Assembly: GCA_903970435.1 (NCBI GenBank) | Contig: CAJCIS010000193.1 | Span: 1-50,838, forward strand | DNA: 50,838 nt | DNA from: Acidobacteriota bacterium | Lineage (GTDB): Bacteria; Pseudomonadota; Alphaproteobacteria; Acetobacterales; Acetobacteraceae | Reading direction: 5' to 3' | Shown: positions 1-50,838 of the stretch, in pieces | How positions within the stretch are numbered: the stretch's first letter is position 1 | Layout: every line of letters begins with the position of its first letter | Notes under the pieces: generated by a model | The model's input: the letters and a program-made list of their open reading frames with translations, nothing else | The model's database searches: none | What the model was told of the DNA's origin: nothing | Translations under genes and position numbers: made by a program

Positions 1-1203
1 GGCGACCGGCGCGCCGTCTCCGACCGCGCCTGGAACGTGTTGCGGCACCGCCGCCGGATCACCTGGTGGCTGGAGAGGGCGCAGGCGCTGCCCACGCCAA
101 GATTGCTGATCGCCGCCAGCCTGCTGCTGGAGGGCTGGACACTGGAGGGGGTGGAGCAATCATTTTCCGGCGGCCAGTTCGCCGCGGCGCGGTTGCTGCC
201 GCCGGAGCGCGCGGCCCTGCGGGGGCTGGAAGGGCGCACGCCGGAACACCCCGCCATGCCGCCCGCAGTGCGGGTGGAAATCCCCGACTGGGTTTTTGCG
301 CCGCTGCACGCGCGGTTCGGGCGCGATACCGAAGCCGAGCTGACGGCGCTCACCACCCCGGCCCCGCTCGACCTCCGTGTGAACCTCTTGAAAGCCAGCC
401 GGGACGAAGCACAGGCAGCACTTCTTGCGGAAGGGATCGAGACCACGCCCACGCCCTATTCACCGTGGGGCCTGCGCATTCCCACCCGGCGCGCGCTGAC
501 GACGGGCCCCGCCTTCCAGTCGGGCCTGGTGGAAATCCAGGACGAAGGATCGCAGCTCGTGGCGGCCCTGGTGGGGGCTGCGCCGGGGATGCGGGTGGCC
601 GACTGGTGCGCCGGCGCGGGCGGCAAGACCCTGGCCGTCGCCATGACGATGAAGAATCGCGGCCACATCGTGGCGTGCGACGTGCACGAAAGGCGCCTGG
701 AGGCGGCGGTGAAACGCCTGCGCCGCGCCGGCGTGCACAACGTGGAACAGCACGTCATCGCGGTTGGCGACAAATGGGCGAAGCGTCAGGAGAAGAAATT
801 TGATCGGGTCCTGGTTGACGCACCCTGCACAGGATGTGGAACATGGCGGCGCAACCCGGACGCACGCGCCCGCCTGACCGAAACCGACCTCCAGCAACTG
901 GTGGTCAAGCAGGCCGCCATCCTGGATGCGGCCGCGCGCCTGACCAAGCCGGGCGGCCGACTGATTTATGCCACCTGCAGCCTGCTGCCGGCGGAGAACG
1001 AGGACCAGGTGCACGCCTTCATCCAACGCCACCCCGACTTTGCCGTCCTGCCGCTCGCAGATGCGTGGTCCCCCGCGAACGCGCCCGCGGGCGGCGGCCC
1101 GTTCCTGTCGCTGACGCCGCTGCGCCACGACACGGACGGGTTTTTCGGCGCCGTGCTGGTGCGCGCCAAGCCGGCGGCGGTGCCGGTGGCGCCCGCGCCG
1201 TGA
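1..1203 (+). CDS. rsmB: 16S rRNA (cytosine-C5) methyltransferase, RsmB/NOP family (5' partial)
   Basis: This is an S-adenosylmethionine-dependent RNA m5C methyltransferase. The family member RsmB methylates C967 of 16S rRNA in the cytoplasm. The reading frame is open from the first base of the window, so the true start lies upstream. Visible motifs are the SAM-binding loop WCAGAGGKTLA (codons near base 605), motif IV DAPCTGCGTWRRNPD (near base 820), whose cysteine releases the product, and motif VI ATCSLLPAENE (near base 970), which holds the catalytic cysteine. The N-terminal part resembles the NusB-like RNA-binding region of the family. A GNAT gene follows 10 bases downstream and is probably co-transcribed. 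RsmF-like paralogues are the only realistic alternative. Confidence 0.9.
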   Translation, partial: GDRRAVSDRAWNVLRHRRRITWWLERAQALPTPRLLIAASLLLEGWTLEGVEQSFSGGQFAAARLLPPERAALRGLEGRTPEHPAMPPAVRVEIPDWVFAPLHARFGRDTEAELTALTTPAPLDLRVNLLKASRDEAQAALLAEGIETTPTPYSPWGLRIPTRRALTTGPAFQSGLVEIQDEGSQLVAALVGAAPGMRVADWCAGAGGKTLAVAMTMKNRGHIVACDVHERRLEAAVKRLRRAGVHNVEQHVIAVGDKWAKRQEKKFDRVLVDAPCTGCGTWRRNPDARARLTETDLQQLVVKQAAILDAAARLTKPGGRLIYATCSLLPAENEDQVHAFIQRHPDFAVLPLADAWSPANAPAGGGPFLSLTPLRHDTDGFFGAVLVRAKPAAVPVAPAP

Positions 1204-1213
1204 AACCAATCCC

Positions 1214-1744
1214 ATGATCACCGTGCGCCGCGCCCGCATTGCCGATGCCGCCGCCATCGGCGCCGTCCACGTGGCGGCGTGGCGCAATACATACCCCGGT
1301 ATTCTGCCGGACGCGTATCTGTCGCGCCTGTCACCCATTCGGCAGGCGCGGCACTACGAAGCCAATATTGCCGCCGGCGGCTGCGTTATCGTCGCCGCGC
1401 CGGATGCCGGATCGCCGCGCCTGATCGGCTTTACCACGGCCGGCCGCGCCCGCACCGGCGGGCTCGGCGATGGCGAAATCGAAACGCTCTATGTGCTGGA
1501 CGACTGGCGCGAGCAGGGCATCGGCCGCCGCCTGCTGCATGCCGCGGCGAAGGACCTGGCCGAGCGCGGCTGCCGCTCGGCGTTCCTGTGGGTGCTGCGG
1601 GATAACCCAAGCCGGTTTTTTTATCAGCATCTGGGGGGGCAGCCGGCGGCGCAGGGCGATACGCGTGTGGCGGGGGTCACGGTGCCGCAAATGGCGTATT
1701 GCTGGGATCCGATTGAGAGGTTGTTGGCGGCTTCGCCGGCGTAA
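1214..1744 (+). CDS. GNAT family N-acetyltransferase
   Basis: This 176-residue protein has the Gcn5-related acetyltransferase fold and would transfer acetyl from acetyl-CoA to an amine. The signature is strand 4 plus the pyrophosphate loop, LYVLDDWREQGIGRRLL at about residues 91-107, with the Q-x-x-G-x-G/R pattern. A second conserved stretch, WVLRDNPSRFFYQHLGG, is the usual motif B with the Tyr that protonates CoA. The substrate cannot be read from sequence. It starts 10 bases after the rsmB-type gene, so the two probably share a transcript. An AT-rich hairpin repeat begins 18 bases after its stop. Confidence 0.88.
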   Translation: MITVRRARIADAAAIGAVHVAAWRNTYPGILPDAYLSRLSPIRQARHYEANIAAGGCVIVAAPDAGSPRLIGFTTAGRARTGGLGDGEIETLYVLDDWREQGIGRRLLHAAAKDLAERGCRSAFLWVLRDNPSRFFYQHLGGQPAAQGDTRVAGVTVPQMAYCWDPIERLLAASPA

Positions 1745-1762
1745 GGAAAGTAGAAGGAAGCA

Positions 1763-1796
1763 GTTCTTTTTTGAAAAAAAGAACCAAAAAACTTTG
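1763..1796. repeat. Hairpin repeat, single half (locus 1, subfamily A)
   Basis: Arms GTTCTTTTTT and AAAAAAGAAC enclose a 2-nt turn (1763-1784). A mini-hairpin follows that has lost one T compared with the other copies. It is AT-rich in GC-rich surroundings, 18 bases after the stop of the GNAT gene. Confidence 0.85.
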
Positions 1797-1817
1797 TCTG
1801 TTTGATCGGCTACTTCG

Positions 1818-2315
1818 ATGAATCGCGACTTTGCCGCGCTTGTCGCCGAGGGGGCGCTGGCGACAATTCGGACGCGGCATCTTTTTGCCATGCGGCTCGA
1901 TGTCCGCCCCATCGTTCAGGTCGGGCCGACACAAGTCGGCTTTCGCCGGATTGGTTTCGTCACCGGCGGTGACATCGTCGGCGCGCGGATCCGGGGCAGG
2001 GTACTGAACGAGGCCAATGACTGGCAGATCAAGCGGCCGGATGGCAGCATCACGCTCGACGTGCGGCTGGTTATCGAAACGGACCAGGGCGCGCTCGTGG
2101 CGATGGCTTATCGCGGCCTGCGGCACGGGCCCGCCGAGGTGATCGACCGCCTCGACCGCGGCGAGAGTGTCGATCCCGCGGCTTACTATTTCCGTATCGC
2201 GCCGACCTTCGAAACCGCGGACGCGACACTTGCCTGGCTCAACAACATTCTTGCCATAGGGACAGGCCATCGTTTTCCGGAAGGCCCGGTCTACAACGTC
2301 TTCGAGGTCCTCTAG
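1818..2315 (+). CDS. DUF3237 domain-containing protein
   Basis: This 165-residue cytoplasmic protein matches the DUF3237 (UPF0311) family in length and pattern: an N-terminal strand ending at MRLDVRPIVQVGP, a glycine-rich segment GFVTGGDIVGARIRGRVL, and the late motif YYFRIAPTFETAD followed by WLN. Family members are small beta-barrels without an established function. They often sit near catabolic or dehydrogenase genes. No catalytic residues can be assigned. The gene is bracketed by two solo hairpin repeats (1763 and 2355), and the downstream one lies between it and a convergent gene. No signal peptide is visible. Confidence 0.85.
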   Translation: MNRDFAALVAEGALATIRTRHLFAMRLDVRPIVQVGPTQVGFRRIGFVTGGDIVGARIRGRVLNEANDWQIKRPDGSITLDVRLVIETDQGALVAMAYRGLRHGPAEVIDRLDRGESVDPAAYYFRIAPTFETADATLAWLNNILAIGTGHRFPEGPVYNVFEVL

Positions 2316-2354
2316 TCCCGGCCGGAGATAATCCGTCCGAGACGTAAGAAAGCA

Positions 2355-2389
2355 GTTCTTTTTTGAAAAAAAGAACCAAAAAACTTTTG
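2355..2389. repeat. Hairpin repeat, single half (locus 2, subfamily A)
   Basis: The hairpin is at 2355-2376 and the mini-hairpin CAAAAAACTTTTG at 2377-2389. It lies between two convergent genes (stops at 2315 and 2406), where a bidirectional terminator would make sense. Confidence 0.85.
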
Positions 2390-2405
2390 TCTGTTTGATA
2401 GGCTG

Positions 2406-3572
2406 CTACGGCGTAATCGCGAACACCGTTCCGCACCCGCTGCCACCGCAGCCGGTGCCGCCGCCACTCGTGGTGACGCCGTAGAGCACCCCATCGGCAT
2501 AGATCAGCTCGCCCCAGGGTTGCGCGCCGTCGTTCCCTCCTTGGAACGTATACACCACGCTTTGGGTGCCATCCTTGGTGAGCGCGTAAACGACGCCGCA
2601 CCCGTAACCGCCGCAACCGCTCTGCCCGCCGCCGGTTGTCGTACCGTACAGAACGCCGTTCGCCATGATCAGCCCGCTATTTGCCTCGAATCCGTTCGCG
2701 CCATTGGCCGCGAACGCGTAAGCGACGTGCTCCTTGCCCGCGGAGGTCAAGCGCGCCACGGCGCCGTTGCCGAATGCGCCACCGTACTCCGTCGTCGTGT
2801 AGAGCAAATGGCCGACCTGACGCACCGGGGCGTTCGGGTATCTTCCATCATGTGCGCCACCGAAACTGTAAAGAACGTTTTCAGTCCCGTCCGTGCCGAT
2901 CGAAAAGACCGTGCCCGCGTTATTCGCGCCGCCATAAAGTGTTGTGCTATAGAGCGTGTTGCCGATCGCGATAAGCGGGACGCCGGGGTTGGCGCCGTCG
3001 CTCAGCGCGCCTTTGAAAGCGTAGATCTGCGCGTATGTCCCGCCGGGCGTGATCGAGAAAACGGTGCCGCAGCCGCCTTGCGTGGCGCAACCCGTGCCGC
3101 CGGCGGACGTTACACCGTAGAGCGTATCGTTGGCAGCGAGAAGACCCGCGTTGCCATATGCGCCGTCACTGCCACCCTGGAACGAGTAGAGCACGGTTTC
3201 CGCGCCGTCCGGCGTCAGGGAGAATACGGTTCCGAGACCGGCATTCCCGCCAAGGTAGGTCGTGCCGTAAAAAACACCGTCAAGATAGATGAGCGGGTTA
3301 GCAGTGGACGCGCCATCCTGACCGGATCCGAAATCGTGCAGCACGCGCTCCCGGCCAGCCAGAGTCACTCGGTACACCGTTCCGGCACCGTATTTCCCGC
3401 CGTTGTAAGTCGTTCCGTAGAGCGCCTGGCCGCGCTTGACGAGGCCGGCATACGGGTTGGCGCCGTCATCGCCCGAAAAGCGGTACAGAATCTGTTCCGA
3501 GGCAGCGTGCGCCGGGGTGGCGTGAACGCACGCCGCGAGGCTTGCCGCGCCAATGATCGCCATATATTTCAT
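2406..3572 (-). CDS. GloVer-type tandem-repeat secreted protein
   Basis: This 388-residue protein has a signal peptide (MKYMAIIGAASLAACVHA, then TPAHA and a cleavage site). The rest is about eight tandem repeats of roughly 45 residues, following the pattern VLYSFxGGxDGxxPxAxL, LYGTTxxGG, GTVFxxTxxG. That pattern is diagnostic of the choice-of-anchor GloVer repeat family. Such proteins are predicted to be exported beta-propeller-like or beta-helical proteins of unknown role. The ATG at 3572 was chosen because AAGGAG lies six bases upstream. An overlapping ATG six bases earlier would sit right against the Shine-Dalgarno site. Several repeats carry Cys pairs (TGCGGSGCGTVF). It lies downstream of a paralogue in the same orientation. 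Confidence 0.88.
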   Translation of the reverse strand: MKYMAIIGAASLAACVHATPAHAASEQILYRFSGDDGANPYAGLVKRGQALYGTTYNGGKYGAGTVYRVTLAGRERVLHDFGSGQDGASTANPLIYLDGVFYGTTYLGGNAGLGTVFSLTPDGAETVLYSFQGGSDGAYGNAGLLAANDTLYGVTSAGGTGCATQGGCGTVFSITPGGTYAQIYAFKGALSDGANPGVPLIAIGNTLYSTTLYGGANNAGTVFSIGTDGTENVLYSFGGAHDGRYPNAPVRQVGHLLYTTTEYGGAFGNGAVARLTSAGKEHVAYAFAANGANGFEANSGLIMANGVLYGTTTGGGQSGCGGYGCGVVYALTKDGTQSVVYTFQGGNDGAQPWGELIYADGVLYGVTTSGGGTGCGGSGCGTVFAITP

Positions 3573-3646
3573 GCTCATCTCCTTCGAGAAATGTATTGTT
3601 ATACGGGTCGGTATATCGATACGGGTCGGTTTGATCCGCACGCCGA

Positions 3647-4795
3647 TCAGGGCGTGACCGCGAACACAGTGCCGCAGCCGGGGCCGTCGCAACCGGTATT
3701 GCCGCCATACTGGGTCGGGCCGTAGAAGACGCCTTTCTCGTAGAGAAGCTCGCTTGGAAGAAAGCCGTCGTTGCCGCCCTGAAACGCGTAGAGCACGGTC
3801 TCGGCCCCATCCTTGGTCAACGAATAGACGGTGCCGCAGCCATTGCCGCCGCAGCCCGTGCCGCCGCCGTATCCGGTTGTGCCGTAGAGAACGCCGTGCA
3901 CGGCGGTGAGTGCGCCGAGGGGCTCCGCACCGGTCGACCCATTGGCGGGGAAGGCGTAGATCACGTGTTCCCGGCCGGCGGGCGTAACACTATATACTGT
4001 GCCTTGTCCGCCGGTGCCGCCGTATTCGGTTATACCGTAAAAGCGAGCGCCAATCAGGAGCAGCCGCCGAAAAGGGGCCCTCCCGTCTTGTCCAGATCCG
4101 AAGCTGTGCAGTACGCTTTCGGTGCCGCCGGTCCCGATGGTAAAGAATGTGCCGGCATTATTGCTGCCGCCGTAGAGCGTGTTGCCGTAAAGCTGGCCGT
4201 TCAACGCGGTCAGCGGCGCAGCCGGATTAGCGCCGTCGTTCCGGCCCCCTTGAAAGTCATGCAGGGTCTTGAACGTCCCTGACGGCGTGATGGCGTATAC
4301 GGTGCCGTTCCCGTTCACGCCGCCATAGCGCGCCATGCCGTACAGAACACCGTTTAACGCAAAAAGATCAAACTCCGGAAATGAGCCATCCATGCCGCCC
4401 TGGAAGGAGTAGAGAACGGTTTCGCTACCCTGCGGGGTGATCGAAAAGACGGTTCCTTGCCCGGCCGTGCCGCCGCCCGTCGTGGTTCCATACAACGTGC
4501 CGTTGAGTTCGACCAAAGCCGCCGCGGGGTTTATTCCGTCGAAGCCGGCGCCGAAAGCGTGTACCACGTGTTCGGTGCCGTCCGGCGCGATCTTGAAGAC
4601 CGTTCCCGCCTCGTAGCGCCCACCGTACACCGTGGTGCTGTAAAGCTCCCGGCCGATCTTGATGAAGCGGTTGATCGGCTCCGCCCCATCCGAATACACG
4701 AACCTGTGCAAGACTCGTTCTGAGGCGGCTTGCGCGGACCCGTGGAAAAGAATGGCCGCGAGAGCCGCCAGACTCGAAAGTGAACCGTGTCGCAT
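3647..4795 (-). CDS. GloVer-type tandem-repeat secreted protein
   Basis: This 382-residue paralogue of the next gene has a signal peptide (MRHGSLSSLAALAAILFHG, then SAQA). Its repeats carry the same LYGTTxxGG, GTVFxxTPxG and VLYxFxGGxDG signatures. Paired cysteines recur in the last repeats (TGCGGNGCGTVYS, TGCDGPGCGTVFA), which fits disulfides in an exported protein. The start at 4795 is preceded by GGGAG. The 74-base gap to the second gene contains a direct repeat of ATACGGGTCGG. The two genes look like a tandem duplication and probably one transcript. No anchor domain is visible. The function is unknown beyond likely surface or periplasmic location. Confidence 0.88.
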   Translation of the reverse strand: MRHGSLSSLAALAAILFHGSAQAASERVLHRFVYSDGAEPINRFIKIGRELYSTTVYGGRYEAGTVFKIAPDGTEHVVHAFGAGFDGINPAAALVELNGTLYGTTTGGGTAGQGTVFSITPQGSETVLYSFQGGMDGSFPEFDLFALNGVLYGMARYGGVNGNGTVYAITPSGTFKTLHDFQGGRNDGANPAAPLTALNGQLYGNTLYGGSNNAGTFFTIGTGGTESVLHSFGSGQDGRAPFRRLLLIGARFYGITEYGGTGGQGTVYSVTPAGREHVIYAFPANGSTGAEPLGALTAVHGVLYGTTGYGGGTGCGGNGCGTVYSLTKDGAETVLYAFQGGNDGFLPSELLYEKGVFYGPTQYGGNTGCDGPGCGTVFAVTP

Positions 4796-5411
4796 GTCTG
4801 TCTCCCAACTTGCGGTCGTTCCGATGCGCGTCTCCCCGGCGCCGCGCAGCGGCGGACGCCGTATCAACAACGGGTGGGAACGTTCGCGCTACGTTAAGTA
4901 AATACGATAACATACCAAAGTATGCGCATCAAAGGCTGGCGGCTAGTCTCGGCCGCCGAGACCTTCGAGAGTGGGATCGTTACCACCGGCCTGGTGGGTG
5001 AAGGTGTAGGGCGTGGTGAGGACGGGGGAAGCGGCGCGGCGGCCCGGCGCGGCGGCCCGGGGCGGCGATTCCGAAGGCGGCAGCAAGGGACGCGGCGTGG
5101 AGGGCACGCCCGGTGGTTGGAATCGCGAATGGATGGCTTGGACGTCGCATGGTGAACGCTCCTGTGCTGGTCGTGGCGATGGAGCGCCGGAGCGGCGGGT
5201 ACGTCCTCAAAAAGCGGTTCATTTTTTCTCATGTTTTATCAGTAATTGGCTAACCCGTTGAAAAACAGGCGTGCTGGTTTGTGACCAGGCGAATATGCGG
5301 CGCGCGGCCGTGCTGATTCGCGCCCAGTCGACCGCCCGCACCGCGCCCTCCCTTTGACCTGGCGCGCGCATGATGTAATGAATCGCGCGCCACCGCGGAG
5401 CACCGGACCAG
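4796..5411. other. 616-base divergent intergenic region with a possible decayed gene
   Basis: This separates the GloVer pair from the divergent CadC-like regulator and should hold both promoters. On the minus strand, from an ATG at 5150, there is a signal-peptide-like stretch. After an apparent frame change near 5040 it runs into GloVer-like text (TTPYTFTHQAGGND) and then stops near 4955. This may be the remnant of a third GloVer gene, but the evidence is thin. An AT-rich patch lies at 5219-5270. I see no firm promoter boxes. Confidence 0.35.
4911..4924. promoter_or_regulatory. Short inverted repeat, possible operator
   Basis: CATAC-CAAA-GTATG is a perfect 5-bp dyad in an AT-rich patch, 116 bases upstream of the first GloVer start. 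It could bind a dimeric regulator. The divergent winged-helix protein is the obvious candidate, by position only. Confidence 0.3.
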
Positions 5412-7322
5412 TTGGATTTTTCCGCCACCGACAAGGGTGTAATGGGCTTCGGGCCGTTCCTGTTGGACCCGGTTCGCCGACGCCTCACCCGCGGCGGCGA
5501 AGTAATAAAACTGCCAGCGAAACAGTTAGACGCGCTGCTCTATTTTGTAGAGAACCCGAACCGAATTATCGAAAAAGATGAACTGATGACAGCCGTATGG
5601 CCCGGCCGCATTGTCGAGGAAAGCAGCCTCACGCAGACCATTTTCATGCTGCGCCGGGCGCTGCAGGCCGACGAAGCCGAGCCTTACATCATCACCGCGC
5701 CCGGCCGCGGCTATCGTTTCGTAGCAAATATCGTTCCTTTCCCGCAGGGTTCGCCGTCGGCCGGCGGCCTGGCGGAGGCGGCGTCGGCAGCCGGAACGGA
5801 GCCGGTTGCGCGCGCGCCGGTTGCAACGGCTCGATACACGAGGTGGGCACCGGCCGCTTGCGTCATCGGAGTTCTCGTCATCCTGGGCGGGGCCGTGCTG
5901 GCGTGGCGGCGCGCCCCGGCGCCGCCCGGCGGGGCTGCCTTCGATCCGCCGCCACATTCCGTCGCCGTGCTGGCGTTCGCCAACATGAGCGGTGATCCGG
6001 GGCAGGTGTATTTTTCCGACGGGCTGTCGGAGGAGCTGATCAACACGCTCGGCCGCATAGGTGGCCTGAAGGTCGCGGCGCGGGTGTCGGCTTTCAGTTT
6101 CAAGGGCGAAGGCGCCACGGCCGGCGATATTGGCCGCAAGCTGGACGTCGGCGCGATCCTGGAAGGGTCCGTGCGTTCCGATGGGGCGCGGCTTCGTGTT
6201 ACCGCGCAACTGATCAATGCGGTGACCGGCTACCAGTTCTGGTCACACAGCTATGATCGGGACCGGACCGATATATTGAAGCTGGAAACGGAAATCGCCG
6301 AGAGTGTTGCGCAGTCGCTGAAAGTGACTTTGGTGGGGCATGAGAAGGTCAATCTCACCGAGGGGGGAACAAACAATCCGCGGGCGTTCGACGCTTATCT
6401 TCGCGGCATTAATCTGGTGAGTGTACTCGACGGGCCGGCGATAAGAGCCGCGATACGCGACTTTGACGAGGCTATTCGGATTGATCCGGGCTTCGCCGAT
6501 GCCCATGCCGGCCGGGCCTATGGCTTACACTGGCTTGGGTTTGAGTGGCCCGACGATCCGACACCTTGGCAGGAGGAGCAGGCGGCCGCGCTGGCCGAGG
6601 CTGACAAGGCGGTGCAATTAGATCCGAACTCCGCGCGGGCCCATGCCATCAGAGGCGATATTCTGCAATGGCGCCGCAACGTTATCGAAGCGCAGGAGGA
6701 GGTGCTGAAGGCCCATGAAATGGACCAAAACGACATCGTGGTTGGACGGATCTACGCCTGGACGGAAACCATGCTGGGTCATTGCGCGGAGGGCGAGGCG
6801 GCGGCACGGCGCCTCGTGGCGCTCGATCCGTTAACCGCCGACCAGTATCACCGCCTCGCGGTCGTGTTGCTCTTTTGCGGGCACTATGACGATGCGCTGG
6901 GTGTGATTAAGCAGGAGCAAGCGCTGGGAAGCACACATCCGGCGAGGATACAATACCTTAAGGCGTGGGCTCATTTGGGCCAGGGACATGCAGGCGAGGC
7001 GGTGGAGGATTGTGAAGGCAAATGCGATCTCAACGGGCTGTACATCTTGGCCATCGCCGAAATGAAAGCTGGTCATGCCGACAAAGCCCACGCGACACTC
7101 GCCAGATTTCGTTCAGAAACGGGCGATTTAGAAGCCGCCACATTTTTCGCCGATGTTTACGCCCAATGGGGCGACATTAACGCCGCGCTTTACTGGCTTG
7201 ACTTCGCGTTCAAGAGCGATGACCCGTTATGCGAAATACGCAGCGATATTTTTCTCGAGCCGGTAAGGAAGACCGAGCAGTATGCTGAAATCGTGAAACA
7301 TCGGTTGCACTGTCCGCCGTAG
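5412..7322 (+). CDS. CadC-like membrane regulator: winged helix, TM segment, TolB-like domain and TPRs
   Basis: This 636-residue protein has an OmpR/PhoB-type winged helix at about residues 12-110, with LPAKQLDALLYFVENPNRII, the AVWPGRIVEESSLTQTIFML recognition region and TAPGRGYRF wing. A transmembrane helix follows at about 147-168. A TolB/FlgO-like segment then starts at SVAVLAFANMSGDPGQVYFS and includes GAILEGSVR. The second half has TPR-like helices (FDEAIRIDPGFADAHAGRAY and similar). By analogy with CadC it would sense an envelope signal and bind DNA from the membrane. The TTG at 5412 gives the longer form. The ATG at 5442 with AAGGG upstream is an alternative. It is divergent from the GloVer genes, which may be its targets (inference). 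Confidence 0.85.
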   Translation: MDFSATDKGVMGFGPFLLDPVRRRLTRGGEVIKLPAKQLDALLYFVENPNRIIEKDELMTAVWPGRIVEESSLTQTIFMLRRALQADEAEPYIITAPGRGYRFVANIVPFPQGSPSAGGLAEAASAAGTEPVARAPVATARYTRWAPAACVIGVLVILGGAVLAWRRAPAPPGGAAFDPPPHSVAVLAFANMSGDPGQVYFSDGLSEELINTLGRIGGLKVAARVSAFSFKGEGATAGDIGRKLDVGAILEGSVRSDGARLRVTAQLINAVTGYQFWSHSYDRDRTDILKLETEIAESVAQSLKVTLVGHEKVNLTEGGTNNPRAFDAYLRGINLVSVLDGPAIRAAIRDFDEAIRIDPGFADAHAGRAYGLHWLGFEWPDDPTPWQEEQAAALAEADKAVQLDPNSARAHAIRGDILQWRRNVIEAQEEVLKAHEMDQNDIVVGRIYAWTETMLGHCAEGEAAARRLVALDPLTADQYHRLAVVLLFCGHYDDALGVIKQEQALGSTHPARIQYLKAWAHLGQGHAGEAVEDCEGKCDLNGLYILAIAEMKAGHADKAHATLARFRSETGDLEAATFFADVYAQWGDINAALYWLDFAFKSDDPLCEIRSDIFLEPVRKTEQYAEIVKHRLHCPP

Positions 7323-7583
7323 CGGCGCGAACGCGGCGTAGCAGAGTGGCCCTCGCCGTTGCCGGCGGCCTCGTTGGATTTGGGAAATTTTTGAAGCGCC
7401 GGGTAAGGCTGCCGTCGCTAGGACGGTAGTCGGTTATCCGTTGCGAGGGTCGGCATTCGACACCGGCAGTCGAGTTCTTGCTCGCCTGGTGGATCAAAGC
7501 GTCTCGCTTGAAGATGCGGAGGATAGCTAAACACCCGGCCCCACCATCACGATTGCATAGCGCCCGGTTCGCCAAACTCAGGT

Positions 7584-7604
7584 CGGGGAACCTCCCCGTT
7601 TTTT
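7584..7604 (+). terminator. Intrinsic terminator
   Basis: CGGGG-AACCT-CCCCG is a perfect 5-bp GC stem followed directly by TTTTTTC. It lies 260 bases after the stop of the CadC-like gene. It would end that transcript or an undetected short RNA, and it insulates the promoter at 7639. Confidence 0.7.
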
Positions 7605-7638
7605 CTTGTTGCGCATTCAACATGCGCATGCAAACAAC

Positions 7639-7668
7639 TTGCGGTTTCGCAACCTCTTGGTGTATACT
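7639..7668 (+). promoter_or_regulatory. Sigma-70-like promoter upstream of a large hairpin
   Basis: TTGCGG (7639-7644) and TATACT (7663-7668) are separated by 18 bases, which is good for a housekeeping promoter. A perfect dyad GCACATG-ACCCC-CATGTGC (7675-7693) lies at the expected start of transcription and could be an operator or a 5' hairpin. No open reading frame follows. Confidence 0.5.
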
Positions 7669-7674
7669 GGCCCT

Positions 7675-7766
7675 GCACATGACCCCCATGTGCGCTCGGG
7701 TAGCCTCGGTAAGGCGTTTCCGTCGTCCGCCGAGGCTACTCGGAGCGCCATGCCATGGGGCGGTCA
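7675..7766 (+). ncRNA. Candidate structured small RNA
   Basis: A long hairpin spans 7680-7766. The apical stem is GTAGCCTCGG (7700-7709) with CCGAGGCTAC (7730-7739). The middle stem is GCGCTC (7692-7697) with GAGCGC (7743-7748). The basal stem is TGACCCCCATG (7680-7690) with CATGGGG and GGTCA (7754-7766, one bulged C). An alternative, mutually exclusive hairpin GCACATG/CATGTGC covers its 5' end. A promoter lies just upstream and an intrinsic terminator isolates it from the previous gene. It matches no RNA family I recognise with confidence, and no terminator is seen right after it. Confidence 0.4.
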
Positions 7767-7826
7767 TCCACGGCGGCCGTCACATGGATACCGACATTCG
7801 GCGCACGATCTACGAAACCCGGCTAT

Positions 7827-7962
7827 TAGCGCATTTTCAGCCTGACTGGAATCGCCCGATGGAGACGCCCAACGTGAGGCCGATACGAATGCTCTGCAGA
7901 CAACAACCTGGAGCGGCCCGACGGGCACCCGACGATTTTCCAGTCAGGCTGAGGCCGCTCTA
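7827..7962. mobile_element. 136-bp MITE, copy 1
   Basis: This non-coding element has TA at both ends and imperfect terminal inverted repeats. Both ends read TAG(A/C)GC, four divergent bases, then TCAGCCTGACTGGAA. TA flanks suggest mobilisation by an IS630/Tc1-mariner-type transposase, which is absent here. It lies 20 bases from the 3' end of the glycosyltransferase gene. Two more copies of identical length are at 35786 and 39054. Confidence 0.8.
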
Positions 7963-7981
7963 GTTTAACGGCCTGCGGTGT

Positions 7982-9061
7982 TCAGTCGGCGTAGCTGGTG
8001 ACCGCAAGACCATGCCGAATAGGTACCAGGTTCGAAATAAACCGCTCCGTACAGGCCCGCCAGGAAAACGTTTCGGCATACGCACGGCATGCGTCACGGT
8101 TGCCATGTTCCAGCGCCTGCAGCGCCGCGTAGCGCAAATCGGTGTGCACGCATCCGACCGCCGGGCCGCCGGCCAGCAGCACATCTTTCGGGCCGGTGGC
8201 CGGAAAAGCCGCCACCGGGGTGCCGCAGGCCAGGCTTTCCAGCATGACGAGGCCGAACGTGTCGGTCAGCGAGGGGAACACCATCACGTCGGCGCTGGCA
8301 TAGGCGCGCGACAGCGCCTCGCCATGCATCGCGCCCGCGAAATGAACCTGCGGAAACCTGCGCCGAAGCGAAGCGAGCTGCGGACCGTCGCCCACCACAA
8401 CCTTGACGCCCGGCAGATCCAGATCGAGAAACGCGGCGATGTTCTTTTCGACAGCGAGCCGGCCGACATACAGGAAGACCGGGCGCGGCAGGTCGCCCCA
8501 CATGTCGCGCGGTTCGGTCTTGAACTGCGCCAGATCCACGCCGCGCGACCAGGCGCGCAAATGGCGAAAGCCGCGGTCGGACAATTCCTGGCGCAAGCTT
8601 TCGGTGGCGACCATCAGGCCCTGGCCGGCATTGTGGAAGCGACGCAGCCAGGCATAGGACAGGCGGGTCGGCATCCGGGTGCGGGCGGCGAGGTATTCGG
8701 GGAAGCGGGTGTGGAAGGCGGTGGTGAACACCCAGCCGTGGCGACGGGCGAAGCGGCTGGCGGCCATGCCGAGCGGCCCCTCGGTGGCGATGTGCAGCGC
8801 GTCCGGCGCGTAGTCCTTCATCATGCGGGCCAACTTGCGGCGCGGCAGAACCGACAGGCGTATGTCGGGATAGGTCGGGCAGGGCAGGGTGCGGAAGCGG
8901 TCCGGCCCGATCACCTCGGCGGTGACGCCGAGCTGGGCCAACTCGGCCAGCAGGGTGGCGAGCGTGCGCACCACCCCGTTCACCTGCGGGTTCCAGGCGT
9001 CGGAAATGATCAGAACGCGCGACGGCGGCGGCCGCGATCCGGGAGAATAGCCCTCAGGCAG
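7982..9061 (-). CDS. GT4 glycosyltransferase, Agt-like (glycolipid synthesis)
   Basis: This GT-B family 4 enzyme has the N-terminal motif VLIISDAWNPQVNGVVRTL, the linker RPVFLYVGRLAVEKN and the donor-site motif FPSLTDTFGLVMLESLACG. Next to plcP, such enzymes (Agt) glycosylate the diacylglycerol released from phospholipids during phosphate starvation. That role is inferred from context. The first usual start is GTG 8983, but it would cut off the conserved first strand. No ATG, GTG or TTG lies between the in-frame stop and that strand. A CTG at 9061, overlapping the plcP stop, is my working start and would couple the two genes. The gene is converged upon by the MITE. Confidence 0.82.
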   Translation of the reverse strand: MPEGYSPGSRPPPSRVLIISDAWNPQVNGVVRTLATLLAELAQLGVTAEVIGPDRFRTLPCPTYPDIRLSVLPRRKLARMMKDYAPDALHIATEGPLGMAASRFARRHGWVFTTAFHTRFPEYLAARTRMPTRLSYAWLRRFHNAGQGLMVATESLRQELSDRGFRHLRAWSRGVDLAQFKTEPRDMWGDLPRPVFLYVGRLAVEKNIAAFLDLDLPGVKVVVGDGPQLASLRRRFPQVHFAGAMHGEALSRAYASADVMVFPSLTDTFGLVMLESLACGTPVAAFPATGPKDVLLAGGPAVGCVHTDLRYAALQALEHGNRDACRAYAETFSWRACTERFISNLVPIRHGLAVTSYAD

Positions 9062-9869
9062 TTTGGCTCACCGTTACGCGCCGCGGCTCGAAGAAGCTCA
9101 GCCGGTTCAGCGCCGCCCAGTCGATCAGTTCCAGCCGCCCGTCATGGTGCTCCACCAGGGCGGTGCAGCTTTCCACCCAATCGCCGGTGTTGAGGTAGAG
9201 AACACCGTCCACCTGGCGCATTTCGGCGTGGTGAATGTGGCCGCACACAACGCCGTCCAACCCACGTTTGCGGGCCTCGCCGGCGAGCGCGCTTTCGAAC
9301 CGGTCCACTGCCTTCACCGCCTCCTTCACCTGCCGCTTCGCCCACTGGCTCAGGCTCCAGTAGGGGTAGCCCAGGTGGCGCCGCGCCACGTTGAACCAGC
9401 GGTTGACCTGCAAGGCGGCATTGTACGCCCAGTCCCCGAGAAGGGCCAGGAATTTTGCGTAACGCACCACACTGTCGAACTGATCGCCGTGGATGATCAG
9501 CAGGCGCTTGCCTTCGCCGGTGACATGCACCGCGTCGGCAGCGAACCGCACGCCGCCCATCTCGAGCCCCATCGACAGCCAGGGCCGGAACATCTCGTCG
9601 TGGTTGCCGGGAATGTACAGCACATCGGCGCCGCCGCGGGCGTGGCGCAGCAACAGGCGCACCACTTCGTCATGCATTTCGTCCCAATACCAGGATTTGC
9701 GCAGGCGCCAGCCGTCCACGATATCGCCGACCAGGAAAAGCTTCTCGCAGCGAAAGGATTCCAGGAAATGCGCCAGGAAATCGCTGCGGCATCCGCGCGT
9801 GCCGAGGTGGCAATCGGAGATGAACACGGCCCGGTAGCTGGGCTTATGCGAGGTGGAGAACGCGTTCAT
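9054..9869 (-). CDS. plcP: PlcP-type phospholipase C (LpxH-like metallophosphoesterase fold)
   Basis: This 271-residue calcineurin-like phosphoesterase shows all five metal-site blocks: DCHLG, GDIVDGW, GNHDE, HGDQFD and GHIHHA. Such genes are often labelled UDP-2,3-diacylglucosamine pyrophosphatase. The sequence, however, follows rhizobial PlcP, including VVRYAKFLALLGDWAY, YWSLSQWAKRQVKEAV and NTGDWVESCTALVEHHDGR, and a glycosyltransferase lies immediately downstream as in known plcP-agt pairs. PlcP removes phospholipid headgroups under phosphate limitation and yields diacylglycerol at the membrane. The upstream region has a weak PHO-box-like sequence and 16-bp tandem repeats shared with a divergent diacylglycerol-kinase-family gene. 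Confidence 0.8.
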   Translation of the reverse strand: MNAFSTSHKPSYRAVFISDCHLGTRGCRSDFLAHFLESFRCEKLFLVGDIVDGWRLRKSWYWDEMHDEVVRLLLRHARGGADVLYIPGNHDEMFRPWLSMGLEMGGVRFAADAVHVTGEGKRLLIIHGDQFDSVVRYAKFLALLGDWAYNAALQVNRWFNVARRHLGYPYWSLSQWAKRQVKEAVKAVDRFESALAGEARKRGLDGVVCGHIHHAEMRQVDGVLYLNTGDWVESCTALVEHHDGRLELIDWAALNRLSFFEPRRVTVSQTA

Positions 9870-9881
9870 GTGTCCCGCCGC

Positions 9882-9900
9882 CTGTTCATTTAGGTGTCAT
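9882..9900. promoter_or_regulatory. Weak PHO-box-like sequence
   Basis: On the plus strand CTGTTCAT, TTAG and GTGTCAT resemble the PhoB site (two CTGTCAT halves four bases apart) with one inserted T and one mismatch. It lies 13-31 bases upstream of the plcP start. This is suggestive only because of the expected phosphate control. Confidence 0.3.
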
Positions 9901-9909
9901 TCAACAAGT

Positions 9910-9976
9910 TAGGTCTGGCAACATCTAGGTCTGGCAACATCAAGGTCTGGCAACATCTAGGTCTGGCAACAACATC
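9910..9976. repeat. Four tandem 16-bp repeats
   Basis: The unit TAGGTCTGGCAACATC occurs at 9910, 9926, 9942 (first base A) and 9958. The last copy contains an extra AAC. It lies in the divergent control region between plcP and the lipid kinase gene. It may be an operator array or a slippage-prone minisatellite. Confidence 0.85.
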
Positions 9977-10014
9977 CAGTCCGGACGGGCAATACTGGGT
10001 CTGCGCCGCGCCGC

Positions 10015-11016
10015 GTGAGTGAACTTTACGTGACGCGGCATAACCCCCACAACGTCCTCGAATTTCACCGATCTGACGCAAGACTGCAACAGACTCGTAA
10101 TATCCACAGGGGATACTCGCGATTCGCACCCTCTGGATGCAGCCGCTTGATCGTGATCTTCAATCCCACCGCTGGCCGCCGGCGCACGCTGCGCTTGTGG
10201 CACGTGCTGGATGTGCTGACCGGCAGCGGCATTCGTGTGCGGCTGCGCGAAACGACCCACCCCGGCCACGCCGCCGAACTGGCGCGCCAGGCGGCGATGG
10301 ACGGCGCCGGGCTCGTGGTGGCCGCCGGCGGCGACGGCACGATCGCCGAAGTCGCGGCCGGGCTGAGCGGCAGCCGGGTTCCCATGGGCGTCATACCGCT
10401 CGGCACCGCGAATGTGCTGGCCTTGGAACTCGGGCTGCCGACGGCGCCGCGTCAGATCGCCGCGGCGCTGGCGTTTCGCCGCACACGCACGCTGTGGCCT
10501 GGGTTGATCACAGGGCCCTCGGGCACGCGGCTGTTCGTGCAAATGGTTGGCGTCGGTCTCGATGCGCAGGTGGTACACCATGTGCCGCGGGGTTTGAAGC
10601 GCTGCCTGGGGCCGGGCGCGTATGTGGCGCAGACGATGCGGGAAATGCTGCGCTACAGCTACCGTCCCATTCAGGTGCGCATCGATGGGCAGGCCTGCGA
10701 GGCGGGCAGCGTGGTGGTGACGAAGGGGTCGCTGTACGCCGGCAACTACCTGCTGGCGCCGGATGCTCGGCCTGGCGAGAAGGGGTTTTCGGTGGCACTG
10801 TTCGGCGGTACCGGCCCGGTCGCCGCGGTGAAATACGGCGCGGCCCTGGTGTTGAACCTGCTGCCCAGGGCGCCCGGTATGCGCCTGGTGCGGGCACGGC
10901 AGGTCGAGATACAGGCGGATTTCGACGTGCCCGCGCAGGCGGATGGCGACCCCGCCGGCGGCGCCCCGCTGATGGTGCGTGACGCGCAGGATGCCATTGA
11001 GGTCGTTGTCTCATAA
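10015..11016 (+). CDS. Diacylglycerol kinase family lipid kinase (DgkB/YegS-like)
   Basis: This protein of up to 333 residues has the lipid kinase catalytic signature: IVIFNPTAGRRR, the GGDGT loop in VVAAGGDGTIAEVAAGL, and PLGTANVLALELGLP. The family phosphorylates diacylglycerol (or sphingoid bases) to phosphatidate on the inner membrane. Divergence from the plcP-agt pair suggests it recycles the diacylglycerol released by PlcP. The start is uncertain. GTG 10015 lacks a clear ribosome site and gives 44 extra residues before the conserved core, while TTG 10147 would start right at the core. The C-terminal half fits the YegS-type second domain. Confidence 0.82.
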   Translation: MSELYVTRHNPHNVLEFHRSDARLQQTRNIHRGYSRFAPSGCSRLIVIFNPTAGRRRTLRLWHVLDVLTGSGIRVRLRETTHPGHAAELARQAAMDGAGLVVAAGGDGTIAEVAAGLSGSRVPMGVIPLGTANVLALELGLPTAPRQIAAALAFRRTRTLWPGLITGPSGTRLFVQMVGVGLDAQVVHHVPRGLKRCLGPGAYVAQTMREMLRYSYRPIQVRIDGQACEAGSVVVTKGSLYAGNYLLAPDARPGEKGFSVALFGGTGPVAAVKYGAALVLNLLPRAPGMRLVRARQVEIQADFDVPAQADGDPAGGAPLMVRDAQDAIEVVVS

Positions 11017-11040
11017 ACAATTGATTTAAAAAGGAATAAT

Positions 11041-11169
11041 GTTCTTTTCTGAAGAAAAGAACCAAACGACTTTTGTCCTTGCGCCTGCACGGAGGTTGCG
11101 GCCGTGGCCGAGACGCCGGGGATTGCATCAGGAGCAAAAGTCTTTTGGTTCTTTTCTTCAGAAAAGAAC
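11041..11169. repeat. Hairpin repeat, full paired element (locus 3, B/B)
   Basis: Hairpins at 11041-11062 and 11148-11169 have arms GTTCTTTTCT and AGAAAAGAAC. Mini-hairpin sequences face inwards, and the core contains GGGGATTGCATCA near 11120. It sits 24 bases after the lipid kinase stop and ends about 60 bases before tyrS. Confidence 0.85.
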
Positions 11170-11230
11170 ATTCTTCCCTGCCTTGCCCTGCCTTGCGCCT
11201 GCCGCGCTCCAGGGGCAAAGCCTCTGGCCT

Positions 11231-12470
11231 TATGTCCCCCTTCCTCGCCGAAGCCACCGCCCGCGGCTTCCTCCACCAATGCACCGACCCCGAAGCCTTG
11301 AGCGCCGCGCTGTCCCTCGGCCCGGTGTCCGCCTACATCGGCTTCGACGCCACGGCCGACAGCCTCCACGTCGGCAATCTCACCTCCATCATGCTGCTGC
11401 GCCTGCTGCAACGGCATGGCCACCGCCCCGTCGTGCTGATGGGCGGCGGCACCACGCGCATCGGTGACCCCTCCGGCCGCGACGAGTCGCGCCAGTTGCT
11501 GACCGACGACATCATTGCCGCCAACATCGCCGGCATCAGGCGCGCCTTCACGCCCTACTTGCGATTCGGTGACGGCGCCTCCGACGCTGTCATGGTCAAC
11601 AACGCGGATTGGCTGGACGGCCTTGGCTACATCGCCCTGCTGCGCGAAGTGGGCCCGCATTTCTCGGTCAACCGGATGTTGACCATGGACAGTGTGCGCC
11701 TGCGCCTGGAGCGCGAGCAGCCGCTGACGTTCCTCGAATTCAACTATATGATCCTGCAAAGTTACGATTTCCGCGAGCTGCACCGGCGGCTCGGCGTGGC
11801 GCTGCAAATGGGCGGCTCGGACCAGTGGGGCAACATCGTTTCGGGTGTCGACCTGGTGCGCCGCACCGATGCGGCGCAGGTTTTTGGCCTGACCACGCCG
11901 CTGATCACCACTTCGTCCGGCGCGAAAATGGGCAAGTCCGCCAAGGGCGCGGTGTGGCTGAATGCCGACCGCCTGTCGCCGTATGATTACTGGCAATTCT
12001 GGCGCAATACCGAGGACGCCGATGTCGGCCGCTTTCTGCGCCTGTTCACCGAATTCCCGCTCGACGACATCGCCCGGCTGGAGGCGCTCCAGGGCGCCGA
12101 ACTGAACGAGGCGAAGAAAACGCTCGCCACCGCCGCCACCACCTTGCTGCACGGCGCCGCCGCCGCCACCGAAGCCGCCGAAACTGCCCGCAAGACTTTC
12201 GAGCAGGGCGCCGCGGCCGAGACATTGCCGACGCACCATGTGCCCGCCGCGGATCTCGCGGCCGGCATTCCGGTATTTCGCCTGCTGGCGGAATCGGGTT
12301 TGGCCGCCAGCAACGGCGACGCCCGCCGCCTGATCCGCGGCGGGGGTGCCCGTTTGAACGATACGCCCATCACCGACGAATCCTACCTTCTGACCGCCGC
12401 CGACGTGCCAAACGGCTGGGCCAAGCTGAGCGCGGGCAAGAAGCAGCACCGCCTGATCCGGCCGATTTGA
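11231..12470 (+). CDS. tyrS: Tyrosyl-tRNA synthetase
   Basis: This 412-residue class I aminoacyl-tRNA synthetase charges tRNA-Tyr. It has the ATP-binding HIGH-type motif as HVGN (residues about 40-43, in [14 protein letters not shown]), the tyrosine pocket segment [24 protein letters not shown], and the KMSKS loop as KMGKS (in [17 protein letters not shown]). A C-terminal S4 RNA-binding domain starts near residue 345 ([20 protein letters not shown]). The length is normal for the bacterial TyrS family. The ATG at 11231 has only a weak ribosome site, but it fits the family N-terminus. A paired hairpin repeat precedes it. Confidence 0.95.
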
Positions 12471-12479
12471 TAGATCGCG

Positions 12480-12698
12480 TTGGCGGCAGCCCGTCTCTTT
12501 GCCTATACTGCGATCGTTGTCGCACCTCGAGCAGCGCCGGAACGTCTGCGCGCCTTGCCGCGCCTGGGAGCGCGAATTTGGGCATTTGAACCGCGCGAGG
12601 TTCGCCATCTCATCCTGGACGACTACGAATTGCGCTACGAAATCCTTGGCGGTAAAATCTGCATTCTGAACCTTTGGCATACGCAGGAAGACCGATAG
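12480..12698 (+). pseudogene. 5'-truncated RelE/ParE-type toxin
   Basis: The C-terminal two thirds (FEPREVRHLILDDYELRYEI, then ILNLWHTQEDR) is the characteristic end of RelE/ParE toxins that inhibit gyrase or cleave mRNA. A complete toxin is about 95-100 residues, but this frame gives 72 from a TTG at 12480. The first 35 residues do not resemble the usual first helix pair. The family N-terminus and any antitoxin gene are missing, and the frame begins just 10 bases after tyrS. I read it as a decayed toxin. An intact but divergent short member is less likely. Confidence 0.6.
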
Positions 12699-12759
12699 CC
12701 CCGGCCTCGCAAGGCATAGCCTGCCGCCCATCATCAAAGAAACCGCAACGGAAACGCCC

Positions 12760-13980
12760 ATGCCCCACGCAGTCGAAGAAACATTGCCAAACGGCACCCT
12801 CTTGCAAGGCGTTTGCGCGCCCGCATTCGAGCCCGTCCTGCAAGCCTTTCGCGACAACTTTGTTGCTCGAAATGAAGTGGGTGCCAGCGTCTGCGTTACC
12901 CGCCGCGGCGAAACGGTCGTCGATCTCTGGGGCGGCCTCGCCGCGCCGAAAACCGAGGCACCCTGGACTCGCGATACCGTTTCGATCGTGTTCTCCTGCA
13001 CCAAGGGCGCCACCGCGCTTTGCGCCCACATGCTGATCGAACGCGGCGCGCTCGGCCTGCACGACGAGGTGGCAAAAATATGGCCGCTATTTGCAACGAA
13101 CGGCAAGGAGGGCACCACCGTCGCCAACATGCTAGCGCACACCTCGCCGGTGCCGCACGTGCGCGCGCCGGTGCGCATCGGCGGCTATTGCGATTTCGAC
13201 TACATGGTGGAACGAGTCGCCACCGAGTCCGCCTGGTGGGAGCCGGGCACGCGGCAAGGCTATCAGGGCGTGACCTACGCCTGGACCGTCGGCAATCTGG
13301 TACGTCTGGCGGCCGGCCAGCCGCTCGGTGAATTCTTCCGCACCGAAATTGCCGAAAAACGCGGCCTGGATTTCCACATCGGCCTGCCGGAATCGGAGGA
13401 ACATCGCGTCGCCCCCATGCTGGCGCCCGATTTCGCCGAAATGAACATGGCGGCGAAATTCACCCAGGCACTCATGCAGCCGGGCACGCTGTCCAATTTG
13501 TTCATGACCAACAGCGGGGAGGCGGATTTCAATTCCCGCGAGATCCACGCAGCCGAGATTGGCAGTGCCAACGGTATCACCAACGCGCGCGGCCTCGCCG
13601 GCCTGTACGCGCCGCTGGCCAATGGCGGCGGCGGCTTTCTGCGTCCCGAAACGATCGCCCGCATCAGCCGCGCCTCGGCCGCGACCCACATGGACGCGAC
13701 CTTGCTGCAACCACTTCGGTTCGGCCTCGGATACATGATCAGCACTGATAATCGGCAAACGGGCGGCGACTCCGCCATCCTGGGCGAAACGGCTTTTGGT
13801 CATGTCGGCATGGGCGGCAGCGTGGGATTTGCCGATCCGGACGCGGAACTGAGTTTCGGCTACACCATGAACCGCATGGGCGCCGGCATTCTGCTGAACG
13901 AGCGCGGACAGTCGCTGGTCGACGCGACCTACGCGGCGCTGGGCTATCATTCAAATGCCAGCGGCGCCTGGCGAAAGTGA
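12760..13980 (+). CDS. Serine hydrolase, beta-lactamase class C / EstB-like family
   Basis: This 406-residue protein has a penicillin-binding-protein-like fold. The SxxK catalytic motif appears as SCTKG near residue 88. The C-terminal triad loop is seen in FGHVGMGGSVGFADP. The pattern matches EstB-like esterases rather than true beta-lactamases. These hydrolyse short esters or related amides, and the natural substrate is unknown. No signal peptide is present, so it is probably cytoplasmic. Its stop overlaps the GTG of the thioesterase gene (GTGA), which indicates translational coupling. The ATG at 12760 fits the family start. Confidence 0.85.
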   Translation: MPHAVEETLPNGTLLQGVCAPAFEPVLQAFRDNFVARNEVGASVCVTRRGETVVDLWGGLAAPKTEAPWTRDTVSIVFSCTKGATALCAHMLIERGALGLHDEVAKIWPLFATNGKEGTTVANMLAHTSPVPHVRAPVRIGGYCDFDYMVERVATESAWWEPGTRQGYQGVTYAWTVGNLVRLAAGQPLGEFFRTEIAEKRGLDFHIGLPESEEHRVAPMLAPDFAEMNMAAKFTQALMQPGTLSNLFMTNSGEADFNSREIHAAEIGSANGITNARGLAGLYAPLANGGGGFLRPETIARISRASAATHMDATLLQPLRFGLGYMISTDNRQTGGDSAILGETAFGHVGMGGSVGFADPDAELSFGYTMNRMGAGILLNERGQSLVDATYAALGYHSNASGAWRK

Positions 13981-14765
13981 CATCGTTCTCGGAAATTATC
14001 GATGCCATCACGCCCGCCGGCGGCGCGCACGTGCCGGAAGACTGGCAGCAGGGCCGCACCACCTACGGCGGCCTGTCGGCCGCCTTGTGCGTTGCCGGCG
14101 CGTTGCGATCAATGCCAGACTTGCCACCGTTACGAAGTGCGCAATTCACCTTCATCGGCCCCGCCGCCGGCGCGTTGCAAATCACACCGGCCGCTTTGCG
14201 CGCCGGCAAGAACAGCGTCTTTGTCGGGGTCGACCTGCACGCGGAGTCCAGTCTCGCGACCCGCGCCACCTTGTCGTTTGCGGCTTCGCGCGCCAGTTCA
14301 TTGCGGTATCGCGCGCTCCCGGCGCCATCCGTTCCGGCCCCCGAATTGTGCCCCGGATTCTTCGCCGGTGGAACGCCGCCGCGGTTCGCCGCCCAATTCG
14401 ATATGCTGCGCGCCGGCGGCCACGCGCCGTTGAGCCGTGCCGCCGAACCCGGCCTTCTGGTGTGGTTCCGCCACCGCGATCCGGCGGCACGCCACGGACT
14501 GCTCGGCCTGATTGCGCTGGCGGACGCACTTCCGCCAGCCGCCTTCAGCATGTTTTCCGCGCCTGCCCCTATCAGCACGATCACCTGGTCGATCGATATT
14601 CTGGACGCGGACGCAGCGTATGGAGGCGGCGGAGAAGGCTGGCATTTGATGCATAGTCGTGGCGACCAGGCGGCGGATGGCTATACCAGCCAGGAGATGA
14701 TTGTTTGGAACGATGCTGGAATACCAGTCCTGGCGGCGCGGCAGGTGGTGGCGATTTTCGTGTAG
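13977..14765 (+). CDS. Acyl-CoA thioesterase family protein (TesB-like double hotdog)
   Basis: This 262-residue protein has the two-hotdog layout of TesB-like thioesterases. An N-terminal half has GRTTYGGLSAALCVAGAL on the central helix and SAQFTFIGPAAG as a strand. A C-terminal half has ADALPPAAFSMF and TITWSIDIL, then WHLMHSRGDQAADGYTSQEM. Members hydrolyse acyl-CoA to free acid and CoA in the cytoplasm. The start is the GTG at 13977, overlapping the previous stop by four bases, so it is probably coupled with the serine hydrolase. A pathway cannot be assigned from the two alone. Confidence 0.82.
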   Translation: MTSFSEIIDAITPAGGAHVPEDWQQGRTTYGGLSAALCVAGALRSMPDLPPLRSAQFTFIGPAAGALQITPAALRAGKNSVFVGVDLHAESSLATRATLSFAASRASSLRYRALPAPSVPAPELCPGFFAGGTPPRFAAQFDMLRAGGHAPLSRAAEPGLLVWFRHRDPAARHGLLGLIALADALPPAAFSMFSAPAPISTITWSIDILDADAAYGGGGEGWHLMHSRGDQAADGYTSQEMIVWNDAGIPVLAARQVVAIFV

Positions 14766-14872
14766 CCTACCGGCGCTCAAGAAGGGAAGCGCGGATTCGA
14801 GATAGTCCGTTTACTTCTTTCTTCTTAAGCGCCGATAGGCTCGACATAATCTTCGTTTCTTCAGAAAAGAAC
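14763..14872. repeat. Hairpin repeat with palindromic core (locus 4, left hairpin missing)
   Basis: The inverted repeat 14763-14784 pairs with 14821-14841 (TAGCC, CGGCGCT and AAGAAG are shared). A shortened hairpin follows at 14855-14872, ending AGAAAAGAAC. The left arm starts at the thioesterase stop codon. The palindromic core matches the one in locus 12, which is split by a MITE. It lies between convergent genes. Confidence 0.65.
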
Positions 14873-14875
14873 TGC

Positions 14876-15784
14876 TTACTTGACTCCCTTATCAATCGCG
14901 CTGGCGTATTGCTTGACTTCCTTGGTACCGGCGATCTGATCGAAAATCCATAGCCAGCCGCCGGTGATGCCACATTGCTTATGCCAGCTCAGCATTTGCG
15001 CCTGCGCCTGCGCCGGCGTCAGGTCGGGTGGCGCCGAGCTCTGGTCCGAAACGCCGGGGAAAACCGGCACCTTGCCGAAATCCCAGCCGGAGCAAGGGTT
15101 GTTGCCGTCGCCCCCGGCATACGCCTGCAAATGAACGCCGTCCACCGTGCCGGCCCGCTGGCTGTTGATTTGCGAAACCACCGAGGTCCAATAACTGTTG
15201 TTGGTATAAGGATCCATGGTGACCTTGTAGCCGAGCTTCCCCAGCATCACCGCAAACTTGATTGTCGACGCCGAATCATAGCCGTTTTCGTCATCGAAAT
15301 CGATCGCATCGACCGGCAATGCCGCCTTCAACGCGGCGAAATCCTTGTAGAGAATGCTGTCGGGCCCTGTCCCTTGCGAATCGACCAGCGATTCGATGTC
15401 TTCCCAATCGCCGTAATTGGACGACCCGATGCTGAAGGTCACCCGCGTGACGGTTCCCGCCTTGATCGTCGCCAGGTCCTTGGGAAAATGCGGGTATGTT
15501 TTATTGCCGATATAGGCACCCGCCGATGTCAGCGGAAATTCGCCGTTCAGATTCAAGTCGCCCGTGCTGTTGACCTCGACGCTCCAGACGATCAGTTCAT
15601 TGAAACCCGACTTCTTGAGCTCGGTGATGTTTTTCTGGATGTGCTTGTAAACCGGCCCACCCCCCAAAATGCCGACATAACCCGTCTGCGCCGCCGAAGC
15701 GGCGGTGCAAACGCCAACCCCGCACAGCATCAGTGCCCCTGCCAAACGGCGCGCGCAGCCGCTCTCTCGTGCGTCCACGATCAT
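14876..15784 (-). CDS. Secreted GH18-like glycoside hydrolase
   Basis: This 302-residue protein has an N-terminal signal peptide (hydrophobic LAGALMLCGVGVCTA, then ASAA). The chitinase-type GH18 signature DxxDxDxE is visible as DAIDFDDE near residue 160. It follows a strand-rich segment (TRVTFSIGSS) as in TIM-barrel GH18 enzymes. The glutamate would be the acid catalyst, and the substrate is presumably a chitin-like or peptidoglycan-like polymer. The C-terminal GGWLWIFDQI fits the last barrel strand with its conserved Trp. It is shorter than typical chitinases and lacks binding modules. An inactive or atypical family member remains possible. Confidence 0.65.
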   Translation of the reverse strand: MIVDARESGCARRLAGALMLCGVGVCTAASAAQTGYVGILGGGPVYKHIQKNITELKKSGFNELIVWSVEVNSTGDLNLNGEFPLTSAGAYIGNKTYPHFPKDLATIKAGTVTRVTFSIGSSNYGDWEDIESLVDSQGTGPDSILYKDFAALKAALPVDAIDFDDENGYDSASTIKFAVMLGKLGYKVTMDPYTNNSYWTSVVSQINSQRAGTVDGVHLQAYAGGDGNNPCSGWDFGKVPVFPGVSDQSSAPPDLTPAQAQAQMLSWHKQCGITGGWLWIFDQIAGTKEVKQYASAIDKGVK

Positions 15785-15867
15785 GTCAATCGCCCCTTTT
15801 CAAACCAATCTTGCGCAAATGAATACCTTGGTCTTCGCGTGCGTCAACCGGGCATGGGAAGGAAGTA

Positions 15868-16030
15868 GTTCTTTTTTGAAAAAAAGAACCAAAAAACTTT
15901 TACTCTTAAGACTGAAAGTCTTTTGGTTACCGCAATACGATCTCCATCCTTCTGTTTGTGCAAGCGCCATAGCACCAAAGCCACCGCAAACAATATAAAA
16001 GGCTTTTGGTTCTTTTCTTCAGAAAAGAAC
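15868..16030. repeat. Hairpin repeat, paired element (locus 5, A/B)
   Basis: The left hairpin 15868-15889 is subfamily A and the right one 16009-16030 is subfamily B. The core is about 119 bases and differs from the common core. It lies between tandem minus-strand genes. Confidence 0.8.
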
Positions 16031-16037
16031 GGCTTCC

Positions 16038-16796
16038 TTACTTCGGCTCCCCCGCCACCGGCGCGCCACCAAGGCTCTTGAACAAAGCCGCCACCTCCAA
16101 GATCGCCGCTTCCGCCTGACCAGCATCGGTGCCTTTCGCAACGATAGCCACCCCGCCGCCGCCGTCGCGGTAATACGGATAACTTCCGAGATCCAGCAAC
16201 GGATATTTCGCTTGAATATCGGTCAGGCCGGCGGCAATGTCGCCCTCCAGCACGCCCGCCGCGTGAACGCTGCGCGAAACGATCGGTATGCCGCCCTGAA
16301 GGGTGGGCGCCAGCATGTCGAACATGAGGCGCATGATGGCGGGCACCCCTGCCATCACATGCACGTTGCCCATCGAAAAGCCCGGCGCGATCGTCTGGCC
16401 ATTGTCGATCAGCACGGCGCCGCGCGGCATGGTGGCCATACGTTGTCGTGCCGCATTGAACCCGCCGGCCGGATAATGCGCCTCCATCCTGGCCCACACC
16501 ACGGGCTGTTTTTCCCACGGCACGCCGAAAGCCGCCGCGACGCATTCGCTGGTGATGTCGTCGTGCGTGGGGCCGATGCCGCCGGTGGTGAACACGTGGT
16601 CGTACGCGGCGCGCACTTCATTGATAGTGCGTACAATCACCTCGGCCACGTCGGGAATGATGCGAACCTCACGCACCGGCATACCCATGTCGCCGAGGCG
16701 CTGGGCAAGAAATCGAATATTGGCGTCCTGCGTGCGGCCGGAGAGAACTTCGTTGCCGATAACGATAATGCAGGCGGTGGGATTGCGGCTGTTCAC
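16038..16796 (-). CDS. Competence/damage-inducible protein A-like (molybdopterin-binding fold)
   Basis: This protein of about 252 residues has the MoaB/MogA-like domain of CinA. Visible signatures are IIVIGNEVLSGRTQDANIRFLA, VFTTGGIGPTHDDIT, and the late VHVMAGVPAIMRLMF. CinA-type proteins act on pyridine-nucleotide or molybdopterin-related substrates. This stand-alone form lacks the C-terminal deamidase domain of full CinA. The GTG at 16796 was chosen because a longer frame would run into the upstream coding region. Only 20 bases separate it from the next gene upstream. Its exact reaction cannot be read from sequence. Confidence 0.82.
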   Translation of the reverse strand: MNSRNPTACIIVIGNEVLSGRTQDANIRFLAQRLGDMGMPVREVRIIPDVAEVIVRTINEVRAAYDHVFTTGGIGPTHDDITSECVAAAFGVPWEKQPVVWARMEAHYPAGGFNAARQRMATMPRGAVLIDNGQTIAPGFSMGNVHVMAGVPAIMRLMFDMLAPTLQGGIPIVSRSVHAAGVLEGDIAAGLTDIQAKYPLLDLGSYPYYRDGGGGVAIVAKGTDAGQAEAAILEVAALFKSLGGAPVAGEPK

Positions 16797-16816
16797 GGCT
16801 TTTATGGCACCCCGCG

Positions 16817-17422
16817 TTAGAAGATGTCGAACTGCGTGGGCTGCGAGGGGGTGCATTCCCCCGTCTGGCGCTGCGGCCGCCGCTGCGCGCTGTCCATCAC
16901 CCAGCATTCGTCGAACACCGAGCAATAGCACGCCCGCACACGCACCTCAAAACGTTCCTTGTTCAGCGCATCCCAGATTTCCGGCGGGTTCTTGTCGCGG
17001 GGCAACCCCAGGAACGAGATCGCCTCCCGCGCCGGAAGCACTTCATCCACAATGGTGCTGGTGTCGTAGAAATGTTTGACATTCGGTTTCGGGCTCCACG
17101 CAGCATTAAGATCATGCAGGTTCGCCATCGGCTTGCCCTTGTAGAATAACTCGAACGTATCGATCCGCGCCGGCCCCACGCCGGTGTTGCGGACCACAAA
17201 GCTTATTTCGTCTTGGGTGCCATTATCATTCTGGTTGCCGGTGCCATAGCTCAGATTGGGCCAGGAATTCGCCTCCACCAACTTTTCCATTGTCTGACCG
17301 TGATGTACGGCGATGAAGACCGATACCATGGAGAGAAATACCGCGGTGCCGCCGAGGATGAAGTCGAACAACGAGTGGCCTGTCTTGTGATGATGGACTT
17401 CTACTTCCGGCGCTTCGATCAT
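16817..17422 (-). CDS. Hypothetical membrane-anchored protein
   Basis: I do not recognise this 201-residue protein. The N-terminus has a His-rich stretch (VEVHHHKTGHS) and one transmembrane helix (FDFILGGTAVFLSMVSVFIAV, residues about 19-39). A soluble part follows, with an Ig-like or beta-rich feel (ISFVVRNTGVGPARIDTFEL). Three cysteines lie near the C-terminus (RACYCSVFDECWVMD). It starts two bases after the putA stop and ends 20 bases before the CinA-like gene, so all three probably form one transcript. The location is inferred as inner membrane with a periplasmic domain. Confidence 0.75.
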   Translation of the reverse strand: MIEAPEVEVHHHKTGHSLFDFILGGTAVFLSMVSVFIAVHHGQTMEKLVEANSWPNLSYGTGNQNDNGTQDEISFVVRNTGVGPARIDTFELFYKGKPMANLHDLNAAWSPKPNVKHFYDTSTIVDEVLPAREAISFLGLPRDKNPPEIWDALNKERFEVRVRACYCSVFDECWVMDSAQRRPQRQTGECTPSQPTQFDIF

Positions 17423-17424
17423 GC

Positions 17425-20400
17425 CTATTCCTCCGTCGCCAGCAGCGCGGCATTGCCGCCGGCCGCGGCCGTATTCGTCGAAACGGTCTGCTCCACGCCG
17501 AAACGGCGCAGATAATCCGGACCCCCGGCTTTCGGCCCGGTGCCGGAAAGCCCGCTGCCGCCAAACGGCTGAACGCCGACCACGGCGCCGATCATGTTGC
17601 GGTTGACATACACGTTGCCTACGGCAAGCCGCTGCGCGACATATGAGGCTGTCGCATCGATACGGGTGTGAATGCCAAGCGTCAACCCGTAGCCGGTGGC
17701 GCCCAGCGCCTCCAGCAGCGCATCGAATTTGTTGGCCTTGTAGCGCACCACGTGCAGCACCGGGCCGAAAACCTCTTCGGCCAATTCGTGCGGCGCGTTC
17801 AATTCGAATATATGCGGTGCCACGAAATAGCCCGGCACCGGTGCGATGCCGGCGTAATGGGTTATCGCGCTGCCCTTCATGCGGTCGATATGCGCGGCCA
17901 GGCGTTGCTGCGCTTCCGCATCGATCGCCGGGCCGATATGGGTCGCGGGGTCGGCGGGATCGCCCAGTTTGAGTTCCGCCGCGGCGCCCGCCAACATGGC
18001 AATGATGCGGTCCGCCACATCGTCCTGCACCGCCATCAGGCGCAGCGCCGAACAACGCTGGCCGGCGCTGCGGAATGCGCTCATCACCGCGTCGTCCACC
18101 ACCTGCTCGGGCAAGGCGGTGGCGTCCACGATCATGGCGTTGATGCCGCCGGTTTCCGCAATCAGCGGCACGATCGGGCCGCGTTTCGATGCCAGCGTGC
18201 GGTTGATTGCCCACGCCGTTTCGGTCGACCCCGTGAAGGCGACGCCGGCCACCGCCGCGTGTGCCACGAGCCGCGCGCCGACGTCGCCGGCACCCGGCAC
18301 CAGATGCAGCGCCTGGTGCGGCACGCCGGCTTCATGCAGCAGGCGCACCGCCTCGAACGCCACCAGCGGCGTCTGTTCGGCGGGTTTGGCAACGACGCTG
18401 TTGCCGGCCGCCAGTGCTGCCGCCACCTGGCCGATGAAAATGGCGAGCGGAAAATTCCACGGCGAGATGCACAGAAACACCCCACGCCCACGCCGCCGCA
18501 CCTGGTTCAATTCACCGGTGGGACCCGGCATTGTTTCGGTTCTGCCATAGAGCGTCTTGGCCTCCACCGCGTAATACCGCAAGAAATCCACTGCCTCGCG
18601 CAACTCCGCCAAACCATCGTCCAGCGTCTTGCCGCCCTCGGCCGCCAGCAGCGACAGGAACCGGCCGCGCCGTGCCTCCAGCATCGCCGCGGCACGTTCC
18701 AACGCCGCGGCGCGTGTACCAGCCGGGGTTTCGTTCCAGTTGCGGAAGCCTGCCGCGGCGGCCGCAATCGCGGTGTCCGCGACATCGTTTCGCGCCTCCA
18801 ACACACGGCCCACCACCGTCGTGGCGTCCGACGGCGAGACGACATTGCGCGCAATACCGGCCGACGCCACGCCGTTGATCAGCGAGGCTGCCTCGATCCG
18901 CGACGTCTCGCGCCGTATTTCCGCCAGCAACCCATCAAGGCTGGCCGCATGCCCGAATTCCACCCCCCCCGAATTTTTCCGTGTCTTGCCGTAAAGATCG
19001 ACCGGCAGCTTCACGGCGCGGTGCCGCGCACGATCCGGCTGCCCCACTTTCTGCTGCGGCCGTTCCAGCAGAACATCCACCGGAACATCAGGATCGGCCG
19101 CGATACTCACAAAACTCGAATTCGCGCCGTTCTCCAGCAGCCGGCGCACCAGATACGCCAGAAGATCCTTGTGGATCCCCACCGGTGCATAGGTGCGCAC
19201 GGATGCGGCCGGATGCCGTTCCAGCAGCGCCTCGTACAGCGCGTCGCCCATGCCGTGCAGGCGCTGAAATTCGTAGCCATCCGTTCCGCCCGCGCGTTCC
19301 AGCACGCTGGCAACGGTCAACGCATTGTGCGTGGCGAATTGCGGATAAAGCCTGGGCCGCAGCGCCAACATCCGTTCGGCGCACACCATGTAGCTGAGAT
19401 CGGTCATCGGCTTGCGCGTGAATACCGGGTAATCCGGCAAGCCGCGCTCCTGGGCCCGTTTCACCTCCGTATCCCAATACGCCCCCTTCACCAGACGCAC
19501 CATGAAACGGCGGCCGAGTGCGGCGGCCAGTTCGGCGACGAAATCGATCGCCGGCAGCGCGCGTTTTCCGTAGGCCTGAATGGCGAGCCCGAAACCCTCC
19601 CAGTCGGCAAGCTGCGTGTCGGCCGCCACCTCGGCCAGCACGTCCATGGACAATTCCAGCCGGTCCGCTTCCTCGGCATCGATGGTGAAATTCAGGCCGC
19701 GGATGGCCGCGGCACGCGCCAGGCTGCGCACGCGCGGCACCAATTCGGCCATGACACGATCGCGGCTGACAGCCTCGTAACGAGGATGCAAGGCACTGAG
19801 TTTTACCGAAATGCCCGGCCGGTCGGGCAGCGGCTTGTTGCCGGCCGCACGGCCTATCGCCTCGATGCTGTCGGCGTAGCTGGCAAAATAGCGTTCCGCG
19901 TCGCCCTCGGTGCGCGCGCCCTCGCCGAGCATGTCGAAACTGTAACGGTATAGCCGCCCGGCACGGCTGCCCGCACGCGCCAGCGCATCCTCGATCGACT
20001 GGCCCAGCACGAAATGACTGCCCATGACGCGCATCGCCTGGCGCAGCGCGCCGCGCACCGTGGGCAGGCCGAGCCGGCGCACCACCCCGCGCAATATGCC
20101 TTCCGGCGTATCCTGCGGCCCGATCAGACGCGCCGAAATGCCCAGTGCCCAGGCCGATGCATTCACCAGCAGCACATCGGACTGGTGTGCGTGCGTGGCG
20201 AACCCGCCCTGGCCGAGCTTGTCTTCGATCAGCCGGTCGGCGGTGGCGTCGTCCGGCACGCGCAACAAACCCTCGGCCAGCACCATCAGCGCCAGGCCTT
20301 CGGGCGTGGTGAGGCTGTATTCGCGCAGTAATTGTTCGACACCGCCGATGCCGCCGGCGCGGCCACGGATGGCACCGATCATGCGGCGCGCCTCGGTGTC

Positions 20401-20499
20401 GACGCGGGCTTCGCGGTCGGGCGGAAGCGGGGTGGAGGCGAGCCAGGCGCGGGCTAACGTTGCGTCGTCCGGGTAGTAGTCGGGGCGGAAGGAAGGCAT
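17425..20499 (-). CDS. putA: Bifunctional proline dehydrogenase / P5C dehydrogenase
   Basis: This 1024-residue enzyme oxidises proline to glutamate in two steps. The N-terminal part has the PutA arm and FAD-dependent proline dehydrogenase barrel, with SLTTPEGLALMVLAEGLLR, YGKRALPAIDF and RLVKGAYWDTEVKRAQERG. The C-terminal half is the NAD-dependent P5C dehydrogenase, with SPWNFPLAIFIGQVAAALAA, GFTGSTETAW-like text and the catalytic cysteine in FRSAGQRCSALRLM. There is no N-terminal ribbon-helix-helix region, so it should not repress itself. A hairpin repeat lies three bases upstream of the ATG, and no good Shine-Dalgarno site is visible, which is unusual for such a large catabolic enzyme. Confidence 0.95.
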   Translation of the reverse strand: MPSFRPDYYPDDATLARAWLASTPLPPDREARVDTEARRMIGAIRGRAGGIGGVEQLLREYSLTTPEGLALMVLAEGLLRVPDDATADRLIEDKLGQGGFATHAHQSDVLLVNASAWALGISARLIGPQDTPEGILRGVVRRLGLPTVRGALRQAMRVMGSHFVLGQSIEDALARAGSRAGRLYRYSFDMLGEGARTEGDAERYFASYADSIEAIGRAAGNKPLPDRPGISVKLSALHPRYEAVSRDRVMAELVPRVRSLARAAAIRGLNFTIDAEEADRLELSMDVLAEVAADTQLADWEGFGLAIQAYGKRALPAIDFVAELAAALGRRFMVRLVKGAYWDTEVKRAQERGLPDYPVFTRKPMTDLSYMVCAERMLALRPRLYPQFATHNALTVASVLERAGGTDGYEFQRLHGMGDALYEALLERHPAASVRTYAPVGIHKDLLAYLVRRLLENGANSSFVSIAADPDVPVDVLLERPQQKVGQPDRARHRAVKLPVDLYGKTRKNSGGVEFGHAASLDGLLAEIRRETSRIEAASLINGVASAGIARNVVSPSDATTVVGRVLEARNDVADTAIAAAAAGFRNWNETPAGTRAAALERAAAMLEARRGRFLSLLAAEGGKTLDDGLAELREAVDFLRYYAVEAKTLYGRTETMPGPTGELNQVRRRGRGVFLCISPWNFPLAIFIGQVAAALAAGNSVVAKPAEQTPLVAFEAVRLLHEAGVPHQALHLVPGAGDVGARLVAHAAVAGVAFTGSTETAWAINRTLASKRGPIVPLIAETGGINAMIVDATALPEQVVDDAVMSAFRSAGQRCSALRLMAVQDDVADRIIAMLAGAAAELKLGDPADPATHIGPAIDAEAQQRLAAHIDRMKGSAITHYAGIAPVPGYFVAPHIFELNAPHELAEEVFGPVLHVVRYKANKFDALLEALGATGYGLTLGIHTRIDATASYVAQRLAVGNVYVNRNMIGAVVGVQPFGGSGLSGTGPKAGGPDYLRRFGVEQTVSTNTAAAGGNAALLATEE

Positions 20500-20501
20500 T
20501 A

Positions 20502-20543
20502 GAAGGAAGTAGTTCTTTTTTGAAAAAAAGAACTGCTTCCTTC
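20502..20543. repeat. Hairpin repeat, solo with extended stem (locus 6, A)
   Basis: The hairpin is at 20512-20533, extended outward by GAAGGAAG (20502-20509) and CTTCCTTC (20536-20543). There is no mini-hairpin. It lies immediately 5' of the putA start and 3' of the hydrolase gene. Confidence 0.85.
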
Positions 20544-20552
20544 CTGGCTTTA

Positions 20553-21542
20553 TCATAATGTCACCCCACTCAAAAACCCGATCAGCGCCGCATTGGTCGC
20601 CTCCGGCGCCTCCTGTTGTATCCAGTGTCCCACCCCGGCCGGCCGCGCCTCCACGCGCAAATCCTTGCAATGTCCGCGCATGTTCTCCAGCTGCCCCGGC
20701 CAGAACATCAGCACCGGCTCCAGCTCGCCGGCCAGAAATCCGGCCGGCTGTTGAATGACGCTATCGCCCAGCGCGCGCGCATCGGCGGCATTGCGGTCGA
20801 AATTGCGATACCAATTCAATGGACCGCGCCAGCCGCCGGCATCGAACGCGGCCGCGTAGCGCGCCAATTCCTGGTCGGGCAGGAACGGCAGCGGGCCGTC
20901 CGGGGCGCTGGCCCAGCTTTGCAGCAGGGTGGCATCCCGCGGCACCTGCCGGATGGCGCGCGCCGCCATGCCGGGTCCGCTGCCGCCGTAGAAAATCTGT
21001 TTCAGCGCCGTCATGGTGTCGGCCCCTTCGAGCTCCGCCTCGCCGACACCGACGGACTGAAAATAGCGGATGTAGAAGAACCGGTCGGGGAACAACTGGT
21101 CGATGAGCGACAGCAGGGGCATGGGCGGCGGGCTGGTATGGGGCACGCTCATGCCGAACACGGCGGCGACCCGGTCGGGATGATAGAGGGCGCAACGCCA
21201 GGCGGCGATGGCACCCCAGTCGTGGCCGACCGCCACCCAGCGCGCGGCGCCGAGTGCGTCGGCGACCGCGCCCATATCGGCCGCCACGGTATTCATGGTG
21301 TAGGCGTCGGGCGCCTCGGGCTTGTCGCTTTGGCCGTAGCCGCGCATGTCGGGAGTGGCGACGCGGAAGCCGGCCGCGGCCAGCGCCGGCACCTGGTGGC
21401 GCCAGGAGAGGCTCTGCTCGGGCCAGCCATGCATCAGAACAACGAGCGGACCGTCTCCGGCGACATGCACGCACAGGTCGATCCCGGCGCCACGTACCGT
21501 CCGGGTCACGCCGAGCGGGTTCGCGGCATCGGATGTTGGCAT
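20553..21542 (-). CDS. Alpha/beta hydrolase, epoxide hydrolase-like
   Basis: This 329-residue hydrolase has the oxyanion motif HGWPEQS, the nucleophile elbow GHDWGA with Asp as nucleophile, and the C-terminal histidine in GVGHWIQQEAPE. Asp in the elbow and the tyrosines in the cap region (FFYIRYFQSVG) fit the soluble epoxide hydrolase/dehalogenase branch, which acts through a covalent ester. The start ATG at 21542 follows a G-rich stretch. It is cytoplasmic, with no signal peptide. A hairpin repeat separates it from putA downstream. The substrate is unknown. Confidence 0.87.
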   Translation of the reverse strand: MPTSDAANPLGVTRTVRGAGIDLCVHVAGDGPLVVLMHGWPEQSLSWRHQVPALAAAGFRVATPDMRGYGQSDKPEAPDAYTMNTVAADMGAVADALGAARWVAVGHDWGAIAAWRCALYHPDRVAAVFGMSVPHTSPPPMPLLSLIDQLFPDRFFYIRYFQSVGVGEAELEGADTMTALKQIFYGGSGPGMAARAIRQVPRDATLLQSWASAPDGPLPFLPDQELARYAAAFDAGGWRGPLNWYRNFDRNAADARALGDSVIQQPAGFLAGELEPVLMFWPGQLENMRGHCKDLRVEARPAGVGHWIQQEAPEATNAALIGFLSGVTL

Positions 21543-21713
21543 GCTTGTCCCCCCCAATAGGCTGCGCGGCGGCGCTGCGATGCGCGTTCCCACCCGCACC
21601 GCAGCGCAGCACCGTGCCACCCGCTTGTCCACCCCTGCGCCGTAACGGCAGCGATGGCGGTTCGGAAGCCCGGCATCGCCGCAGCGTAACGTTTCGGCCG
21701 CCCGGCTTGTGCT

Positions 21714-23435
21714 ATGCTGGCGACGAAGCACGCGGAGGCCCGCTACGAGTTGCCGATCCTTCGGATTTCCGTTCTGCTGACCGGAACAAGCCAGGCAGGG
21801 GCCACTCAGGCCGAACAACGCTGGCGGCTGGTCGCGTCGCTGTATGAGGAGGCGCGGCCGACGCTGGAGGGTGCGGCGGCCCTGCTCTGCGTTCTCACCA
21901 TCGGCAGCTTGCATGGCCCCCGGCGCGGTTTCGCCGTCCTGGCCGCGGCCGGCATCGTTGTCACCTGGCTGCGCCTGCGGCAGCGCACGGCCTACCGGCG
22001 CGCCCAGGCGGCGCGTGGCGCGGTGCGGCCCCAAGCCGCCGCGGAAAAGCCGGCACGGGAAAAATCGCCCGAAGCGTGGGCCGGCGAATTTGCCGCCGGC
22101 GCGTGCGCCACGTCGCTCATCTGGGGGGCCGCGAGCCTCACCGCGCTGCTGCACGGCACCGATTCCAGGCTGCAATTGCTGGTGTTGATGGCGCAGGCCG
22201 GCTGGCTCGGGGGCGCCGCGGTGCGCAATGCGGCGTCTCCCGCATCCGTCATCGGCCAGAGTTTTGGCGCGCTGCTGCCGACGCTGGCGGGGCTGCTGAT
22301 GGCACACAACGGCTTTGTGCAGTTCGCCATTCCCTTCGTTTTGCTCCAGCTCGTGGCCACACTCGGCATTGCGCGGTTCCTCGGCGCGCAGATCACCACG
22401 CTCATGATGTCCGAACAGCGCCTCGCCGGCGCCAACGCGCAGCTCGTGCGGCTTTCCGCGCATGACGGCCTCACCGGCCTCGCCAACCGCCGTGGATTCG
22501 ATGCGGCGATGCAGGTGGAATGGGCGCGCGCGGCGCGCGACGCGGCCGACATTTCGGTACTGCTGATCGACGTCGATCATTTCGCCGCCTACAACAAAAT
22601 CCACGGCGCGCCGGCAGGCGACGATTGCCTGCGCCGCATCGCCGGCCACCTGGCGGACGCGGTGCGCCGCCCGACCGATCTCGCCGCCCGCTTCGGCGGC
22701 GCCATGTTCGCCGCCATCCTGCCCGACACGGGCGAGGCCGGCGCATGCGAGGTGGCCGAACGCGTGCGCCGCGCGGTGCACGACGCCGCCCTGCCGCATG
22801 CGGCCAGTCCCCTGCATTTCATGACAATCAGCATCGGGGTCGCCAGCATGGCGCCGCAGCCCGGCAGCGACGGGTCGATTCTGATTACGCTCGCCGACCG
22901 CGCCCTGGCCGATGCGAAACGGGCTGGGCGGAACCAGGTGCGCGGCGCCTCGGCCCGCCTGCCGCTGGGCAGTTGGCACCGCCGCCCCGGCAGCTTGGGC
23001 AACGATGCGTCCACCGTCGCCCCGCCGGAAGACCAACCACCGTTCGCCGCCAGCCCTCGGGCGATCCCGCCAGGACTCAGAATACTGGTCCTGGAAGATG
23101 ATCAGATGGTGGCCCTGCTGCTGGAGGACCTGCTCGGCGAATTGGGCTGCAAGGTCATCGGGCCGTGCGGCGCGTGCTTACAGTGCCTGGAGCTGATTGA
23201 AATTCACGCCCCGCAGGTAGCCCTTCTGGACATACATCCGGGCGCCGGCGACGGCTTCCTGGTGGCCGCAGACCTGGCGGCCCGCGGCGTCCCGTTCGCC
23301 TTCGCCACCGGCGACGGCGGCCTGCAACTGCCTGGGGACTTTGCCGGCAGGCCGGTGCTGGCAAAACCATTTCACCTGACGGCGATGATCGAACTCGTCG
23401 CCGCCCTGGCGGCAGAGGCGAACGTCCGTCCGTAA
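21714..23435 (+). CDS. Membrane GGDEF protein with degenerate active site and C-terminal receiver domain
   Basis: This protein is about 573 residues. The N-terminal 220 residues hold several hydrophobic helices (for example AALLCVLTIG, GFAVLAAAGIVVTWL, LLVLMAQAGWL, IPFVLLQLVATLGIA). A GGDEF domain follows (HDGLTGLANRRGFD, LLIDVDHFAAYN). The signature is GGAMF, not GGDEF, so cyclase activity is unlikely. The inhibitory-site RxxD is kept five residues upstream (RPTD). A C-terminal receiver domain follows with intact acidic pair (LEDD), phosphoacceptor Asp (ALLDIHPG), Thr (FATGDGG) and Lys (LAKPF). It may therefore bind c-di-GMP and take phosphoryl input. The start is uncertain, with no clear ribosome site at 21714. 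Confidence 0.85.
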   Translation: MLATKHAEARYELPILRISVLLTGTSQAGATQAEQRWRLVASLYEEARPTLEGAAALLCVLTIGSLHGPRRGFAVLAAAGIVVTWLRLRQRTAYRRAQAARGAVRPQAAAEKPAREKSPEAWAGEFAAGACATSLIWGAASLTALLHGTDSRLQLLVLMAQAGWLGGAAVRNAASPASVIGQSFGALLPTLAGLLMAHNGFVQFAIPFVLLQLVATLGIARFLGAQITTLMMSEQRLAGANAQLVRLSAHDGLTGLANRRGFDAAMQVEWARAARDAADISVLLIDVDHFAAYNKIHGAPAGDDCLRRIAGHLADAVRRPTDLAARFGGAMFAAILPDTGEAGACEVAERVRRAVHDAALPHAASPLHFMTISIGVASMAPQPGSDGSILITLADRALADAKRAGRNQVRGASARLPLGSWHRRPGSLGNDASTVAPPEDQPPFAASPRAIPPGLRILVLEDDQMVALLLEDLLGELGCKVIGPCGACLQCLELIEIHAPQVALLDIHPGAGDGFLVAADLAARGVPFAFATGDGGLQLPGDFAGRPVLAKPFHLTAMIELVAALAAEANVRP

Positions 23436-23441
23436 AAAGCG

Positions 23442-23476
23442 CAAAAGTCTTTTGGTTCTTTTCTTCAGAAAAGAAC
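23442..23476. repeat. Hairpin repeat, single half (locus 7, B, inverted)
   Basis: The mini-hairpin CAAAAGTCTTTTG (23442-23454) precedes the hairpin 23455-23476. It starts seven bases after the stop of the GGDEF gene and faces a convergent SCP2 gene. Confidence 0.85.
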
Positions 23477-23521
23477 GGCTTCCTTACCCTTTTTGCTGTC
23501 GCGCTTAAACAAGAGTTAGTT

Positions 23522-23821
23522 TCACTTGAGCGCCGAACTCAGCTTCATGGCGATGGCGGTATTGCCCTTCACCTTCAGCTTGCCCGTCATGAACGCCATC
23601 GTCGCATCCAGCTTGCCCTGCTGGATGGCCATCAGATTGTCCGGCGTGATGGTGAGCGTGCAATCGGCGTCCTTGTCCTCATGGCTCATGGTCGCCGGCT
23701 TGTGCGTGCCATCCACGAACAGGCGGTCGTCGCCGAAATCGAATTTGACGGTGGCGCCCAGGTCGCCGAACGCGTCCAGGCGGCTGGCGAAGGCGGACTC
23801 GATTTCACTGACATCGCTCAT
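23522..23821 (-). CDS. SCP2 sterol-binding domain protein
   Basis: This 99-residue protein consists of one SCP-2 domain: an N-terminal helix (EIESAFASRLDAF), strands around VKFDFGDDRLFVDG, then DCTLTITPDNLMAIQQGKLD and the closing MTGKLKVKGNTAIAMKLSSA. Such proteins bind hydrophobic ligands (lipids, acyl-CoA) in a cavity. Bacterial single-domain forms are cytoplasmic and of unclear role. GGGAG lies eight bases upstream of the ATG. The gene is convergent with the GGDEF protein and divergent from nagA 73 bases away. Confidence 0.92.
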   Translation of the reverse strand: MSDVSEIESAFASRLDAFGDLGATVKFDFGDDRLFVDGTHKPATMSHEDKDADCTLTITPDNLMAIQQGKLDATMAFMTGKLKVKGNTAIAMKLSSALK

Positions 23822-23894
23822 GTGGTTGTCTCCCTTGGATCCTTGGGCACGGGGTTAATCGCTCGGTGAAACGCTGTAAACCTGAGGTGGGTGC

Positions 23895-25049
23895 ATGACG
23901 GCGCTTTTCCTGCACGGCTGCGATGTACTGACGCCGCACGGCCCCACGAGCGGCCAGGGCGTGCTGGTGGCGGACGGCCTGGTCCGCGCCGTATTACCCG
24001 CCGACGCCCGCCCGGCCGCGACGCACGTCGCCTTGCCGCCCGAAGCCCTCCTCGCCCCCGGCTATATCGACGTCCAGGTCAACGGCGGCGGCGGCGTGTT
24101 GTTCAACGACACGCCAACCGCCGCCGCCGCATTGGCCGTCGCGGCAGCGCATCGGCGGCTGGGCACGCTTTCCATCATGCCGACCCTCATCACCAGCCCG
24201 GCTGCGGCGATGCGCGCAGCGGCGTCCGCCATGGCGCCCGCCGTCGCCGCGCGCGCCGGCGTTCTGGGCATTCACTTCGAAGGTCCGTTCCTGAGCCCCG
24301 CGCGTCCCGGCATCCACCGGCGCGACCTGATCCGCCCGCCCGACGCCGCCGACCTGCTGTTGCTGACCGATCTGGCCGCCGCCGGACAGGGGCGCGTGAT
24401 GCTGACGCTCGCGCCCGAGGCGGTGCCGCATGCGATCCAGACGCAGTTGGCCGGCGCCGGTGTCATCCTCTCCGCCGGCCATAGCGAAGCTTCGTTCGAG
24501 GCGGTGCGCCCCCCGGTGCGCGGTATTACGCATATCTTTAACGCCATGCCGCCGCCGGCATCGCGGGCGCCGGGCCTCGCCGCGGCCGGCATGCTCGGCG
24601 ATGTCTTTGCCGGCCTCATCCTGGACGGCATCCATGTCCATCCGGCGATGGCGCGCCTTCTGCTCGCAGCCAAAGGGGCCACCCGCATTATGCTGGTGTC
24701 GGACGCCATGAGCGTCACCGGCACGGATGCGCAGGACTTCGAGCTGCTCGGCCGCCGTATCCTGCGCCGGCACGGCCGGCTGGAATCCGAGGATGGTGTC
24801 CTCGCCGGCGCCGACCTCTGCCTCGCACAGGCGGTGCGCAATGCCGTCACCCTGCTGGGCCTGGCGCCGGCGGATGCCATCGGCATGGCGAGCGGCGTGC
24901 CCGCGGATTTCCTCGGCCTGGCGCACGAACGCGGCCGCATCGCACCCGGCCTGCGCGCGGACCTGCTGTTGCTGAGCCCCGGCCTGGATGTGCTCGGCAC
25001 CTGGCTCGGCGGCGCCTGGCAGGGCGAGCCCGGCGTGCTGGCGGCATGA
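23895..25049 (+). CDS. nagA: N-acetylglucosamine-6-phosphate deacetylase
   Basis: This 384-residue amidohydrolase removes acetate from GlcNAc-6-phosphate in amino sugar catabolism or peptidoglycan recycling. The motifs are GYIDVQVNGGGGVLF (metal-site region), IHFEGPFLSPARPGIH, SAGHSEASFEA, THIFNAMPPPASRAPG, DGIHVHPAMARLL and LVSDAMSVTG with the catalytic Asp. The ATG at 23895 has GAGGTG upstream. The stop overlaps the ATG of the next gene (ATGA). No nagB or sugar transporter is present in the window. Confidence 0.93.
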   Translation: MTALFLHGCDVLTPHGPTSGQGVLVADGLVRAVLPADARPAATHVALPPEALLAPGYIDVQVNGGGGVLFNDTPTAAAALAVAAAHRRLGTLSIMPTLITSPAAAMRAAASAMAPAVAARAGVLGIHFEGPFLSPARPGIHRRDLIRPPDAADLLLLTDLAAAGQGRVMLTLAPEAVPHAIQTQLAGAGVILSAGHSEASFEAVRPPVRGITHIFNAMPPPASRAPGLAAAGMLGDVFAGLILDGIHVHPAMARLLLAAKGATRIMLVSDAMSVTGTDAQDFELLGRRILRRHGRLESEDGVLAGADLCLAQAVRNAVTLLGLAPADAIGMASGVPADFLGLAHERGRIAPGLRADLLLLSPGLDVLGTWLGGAWQGEPGVLAA

Positions 25050-26008
25050 CGGGCGACCCCGTCGAACGCTTTGCCGCCTATGTCGCGACCCTCGGCCGCG
25101 GCCCCGGCCGGTCGCGCGCACTGACGCGCGCGGAAGCCGAGGACGCGATGCGCCTCCTGCTGGCCGGCACGCCCCACTCGGTGCAGGTGGGCGCCTTCCT
25201 GATGCTGCTGCGCTACCGCGGCGAGGATGCGGCCGAAATCGCCGGCCTGGTGGACGGCGCGCGAAGCTGCATGCGCCTGCCAGGCCTTTCGGCCGCTTTG
25301 GATTGGCCGTCCTATGGCGCCGGCCGCACCCGCGGCGCGCCCTGGTTTCTGCTCGCCGCGCTGGCGCTGGGCCAGGCGGGCTGGCCGGTGCTGATGCACG
25401 GCTCCAACGAATTCTCCGGTGGCATCACGGTATCGCAGGCCTTGCCGCGCCTCGGCCTGGCGCCAGCCACGGCCGCCGGGGGCGCGGCGCGCGATCTGGC
25501 GGCGCGCGGTTTCGCCTACGTGCCGGTCGAGCAGCTGAGCCCGGAATTCGCCGCCCTGCTCGGTCTGCGCCGGCTGCTTGGGTTGCGCTCGCCGATGAAC
25601 ACGGTGGCCCGCCTGCTCAATCCCGCCGACGCCGCGGCGAGCGTGGATGGCGTGTTCCACCCGCCCTACATCGATGTGCATATCGGCGCCGCTTCGCTGC
25701 TCGGCCGCCGGCGGCTGCTGGTGCTCAAAGGCGGCGGCGGGGAGGCGGAGCGCAATCCGGCCAAGGACGGCGTGGCACACCTGTTCACAACCGGCACGGG
25801 CCGCGGCGAACATGTACTGCCCGCCTTGACGGACGTCGCGCCTGGGGTGCCCGAACCCGCGATCGAGGATATCTGGCGGGGCACGGCGCGTGATCCCGCC
25901 ATCGAGGCGCGGATCGCCGGCACCGTCGCCCTGGGCCTGATGGCCATGGGACAGGGCGGCGACGCGGAGGCGCGGCGCGTGTGGGAAAATCGCCGGACAA
26001 CCGCCTGA
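25046..26008 (+). CDS. Glycosyl transferase family 3 protein, YbiB/TrpD2-like
   Basis: This 320-residue protein has the anthranilate-phosphoribosyltransferase fold. The N-terminal helical domain shows the MRLLLAGTPHSVQVGAFLML motif, and the catalytic-fold segment has VLMHGSNEFSGG, LLGLRSPMNTVARLLNP and LLVLKGGGGEAERNP. In the YbiB/TrpD2 branch the phosphoribosyl-pyrophosphate site is altered and members bind nucleic acids. A tryptophan role is unlikely because no trp genes are near and true TrpD glycine motifs are replaced. Four-base overlap with nagA indicates coupling. Confidence 0.82.
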   Translation: MTGDPVERFAAYVATLGRGPGRSRALTRAEAEDAMRLLLAGTPHSVQVGAFLMLLRYRGEDAAEIAGLVDGARSCMRLPGLSAALDWPSYGAGRTRGAPWFLLAALALGQAGWPVLMHGSNEFSGGITVSQALPRLGLAPATAAGGAARDLAARGFAYVPVEQLSPEFAALLGLRRLLGLRSPMNTVARLLNPADAAASVDGVFHPPYIDVHIGAASLLGRRRLLVLKGGGGEAERNPAKDGVAHLFTTGTGRGEHVLPALTDVAPGVPEPAIEDIWRGTARDPAIEARIAGTVALGLMAMGQGGDAEARRVWENRRTTA

Positions 26009-26075
26009 TTCACATTGAAACCCCACCCCGTGTATGATTCAGTGAAGCCGTCCTTCACCGGAAAAATCCGCACCC

Positions 26076-26405
26076 ATGCGCCTCGTGAATGCCGCCAAAC
26101 GCCTGGCCATCGCCATGATCGCGCCGACCCTGTTCATGGGTCTCACCGCCTATTTCATCTGGAACGCCAGCCGCGGCGAACATGGCCTGCGCAACTACGC
26201 CGTGCGCCAGACCCAGCTCGTGCAGGCGCAACAAACCCTCGCCGCCGCCCAGGCCGAACACGCCCAATGGGAAATCCGCGTCGCCGGCCTCCGCGACGCC
26301 CATATCGACCCCGACACGCTCGACGAACGCGCCCGCGCCAAGGCCGAAGTGGCGGACCCGGCCGATCTCGTGGTGCCGTATGGGCCCGGGAAGAAGCTTT
26401 ACTGA
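26076..26405 (+). CDS. ftsB: Septum formation initiator, FtsB/DivIC family
   Basis: This 109-residue bitopic protein has a short cytoplasmic N-terminus, a transmembrane helix (LAIAMIAPTLFMGLTAYFIW, residues about 10-29), then a coiled-coil-like segment with many Gln, Ala and Glu (about 40-75), and the conserved tail DTLDERARAKAEVADPADLVV. FtsB joins FtsL and FtsQ to activate septal peptidoglycan synthesis. Placement directly before pdhA is the usual alphaproteobacterial arrangement. A paired hairpin repeat follows 16 bases after the stop. Confidence 0.88.
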   Translation: MRLVNAAKRLAIAMIAPTLFMGLTAYFIWNASRGEHGLRNYAVRQTQLVQAQQTLAAAQAEHAQWEIRVAGLRDAHIDPDTLDERARAKAEVADPADLVVPYGPGKKLY

Positions 26406-26421
26406 AAGGCAGAAGAAAGCA

Positions 26422-26552
26422 GTTCTTTTTTGAAAAAAAGAACCAAAAAACTTTTGCTATTGGCTTGCGGAAAATTCGGGGCCATGGCGGGAACGCTGGG
26501 GGCTGCATCAAAAAAAGTAAAAGTCTTTTGGTTCTTTTCTTCAGAAAAGAAC
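26422..26552. repeat. Hairpin repeat, full paired element (locus 8, A/B)
   Basis: The left hairpin 26422-26443 is subfamily A and the right 26531-26552 is subfamily B. The core shares GGGG-CTGCATCA text with loci 3 and 11. The rest of the gap to pdhA (26553-26734) has no further clear feature, although it should hold the pdh promoter. Confidence 0.85.
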
Positions 26553-26734
26553 TACTTTCTTATCCTGTTGCAACGGCCGGCGGCCGCCCGCCGCTCTGAC
26601 GGCGCGCCTGGTGCCTCCGCAACCGTGACCTTGCTTCGTCCGACGCGGGTCTGAGCCTGTAACACGCGCCCTGTTAATCAGCGCGGTGGCTTGCTAATCC
26701 TTCGGATACCACCCCAGGACAGGGCGATCTCCGC

Positions 26735-27775
26735 ATGGCGCGGGCAAAAACCAACAAGGCGGCCAGGCCCGACGTGGGTGCGTTCGGCACCGCGGCGGCA
26801 CCGGCGCTGCCGCGCGACAAACTGCTGCACGCTTGGCGGCAGATGCTGCTCATCCGGCGCTTCGAGGAGAAGGCGGGGCAGCTTTACGGCATGGGGCTGA
26901 TCGGCGGATTCTGCCACCTCTATATCGGCCAGGAAGCGGTGGTGGTCGGCGTGCAACTGGCGCTGTCCGACGGCGACGAGGTGATTACCTCCTATCGCGA
27001 CCATGGCCACATGCTGGCTACCGGTATGGACCCGCGGGGCGTGATGGCCGAGCTCACCGGGCGCGCCACCGGCTATTCGCGCGGCAAGGGCGGCTCGATG
27101 CACATGTTCTCGCTGGAGAAGAAATTCTTCGGCGGCCATGGCATTGTCGGCGCGCAGGTCAGCATCGGCACCGGGCTGGCGTTCAGCAATCTCTATCGCG
27201 CCAATGACCGCGTGTGCGTCACCTACCTGGGCGAGGGCGCGTCCAACCAGGGCCAGGTATTCGAAAGTTTCAATCTCGCCGCATTGCTGAAATTGCCCTG
27301 CATCTACGTCATCGAAAATAACCGTTACGGTATGGGCACCAGCGTGGATCGCGCCAGTGCGTCGCGCGACCTGTCGCAGAACGGCGCCCCCTGGCGCATC
27401 CCCGGCGTGCAGGTGGACGGCATGGACGTGGCTGCCGTGCACGCGGCCGCGCAGACGGCGGTGGCGTATTGCCGCGCCGGAAATGGCCCGTACCTGATGG
27501 AAATGAAAACCTATCGCTACCGCGGCCATTCCATGTCCGACCCGGCGAAATACCGCACCCGCGAGGAAGTGCAGTCGATGCGCGAGCATCACGACCCGAT
27601 CGACCATGCCCGCGCCGCCCTGCTGGCCGCCGGCGTGGCGGAGGACGAGCTCAAGCGCATGGAGGCGGAAACCCGCGCCATCGTGCAGGACGCCGCCGAC
27701 GCCGCCCAAAGCGCGCCCGAGCCAGATCCGGCCGAGCTCTGGACCGACGTGCTGGCCGAAAGCGCGCCGCCATGA
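26735..27775 (+). CDS. pdhA: Pyruvate dehydrogenase E1 component, alpha subunit
   Basis: This 346-residue thiamine-diphosphate enzyme subunit decarboxylates pyruvate together with PdhB. Seen are the N-terminal [20 protein letters not shown], the ThDP region [25 protein letters not shown], and the ThDP-Mg motif GEGASNQG ending 29 residues later in VIENN. The usual GDG is GEG here, a conservative change. The phosphorylation-loop-like segment [15 protein letters not shown] is typical of E1-alpha. Its stop overlaps the pdhB ATG (ATGA). AGGACAGGG lies upstream of the start. Confidence 0.95.
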
Positions 27776-29109
27776 CCCAGGTTCTCATGCCGGCTTTGTC
27801 GCCCACCATGACCGAGGGCAAGCTGGCGCGCTGGCTCAAGGCCATCGGCGAGCAGGTGCGCGCCGGCGATGTCATTGCGGAAATCGAAACCGACAAGGCC
27901 ACCATGGAAGTGGAGGCGGTGGATGAAGGGCGCCTGGAGCAAATCCTGGTTCCCGAAGGCACCGAAGGCGTTGCGGTCAATACGCCGATTGCCGTGCTGG
28001 CCAACGGCGATGCAAAGAATGTTGCGACCAAGTCGGCGCCTGCCGCCGCCAAAGCGGAAGCACGGCCGGCCGCGCCGGCACACACGGCCGCACCCGCTAA
28101 CGAGGTTGTCGCCCCGGAACAGGATAACGCCCCCGGCAAGCCCATCACGGTGCGCGAGGCCCTGCGCGACGCCATGGCGGCCGAACTGGAACGCGACGGC
28201 ACCGTGTTCCTGATGGGCGAGGAGGTGGCGCAATACCAGGGCGCCTACAAGATCAGCCAGGGCCTGCTGGATCGTTTCGGCCCCAAGCGCATCATCGACA
28301 TGCCGATCACCGAGCACGGTTTTGCCGGCATGGCCGTCGGCGCCGCGATGAACGGTCTGCGCCCGATCGTCGAATTCATGACGTTCAATTTCGCCATGCA
28401 GGCGATCGACCAGATCATCAATTCGGCGGCGAAAACCCGCTACATGTCCGGCGGCCAGATGGGCTGCCCGATTGTGTTCCGTGGCCCCAACGGCGCCGCC
28501 TCGCGCGTCGCCGCCCAGCACAGCCAGGATTATGCGAGCTGGTACGCGCATGTGCCTGGCTTGAAAGTCATCGCGCCCTATTCCGCGGCCGATGCAAAAG
28601 GTTTGTTACGGGCCGCGATCCGCGATCCGAACCCGGTGATTTTCCTGGAGAACGAAATCCTCTACGGCCACACATTCCCGTGCCCGGACGATGCCGATTT
28701 CATCCTGCCAATCGGCCGCGCGAAAATCGAACGCGCCGGCCGGCACGTGACGATCGTCAGTTACTCGATCGGCGTCGGCACCGCATTGGCGGCCGCCGAC
28801 GTGCTGGCGGGGCAGGGGGTGGAGGCGGAGGTGATCAATTTGCGCACCCTGCGGCCGCTGGATATCGGCACGGTGGTGGAGAGCGTCAAACGCACCAGCC
28901 GCCTGGTGACGGTGGAGGAGGGCTGGCCCTATGCCGGCATTGGCGCCGAGGTGGCGATGCAGGTGATCGAGCAGGCGTTCGATTGGCTGGACGCGCCGCC
29001 GGTGCGGGTGGCGGGCGCGGATGTGCCGTTGCCTTATGCGGCAAATCTGGAAAAACTGGCTTTGCCGCAGGCGGTTTGGGTGGTGGAGGCAGTTAGAAAG
29101 ATGGTTTAA
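27772..29109 (+). CDS. pdhB: Pyruvate dehydrogenase E1 beta subunit with N-terminal lipoyl domain
   Basis: This 445-residue fusion has residues 1-80 as a lipoyl domain with the modification site [16 protein letters not shown] Pro/Ala-rich linker follows, then the E1-beta domain from about residue 120 ([41 protein letters not shown]-like text, FRGPNGA). Lipoyl fusion to E1-beta is known in alphaproteobacteria and may help channel acetyl groups. Four-base overlap with pdhA. A paired hairpin repeat begins eight bases after the stop and separates it from pdhC, which is odd inside an operon that needs balanced subunits. Confidence 0.95.
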
Positions 29110-29116
29110 GGAAGCA

Positions 29117-29215
29117 GTTCTTTTTTGAAAAAAAGAACCAAAAAACTTTTGTCTGTTACGGCCCCGCTGGACGCAACGAACAAAAGTTTTTTGCTTCTTT
29201 TTTTCAAAAAAGAAG
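29117..29215. repeat. Hairpin repeat, short paired element (locus 9, A/A)
   Basis: Hairpins lie at 29117-29138 and 29194-29215. In the right copy the outermost pair is swapped (CTTC...GAAG instead of GTTC...GAAC), so pairing is kept. The core is short. It sits between pdhB and pdhC. Confidence 0.85.
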
Positions 29216-29249
29216 ACCTTCCTTCTGTGCTTTTGTTCCAGGACACGCA

Positions 29250-30545
29250 ATGCCCACAAACATTCTCATGCCGGCCCTGTCGCCCACCATGACCGAAGGC
29301 ACCCTCGCGCGCTGGCTCAAGGCCGAAGGCGATACGATCCGCGCCGGCGACGTCATTGCCGAAATCGAAACCGACAAGGCCACCATGGAAGTCGAAGCGG
29401 TCGATGAAGGTGTGCTCGGCAAAATCCTGGTCCCCGACGGCACCCAGGGCGTGAAAGTCAACGACCCGATCGCCGTGCTGGTCGACGCCGGCGAGACCGC
29501 CGCCGCCAAGCCGCAAGCGGCCAAGCCCACGCCGCCAGAACCGCCCAAGGCGGCGCAACCGCCTGTGCCACCGGCAGCGCCGCCAGCGCCGCCGGCGCCG
29601 GGGGTACCGGCCAACGGCCATATTGCATCCGAGCGTGTGTTCGCCTCGCCCCTCGCGCGCCGCATCGCGCAGCAGGCCGGCATCGATCTCAACCAGATAA
29701 AAGGCACGGGTCCGAACGGACGTATCGTCCGTGCCGATATCGAAAGCCTGCACGCAGCGCCCACGGCGCCCGCGCCTGCCGCGGCGCCCCCGCCGGCGGC
29801 ACCTGTGCAAGCGCCGCCCGTGCCCGCGCCGGCGCCCCCCATCACCGCGCCGCACGAACGCGTGCGGCTCAACAATGTTCGCAAGGTCACCGCCCGGCGC
29901 CTGACCCAAGCCAAGCAGACAATTCCGCATTTCTACGTCAGCATCGATGTCGAACTCGATGCGCTGCTGAAACTGCGCGCCGACCTCAACGCCAAATCAC
30001 CCAAAGATGCCGCCGGCGCCTTCAAACTTTCGGTCAACGATCTGCTGATCAAGGCCGCCGCCGTCACCTTGCGGCGCGTGCCCAAGGTGAATGCCAGCTT
30101 CGCCGAGGACGCAATCATTCTCTACGGCGACGTCGACATTTCCATGGCCGTCTCCATTCCGGACGGCCTGATCACCCCCATCATCCGCCAGGCGGACCGC
30201 AAAGGTCTCGCCGCCATCAGCAATGAGGCCCGCGACCTCATCGAGCGCGCGCGCACTGGCAAGCTCAAGCCGGACGAATATCAGGGCGGCGGCTTCTCCA
30301 TCAGCAACATGGGCATGTACGGCGTGAAGGAATTCGCCGCCATCATCAACCCGCCCCAGGCCGGCATCCTGGCCGTGGCGGCCGGCGAGAAGCGGCCGGT
30401 GGTCAGGGACGGCCAACTCGCTATCGCCACGGTCATGACGGTGACGCTGTCGGTCGATCATCGCGCGGTGGACGGGGCGCTTGCCGCCGAGTTTGTGTCG
30501 GTGTTCAAATCGATTGTGGAAGATCCTCTCAGTTTGATGCTGTGA
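29250..30545 (+). CDS. pdhC: Dihydrolipoamide acetyltransferase (E2) of pyruvate dehydrogenase
   Basis: This 431-residue E2 core protein has an N-terminal lipoyl domain (1-78, Lys in [15 protein letters not shown]) nearly identical to the one on PdhB. A long Pro/Ala linker follows, then a peripheral subunit-binding domain ([20 protein letters not shown], then [14 protein letters not shown]). After a second Pro/Ala linker comes the catalytic domain, with [14 protein letters not shown] and the active-site HRAVDG in [16 protein letters not shown]. It moves acetyl from lipoate to CoA. AGGA lies seven bases before the ATG. The stop overlaps the GTG of the following GNAT gene. Confidence 0.95.
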
Positions 30546-31051
30546 CACTGCAAACCGGGAAGGAATCCTTTGTGCTGCGGGACGCGGCGCCGGGAGATGT
30601 TGCAACCATCGCGTCGCTCGTGAAGGAATTGGCGACATACGAAAAACTGGACCATGAGGCACGCGCCACCGCCGAGGATTTTCGCGTAGCGCTTTTTGGA
30701 CCCACGCCGCGCGCGAGCGCCATATTGGCCGACGTGGGCGGATACAGCGTCGGCTTTGCCCTCTATTTTTTTAATTTCTCCACGTTTGTGGGACGCCATG
30801 GCCTGTATGTCGAGGATGTGTTTGTTCAAGCGGCTTATCGTGGCCGCGGCATAGGCCGCGCGTTCTTCCAGGCGCTCGCCGCACGCGCGATCGCGGAGGG
30901 CTGCGGGCGGATGGAATGGGCGGTATTGGATTGGAACCGACCAGCTGTCGAGTTCTACCGTGCGCTGGGCGCAGTCGCGATGAACGATTGGACAGTCCAA
31001 CGTCTCGCGGGTGCGGCTTTGCTGGCCTTGGCCGGCGCCGTAGCGGAGTAG
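30542..31051 (+). CDS. GNAT family N-acetyltransferase, diamine acetyltransferase-like
   Basis: This 169-residue acetyltransferase resembles spermidine/diamine acetyltransferases: [24 protein letters not shown] at the N-terminus, [19 protein letters not shown] as the acetyl-CoA loop, and [21 protein letters not shown] with the catalytic-type Tyr. The GTG start overlaps the pdhC stop (GTGA), so it is translated with the pdh genes. The C-terminal [15 protein letters not shown] is Ala-rich. Whether it acetylates polyamines or thialysine-like amines cannot be decided from sequence. Confidence 0.88.
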
Positions 31052-31055
31052 CAGC

Positions 31056-31489
31056 ATGGACCAAAAGGAAGGGCAACACGAAGCTCACAAAGACCACAAA
31101 GCTCACAAAGCGCTCCCTCAGGAACTTGAGGTGATTGGGCGAGCGATTGTCAATTCGGCGCTCAAGGTCCACAAAGCGCTGGGGCCGGGCTTGTTGGAGT
31201 CGACATACGAACATTGCCTCGTGCACGAATTGGGAATGCGTGGTCTGTCGTGTCAGCGACAATGACGCTTCCGATTGTTTATGAGGGAGAAGTAATCGAC
31301 GCAGGGTACCGCCTGGACATCGTGGTTGAAGATTCGATCATTCTTGAAATAAACGCAATCGAGGCGCTTTCCCGCGTCAACGAGGCGCAGAGTCTAACCT
31401 ACCTGAAATTCTCTGGGTACCGTCTGAGATACCTCATGAATTTCAATGTTGTCCTGTTCATGCAGGGGCTGCGGCGTTTCGTCAGATAA
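31056..31489 (+). pseudogene. GxxExxY protein (PDDEXK_3 nuclease fold), frameshifted
   Basis: The signature segment VHKALGPGLLESTYEHCLVHEL is in the first frame (ATG 31056). That frame stops at 31263 after GLSCQRQ. The rest (TLPIVYEGEVIDAGYRLDIV, LKFSGYRLRYLMNFNV) continues in another frame to 31489. A one-base shift at 31258-31264 (CAATGA) would rejoin them. The second catalytic block reads EINAIE, where the family usually has ELKA, so the lysine is also lost. The N-terminus is a low-complexity stretch (HEAHKDHKAHKA) encoded by an inverted repeat that recurs downstream. It sits between GNAT and lpdA as an insertion in the pdh cluster. Programmed frameshifting is possible but unlikely. Confidence 0.8.
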
Positions 31490-31558
31490 TTGCGCGCCGC
31501 TCCCAGCAAACTTCTTCTTGGTGGGCTTCGTGTCCTTTGTGAGCTTTGTGTTACCCCT
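31070..31558. repeat. Imperfect inverted repeats bracketing the GxxExxY gene
   Basis: The left arm 31070-31110 and the right arm 31517-31558 (opposite orientation) share AACAC-AAGCTCACAAAG and neighbouring ACxAAGC and CACxAAG blocks over about 40 bases. The left arm encodes the His/Lys-rich N-terminus, and the right arm is non-coding. The pattern suggests that the gene and its flanks moved as a unit. Confidence 0.7.
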
Positions 31559-31621
31559 GCTTCGCCGAGCATTTAACCCACCCGACCGATGAGCCACGGC
31601 GGACCCGCAATGGAGCCCACA

Positions 31622-33019
31622 ATGCCTGAAGCCGAATCCCACGACCTCATCATCATCGGCGGCGGCCCAGGCGGCTATGTCGCCGCCATTCGCGCCGCCC
31701 AACTCGGCCTGAAAACCGCCCTCATAGAGCGTGAGCATCTCGGCGGCATTTGCCTCAATTGGGGCTGCATCCCCACCAAAACCCTGCTGCGCAGCTCCGA
31801 AATAAACCACCTGCTGCATCACCTCGGCGAATTCGGCTTCGCTGCCGACAATATCCGCTACGACCTCGAAAAGGTCGTCAAGCGCAGCCGTGCCGTCGCC
31901 AGGCAGATGCAATCCGGCGTCGGCTTTCTGCTCAAGAAAAACAAGGTGACGGTGTATGACGGCCAGGCGCGCCTGGCCGCAAAGCAAACCATAACGATTA
32001 CCGGAAAAACCAACAAAACCCTCACCGCGCCGCACATCATTCTCGCCACCGGTGCCCGCGCCCGCCAATTGGCCGGACTGGAAACCGACGGAAAACTCAT
32101 CTGGAGCTACCGCGAAGCGATGGTTCCGCCGGCGATGCCGAAATCCCTGCTCGTGGTCGGCTCCGGCGCCATCGGCATCGAATTCGCCTCCTTCTTCCAG
32201 AATATGGGGGCGCAGGTCACCGTGGTCGAAGTGCTCGACCGCATCCTGCCGGTCGAGGACGCGGAGATCTCCGCCTTCGTCCGAAAGGCGCTGGAAAAAC
32301 AGGGCATGCGCATCCTCACCGGCGCGAAACTTGGCGCCATCGGCAAGGGCGCGGACAACGTGACCGTAACGCTCGAGGCGGCCGGCAAAGCCGAAACAAT
32401 CACCGTCGACCGCATCATTTCCGCCGTCGGCATTGTCGGCAACACCGAGGATCTGGGCCTGGAAGGCACCGGCGTCGTGGTTGAGAAAACCCATGTCCAA
32501 ATCGACGGGTTCTGCCGCACCGGCGCGCCCGGCGTGTACGCCATCGGTGACCTGGCGGGGCCGCCCTGGCTCGCGCACAAGGCGAGCCACGAAGGCGTGC
32601 TCTGCGTCGAATCGATCGCCGGCCTGCCCGGCCTGCACCCCATCGACTGGACCAACATTCCCGGCTGCACCTATTGCCGCCCCCAGGTCGCCAGCGTGGG
32701 CCTCACCGAGGCGCGCGCCCGGGAACGCGGCCACGACATAAAGGTCGGCCGCTTTCCCTTCATCGGCAACGGCAAGGCGGTGGCCATGGGCGAACCGGAA
32801 GGCATGGTCAAAGTGGTGTTCGATGCGCCGACCGGCGCGCTGCTCGGCGCCCACATGGCCGGCGCCGAGGTGACGGAAATGATCCAGGGCTACGTCATCG
32901 CCCGCACGCTGGAGAGCACCGAGGCGGAGCTGATCCACGCGGTGTTCCCGCACCCCACGGTCAGCGAGACCATGCACGAGGCCGTCCTGGCCGCCTACGG
33001 CCGCACGATCCACTTCTGA
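31622..33019 (+). CDS. lpdA: Dihydrolipoyl dehydrogenase (E3)
   Basis: This 465-residue flavoprotein reoxidises dihydrolipoyl groups of the dehydrogenase complexes with NAD. Seen are the FAD-binding LIIIGGGPGGYVAAIRAAQLG, the redox disulfide GGICLNWGCIPTK, the NAD-binding LLVVGSGAIGIEFASFFQNMG, the second FAD block GVYAIGDLAGPPWLAHKA and the catalytic His/Glu HPHPTVSETMHEAV. The ATG 31622 is chosen because GGAG lies seven bases upstream. An in-frame ATG 33 bases earlier has no such site. It completes the pdh gene set, separated from pdhC by the GNAT gene and the GxxExxY insertion. Confidence 0.95.
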   Translation: MPEAESHDLIIIGGGPGGYVAAIRAAQLGLKTALIEREHLGGICLNWGCIPTKTLLRSSEINHLLHHLGEFGFAADNIRYDLEKVVKRSRAVARQMQSGVGFLLKKNKVTVYDGQARLAAKQTITITGKTNKTLTAPHIILATGARARQLAGLETDGKLIWSYREAMVPPAMPKSLLVVGSGAIGIEFASFFQNMGAQVTVVEVLDRILPVEDAEISAFVRKALEKQGMRILTGAKLGAIGKGADNVTVTLEAAGKAETITVDRIISAVGIVGNTEDLGLEGTGVVVEKTHVQIDGFCRTGAPGVYAIGDLAGPPWLAHKASHEGVLCVESIAGLPGLHPIDWTNIPGCTYCRPQVASVGLTEARARERGHDIKVGRFPFIGNGKAVAMGEPEGMVKVVFDAPTGALLGAHMAGAEVTEMIQGYVIARTLESTEAELIHAVFPHPTVSETMHEAVLAAYGRTIHF

Positions 33020-33141
33020 TTCATCTCTCATGCGTATTTCATACTATTATGCTAGGAAACCCCTTTGAATTGACTTAAGGTGCCCTTAATCGCCGGCTGG
33101 CATCGCTTCAAAGGCGGGTGCTAAGCGTTTGGGGGACTAGA

Positions 33142-34629
33142 ATGAGCAGGGCCATGGCCGCCGTGAGTGACGCAGATAATCTCGCCAGCATAAAACTCTT
33201 CAACGACCCGGCCGAGGCGGCCCCGCAGCCGCCGGGCAAGCGCCCGCTCGCGGTCATCGGCGCCGGCTTTTCCGGCACCATCGCGGTCCTGCACCTGCTG
33301 CGGCAGCTGCCGATCGACCAGCCGGTCCTGCTGTGCGAGCGCGCCCCCGAGTTCGCCCGCGGCGTCGCCTATGCAACCGGCGACAACGACCATTTGCTCA
33401 ACGTCCGCGCCACCAACATGAGCGCGCTGGCCGACGAGCCGAGCCATTTCGCCGACTGGCTGCGCCGCCGCGCCGAACAGACCTCCCAGGGCCTGCACCC
33501 CACGGAGGCGGGCCTGTTCGCCAGCCGCGGCCTGTATGGCCAATATCTGCGCACCCTGCTCGACACCGCCTTGCGCGAAACCGCCGGCCACGCCCAGCTT
33601 CGCCTGATGCCCGATGACGTCACCGACGTGACGCCGATTTCCGGCGCCGGCTTCACCCTCACCTTCGCCGGCGGGGCGAAGATCGATGTCGCCGGCATCG
33701 TGCTGGCGGTCGGCAACCTGTCGCCGGAAGAAACGCCCGATCCCCGCATCTGCGCCAACCCCTGGGGCGAGAAAGCCTCGAAGAAGCTGGCGGGCGACCT
33801 GCCGGTACTCATCGTCGGCACCGGCCTCACCATGGTGGACCTGGTGATTTCCATCCGCCGCCGCGGCTTTACCGGCAAAATCATCGCCATGTCGCGCGGC
33901 GGCCTGCTGCCGAGCCGCCACGCCTCGGTCGATCCCTGGCCGATGCCGCGCCTGACGCCGGCCGAGCTCAAATCGATGCATTTGCTGATGAACCGCATCC
34001 GCCGCGAAGTCGGTGCTGCGGCGCAGCACGGCGTGGATTGGCGCGCCGTCATCGACAGCCTGCGTCCCTTCACCGCCCAGCTTTGGGGCGGCATGCCGCT
34101 GGCCGAACGCCGCCGGTTCCTGCGCCATGTCCGCCGTTACTGGGACGTGCACCGCCACCGCATGGCGCCGCCCCACGCCGACCTGATTGCGCAAATGCAG
34201 CGCGAGGGCTCGCTGCAAATCATGGCCGGCCGCGTGCTGGGGTACGACACCAATGGCGGCCTGGTGAATGTGCGCTACCGGCTGCGCGGCGCCGGCAACG
34301 AGCAGGTGCTGCCGGTGCAGCGCGTCATCGTGGCCAACGGCCTCGAAGCCATCGAACGCACGCGCGACCCGCTGATGGGCCGGCTCATCGCGTCGGGCCT
34401 GGCGCGGTTCGACAAGCATAACATGGGCCTGGATGTGACCGAGGCGCTGCACGTGGTGCGCGCCGACGGCACGCCGGCCGAGCGGATCTGGGCACTCGGC
34501 CCCATCGTGCGCGGCGTGTTCTGGGAGTGCGTCGCGGTGCCCGACATTCGCGTGCAAGCCAGCCATATGGCCGCCAGCGTCGTGGCCGGCCTGCGCGCCG
34601 ACGCGCCGAAATGGAATTTTATCATCTGA
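33142..34629 (+). CDS. FAD/NAD(P)-binding oxidoreductase-like protein
   Basis: This 495-residue protein begins with a dinucleotide-binding motif (LAVIGAGFSGTIAVLHLLRQL) at about residues 33-53 and has a second one near residue 215 (PVLIVGTGLTMVDLVISIRRRG). Both fit the FAD/NAD(P)-binding family of PF13454 type. Further marks are YATGDNDHLLNVRATNMSAL and VANGLEAIERTRDPL. The substrate is unknown, and it is soluble. The ATG 33142 has GGGGG upstream. It is a single gene, and the pre-gene region at 33040-33120 is AT-rich and probably holds its promoter. Confidence 0.85.
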   Translation: MSRAMAAVSDADNLASIKLFNDPAEAAPQPPGKRPLAVIGAGFSGTIAVLHLLRQLPIDQPVLLCERAPEFARGVAYATGDNDHLLNVRATNMSALADEPSHFADWLRRRAEQTSQGLHPTEAGLFASRGLYGQYLRTLLDTALRETAGHAQLRLMPDDVTDVTPISGAGFTLTFAGGAKIDVAGIVLAVGNLSPEETPDPRICANPWGEKASKKLAGDLPVLIVGTGLTMVDLVISIRRRGFTGKIIAMSRGGLLPSRHASVDPWPMPRLTPAELKSMHLLMNRIRREVGAAAQHGVDWRAVIDSLRPFTAQLWGGMPLAERRRFLRHVRRYWDVHRHRMAPPHADLIAQMQREGSLQIMAGRVLGYDTNGGLVNVRYRLRGAGNEQVLPVQRVIVANGLEAIERTRDPLMGRLIASGLARFDKHNMGLDVTEALHVVRADGTPAERIWALGPIVRGVFWECVAVPDIRVQASHMAASVVAGLRADAPKWNFII

Positions 34630-34717
34630 ACGGCGAGGGGGCCTGTCTCGGTTCCCCGTTTTCAGTCATCAGTGCCCGATCATCCCCGGCATTCGACTGA
34701 AAGCTGACACACGACTC

Positions 34718-35191
34718 ATGCTCACAAGCCGCGCCAAATATGCGCTTCGTGCCAGCGTCGCCCTGGCCGAGCAGTTCAGCGCCCGCACCTGGACCAGCGC
34801 CGGCGACCTTGCCGAAACGGCCTCCGTCCCGAAGAAATTCCTCGAGGCCATTCTCACCCAGCTCCGCGACCAGGGCCTGGTCGAAAGCCGCCGCGGCCCC
34901 GCCGGCGGACACCGGCTGACATCCGCCCCGGCCACGATCAGCGTCGCCGACGTGATCCGCAGCATCGACGGACCGCTCGCCATGACCCCGTGCGCCAGCG
35001 AAACCGCATTCCGCGCCTGCGACGATTGCGCCGACATCGACACCTGCCGCCTGCGCCACGTCATGCGCCAGGCCCGCGACGCCGCGGCTGCGGTGCTGGA
35101 AAAATGCTCGCTGGGCGACATCCTGGCCACGACAAAGGCCGCGCCGCGCGGTCATTTCGCGCCGCATCTGGTGCCGCCTTTGGGGCTTTAG
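34718..35191 (+). CDS. Rrf2 family transcriptional regulator
   Basis: This 157-residue protein has an N-terminal winged helix: KYALRASVALAEQF, then SAGDLAETASVPKKFLEAIL as the recognition region and RRGPAGGHRLT as the wing. The three-cysteine iron-sulfur cluster-type motif appears as C-ASETAFRA-C-DD-C with a further Cys in DTCRLR. Such regulators (IscR, NsrR, RirA types) sense Fe-S status, NO or iron. No isc or suf genes lie nearby to say which. A hairpin repeat follows 11 bases after the stop, before a toxin-antitoxin pair. Confidence 0.9.
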   Translation: MLTSRAKYALRASVALAEQFSARTWTSAGDLAETASVPKKFLEAILTQLRDQGLVESRRGPAGGHRLTSAPATISVADVIRSIDGPLAMTPCASETAFRACDDCADIDTCRLRHVMRQARDAAAAVLEKCSLGDILATTKAAPRGHFAPHLVPPLGL

Positions 35192-35201
35192 GAATGAGGC
35201 A

Positions 35202-35222
35202 GTTCTTTTCTTCAGAAAGAAC
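35202..35222. repeat. Hairpin repeat, solo (locus 10, B)
   Basis: A 21-nt version with one A missing in the right arm. It stands 11 bases after the Rrf2 stop and has no mini-hairpin. Confidence 0.8.
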
Positions 35223-35303
35223 TACCTTCTTAACCATTGTTCTCGGCCAATTGCCGAAGCGTTTATGCTTGCCGCAGCCTACACCAATGCTTACCTTCCC
35301 AGA

Positions 35304-35489
35304 ATGGACCAGGCACCCGCACCGGCACCGCTGCCCGAAGGATGGGCCGAGTCGCTTGCGCGCGGCGAAGCCGACCTCGCGGCTGGCCTCGTTCATACGA
35401 TCGACACCGACGCCCTCTGCCGTGAAATCGAGGCCGAGGCCGACGCCCTGGAGCGCCAGATAGCGGTGCGCCACGCATCGCCCGCGTAA
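35304..35489 (+). CDS. Putative antitoxin of a RelE/ParE-type system
   Basis: This 61-residue acidic protein starts MDQAPAPAPLPEGWAESLAR and ends in a charged helix (CREIEAEADALERQIAVRH). I do not recognise a named antitoxin family. The call rests on the gene order: a small acidic protein whose end overlaps a ParE-like toxin frame by 13 bases. The start at 35304 fits best. An ATG 39 bases upstream (35265) adds 13 residues. Confidence 0.6.
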   Translation: MDQAPAPAPLPEGWAESLARGEADLAAGLVHTIDTDALCREIEAEADALERQIAVRHASPA

Positions 35490-35788
35490 CCTTCTCCGCC
35501 GCAGCTCTCGACCAGATCACAGCCCTTCGTCGGTACTACGCAGCCAAGGAGCGGCCCGAGGCGATTCGCAACCTTGCCCGCGCCATCGCTGAAGCGAGTC
35601 AGGCGATTGCCGCGGGTCGAGGCGTCCCTGCCCCACGGCCCTACCCCGCCCTCGCCCAGCCCGGCCGCGCCTGGATCTATGTCCAGCGGTACTGGTTTCG
35701 CTACGCCGCGACCACGCCACCGATTGTGCTTGGCGTGTACTATGACACGGCCGATATTCCAGGCCGCCTTTTGGGCGATGGATGTTAG
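35477..35788 (+). CDS. RelE/ParE-family toxin with a non-standard start
   Basis: This frame of 103 residues shows the ParE-type pattern: a helical N-terminus (VTFSAAALDQITALRRYYAA, then RPEAIRNLARAIAEASQA), the turn PRPYPALAQPGRAWIYVQRYWFRY, and a final strand (PIVLGVYYDTAD). Such toxins attack gyrase or mRNA. No ATG, GTG or TTG exists between the upstream in-frame stop and the conserved start. The codon at the expected position is ATC (35477), one base from ATG. It either starts poorly or is silenced. The stop codon TAG lies exactly on the TA junction of a MITE, but the stop would also exist without the insertion. Confidence 0.65.
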   Translation: MARVTFSAAALDQITALRRYYAAKERPEAIRNLARAIAEASQAIAAGRGVPAPRPYPALAQPGRAWIYVQRYWFRYAATTPPIVLGVYYDTADIPGRLLGDGC

Positions 35789-35921
35789 AACATTTTCAGC
35801 CTGACTGGAATCGCCCGATGGAGACGCGCAGCTTGAGGCTGATACAAATGCTCTGCAGACAACAACGTCGAGCGGCCCGGCGGGCATCCGACGATTTTCC
35901 AGTCAGGCTGAGGCCGCTCTA
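35786..35921. mobile_element. 136-bp MITE, copy 2
   Basis: This has the same length and ends as copy 1 (TA...TA; inner TCAGCCTGACTGGAA at both ends). It landed on the toxin stop codon. Internal sequence is highly similar to copies 1 and 3, and there is no coding capacity. Confidence 0.8.
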
Positions 35922-35981
35922 GGAACTGGTCCTCATTCTGCGAAGCAGCATTCACGCGGCCGTCCTATACGTTCAACGACC

Positions 35982-36671
35982 ATGCCGCCCCTCAAACCTC
36001 CCCCCGACCGCCTTTACGGCCGCCAGCGCACCCACGCCCTGCGCCCCCGGCAAGCGCGTCTGCTGGCCGAGACCTTGCCCCGCATGCGGTTCGCGTCCCC
36101 GTCGGACCCCTGGTCGGCGTTTGCGGCGCCGCCCGCGCGGCTTTGGCTGGAAGTCGGCTTCGGCGGCGGGGAGCACGCCCGAACCTTGGCGGCCAACCAC
36201 ACCGACGTGGGCCTCATCGCTTGCGAGGTATTCGACCAGGGCTTGTGCAGCCTGCTGGCCGCACTGGTCACCGAGGGCGCGGAGGCCACCGGCGACTTGC
36301 CCGGCAATCTGCGCATCTGGGACGATGACGCGCGAACCTTGCTGCGTACGCTGCCCGAAGCCTGTCTGGACCGGCTGTTCCTGATGTTTCCCGACCCCTG
36401 GCCCAAGGCGCGGCACGCCAAACGGCGCTTCGTGCACCCCGACATCGTGGCGTTGGCGGCGAGCCGGATGAAGCCCGGCGCCGAATGGCGCGCCGCCAGC
36501 GACGATCCCGGCTACCAGGCCTGGGTCACCGAAATCATGGGCGCCCAATCGCTTTTCCGCATGCACCCAGCGGCGCCGTCGCGCCCGGACGGATGGCCGC
36601 CGACGCGCTACGAAGCGAAAGCGCACGCCGCCGGCCGCACGCCGCTCTATTGGGTTTTTTCCCGCCTTTAA
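35982..36671 (+). CDS. trmB: tRNA (guanine-N7-)-methyltransferase
   Basis: This 229-residue SAM-dependent enzyme makes m7G46 in the tRNA variable loop. Characteristic sites are YGRQRTHALRPRQ at the N-terminus, LWLEVGFGGGEHARTLA (SAM loop), IACEVFDQGL, and LFLMFPDPWPKARHAKRRFVHPD, which is the diagnostic TrmB block, then the C-terminal RYEAKAHAAGRTPLYWVF. The length is normal. It starts 60 bases after the MITE, so the insertion lies in its promoter or leader region. It converges with the cytochrome b561 gene. Confidence 0.95.
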   Translation: MPPLKPPPDRLYGRQRTHALRPRQARLLAETLPRMRFASPSDPWSAFAAPPARLWLEVGFGGGEHARTLAANHTDVGLIACEVFDQGLCSLLAALVTEGAEATGDLPGNLRIWDDDARTLLRTLPEACLDRLFLMFPDPWPKARHAKRRFVHPDIVALAASRMKPGAEWRAASDDPGYQAWVTEIMGAQSLFRMHPAAPSRPDGWPPTRYEAKAHAAGRTPLYWVFSRL

Positions 36672-36694
36672 TTGCGAGCGGAACCACGTCGGGC

Positions 36695-36802
36695 CAAAAG
36701 ACTTTTGCGCCTGCGCCCGCACATAGGTTCAGTCCACGGCCGATAAGTCGGGGATTGCGTCAAAAAGCAAAAGTCTTTTGGTTCTTTTCTTCAGAAAAGA
36801 AC
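36695..36802. repeat. Hairpin repeat, paired element lacking left hairpin (locus 11, B)
   Basis: The left side keeps only the mini-hairpin CAAAAGACTTTTG (36695-36707). The right hairpin is 36781-36802. The core has GGGGATTGCGTCA, as in locus 3. It lies between convergent trmB and cytochrome b561 genes. Confidence 0.8.
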
Positions 36803-36867
36803 TGCTTTCTTAACCCTTTGCTTTTGTTAGCCGACGCGAATCGTCAAATCATGGAGCCGATCGCCCT

Positions 36868-37434
36868 TTACCCTGGCCACATCCGCTGCAATTCGGGCTT
36901 GTCGTCCAGGAACTGGTGCTTCAGCGCACCGGCAACATGCACCACGAAAGCGGCGGCGAGCGCGTAGGCCAGCGTGCTGTGCACGGTAAACAGCAGGCTA
37001 TGCCAATATTCCTTGGTCGCCGCGTCCAAATGCTCGATCGGCCCGATGCGGAACCAGGGAATCACCCAGAACAGCTTCATGGGATGGCCGGCCGCCCCCT
37101 TCCATGCGCTGTCGTGCAGCCAGCCGCTCAGCGGCACCAGGAAAATGAAGCCGTACAGCACCCAGTGCACCCAATGCGCGGTGCGGCGCTCCCATTCGGC
37201 GTAAGGCGGGATCGGCGGCGGCGTGTGCGTCGCCCGCCACATAAGCCGCATGATGGCCAATCCCAGCACCGTGATGCCGAACGATTTATGCGCATCTATC
37301 ATCGGCCGCAGGTCGTTCTTCGGCAGATAGTCGAAGGTGAAGCCGATCAGAAGATTGGTGGCAATCAGGGTGGCGACGGCCCAGTGAAGGAAGATGGCCG
37401 GCCTGGTGTAACGTTGCGGTACCGAAAGCTGCAC
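36868..37434 (-). CDS. Cytochrome b561-type membrane protein
   Basis: This 188-residue integral membrane protein has four helices and the heme-ligand histidines expected for bacterial cytochrome b561: FLHWAV, DAHKSFG, HSTLAYA and VVHVAGALKH. It would transfer electrons between quinone and a periplasmic partner, or to superoxide as E. coli CybB does. The GTG 37434 is chosen because AAGGA lies six bases upstream and it fits the family N-terminus (QRYTRPAIFLHW). It is divergent from the glycosyltransferase gene 51 bases away. Confidence 0.9.
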   Translation of the reverse strand: MQLSVPQRYTRPAIFLHWAVATLIATNLLIGFTFDYLPKNDLRPMIDAHKSFGITVLGLAIMRLMWRATHTPPPIPPYAEWERRTAHWVHWVLYGFIFLVPLSGWLHDSAWKGAAGHPMKLFWVIPWFRIGPIEHLDAATKEYWHSLLFTVHSTLAYALAAAFVVHVAGALKHQFLDDKPELQRMWPG

Positions 37435-37484
37435 GGCCCATCCTTCATATCGCGCGTTCTTCACATCAGCGGGGCGGCGCCCAT

Positions 37485-39002
37485 GTGCCAGCCATGCTGG
37501 TGACACCCCTGCTCCGCACCCCGCGTCGCGCCGAATCTCCCGCCATGGAAGACCTGGCGCGCAATTTCCAGGCGGCATCTCCCCGCCATATGGCAGTGCG
37601 CACGCCACCGGCAAGCTGGCTGATCCACGGCGCGGTTTTCGGCCTCTTTGTACTGTTGCTCGCCCGCGCTGCCGACGCCCACGGCCTGCTCGCCTGGGCC
37701 GCCGGCCTGGTCTACATTGCCTACGACACCGCGCTGCTGGCTTTTACCGCCGTGCAGACGTTTCCACTCCAGACGGGCCCACTCCAGATAGGGCCGCGCG
37801 CCGGCCCGCTTCCCGCCCCGCCATGGCCCACCGCGACCGCACCCATCTCGGTTTGCGTCATCGTGGCCGCGCACAACGAGGCGGCGGGGCTGCCCGGCAC
37901 GATCGCCGCTCTCCTGTGCCAAACCGACCCGCCGGAGGAAATCCTGATCGCCGACGACGGCTCCAGCGATGCCACCGCGCCGGCCCTGGCGCCGTTCGGG
38001 CTGGCACAGCCCGCCCTGGGCGCAGTGGCGGCCAGCACCGCAACACAGGGCCTGCGCTGGTTACGCCTCCCGCACGGCGGCAAGGCCGCCGCGCTCAATG
38101 AAGCCATCCGCCGGGCCGGCGCGGATGTGGTGCTGACCGTCGATGCCGACACCCTCCTGCAGGCGGACGCGGTCGCCGCCCTGCGCGCCGCCTTCGCGGC
38201 CGACCCAGGTTTGGTGGCAGCCACCGGCGTCCTGACGCCCGTCTGCGGGCCGGGCCTGGGCGGCCGCCTGCTGCAATGGTTTCAAACCTACGAATACATT
38301 CGCAACTTCCTCAGCCGCTTCGCCTGGATGCGGGCCGACGGGCTGCTGCTGATCTCCGGCGCCTGCGCCGGCTTCCGCCGCGATGCCTTAGTGGCTGTGG
38401 GCGGCTTCGACCCTGACAGCGTGGTGGAAGACTACGAGCTGATCCACCGCCTGCGCCGCTACGCCGCCGTGCACGGGCTTGCGTGGCGCACGCAGGTGCT
38501 CGGCGGCGTGCAGGCGCGCACCGAGGCGCCCTCGAGCATTGCCGCCTTTCTGCGCCAGCGCCGCCGCTGGTTCGGCGGCTTTCTGCAAACCCAGTTCCTG
38601 TATCGTGAAATGGTGGGCAACCCGGCCTATGGCCGGCTGGGCACCTGGATGCTGCCCGTGAAAGCCGCGGACACGATGCAGCCGCTCTATGGCCTGGCCG
38701 CCCTGGCGCTGCTGCTGTGGTATCTTGCGCGCGGCCAATGGCAGGTTCTGTTGCCGGTCGGTGGCATCATCGGTGCCAAGATCGGCATCGACCTGTGCTT
38801 CCATTTATGGAGCGTGCATTTGTACCGGCGCTGGACCGGCGACCGCACCGGCGCCCGTTTCGGCTACGCATTGGCGGCTTCGCTGCTGGAGCCTTTCAGC
38901 TTCCAGTTGCTGCGGCATGCGGGCGCGGCGCTGGGGTGGGTGATGTTCCTGTCGGGGCAGCGCGGCTGGGGGCGCGCATCGCCGGGGCGATCAAGAAAGT
39001 AG
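37485..39002 (+). CDS. Membrane glycosyltransferase family 2 (PgaC/cellulose-synthase-like)
   Basis: This processive-type GT2 enzyme of up to 505 residues has two N-terminal membrane helices (IHGAVFGLFVLLLARA, LLAWAAGLVYIAYDTALL). Then come the catalytic domain marks: VCVIVAAHNEA, ILIADDGSSD, the DxD in VLTVDADTLL, the ED base in VVEDYELIHRLRR and the RQRRRWFGGFLQT motif. C-terminal membrane helices follow. It would polymerise or add sugars at the inner membrane. The start is uncertain (GTG 37485, ATG 37494 or ATG 37545). The stop codon overlaps the first base of a hairpin repeat. Confidence 0.88.
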   Translation: MPAMLVTPLLRTPRRAESPAMEDLARNFQAASPRHMAVRTPPASWLIHGAVFGLFVLLLARAADAHGLLAWAAGLVYIAYDTALLAFTAVQTFPLQTGPLQIGPRAGPLPAPPWPTATAPISVCVIVAAHNEAAGLPGTIAALLCQTDPPEEILIADDGSSDATAPALAPFGLAQPALGAVAASTATQGLRWLRLPHGGKAAALNEAIRRAGADVVLTVDADTLLQADAVAALRAAFAADPGLVAATGVLTPVCGPGLGGRLLQWFQTYEYIRNFLSRFAWMRADGLLLISGACAGFRRDALVAVGGFDPDSVVEDYELIHRLRRYAAVHGLAWRTQVLGGVQARTEAPSSIAAFLRQRRRWFGGFLQTQFLYREMVGNPAYGRLGTWMLPVKAADTMQPLYGLAALALLLWYLARGQWQVLLPVGGIIGAKIGIDLCFHLWSVHLYRRWTGDRTGARFGYALAASLLEPFSFQLLRHAGAALGWVMFLSGQRGWGRASPGRSRK

Positions 39003-39288
39003 TTCTTTTCTGAAGAAAGGAACCAAAAGTATTATATTGAGCCTGGCGGCACTTAGAGCATTTTCAGCCTGACCGGAATCGCCCGATGGAGACGCGCAGC
39101 TTGAGGCTGATACAAAGGCTCTGCAAACAACAACCTGGAGCGGCCCGGCTTGCATCCGAGGATTTTCCAGTCAGGCCGAGGCCGCTCTAAGAAAAAGGAA
39201 GTAGGCTCAATGCCCTGTCCACGCCTGACTTCCTTGAGCGCCGCTAGGCTCGATATAATCCTTTTGGTTGCTTTCTTCAGAAGAGAAC
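39002..39288. repeat. Hairpin repeat with palindromic core, split by a MITE (locus 12, B/B)
   Basis: The left hairpin 39002-39023 (one G-T wobble) and right hairpin 39267-39288 enclose a palindrome (GAGCCTGGCGGCACTTA ... GCGCCGCTAGGCTC). Its left arm is interrupted at TA by MITE copy 3 (39054-39189). Without the MITE the element is about 153 bases. The palindromic core matches locus 4. Confidence 0.8.
39054..39189. mobile_element. 136-bp MITE, copy 3 (nested)
   Basis: Same ends as the other copies, TA at both junctions. It sits inside the left palindromic arm of locus 12. The host arms align across the insertion if one TA is removed, so the TA target duplication is directly visible. Confidence 0.85.
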
Positions 39289-39325
39289 GTTCTTCCTTTT
39301 CAAAACGAGGAAGCGTCCCCCCACA

Positions 39326-40081
39326 ATGCAGATGACGGGCGAACAACGCATCGCCGCCTCGCGCCACCTTGTTTGGCAGGCGCTGAACGATCCCGAAATT
39401 CTCCGACAGTGCATTCCCGGCTGCCAGTCGCTGGAAAGGGAGTCGGCCGAACGGCTGCGTGCCACGGTCGAAATCAAAATCGGGCCGATCGGCGCGCGCT
39501 TCAACGGTGCGGTCACCTTGTCCGATCTCGATCCCCCGAACGGATACACGCTGACCGGCGAGGGCCAGGGCGGCACGGTTGGCTCCGCCCGCGGCGCGGC
39601 GCGCGTGTGCCTGGCCGACGATGGCGACGGCACGCGGCTGAGCTACGATGTCGATGCGCAAATCGGCGGCCGGCTGGCGCAACTCGGCGGACCGATCATC
39701 GACGCAACCGCGCGCCAGCTTGCCGGCAAATTCTTTGCACAACTGAGCGCCATGGTAGGGCCCCCCGAAGCGGCGGCACCGACCCGAATCGCGGCGGCAG
39801 AGCAAACTGTTTCTGCAACGAAATCGCCGCTCCCACCCGCCGCCACGCAACGGCTTCCCATGGCCTGGATTTTGGCTGTTGCCGTGGCCGCTTTTGTGGG
39901 ATTCCTGGTGGGCCGCAGCCAGCCCGCCGCCGCCGGATCGGATTGGATGGGATTGTCGATCGGTCTGCTCCTCATCATCGTGGCGGCCGCAGGTTTTGAA
40001 TACGGGCGCAGAACGGCGGCGCCCGTCATGATGCTGGATGCCGCCCTGCTGGCGCGGCTCGCCGGCGAACCGAAGCCGTGA
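39326..40081 (+). CDS. CoxG-like SRPBCC protein with C-terminal membrane anchor
   Basis: This 251-residue protein has an SRPBCC (Bet v 1-like) domain at residues 1-150: LVWQALNDPEILRQCIPGC, IGPIGARFNGAVTL and LSYDVDAQIGGRLAQLG, typical of CoxG. After a linker come two hydrophobic helices (MAWILAVAVAAFVGFLVG and LSIGLLLIIVAAAGFEYG). CoxG-type proteins recruit molybdenum hydroxylases such as CO dehydrogenase to the membrane. It starts 37 bases after locus 12, and its stop overlaps the GTG of the FAD subunit gene. The operon role is therefore probably membrane docking of the hydroxylase. Confidence 0.85.
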   Translation: MQMTGEQRIAASRHLVWQALNDPEILRQCIPGCQSLERESAERLRATVEIKIGPIGARFNGAVTLSDLDPPNGYTLTGEGQGGTVGSARGAARVCLADDGDGTRLSYDVDAQIGGRLAQLGGPIIDATARQLAGKFFAQLSAMVGPPEAAAPTRIAAAEQTVSATKSPLPPAATQRLPMAWILAVAVAAFVGFLVGRSQPAAAGSDWMGLSIGLLLIIVAAAGFEYGRRTAAPVMMLDAALLARLAGEPKP

Positions 40082-40938
40082 AACCGGCCCCGTTCGACTA
40101 TGTCGCCCCCACAACAATCGATGCGGCGTGCGCCCTTCTCGCCGAAGCCGGCGGCGGCGCCCTGGTGCTCGCCGGCGGCCAGACACTCATGCCGCTGCTG
40201 GCCCTGCGCATGTCGCAACCCTTCATCGTCGTCGACATCAACCGCATCGACGCGCTGAAGGGCGTAACCCGCGTCGAGGGCGGCACCCGCATCGGCCCCG
40301 TCACCCGCCAGAACGATATCATAACCGACACGATCCTGGCCGAAGCACTCCCCGGGCTGGTTACGGCAACGCAGCATGTTGGCCACCACCAGACCCGCGA
40401 CCGCGGCACCGTCGGCGGATCGATTGCGTTCGGCGAACCGGCCGCCGAATTGCCCGCCGCCGCGGTGGCGCTTGGTGCCACGATCGAAGCCCGGTCCATC
40501 CGCGGCACCCGCCGCATCGCCGCCGACGCGCTCTATCTCGGCCCCTACGCCACCGCGCTCGAACCGGATGAGCTCGTCACCGCCATCCATTTTCCCGACT
40601 GGCCCGCCGGCACGATCACCCTGTTCCGCGAAGTCGCACGGCGGCCCGGCGATTTCGCGCTCGTCGGTCTGATCGGTGCGTTCGCGGTCACCGGCGGCCG
40701 CATCGCGCGCGTCGGCATCGCCTGGTTCGGCATGGGTCCAACCCCGATCAGGGCGCGCCAGGCGGAGGCGGCGCTGCGGGGCCAGCCGGCGGCAGGACTG
40801 GATGCGCGCGGCGTTGCCGCCCTCGCGGTTGCCGATACGGCGCCGTTCGATGATCACCATGCCACCGCGGAATATCGTCGAACTGTGGGAGAGCGCATTT
40901 TTTCCCGTGCGCTTGCGGAAGCTAGTGTTCTTTTCTGA
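40078..40938 (+). CDS. Molybdenum hydroxylase FAD subunit (CoxM-like)
   Basis: This 286-residue medium subunit of a xanthine dehydrogenase-family enzyme has N-terminal FAD contacts in LLAEAGGGALVLAGGQTLMPLLALR and a second block QNDIITDTILAEALPGL, then HHQTRDRGTVGGSIAFGEPAAELPAA. FAD passes electrons from the iron-sulfur subunit to an acceptor. GTG 40078 overlaps the CoxG stop. The C-terminus (AEASVLF) and the stop codon are provided by the hairpin repeat at 40927, so the native end has probably been altered. A paired repeat element of 128 bases interrupts the operon before the next subunit. Confidence 0.9.
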   Translation: MKPAPFDYVAPTTIDAACALLAEAGGGALVLAGGQTLMPLLALRMSQPFIVVDINRIDALKGVTRVEGGTRIGPVTRQNDIITDTILAEALPGLVTATQHVGHHQTRDRGTVGGSIAFGEPAAELPAAAVALGATIEARSIRGTRRIAADALYLGPYATALEPDELVTAIHFPDWPAGTITLFREVARRPGDFALVGLIGAFAVTGGRIARVGIAWFGMGPTPIRARQAEAALRGQPAAGLDARGVAALAVADTAPFDDHHATAEYRRTVGERIFSRALAEASVLF

Positions 40939-41054
40939 AGAAAAGAACCAAAAGACTTTTTCTCTTGCGCCAACGAAACGGTTTGCGCTGCGCCCCATAG
41001 GTTGGGATTGCCTCAAGAGTAAAAGTTTTTTGGTTCTTTTTTTCAAAAAAGAAC
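40927..41054. repeat. Hairpin repeat, full paired element (locus 13, B/A)
   Basis: The left hairpin 40927-40948 (B) contains the stop codon of the FAD subunit gene. The right hairpin 41033-41054 is subfamily A. The core carries GGGATTGCCTCA. It lies inside the hydroxylase operon. Confidence 0.85.
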
Positions 41055-41075
41055 GACGTTCTTCGGAGCCCCAGC

Positions 41076-41561
41076 ATGAGCGAGCACCATATCGCCGTCA
41101 CAATCAACGGCAGACTGCACCAGGCAACGGTCGAAGGACGCCAGGTGCTCGGCGATTTCCTGCGCGTCACCGCCGGCCTCACCGGCCTGCATCTCGGCTG
41201 CGAGCACGGCGTGTGCGGCGCCTGCACCATCATTGTCGACGGCAAGGCGGTGCGCGCCTGCCTGATGCTGGCGGCGCAGGCGGACGGCACCAGCATCACC
41301 ACCGTGGAGGGCCTGGCCGCGCCCGATGGCACGCTGCACCCCGTGCAGCAGGCGCTGCGCGACGCGCACGGCCTGCAATGCGGCTTCTGCACCCCCGGAA
41401 TTGTCATGACGCTCGCGGCCCTGATGCAGGCGCCGGCGCCTGCCACGGAGGAAACGCTGCTCGCCGCCATGTCCGGCCACATCTGCCGCTGCACCGGCTA
41501 CCAGGGCATCCGGCGCGCCATCCGGGCATTGACCGCACGCCCGCCGGGAGAGCCGGCATGA
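41076..41561 (+). CDS. Molybdenum hydroxylase 2Fe-2S subunit (CoxS-like)
   Basis: This 161-residue subunit has two 2Fe-2S clusters. The plant-ferredoxin-type cluster binds the cysteines in CEHGVCGACTIIVDG and the later RACL. The second, helical-type cluster uses CGFCTPGIV and CRCTGYQGI. It carries electrons from the molybdenum centre to FAD. GGAG precedes the ATG by eight bases. It overlaps the large-subunit ATG by four bases (ATGA), so translation is coupled. Confidence 0.95.
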   Translation: MSEHHIAVTINGRLHQATVEGRQVLGDFLRVTAGLTGLHLGCEHGVCGACTIIVDGKAVRACLMLAAQADGTSITTVEGLAAPDGTLHPVQQALRDAHGLQCGFCTPGIVMTLAALMQAPAPATEETLLAAMSGHICRCTGYQGIRRAIRALTARPPGEPA

Positions 41562-44257
41562 ACGCGCCGATCGGCGCCGGACGGTTCATCGGCCAGCGCC
41601 TGCCGCGCACCGAGGATGCCCGCCTGCTCACCGGCCGCGGGCTGTTTACCGACGACGTGGTGCTGGCCGGCATGCTGCACGTCGCCTTCGTGCGCAGCCC
41701 GATTGCCCGCGGCCGGATCGTCTCGATCGACGCCATCGCGGCAGGCGGCCTGCCGGGCGTGCACGCGATCCTCACCGCATCCGATCTGGCGGTGCTCAGG
41801 ATCGACATGCTGAATTTCTTCCTCGCCGTGCCGGATATCGCTATCGGGCCGCTCGCCTCCGGCCGGGTTGCTTACGTCGGCGATCCGGTCGCCATGGTCA
41901 TCGCCGCCGACCGCTACCTCGCGGAAGACGCCGCCGGCCTGGTGGCCGTGGAATATGCCGAGGAAATCCCCACCGTAACGATCAGCGACGCCAAGCGCAC
42001 CGGCGCCGATCCGGTGCATGCCGGCACCGAATCGAATGAAGCCGCGGCGATGGGCGACCCCGAGGACGACGCGATCGAGGCAGTGCTGGCCGCAGCACCG
42101 CATCTGGTCAGCGCCAGCTTCACCCACCAGCGCATCAGCCAGTCGCCGATGGAGGCGCGCGGTGTCGTGGCGGCGCGCCGCGGCGGCGAGCTCACGGTTT
42201 ATATTTCCTGTCAGAGCCCGCAGCTCGTGGCGCGCTACCTGGCCCAGGCATTCGGCCTGCCGCCGGCCAACATACGTGTGATCGCCAAGGATGTCGGCGG
42301 TTCGTTCGGCCTCAAATCGATCCCGTGGCGCGAGGAGGTGGCGGTCATTGCCGCCGGCATGCTGCTCGGCTGTCCGCTCAAATGGACCGAGGACCGGCTG
42401 GAGAATCTAACCGCCTCCAATCACGCGCGCGAGCAGGAACTCACCCTGCGCGTCGGATTCGACGCAGAAGGGCGGATGCTGGCCTGCCACGCCGATTACG
42501 GCATCAACAACGGCGCCTATCCGCACGGGGCGGACGCCAATATTGCGGTGATGATGTTCCTGTGGGCGGCGTACAAAATGCCGCAATTCAGTTTCCTGGC
42601 GCGTGGCTGGTACACCAACACGCCGGGCCTCGGCGCCTATCGCGGACCCTGGGCGATCGAAACCCAGGTGCGCGAAGTGCTGCTGGACATGGCGGCACGC
42701 CAGATCGGTATCGATCCGATCGAGCTGCGCCGCCGCAATCTGATCACCAAGGCGGACCAGCCCTGCACCACGCCGCTTGGCATCGTGCTGGAAGACATAA
42801 CGCCCGCGGAATGCCTGGACAAGCTCCTCGAAGCCGTCGACGTGGCCGCGTTCCGCGCCGAACAGGCGGCCGCGCGCGCGCAGGGACGCCATCTCGGCCT
42901 CGGCGTCGCCGCCTATATCGAGCCCACCGCCGGCAGCACGGGCATCGCGGTGCTCGCCACGGATGTCGCACAGATCCGCATCGAGCCGACCGGCCGCGTG
43001 ACCGCGATCCTCAGCACCCACAGCCAGGGCCATGGCACGCAGACCACGATGGCGCAGGTCATTGCCGAAACGTTAGGCGTCGGATTCGATGCCGTATCCG
43101 TGTTCGAGGATGACAGTTCGCGCGGCGGCTTCGGCGCCGGCGCGTCCGGCAGCCGTCAGGCAGTGGCCGGCGGCGGCGCAGCGATCAGGGCGTCTGCCAT
43201 TCTGGTGGACAAGGTGACCCGCATCGCCGCCCATCTGCTGAACGCCAATCCCGCTTATGTGCGCATCGAGGACGGCATGGTCCATGTGGCCGGTGTCGCG
43301 GAAATGACCCGCAGCCTGCGCGAAATTGCCGAAATCGCCTATGGCGAGCCGGACCGCCTGCCGCCGGGCATGGAACCGGGCCTGGAGGCGCAGTATCGCT
43401 ACCGCCCGCCGCCGATCACCTTCACCAGTGCGGCGCACGCGTGCATCGTCGAAGTCGATACGGAAACCGGCTTCGTATCGATCAAGCGGTGGGTGTGCGC
43501 CGAGGATTGCGGCGTCATGATCAATCCCGCGGTGGTGGAAGGGCAGATCGCCGGCGGCCTGGCACAGGCCATCGGCGCCGTGCTGCTCGAGGACATGGCC
43601 TACGATGCGAACGGCAATCCGACCACCGCCACCTACAAGGATTATCTGCTGCCGGCGATTTCGGACGTGCCCGATTTCGAATACATCCATGCCTCCACAC
43701 GGTCGAAGGCCGAAGGCGGGTTCCGCGGCGTCGGCGAGGGCGGCGCCATTATCGGGCCTCCGACGCTCATCAACGCGATCGCCGACGCGCTGTCGCCATT
43801 CGGGGCGCGTTGCCTCGATACGCCGCTGACCCCCTCCAGAATCCTCGATCTGATCGCCGGCCGAACATCCGCCAAACGCCACGAGGCCGCCGGGCCGGCG
43901 GCCGAGAAAGCAACAATGCCGCCGCCGCCTGCCCCGCCCGCAGCGCCGCCGTCTCCCGCGAAAGCCGCCGTGGACGGGCTATGGAAAATGGTTCTGGCGA
44001 CGCCGATGGGTCCGCAGGAAATGACCGGCCGGTTCGAAACCGATGGCGAAACGTTGCGTGGCCGGCTCGATAGCGCCCAGGGCGCGCAGGATTTTCAGGG
44101 CAAGGTGAGCGGCACCCATTTGAAGTGGGAAATGAAGGTAACCAAGCCCGTATCGATCACCCTCAAATACGACATCCAGATCGACGGCGACAAACTCACC
44201 GGCAAGGTGAAGATGGGCTTTTTCGGGACTGCCAAGGTGACGGGGGTGCGTGCGTAA
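41558..44257 (+). CDS. Molybdenum hydroxylase large subunit (CoxL-like) with fused C-terminal beta-barrel-like domain
   Basis: This 899-residue protein has residues 1-774 as the molybdopterin-binding subunit of the xanthine dehydrogenase family: IGQRLPRTEDARLLTGRGLF, SPMEARGVVAA, KDVGGSFGLKS, HSQGHGTQTTMAQV and the catalytic Glu in GVGEGGAI. The active-site loop is AYRGPW, not the AYxCSFR of true CO dehydrogenase. The substrate is therefore probably an aldehyde, purine or heteroaromatic compound. A Pro-rich linker (about 775-802) leads to 97 residues with alternating strands (MTGRFETDGETLRGRL, FQGKVSGTHLKWEMKV, DGDKLTGKVKMGFFG). That resembles a small lipocalin-like barrel and is absent from usual CoxL proteins. 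Confidence 0.92.
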   Translation: MNAPIGAGRFIGQRLPRTEDARLLTGRGLFTDDVVLAGMLHVAFVRSPIARGRIVSIDAIAAGGLPGVHAILTASDLAVLRIDMLNFFLAVPDIAIGPLASGRVAYVGDPVAMVIAADRYLAEDAAGLVAVEYAEEIPTVTISDAKRTGADPVHAGTESNEAAAMGDPEDDAIEAVLAAAPHLVSASFTHQRISQSPMEARGVVAARRGGELTVYISCQSPQLVARYLAQAFGLPPANIRVIAKDVGGSFGLKSIPWREEVAVIAAGMLLGCPLKWTEDRLENLTASNHAREQELTLRVGFDAEGRMLACHADYGINNGAYPHGADANIAVMMFLWAAYKMPQFSFLARGWYTNTPGLGAYRGPWAIETQVREVLLDMAARQIGIDPIELRRRNLITKADQPCTTPLGIVLEDITPAECLDKLLEAVDVAAFRAEQAAARAQGRHLGLGVAAYIEPTAGSTGIAVLATDVAQIRIEPTGRVTAILSTHSQGHGTQTTMAQVIAETLGVGFDAVSVFEDDSSRGGFGAGASGSRQAVAGGGAAIRASAILVDKVTRIAAHLLNANPAYVRIEDGMVHVAGVAEMTRSLREIAEIAYGEPDRLPPGMEPGLEAQYRYRPPPITFTSAAHACIVEVDTETGFVSIKRWVCAEDCGVMINPAVVEGQIAGGLAQAIGAVLLEDMAYDANGNPTTATYKDYLLPAISDVPDFEYIHASTRSKAEGGFRGVGEGGAIIGPPTLINAIADALSPFGARCLDTPLTPSRILDLIAGRTSAKRHEAAGPAAEKATMPPPPAPPAAPPSPAKAAVDGLWKMVLATPMGPQEMTGRFETDGETLRGRLDSAQGAQDFQGKVSGTHLKWEMKVTKPVSITLKYDIQIDGDKLTGKVKMGFFGTAKVTGVRA

Positions 44258-44268
44258 GGAAGGAAGCC

Positions 44269-44395
44269 GTTCTTTTTTGAAAAAAAGAACCAAAAAACTT
44301 TTGCTCTTGATGCAATCCCCAACGTATCGGGCATGGCCCGGGTCCTTGTGCAGGCGCAGGGAAAAGTTTTTTGGTTCTTTTTTTCAAAAAAGAAC
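44269..44395. repeat. Hairpin repeat, full paired element (locus 14, A/A, inverted core)
   Basis: Hairpins lie at 44269-44290 and 44374-44395, and flanking TAAGGAAG/CTTCCTTA extend the symmetry. The core contains TGATGCAATCCCC, the complement of the core in locus 3. It lies between convergent genes. The right hairpin contains the stop codon of the MocA-like gene. Confidence 0.88.
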
Positions 44396-44983
44396 TGCTT
44401 CCTTACGCGGCGTATCAAAGTCCCTTAGCACCGCATCCATCTCGAACTCGATTTCAGCCACATGCGCTGCATGCCGGCGGAATAATCCCCGTGCGCCAGT
44501 ATCCCCCGTCACCCCTTCCATGTCCGCAAAGAAACGTCGATCCCACAGCACCGGGTTGCCGCGCTGCCCTCGGTGCGTCGGCACAATAATCAGGCGCCCC
44601 TCGCCCGCATCATACGCGTCCAGCAGCCGGTCGATCATGGCTGCACTCACCAGCGGCATGTCGCCGAGGCACACCAGCACGGCCGCCGCATCCTCCGGCA
44701 GAGCGCGCAGCCCGGCGCGCAGGCTGGCCGACAAACCCTCGGCGTAATCCGGCGCCAGGACGGTGACCACCGCACGCGATCCAAGTGCCGCCGCCACCTC
44801 CGCCGCCTGGTGCCCCAACACCACCAGAACCGGCGCGGCGCGGCTGCCCAGCACAGCATCGGCGACCCGCGCCACCATCGCCACGCCATCGCCATCCGGC
44901 AGCAGCAACTTGTTGGCCGGTGCCATGCGGCTGGAAAGTCCGGCCGCCAGGATAAGGCCGGTAACCCGCGGGCGCGCCATCAT
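44384..44983 (-). CDS. MocA-like molybdenum cofactor nucleotidyltransferase
   Basis: This 199-residue NTP transferase has the N-terminal nucleotide loop LILAAGLSSRMAPANKLLLP, the metal-binding LVCLGDMPLVSAAMID and the GNPVLWDRRFF segment typical of MobA/MocA. Next to XdhC genes it most likely makes the cytidine dinucleotide form of the cofactor for the hydroxylase. Its start overlaps the XdhC stop by four bases (ATGA). The last residues (EAVLF) and the stop come from the hairpin repeat, as in the FAD subunit gene. The operon converges with the coxGMSL-type genes. Confidence 0.88.
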   Translation of the reverse strand: MMARPRVTGLILAAGLSSRMAPANKLLLPDGDGVAMVARVADAVLGSRAAPVLVVLGHQAAEVAAALGSRAVVTVLAPDYAEGLSASLRAGLRALPEDAAAVLVCLGDMPLVSAAMIDRLLDAYDAGEGRLIIVPTHRGQRGNPVLWDRRFFADMEGVTGDTGARGLFRRHAAHVAEIEFEMDAVLRDFDTPRKEAVLF

Positions 44984-45759
44984 GCCAACCGTCCCTGATC
45001 TTGACTCATCGGGCATGCCTCCGGCGGCACGCCGTCACGCGAATGCGTGCTGCGCACGACGCCCCCGGTCGCCGAAGGCAACGCGCGGCCGTTCCGCCGC
45101 ACGGCGATCAATTGCGCCAGGATGCTCACCGCGATTTCGGCCACCGTGACGGCCCCGATCGGCAACCCGACCGGGCCGTGAATCCGCGCAATGGCGTCGG
45201 CGCCGTGGCCAAGCGCCGCCAGACGCTCCAGCCGCGCCGCCTGGGTTTTGCGGCTGCCGAGGGCACCGACGTAGAAAGCATCCGTGCGCAAGGCGAGGTC
45301 CAGCGCCGGGTCGTCCAGCTTGGAATCGTGCGTCAGCGTCACCACCGCGGTGTGCGCATCGGGCGCCAAGGCGCGCAACGCCTCGTCCGGCCAGCGCGGT
45401 TCGATCGTGACCTCGGGAAAGCGTTCCGCGGTGGCGTAGCCGCGGCGCGGATCGATGATGGTGACGGCAAACCCCGCGGTGGCCGCCATCGGCGCCAGCG
45501 CCTGGGCGACATGCACGGCGCCCACGATGAACAGCCGCGGCGGCGGCGCATGCACGTGCAGGAACCAGGACTCGCCATCGCAGTCCATGATACGCGACTC
45601 GTCCCGCGCCGCCGCGCGCGCCGCTTCGGCCTGCAGGGCAGCCGGCGCCGCCGCGTCCGGCAGCCTTAACTGGGCGCCGTCGGGCAGGCGCGTGGCGAGC
45701 ACCTCCACGCGCCGCGCCGCACGCGCGGCGCGCAGCGCGGCCAGTGTTTCCGGCGTCAC
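44980..45759 (-). CDS. XdhC family protein, C-terminal (Rossmann) part
   Basis: This 259-residue protein contains the XdhC C-terminal Rossmann domain: FIVGAVHVAQALAPMAATAGF, DPRRGYATAERFP, VVTLTHDSKLDDPALDLAL, YVGALGSRKTQAARLERL and GPVGLPIGAVTVAEIAVSI. XdhC proteins bind and insert sulfurated molybdenum cofactor into hydroxylases. Its GTG overlaps the stop of the separate N-terminal XdhC gene, so the function is split over two proteins. The C-terminal tail (RSTHSRDGVPPE) is encoded by a 41-base repeat that is also half of the large palindrome at 49.2 kb, so the native end has been replaced. Confidence 0.88.
   Translation of the reverse strand: MTPETLAALRAARAARRVEVLATRLPDGAQLRLPDAAAPAALQAEAARAAARDESRIMDCDGESWFLHVHAPPPRLFIVGAVHVAQALAPMAATAGFAVTIIDPRRGYATAERFPEVTIEPRWPDEALRALAPDAHTAVVTLTHDSKLDDPALDLALRTDAFYVGALGSRKTQAARLERLAALGHGADAIARIHGPVGLPIGAVTVAEIAVSILAQLIAVRRNGRALPSATGGVVRSTHSRDGVPPEACPMSQDQGRLA
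45021..45061. repeat. 41-bp repeat shared with the large palindrome
   Basis: Identical to 49293-49333. It contains an internal hairpin CACGC-GAAT-GCGTG. It lies within the 3' end of the xdhC-like gene and codes for its tail. Confidence 0.85.
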
Positions 45760-46076
45760 CCGAGGCGCTCGAGCAGAACCGTCAGCTTGCCACCGCACGC
45801 CAGGCCCACTTCCCAGGCGCGTTCGTTGGTAATGCCGAACTCCAGCACCTGCGTGGCACCGTCGGCAAAGGTGCGCGCGGCAGCATCGGCCACCGCGGCC
45901 TCTACACAGCCGCCGCTCACCGACCCCGCCATGCGGCCCGACCGGGTGAGCACCAGGCGGCTGCCGCGCGGCCGCGGCGAACTGCCCCAGGTGTCAACGA
46001 CGGTGGCGATGGCGACGGTTTCGCCGGAATCGTGCCAGGCGGCGGCGGTCTCCAGCATGTCTTCCGTGTCGATCAT
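45756..46076 (-). CDS. XdhC family protein, N-terminal (XdhC/CoxI) domain
   Basis: This 106-residue protein is the stand-alone XdhC/CoxI domain: VAIATVVDTWGSSPRPRGSR, SGRMAGSVSGGCVEAAV with the conserved SGGCVE cysteine, and VGLACGGKLTVLLE at the end. It works with the downstream Rossmann part in cofactor maturation. Overlap GTGA couples the two. The 127-base gap to the divergent M24 gene has a solo hairpin repeat, and it must also contain promoters for both directions. Confidence 0.9.
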   Translation of the reverse strand: MIDTEDMLETAAAWHDSGETVAIATVVDTWGSSPRPRGSRLVLTRSGRMAGSVSGGCVEAAVADAAARTFADGATQVLEFGITNERAWEVGLACGGKLTVLLERLG

Positions 46077-46145
46077 TATAGGCCTGCCTGCGGTTGCGGC
46101 ATTGAGATTGCGTTACTAAGAAAGGGAGGCAAGGGTAAGGAAGAA

Positions 46146-46179
46146 GTTCTTTTTTGAAAAAAGAACCAAAAAACTTTTG
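46146..46179. repeat. Hairpin repeat, single half (locus 15, A)
   Basis: A 21-nt hairpin (46146-46166) and mini-hairpin (46167-46179). This is the only copy between two divergently transcribed genes, a position where a terminator would not be expected. Confidence 0.85.
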
Positions 46180-46202
46180 TCTGTTTGAAGGTGTAGGCTT
46201 GC

Positions 46203-46901
46203 ATGGATTTGGATCATTCCTCACGCGAGTGCGGTGCGAGGCTGCTTGAGGCGCAAGCCCAAGCGAGCGCCCTGTTCGATGAGATCGAGCACCGCCTGAT
46301 CCGGGCCGGCATTACGGAAAGCCAACTGAACACGGAAATCTACACACTGGCCGCCGACATGTTCGGTGTGACCACGCATTGGCACAAGCGCGTCATCCGC
46401 GCCGGCCCGAATACCTTGCAGCCTTATAACGAAGATCCGCCCGACCGGTTGATCGATGCGGATGACATTCTTTTTGTCGATCTGGGGCCGGTGTTCGCCG
46501 CGTGGGAAGCCGATTTCGGCCGCACGTTTGTTCTGGGGAGCGATCCCGTCAAGCACCGGCTTAGAAACGATCTTCAGCCGATCTTCCAGGCGGCAAAGGC
46601 ACGGTTCGAGGCTGACCCGGACATGACGGGTGCGACGCTCTATGAAATCGCCTGCGATCTGGCCACAGAATCAGGCTGGGAATTCGGCGGCCGGATCGCC
46701 GGCCATACGGTCGGCGAATTTCCGCACGAGCGCATCCCGGGTGACCGGATCAGTTTTTTCATTACGCGCGGCAATCACCTCCCCCTGCGCCGCGCCGACG
46801 CGGCGGGCCGCCCCTATCACTGGATATTGGAAATCCACCTGGTAGACCGCGCCCGCCAGATCGGCGGCTTTTTCGAGGAACTTCTGACGAGTCCGGGCTG
46901 A
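46203..46901 (+). CDS. M24 family metallopeptidase-like protein
   Basis: This 232-residue protein has the pita-bread fold of aminopeptidase P/methionine aminopeptidase. The metal ligands can be read as the Asp in FVDLGPVFAAWEADFGRTF (two Asp), the His in GHTVGEFPHE and the Glu in ILEIHLVDR. It lacks the N-terminal domain of prolidase-type enzymes and is short. A peptidase or creatinase-like role is possible, but the substrate is unknown. It starts 23 bases after a hairpin repeat and stops five bases before the next one. Confidence 0.85.
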   Translation: MDLDHSSRECGARLLEAQAQASALFDEIEHRLIRAGITESQLNTEIYTLAADMFGVTTHWHKRVIRAGPNTLQPYNEDPPDRLIDADDILFVDLGPVFAAWEADFGRTFVLGSDPVKHRLRNDLQPIFQAAKARFEADPDMTGATLYEIACDLATESGWEFGGRIAGHTVGEFPHERIPGDRISFFITRGNHLPLRRADAAGRPYHWILEIHLVDRARQIGGFFEELLTSPG

Positions 46902-46905
46902 AACG

Positions 46906-47005
46906 CAAAAAACTTTTGCTCTGTTCGGTGCATGCCGCGTCGCAGGTGGGCTTAAGCCCACCCAAAAAGTCAAAAGTTTTTTGGTTCTTTTTTTCAAAAA
47001 AGAAC
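46906..47005. repeat. Hairpin repeat, paired element lacking left hairpin (locus 16, A)
   Basis: The left side keeps CAAAAAACTTTTG (46906-46918). The core contains a GTGGGCTTAAGCCCAC palindrome (about 46946-46961). The right hairpin is at 46984-47005. It sits between the M24 and dehydrogenase genes. Confidence 0.82.
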
Positions 47006-47037
47006 TGCTTCCTTCCTCCTCTTCACCGGCCATCATC

Positions 47038-48555
47038 ATGCAAACCCCCGAAATCCTGGCCCGCCTGGGCGTGGACCTCAACACCCTCACCGGCCACGAT
47101 CTGACCGCGCGTTCGCCGATCACCGGCCGGACCACAGCATCCCTGACCGCCACGCCGCCATCCCAAGCCAATGCCGCCATAGACCGCGCACACGACGCCT
47201 TCCGTTGTTGGCGGCAAATTCCGCCGCCGAGGCGGGGTGAATTCGTTCGCCGGCTCGGTGAGGAATTGCGCGCCGCAAAGCCCGATCTGGGTCATCTCGT
47301 GACCATCGAAACAGGAAAGTGCATTTCCGAAGCCCTGGGCGAGGTACAGGAAATGATCGACATTTGCGATTTCGCGGCCGGGCTTTCGCGCCAGCTCTAC
47401 GGCCTTACCATCGCCACCGAACGGCCCGAGCACCGTATGATGGAGACCTGGCATCCGCTGGGTGTCGTCGGCGTTATTTCCGCGTTCAACTTTCCGGTTG
47501 CGGTATGGTCGTGGAACGCCGCTCTGGCCCTGGTGTGCGGCAACAGCGTGGTGTGGAAGCCCTCGGAAAAGGCGCTGCTGGCGGCGATGGCGGTTCACGC
47601 GCTGACATTACGCACGGCGGCTCGTTTCGGCGCCGATGCACCGCCCGGGCTGTGCACCCTGCTGATCGGCGGCAGCGACCTCGGTGCGGCGCTGGTGGAC
47701 CATCCACGCGTGGCCCTGGTGTCGGCCACCGGCTCCACCGCCATGGGCCGCGCCGTGGCGCCGCGCCTGGCGGCGCGATTCGCCCGCGCGGTGCTGGAAC
47801 TGGGCGGCAACAACGCCGCCATCGTCGCGCCTAGCGCGGACCTCGACCTCACCGTGCGTGCGGTGGCCTTCGCCGCCATGGGCACCGCCGGCCAGCGCTG
47901 CACGACCCTGCGCCGCCTGTTCGTCCACGACGCCATTTACGACATCCTCCTGCCGCGCCTGCGCGCGGCCTACGCCTCGGTTACCGTCGGCGATCCGCGC
48001 GCCCCCGAAACCCTGGTCGGGCCGCTGATCGACCAGGCCGCCTTCCAGGCCATGCAGGGTGCCATCGCCGAGGCGCGCGAAACGGGCGGCGTGGTGACGG
48101 GCGGGCAACGGACCTGCGCGCAGGCCGGCGACGCGGCGTTCTACGTTCGCCCCGCGCTCGTCGAACTGACCGCGCAGATCCCGGTGGTGAAGCGCGAAAC
48201 GTTTGCCCCGATCCTCTACGTCATGCGCATCCCCGATCTGGCCACCGCCATCGCCATGCAGAACGATGTCGCGCAGGGCCTGTCATCGTCCATCTTCACC
48301 AACGACATGCGGGAGGCGGAACTGTTCCTGTCGGCGGAGGGCTCGGACTGCGGCATCGCCAACGTCAATCTGGGGCCGTCCGGGGCCGAGATCGGCGGCG
48401 CGTTCGGCGGCGAAAAGGACACCGGCGGCGGCCGCGAGGCCGGCTCGGACTGCTGGAAGGCCTATATGCGCCGGGCAACCAACACGGTGAACTACGGGCG
48501 TGCGTTGCCGCTCGCGCAGGGCGTTTCTTTCAGCGTAGCAAAAACAAACAGTTAA
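47038..48555 (+). CDS. Aldehyde dehydrogenase, ALDH7/AmaB-like (aminoadipate semialdehyde type)
   Basis: This 505-residue NAD(P)-dependent dehydrogenase has the NAD-binding VVGVISAFNFPVAVWSW, the loop LVSATGSTAMGRAV, the catalytic Glu in VLELGGNNAAIVAP and the catalytic Cys in MGTAGQRCTTLRRLF. The late segment GAEIGGAFGGEKDTGGGREAG with SDCWKAYMRR is typical of antiquitin/AmaB, which oxidises piperideine-6-carboxylate in lysine breakdown. No other lysine genes are adjacent, so the substrate is inference. The start ATG 47038 is 32 bases after the hairpin repeat. No strong ribosome site. Confidence 0.92.
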   Translation: MQTPEILARLGVDLNTLTGHDLTARSPITGRTTASLTATPPSQANAAIDRAHDAFRCWRQIPPPRRGEFVRRLGEELRAAKPDLGHLVTIETGKCISEALGEVQEMIDICDFAAGLSRQLYGLTIATERPEHRMMETWHPLGVVGVISAFNFPVAVWSWNAALALVCGNSVVWKPSEKALLAAMAVHALTLRTAARFGADAPPGLCTLLIGGSDLGAALVDHPRVALVSATGSTAMGRAVAPRLAARFARAVLELGGNNAAIVAPSADLDLTVRAVAFAAMGTAGQRCTTLRRLFVHDAIYDILLPRLRAAYASVTVGDPRAPETLVGPLIDQAAFQAMQGAIAEARETGGVVTGGQRTCAQAGDAAFYVRPALVELTAQIPVVKRETFAPILYVMRIPDLATAIAMQNDVAQGLSSSIFTNDMREAELFLSAEGSDCGIANVNLGPSGAEIGGAFGGEKDTGGGREAGSDCWKAYMRRATNTVNYGRALPLAQGVSFSVAKTNS

Positions 48556-48563
48556 GGAACGAT

Positions 48564-48598
48564 GTTCTTTTCTAAAGAAAAGAACCATAAGACTTTTG
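48564..48598. repeat. Hairpin repeat, single half (locus 17, B)
   Basis: A hairpin with AA in the turn (48564-48585) and an imperfect mini-hairpin. It is eight bases after the dehydrogenase stop. A GC-rich terminator for the opposite strand follows. Confidence 0.82.
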
Positions 48599-48616
48599 TC
48601 CGTGACCCGTCATAAC

Positions 48617-48645
48617 AAAACCCGCCTTGGTGCCCCGGCGGGTTC
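48617..48645 (-). terminator. Intrinsic terminator of the small secreted peptide gene
   Basis: On the minus strand AACCCGCC pairs with GGCGGGTT (positions 48619-48626 and 48637-48644), followed by TTTTGTTAT. It lies 25 bases after the stop of the 60-residue gene. Confidence 0.75.
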
Positions 48646-48669
48646 GTTATGGCAGGGCAACCGGGCGCG

Positions 48670-48852
48670 TTAGCCGCCGCAGTTTGGATAGCACTTGGGA
48701 ATTTCCATCGCGGCGACGACCAGGGGCGCATTGTTCAGCGTTCCATGGAAGTAACCAACAGAAGTCGTTGCCGCAGCGCTCGCGCTGTAGAAGCTTTCCA
48801 TCGGGGCTGCTGAAACTGTCAGTAAAGCCGCGAACATCGCAAGTGCCTTCAT
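48670..48852 (-). CDS. Small secreted protein (60 residues)
   Basis: This short gene has good supporting signals: GGAGGG eight bases before the ATG, and its own intrinsic terminator downstream. The N-terminus is a signal peptide (MKALAMFAALLTVSAAP), with cleavage probably near SASAA. The mature part is about 30 residues ending in PKCYPNCGG, which could form one disulfide or a metal knot. I recognise no family. It may act in the periplasm or outside the cell. A long, gene-free upstream region (48853 onward) suggests it has its own regulation. Confidence 0.75.
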   Translation of the reverse strand: MKALAMFAALLTVSAAPMESFYSASAAATTSVGYFHGTLNNAPLVVAAMEIPKCYPNCGG

Positions 48853-49201
48853 GAGTAAACCCTCCGTTTAATTGCGCTCAGACCGTTTTGACCGGGATTT
48901 CCCCCCCGGCGACGTCAGCAGTAGCTGATTCTTGGGCAAAGCGCTACCCCCGGTAGTGTAAAAGTAGCGGAATCGCCGAAAAAGTTTCTGTCAGTTGCAC
49001 ATCAGGTTGTGGCACGGCGAAATTCCCATGGCAGCAGTAGAATAAACCGCACCGCGCACCCCGGCGAACTGGCGGGAAATCAGCCGGATGCCCGAATCAA
49101 GGGAAGCCTACGGCGGCGCTGGTTGCAACGCTGAGCGGAACGTTAGGGGAACGCTCACCGCAACGGTGGCGGCGCCAACCGGCTTGATGGATGGCTCATA
49201 C
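48853..49201. other. Intergenic region upstream of the small secreted peptide
   Basis: No convincing gene. It should contain the promoter of the minus-strand peptide gene, but I see no clear boxes. Short repeats such as GCTACCCCCGGTAG (a small hairpin near 48942) are present. Confidence 0.4.
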
Positions 49202-49330
49202 CGTGCGCAGCACGCATTCGCGTGACGGCGTGCCGCCGTCGTCTCAAGCGCTGCGCGGCACAATAGTTTTGTGCCGCGCAGCGCATAAGACGCCGGCGGC
49301 ACGCCGTCACGCGAATGCGTGCTGCGCACG
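49202..49330. repeat. Large near-perfect palindrome
   Basis: Arms of about 62 bases (49202-49263 and 49269-49330) with only a few mismatches and a 5-base loop. Both strands read almost the same frame. One distal part occurs again at 45021-45061. It stands 41 bases beyond the 3' end of the glycosyltransferase gene and could end its transcript as a very stable hairpin. Confidence 0.88.
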
Positions 49331-49371
49331 ACGGCATGGGTGCATCGACGAAGAGGGCTGCCTTGCTTGCC

Positions 49372-50598
49372 TTACGGCCCCGCCGCAATGACTTTCCGAA
49401 TGAGCGCCTCGTACCCGGCGATATAATCCGCCATCACAAGGTTTTTCTCGGCCCAGGCGCGGGCGGCGCGGCGGAGGCGTTTGTTGAGGGCGTCGTCTTC
49501 GAGCAGGGTGAGGGCGGCGTCGGCGACGCGGTCGGGGTCGAGGAAGGGGGCGAGCAGGCCGGTCTTGCGGTGGGTGAGGAATTCGCGGACGGGTTCGGTG
49601 TCGCTGCCGACCAGGGCGCAGCCGGTGGACATGGCTTCGCGCAGCGACCAGCTGGCGACGAAGGGGTAGGTGAGGTAGATGTGCACGTCCGATCGTTGCA
49701 GGATCTTGACATAGGTTTCGTAGGTGACGCGGCCGGTGAAATGAACCCGGCTGAGGTCGAGGCGGCCTTGCATTTCGTCGAGCATTTTCTGCCGCCAGGT
49801 GCCTTCCGTGGGGCGGGCGCCGTAGCTGACCATGTCGCCGCCGACGAGGATGATGCGCGCGTCCGGGCGCGCGTTCAGGATGCGGGGCAAGGCGCGCATC
49901 ATGGTGTGAAAGCCGCGATAGGGTTCGAGGTCGCGCACCACGTAGGTCACGAGTTTATCGGCGGGGTCGATGCGGTAGCCGCCGAGCGAGACGGGGCGGG
50001 CGCGCAGCTTGGGGTTGGGGGCGCAGACCTCGAGATTTACGCCTTCGTGCAGCACGTCGATATTGTCGCGCGACCAGGCCGGATAGGTGGAATGCTGGAA
50101 GTGGGTGGGCGTGAAACCGTGGCCGGGGTTGGTCAGTGTCAGCAGGTTGACCGCGTTCTTGGCGCGCACGCGGGCGAGTTCGGACGGGCCGAGCGGGAAT
50201 TCGGGGTCGAAGCCGACATCGAGACCTGTTTCGTGATAGTAATATTCATGGTAGCCGAGCAGCGGCGTTTTCGGCCAGACGTCCTGGATGTTGAGGAGTT
50301 CGCCCCAGCCATGGTGGCCGATGATGATATCGGGCATGAAACCGAGCGATTTGACGCTGGCGGCGGCGCGCGCCACGCCGTCGGCGCGGATCATGGCGAG
50401 TTCGAAATCACGCGCGTCGCGGTGGGTGTTTTTCGCCGGCGCCTGCGGCAGGCCGTGCACCACCTTGCGCACGCCGGGCAGGGTGGTGGGGCGGTTTTCG
50501 GTGACGAACAGAAGGTCATGCTGTTCCTGTGCCGCGAGATGGCGCAACAGGTGCAGGAACTGACCCGGAAAGTTCTGATGGACGAACAAATATCGCAT
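49372..50598 (-). CDS. Glycosyltransferase family 4 protein
   Basis: This 408-residue GT-B enzyme begins with MRYLFVHQNFPGQFLHLLRH, the usual start of this group. Further features are DIIIGHHGWGELLNI, the hinge-region YVVRDLEPYRGFHTMMRAL, ARIILVGGDMVSYG, and the donor-binding block VHIYLTYPFVASWSLREAMS with TGCALVGSDTEPVREF. It probably adds a sugar in polysaccharide or lipopolysaccharide synthesis. The ATG 50598 is preferred. An in-frame ATG at 50619 adds seven residues. No other polysaccharide genes are seen within the window, but they may lie beyond the edge. Confidence 0.9.
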   Translation of the reverse strand: MRYLFVHQNFPGQFLHLLRHLAAQEQHDLLFVTENRPTTLPGVRKVVHGLPQAPAKNTHRDARDFELAMIRADGVARAAASVKSLGFMPDIIIGHHGWGELLNIQDVWPKTPLLGYHEYYYHETGLDVGFDPEFPLGPSELARVRAKNAVNLLTLTNPGHGFTPTHFQHSTYPAWSRDNIDVLHEGVNLEVCAPNPKLRARPVSLGGYRIDPADKLVTYVVRDLEPYRGFHTMMRALPRILNARPDARIILVGGDMVSYGARPTEGTWRQKMLDEMQGRLDLSRVHFTGRVTYETYVKILQRSDVHIYLTYPFVASWSLREAMSTGCALVGSDTEPVREFLTHRKTGLLAPFLDPDRVADAALTLLEDDALNKRLRRAARAWAEKNLVMADYIAGYEALIRKVIAAGP

Positions 50599-50677
50599 GC
50601 TGGGGCGGCGGTGCACCATCTTTTCTGATCGTGCGGGCGACGCACCGGCGGCTTGCGCCGCCGGTTGCGTCTGCCGC

Positions 50678-50838
50678 CTATTTCTTCCGCGATGTGGGTT
50701 TGAATGTGAGTTTCGGTGTTGGTTTCGGCGGCACTTTTTCGGGCGGTTTCGGCGGCGCATTCCTGGCGGGCGCCGGCTTGGCCGCGGCGGCAGGTGTTGC
50801 GGCAGGTGTTGCGGCCTTGGCGGCCGGTTTGGCGGCGG
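50678..50838 (-). CDS. C-terminal end of an Ala/Pro/Lys-rich protein (partial)
   Basis: The minus strand is open from the window edge to a TAG at 50678. The 52 visible residues are low complexity (AAKPAAKAATPAATPAAAAK, then PKPPEKVPPKPTPKLTFKPT and a basic end SRKK). Such tails occur in histone-like, TonB-like or envelope-spanning proteins. The body of the protein lies outside, so no function can be given. It would be transcribed ahead of the glycosyltransferase gene. Confidence 0.6.
   Translation of the reverse strand, partial: AAKPAAKAATPAATPAAAAKPAPARNAPPKPPEKVPPKPTPKLTFKPTSRKK

Follow-up and report, generated by a model that had tools for sequence, protein, structure and literature searches.

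TA-duplicating MITEs of the IS630/Tc1-mariner type exist, as do IS5-group elements that target the tetranucleotide YTAR (Y-TA-R), and the nesting of small repeats is already known as a kind of event. In the pneumococcus, BOX, RUP, and SPRITE elements occur inserted within each other; of these, SPRITE is terminator-like and is found near the 3' ends of genes and between convergent genes (PMC3049150; reviewed in PMC10969869). REP dimers have been described within longer target palindromes, namely GTAG-15 of A. variabilis, GTAG-23 of T. roseum, and CGTC-1 of H. neapolitanus (PMC3733652). A paper on intrastrand-triplex repeats (PMC4666352) makes no mention of the group studied here, and a partial coverage of the literature returned nothing on the outer palindrome described below in Acetobacteraceae, which is weak evidence of its novelty.

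We analysed a 50,838-nucleotide stretch of DNA (the window) from a member of this family whose genome assembly comprises 4.29 Mb in 293 contigs. At locus 12 (38991-39298), three repeat layers are nested between a family 2 glycosyltransferase gene, whose stop codon falls within the outermost arm, and coxG, which starts at 39326. The coordinates of the layers are collected in Table 1. The earlier note had described a MITE inserted at TA in the left arm of a single palindrome. The insertion stands, but the palindrome consists of two repeats, the outer arms and a core, and it is the left arm of the core, not the outer arm, that is split by MITE copy 3. We consider it very likely that an outer hairpin stands at the 3' end of a gene with a core hairpin in its loop, and that a MITE moved in trans then inserted into a TTAA of the core. 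This explanation builds on direct observations, namely the nested arrangement, the duplicated TA, the paralogues that serve as empty sites, and the copy numbers.

Table 1. Positions of the nested repeats at locus 12 and of related repeats elsewhere in the window.
Feature	Position	Strand	Basis
Outer AT-rich twin hairpin, left arm; includes GTTCTTTTCTGAAGAAAGGAAC and the stop TAG (39000-39002) of the upstream gene	38991..39029	+	Families D1/D4
Core hairpin, first part of left arm (ATTATATTGAGCCTGGCGGCACTTA), broken at TA	39031..39055	+	Genome-wide core search and alignment
TA target duplication, left copy	39054..39055	.	Read from sequence
MITE copy 3, 132 nt, ends GAGC...GCTC, inverted repeat TCAGCCTGACYGGAA	39056..39187	+	
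TA target duplication, right copy	39188..39189	.	Read from sequence
Core remainder: end of left arm (AGAAAAAGGAAGT), loop, right arm	39190..39258	+	Fold of rejoined sequence
Core right arm (ACTTCCTTGAGCGCCGCTAGGCTCGATATAA)	39228-39258	+	Fold of rejoined sequence
Outer twin hairpin, right arm	39261..39298	-	Repeat families and fold of rejoined sequence
Locus 4, uninterrupted core hairpin	14763..14846 (end approximate)	+	Core search, fold, alignment
MITE copy 1, including flanking TA	7827..7962	+	
MITE copy 2, including flanking TA	35786..35921	+	

Allowing up to one mismatch, we counted 1072 matches to the outer palindrome (GTTCTTTTnnnnAnAAAAGAAC) across the 4.29-Mb genome; with a CCAAAA tail, the palindrome is present in 32 of 120 sampled genomes of the family. 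Within the window, where genes were called with a codon-usage script and three genes were adjusted manually in light of the Pfam result, 14 of the 24 outer palindromes lie no more than 30 nt from a stop codon, and the gaps that hold one comprise six of seven convergent, nine of 20 tandem, and one of six divergent gaps. Among 30 loci from the complete genome of another family member, the outer arm often occurs shortly after an apparent stop codon, with a further GC-rich hairpin between the arms; the outer arm is thus also present in other genera of the family, around an inner hairpin that differs. The AT-rich twin hairpin may be a family-wide 3'-end element, and its position fits an intrinsic terminator. 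We found no consensus intrinsic terminator at the element on the + strand, and the window has no Rfam match at the gathering score. At locus 12, the twin hairpin lies right where the glycosyltransferase gene ends and probably acts there as a terminator or as an mRNA 3'-end structure. In the complete genome, the outer palindrome at first seemed to show replichore polarity, but this proved to be an effect of listing order. Other repeats in the window include an inverted repeat at 49202-49330, with 62-nt arms that are 95% complementary and spaced 5 nt apart. Positions 49293-49333, within or at this inverted repeat, are an exact repeat of 45021-45061, and a 16-nt unit (AGGTCTGGCAACATCW) is repeated in tandem at 9911-9974.

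Within the outer arms, the core hairpin (ATTATGTTGAGCCTnnCGGCGCTTAAG...) is a separate repeat with about 50 arms in the genome; a search with its arm pattern gave 71 matches with up to two mismatches, compared to nine in the control. Thirteen two-armed copies (locus 4, locus 12, and 11 others) align with one another, and 85% of the cells in the aligned hairpins are paired, compared to 25-42% in slid controls. Covariation is weak to modest, with eight pairs changed on both sides versus 7.2 in shuffles, and the covariation score and the number of paired cells exceed those of the shuffles (8/500 and 2/500, respectively). Taken alone and as DNA, the core folds with a z of -5.65. When the exact 21-base core pattern was sought among 120 genomes of the family, it was found in its own genome only.

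The core and the outer arms could instead be a single element with an interior remodelled by recombination, in which case the nest would be two-level, a possible account that we nevertheless hold to be somewhat improbable. At five loci, half a core on one side faces an ordinary outer arm, so recombination may have assembled the repeats as modules, and the outer arms of the complete genome surround a GC-rich inner hairpin that is not the core. However, on two contigs (C171:6006-6081 and C278:2510-2571) the core lies in the middle of a palindrome of another, unrelated class (GGCCGGGGC...GCCCC), indicating that the core and the outer arms are separable. We therefore prefer to regard the core as a repeat that would occupy the loop of the outer twin hairpin, and we infer both that it is itself mobile and how it relates in time to the outer arms. 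A broader proposal would make the core a mobile palindrome in its own right, specific to this lineage and inserting at the centre of pre-existing 3'-end hairpins from several classes, such that the lineage's gene ends are built by successive repeat-into-repeat insertions; this seems unlikely to us.

The innermost layer is a MITE in that it has terminal inverted repeats and a target-site duplication and is short, dispersed, and multi-copy, with about 50 readable copies in the genome. Its two ends carry TCAGCCTGACTGGAA in opposite orientation, for which there are six matches in the window versus 0.06 expected. Genome-wide, the terminal motif has 134 matches with up to two mismatches, whereas the reversed control has none, and a DNA similarity search with the MITE returned 41 matches across the genome. 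Among 51 readable end pairs, which include a few chimeric or tandem ones, the termini are GAGC...GCTC, TA is retained on both sides in 33, and most insertions are at TTAG or TTAA, both of which fit YTAR. The end motif is also found in Rhodopila globiformis and in MAGs of Rhodospirillales and Acetobacteraceae, and the matches in these other genomes are short elements too; this distribution would put the window's genome within or close to the Acetobacteraceae. A match between the MITE end and a plasmid (Pantoea, 21 bases, E 0.1) was judged to be due to chance. At three loci (one of them at C216:1-185), MITE ends pass straight into GGGTCTGTTGA..., apparently the terminus of an insertion sequence that used the CTAG created at the MITE border.

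The PF13358 (DDE_3) profile, which represents the single transposase family tried, has no match in this incomplete genome, and with this profile we found no autonomous element or transposase with the MITE's ends there; multi-copy insertion sequences tend to drop out of assemblies of this kind. Given that no matching DDE_3 transposase was found, the MITE is not assigned to the IS630/Tc1-mariner derivatives, and the YTAR target is the sole feature by which it fits the IS5 group. Most likely, the MITE owes its movement to a TA-duplicating transposase acting in trans, and the candidate sources would be an IS630/Tc1-mariner-like family or the YTAR-targeting part of the IS5 family. An autonomous parent would end in TAGAGCnTTnTCAGCCTGACTGGAA.

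The nest could also have arisen because the MITE prefers hairpins, with transposition drawn to extruded or single-stranded palindromes, but we regard targeting of this kind as quite improbable. Nine MITE copies adjoin outer hairpins or lie in their loops, and a MITE beside an outer hairpin is also seen in a MAG of another species. Nevertheless, 15 of the 51 copies lie within about 100 nt of an outer palindrome, which is no enrichment over the background in the window, where the share is 36% for non-coding bases and 37% (14 of 38) for non-coding YTAR sites, and a core arm is split by one copy only. The preference for hairpins that the earlier note had suggested looking for is thus not found. 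YTAR sites are rare in the GC-rich window (74 in 50.8 kb) and the core carries CTTAAG, which provides a TTAA target; together, these two features sufficiently explain the hit on the core.

When the MITE is removed along with one TA, the flanks rejoin as CACTTA followed directly by AGAAAAAGG. The rejoined 172 nt form one near-continuous hairpin of -96.8 kcal/mol, compared to a shuffled mean of -41.9 (RNA fold z of -12.9, with 0 of 200 shuffles as good), which bears out the claim that this removal restores symmetry. The native sequence, including the MITE, still folds well (z of -10.55) since the MITE makes its own branch in the same stem. Elsewhere in the genome, 48 core arms (at most one mismatch) are continuous across the insertion point, and six of these, on contigs C99, C167, C171, C98, C216, and C231, read exactly GGCACTTAAG, which is the rejoined target. 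The TA duplication, the restored symmetry, the uninterrupted core at locus 4, and the dozens of uninterrupted arms indicate that the hairpin came first: at locus 12, the MITE is younger than the core. It would have inserted into the TTAA tetranucleotide of the core's left arm, with duplication of the TA. That the symmetry reflects no older element, the arms having been shaped by palindrome correction or by chance after the MITE arrived, is highly improbable; palindrome arms can be corrected by template switching and the arms within each core copy resemble each other, but the MITE-free junction at paralogous loci marks a repeat in its own right, and no shuffle folds as well as the rejoined site. 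No orthologous empty site was found in a close relative, as the sole other genome of the genus is without the upstream gene, and when 20 relatives were searched at the DNA level, gene and outer-palindrome similarity alone came up, with no locus read as an ortholog of the gap.

Locus 4 had been put forward as a MITE-free copy of the same core. Its core is indeed homologous and uninterrupted; the cores of locus 4 and locus 12 are not unrelated, since both align with the 11 further copies. The stop codon of the upstream acyl-CoA thioesterase gene (14763-14765) forms the first three bases of this core, which starts TAGCC, and the hairpin folds with a z of -4.46. Only the right outer arm is present (about 14850-14884), the left one being missing. 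These departures make locus 4 a less than ideal empty site, as does its left core arm, which reads GGCGCTCAAG (TCAA) where the rejoined target reads GGCACTTAAG (TTAA). Judged by their sequence, the six arms that match this target exactly are closer empty-site models than locus 4.

The order established at locus 12 is not general. On contig C27 (1077-1415), a MITE of a second subfamily is broken by about 205 bases that hold a complete outer twin hairpin, so the statement that the hairpin came first and the MITE later applies to locus 12 and does not extend to the genome as a rule. The C27 insert is bounded by CTGA at both sides and runs beyond the hairpin, by about 35-40 bases at its left end and by about 12 at its right end. 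These extra ends have no match among the other retrieved sequences, so another element may have brought the hairpin in. On contig C10, a truncated twin hairpin adjoins a MITE end.

Locus 12 thus offers a clean, dated example in which two repeat families are ordered at one locus in a hairpin-crowded genome. With more than 1000 matches to one 3'-end palindrome and nesting that can be read in both directions, this genome is a usable test bed for the spread of hairpin repeats and their role at gene ends.

With regard to the described systems, the MITE has in common with IS630/Tc1-mariner MITEs and with the IS5 group the TA duplication, the terminal inverted repeats, and the short body; it differs from both in that the PF13358 profile yielded no transposase to go with its ends. 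The core resembles the REP dimers in being a short palindromic repeat in the middle of a palindrome. Unlike REPs, its ends when inspected by eye are without a GTAG or CGTC tag, and no such unpaired tag beside the stem is shared by the 13 aligned core hairpins. The descriptive likeness to BOX, RUP, and SPRITE is that all are small, high-copy intergenic repeats, whereas the host here is unrelated, the MITE targets a TA within YTAR, and the nest is three-level.

What the first reader, a model, noticed from the sequence alone, without database searches (positions are those of the whole stretch)
49202..49333. Very long palindrome whose half is copied into the xdhC gene
Arms of about 62 bases with few mismatches form an extreme hairpin. 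A 41-base block from its outer right part is identical to the 3' end of the xdhC-like coding region, where it encodes the tail RSTHSRDGVPPE. Both strands of the palindrome read the same peptide. This looks like another mobile palindromic repeat able to fuse to genes.
Basis: seen in the sequence. Interest (0 to 1): 0.55.

Follow-up and report, generated by a model that had tools for sequence, protein, structure and literature searches.

The report
Nested palindromic repeat with gene-tail copies
The long palindrome is one copy of a family of short hairpin-forming DNA repeats that have spread through this bacterium's genome, mostly just past the ends of genes and nested inside one another, and two copies now code for the same extra tail on two unrelated enzymes.

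Summary
Arms 49202-49263 / 49269-49330 are 62 nt, 95% complementary, with a 5-nt gap; the 41-base block at 45021-45061 in xdhC is identical. The palindrome belongs to a repeat family: 42 places in this genome match it at E<=1e-8, a lower bound. The family is modular and nested: variable outer tags, a GGGGG..CCCCC hairpin (147 sites), optional inner hairpins, and a central inverted pair of one REP-like hairpin whose 4-nt loop is hypervariable while its stem is nearly fixed. Simpler forms without the inner layers exist in the genome, and the same outer tags also enclose an unrelated AT-rich hairpin family. Repeats sit at gene 3' ends (139 of 186 element-gene boundaries; 100 of those within 30 nt of a stop). 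xdhC carries a complete collapsed element, about 29 codons, in frame. rlmN carries the same peptide (VVRSTHSRDGVPP). None of 16 XdhC and 19 RlmN relatives read has it. No RAYT-type transposase and no target-site duplication was found. Best reading: a composite REP/BIME-like repeat; nesting by insertion at palindrome centres is likely but inferred. New variant of a known kind.

The parts
49202..49263 (+). left arm of the palindrome: C hairpin module + B + REP-like hairpin with loop TCAA
   Evidence: the repeat finder; module alignment
49269..49330 (-). right arm, same modules inverted, REP loop TTAT (the two loops of this copy differ)
49175..49201 (+). probable outer tag (CCAACCGGCTTGAT..GGCTCAT), like tags of other copies; the GGGGG/CCCCC D hairpin is missing in this copy
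   Evidence: alignment with C164, C213, C289 copies; boundary is my reading
49331..49374 (-). right outer part, diverged, reaching the stop codon of the glycosyltransferase-like gene
   Evidence: boundary uncertain
49372..50760 (-). neighbouring ORF (462 aa, glycosyltransferase-like by eye); the element lies just past its 3' end
   Evidence: ORF; no family search was run on it
45021..45061 (-). 41-base block identical to the palindrome's right outer part, inside xdhC, coding (V)VRSTHSRDGVPPE
44995..45081 (-). whole repeat-derived insert in xdhC, 29 codons LPSATGGVVRSTHSRDGVPPEACPMSQDQ, with type-3 tags on both sides and the D hairpin deleted
   Evidence: coordinates; tags compared by eye with L181 and L184 and L039, L040, L043
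44980..45798 (-). xdhC ORF (PF13478 XdhC_C at residues 89-230), 272 aa with the repeat-coded tail; the longest start at 45798 was used

Best explanation
The palindrome is one copy of a composite, nested palindromic repeat that works like REP/BIME/REPIN elements. Shown: it is built of small modules in mirror order, its centre is an inverted pair of one REP-like hairpin (stem GTGCCGCCGGCGT / GCGCTGCGCGGCAC around a variable loop), copies are dispersed and concentrated just past stop codons, and simpler forms lacking inner layers exist. Also shown: when an element lies at the very 3' end of a gene in the right frame it becomes a C-terminal tail in the reading frame (XdhC, RlmN). Inferred: the elements spread as non-autonomous units by a trans-acting activity not found in the assembly; new hairpin pairs tended to land at the centre of existing palindromes, giving the Russian-doll structure; homologous exchange between copies then mixed arms and tags. 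As RNA the hairpins probably protect or end the upstream transcript, which is why copies at 3' ends survive.
For: Copies: 86 match rows, 42 places at E<=1e-8 by my count, only 40 of 188 first-look candidates scored; the xdhC copy comes on top. D hairpin: 147 sites at <=2 mismatches, 0 in the reversed control; present in 24 of 100 genomes of the family, 203 sites in the one other species of the genus searched. Layers: among the 100 D sites listed of 147, facing pairs stand 44-45 apart (simple centre ACCGGCGGCACGCCGGT; C123, C195, C159, C289), 112-113 (plus the REP pair; C213, C218, C91, C123), 128 (C54), 159 (plus the C module on both sides; C164). A 79-bp form has outer tags only (C57), and the same tags enclose an AT-rich hairpin family in C82, C30 and C257. 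Arm fold with the loop at the variable site. Loop entropy 0.6-1.7 bits against 0-0.4 in the stem for 54 arms; with only one side anchored, loop 0.9-1.8 against 0.2-0.9. Positions: 139 of 186 element-gene boundaries are gene ends, 100 of 139 within 30 nt; 37 convergent against 5 divergent settings of 76. Tails.
Against: No Y1 transposase (RAYT family) in the assembly, although it is only 94% complete. No target-site duplication visible at the ends of complete copies. Mobility is therefore not shown directly, and no close strain was available for an empty-site comparison. Left and right loops agree in 6 of 22 pairs against 2.7 expected (P 0.03), a slight excess that leaves room for fold-back copying. 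Single copies also show other D spacings (55, 60, 65, 68, 90), so the layer classes are not perfectly discrete. Position counts pool several repeat families and rest on a simple GC3 gene caller. Folded alone, the single arm is only modestly better than shuffles (z -1.85) and the C module is not (z -0.05).
Confidence: 0.7

Rival explanations
1. MITE: a miniature transposon with terminal inverted repeats (TNATACC..GGTATNA tags) moved by a DDE or IS110-type transposase.
For: Complete copies end in inverted tags, e.g. TTATACCAATCCGC..GCGGATTGGTATAA (C213); 35 tag sites, 0 in control.
Against: No direct target duplication at complete copies. None of the seven IS110 or DDE_Tnp_1 loci fetched carries the tags or modules. 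Tags vary and are absent from many copies. Other transposase families were not searched.
Confidence: 0.15
2. Fold-back growth: each palindrome was made in place by template switching that copied one arm into its mirror image, with no insertion of new units.
For: Near-perfect 233-bp symmetry in C164 and a slight excess of matching loops.
Against: 16 of 22 copies have different loops in the two arms; arms carry different outer tags and D types in the same copy; the same modules recur dispersed.
Confidence: 0.15
3. Assembly artefact: the assembler folded reads back at repeats, making false palindromes.
For: About half of the 42 places lie at contig ends; 293 contigs.
Against: The window copy and others (C54, C9, C213, C218, C91, C123) have different unique sequence on either side, and arms of one copy often carry different tags. 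The flanks of C164 stop being symmetric outside the element.
Confidence: 0.04
4. Functional 3' hairpins (terminators or mRNA stabilisers) kept by selection rather than mobile elements.
For: Strong 3'-end bias and very stable hairpin.
Against: No T-run follows the stem; same-sequence copies are dispersed and also code for gene tails; the family is nearly confined to one genus in the set searched (2 of 60 genomes match the 133-mer).
Confidence: 0.1

Closest known systems
REPINs / REP doublets (Bertels and Rainey 2011, PMC3116915; abstract and outline seen)
   Same: Two REP-like hairpins in inverted orientation forming a large hairpin, dispersed outside genes; singlets also occur here (C25, C293, C34).
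   Different: No RAYT (Y1_Tnp) found; no GTAG or CGTC end tag; extra layers around the doublet.
CGTC/GTAG REP dimers inserted in palindromes (Di Nocera 2013, PMC3733652; abstract, sections 6, 7, 15 and passages read)
   Same: Dimers inserted inside palindromes in A. variabilis and H. neapolitanus (elements in T. roseum); REPs under 20 bp from gene 3' ends; intragenic REPs; no transposase known for CGTC repeats.
   Different: Here up to four layers, other sequences, and relatives in Acetobacteraceae, where that paper reports CGTC repeats missing.
BIMEs (start of the abstract of PMC2817692 in a search listing; module details recalled)
   Same: Mosaic of short hairpin modules in alternating orientation outside genes.
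   Different: Other modules; strict mirror nesting.
Rickettsia palindromic elements (described in PMC3733652 section 15; otherwise recalled)
   Same: Palindromic repeat read in frame within protein genes.
   Different: Here the two cases are C-terminal tails; no sequence comparison made.

Membership tests
REPIN | inverted doublet of REP hairpins with short spacer | tested here: met
   22 doublets with the REP hairpin on both arms; arm fold
REPIN | cognate RAYT (Y1_Tnp) in the genome | tested here: not met
   PF01797: 0 matches in the 94% complete assembly; control rings in 5 of 14 genomes
GTAG/CGTC-tagged REP | unpaired GTAG or CGTC (variants TGTC, CCTC) at one end of the hairpin | tested here: not met
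   Sequence flanking the folded stem is CCGGC.. and ..AA; CGTC occurs only at the loop side; definition
MITE | terminal inverted repeats | tested here: inconclusive
   Tags TNATACC/GGTATNA in complete copies, absent in many
MITE | target-site duplication | tested here: not met
   Read by eye at complete copies C213, C54, C218, C289
MITE | autonomous IS with the same ends | tested here: inconclusive
   None of seven IS loci matched; only three transposase families (Y1, IS110, DDE_Tnp_1) were searched
BIME-like mosaic | several hairpin modules combined, outside genes, at 3' ends | tested here: met
RPE-like coding palindrome | in frame within otherwise conserved genes, absent in orthologs | tested here: met
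   XdhC: none of 16 relatives read; RlmN: none of 19 relatives read
RPE-like coding palindrome | tail is translated | not testable with these tools
   needs proteomics

The most novel reading that the evidence does not exclude
Russian-doll palindromes: a lineage of Acetobacteraceae-type bacteria in which REP pairs repeatedly insert at the exact centre of older palindromes, so that each repeat is a layered record of successive invasions, growing to near-perfect palindromes of over 230 bp in a genome with no detectable SbcD, and sometimes adding the same peptide tail to unrelated enzymes.
Probability: 0.35. Interest if true: 0.55.

Novelty: new variant of a known kind. Interest (0 to 1): 0.4.

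Why it matters
REP-type repeats of the CGTC class have no known mobilising enzyme (PMC3733652). A layered family with simpler forms side by side in one genome suggests an order of events, and its hypervariable loops give natural tags to trace exchange between copies. The two identical peptides on XdhC and RlmN are a clear case of one repeat supplying the same new C-terminal stretch to unrelated proteins.

Tried and rejected
Rfam search of 44900-49500: only sub-threshold hits, to microRNA precursors and a Ruegeria sRNA, all on the palindrome itself; taken as hairpin-shape matches. RAYT search: none. IS110 and DDE_Tnp_1 loci: present in the genome but not flanked by the modules. Target duplications: looked for by eye, none. 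SbcD (TIGR00619): no match in the own genome or in the same-genus genome, but only 3 of 40 searched genomes exceed the cut-off, so its lack does not track the repeat. An apparent in-frame insertion in a nitrogenase-component-1-like ORF (L039 506-2602) was rejected: the domain starts at residue 226, after the element (about residues 162-202), so the element is probably between two genes. Apparent N-terminal overlaps in L040 and L045 were treated as over-long starts. Paper searches listed no description of this family; six term searches of an open-access library are weak evidence of absence. The abstract of PMC1525189 (REPs as IS targets) was read as background for insertion into palindromes. 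The 52 XdhC loci from named genomes were used only for the listing (nearest: Acetobacteraceae, Acetobacter); their C-termini were not read. Dropped before the position counts: genes under 100 aa, boundaries 400 nt or more away, and element sides within 60 nt of a locus end. Repeat intervals under about 36 nt were dropped.

Full report
What is there. The palindrome at 49202-49330 is real: two 62-nt arms, 95% complementary, 5 nt apart, folding as a single hairpin at -91.3 kcal/mol against a mean of -39.1 for shuffles. The 41-base identity with 45021-45061 is exact, and the block lies inside the xdhC frame (PF13478 XdhC_C at residues 89-230).

It is a repeat family. Searched with the 133-base palindrome, the window's own genome (4.29 Mb, 293 contigs, 94% complete) gives 86 match rows, which I count by hand as 42 places at E<=1e-8; only 40 of 188 candidates were scored, and the xdhC copy itself is not in that list, so this is a lower bound. 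About half of the places lie at contig ends, so the repeat helps to fragment the assembly. Of 60 genomes searched with the same query (the own genome included), only the own genome and the one other species of its genus match at E<=1e-5. The outer GGGGG..CCCCC 'D' hairpin is wider: 147 sites in the own genome at <=2 mismatches, and with a slightly broader pattern at <=1 mismatch 24 of 100 family genomes, with 143 sites in the own genome and 203 in its congener; the reversed control gave 0 in all 100.

Anatomy. From outside in, a complete copy such as C164:4611-4885 reads: tag (TNATACCRATCCGCKTTGA..), a second tag of several types, D hairpin, optional C module (GTCGTGCGCAGCACGCATTCGCGTGAC), then an inverted pair of one hairpin, GTGCCGCCGGCGTC-NNNN-GCGCTGCGCGGCAC, and the same in mirror order. 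The single arm folds with the NNNN in its loop (z -1.85, so on its own a modest signal). In 54 distinct arms the stem is almost fixed and the four loop positions vary (0.6-1.7 bits). A few loop types recur (TCAA 13, TTAT 8, ACAA 8, GAAA 6 of 55), and the two arms of a copy carry the same type in 6 of 22 copies against 2.7 expected (P 0.03): mostly mixed, with a slight excess of matches. Some of these 22 copies lie at contig ends, where assembly errors are possible.

Nesting. Facing D hairpins stand at recurrent distances: 44-45 (simple centre, C123:23543, C195, C159, C289), 112-113 (REP pair inside: C213:14918, C218, C91, C123:41966), 128 (C54), 159 (C164) and, with another core, 171 (C41); single cases at other spacings such as 55, 60, 65, 68 and 90 are shortened copies in my reading. 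One 79-bp form has only the outer tags (C57), and in C82, C30 and C257 the same tags enclose an unrelated AT-rich hairpin. I read this as layers added at the centre. That order of events is inference. Precedents exist: Di Nocera et al. describe REP elements or dimers inserted within palindromes in three bacteria (PMC3733652, section 7).

The window copy has the C module and REP pair on both sides, lacks D, has loops TCAA and TTAT, and lies directly past the 3' end of the ORF 49372-50760.

Position. Using a simple GC3-based gene caller on the repeat intervals found in the fetched own-genome loci and the window (several families pooled, including the AT-rich one), 139 of 186 element-gene boundaries are gene ends; 100 of 139 lie within 30 nt of the stop against 13 of 47 for starts; 37 of 76 elements lie between convergent and 5 between divergent genes. 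The published REPs show the same pattern.

Gene tails. In xdhC the repeat-derived part is about 44995-45081, 29 codons, in frame, before GRLA and the stop, which overlaps an ATG of the next gene. Of 40 genomes searched, 28 (own included) had a match to XdhC; C-termini could be read for 16 relatives and none has the peptide (three further fetched loci were missed by the motif used, and matches beyond the 20 fetched were not read). Independently, contig C241 encodes an RlmN (PF21016, PF04055) continuing ..ESERRKKAAGFAPSTQVVRSTHSRDGVPPASQIG.., which includes D, C and B modules in the same frame; 27 of 30 genomes (own included) matched RlmN and none of the 19 relatives read has the peptide. The rlmN frame runs off the contig, so its true end is unknown. 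Whether the tails are translated is untested.

How it works. Shown: dispersal, modular mirror structure, 3'-end preference, gene tails in frame. Inferred: mobility, nesting by insertion, shuffling of arms by recombination, and a role of the hairpin RNA at transcript ends. No Y1 transposase, no target duplication and no IS with these ends among seven loci were found, so the mover is unknown.

Filing. It works like a REP/BIME/REPIN element. I do not file it as a REPIN or a GTAG/CGTC REP, since the transposase and the end tag were tested and not met. It is a new variant of a known kind, of moderate interest.

Noticed in passing
window 1753, 2343, 11041, 15857, 26412, 29107, 36694, 40927, 44257, 46135, 46971, 48553: A second, AT-rich hairpin family (GTTCTTTTTTGAAAAAAAGAACCAAAAAACTTTT, often in inverted pairs) recurs through the window, often directly at stop codons, e.g. 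the aldehyde-dehydrogenase-like ORF stop at 48555.
   Followed up: partly
window 44384-45016 (-): The mobA-like ORF after xdhC ends in residues (..KEAVLF) read from the AT-rich repeat, so that family too seems to supply a C-terminus.
   Followed up: no
window 7820-7963, 35785-35925, 39047-39193: Three dispersed direct repeats of about 140 bp at 88-92% identity, not examined.
   Followed up: no
window 27782-28000 and 29263-29481: Two direct copies of about 220 bp at 83% identity, not examined.
   Followed up: no
L171, L190, L193-L198, L200, L202: Another D-hairpin family with a different core (GCTAAGGACAAGTCCTTAGAACC..), many copies starting within a few bases of a stop codon.
   Followed up: partly
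L203, L205, L207, L045: Type-3 copies have a different small palindromic core (e.g. GCAAATTGGC..GCCAATTCGC) inside the same GGCGTC/GACGCC arms.
   Followed up: partly
G000 and relatives: No SbcD (TIGR00619) match in the own or same-genus genome; only 3 of 40 genomes exceed the cut-off.
   Followed up: partly
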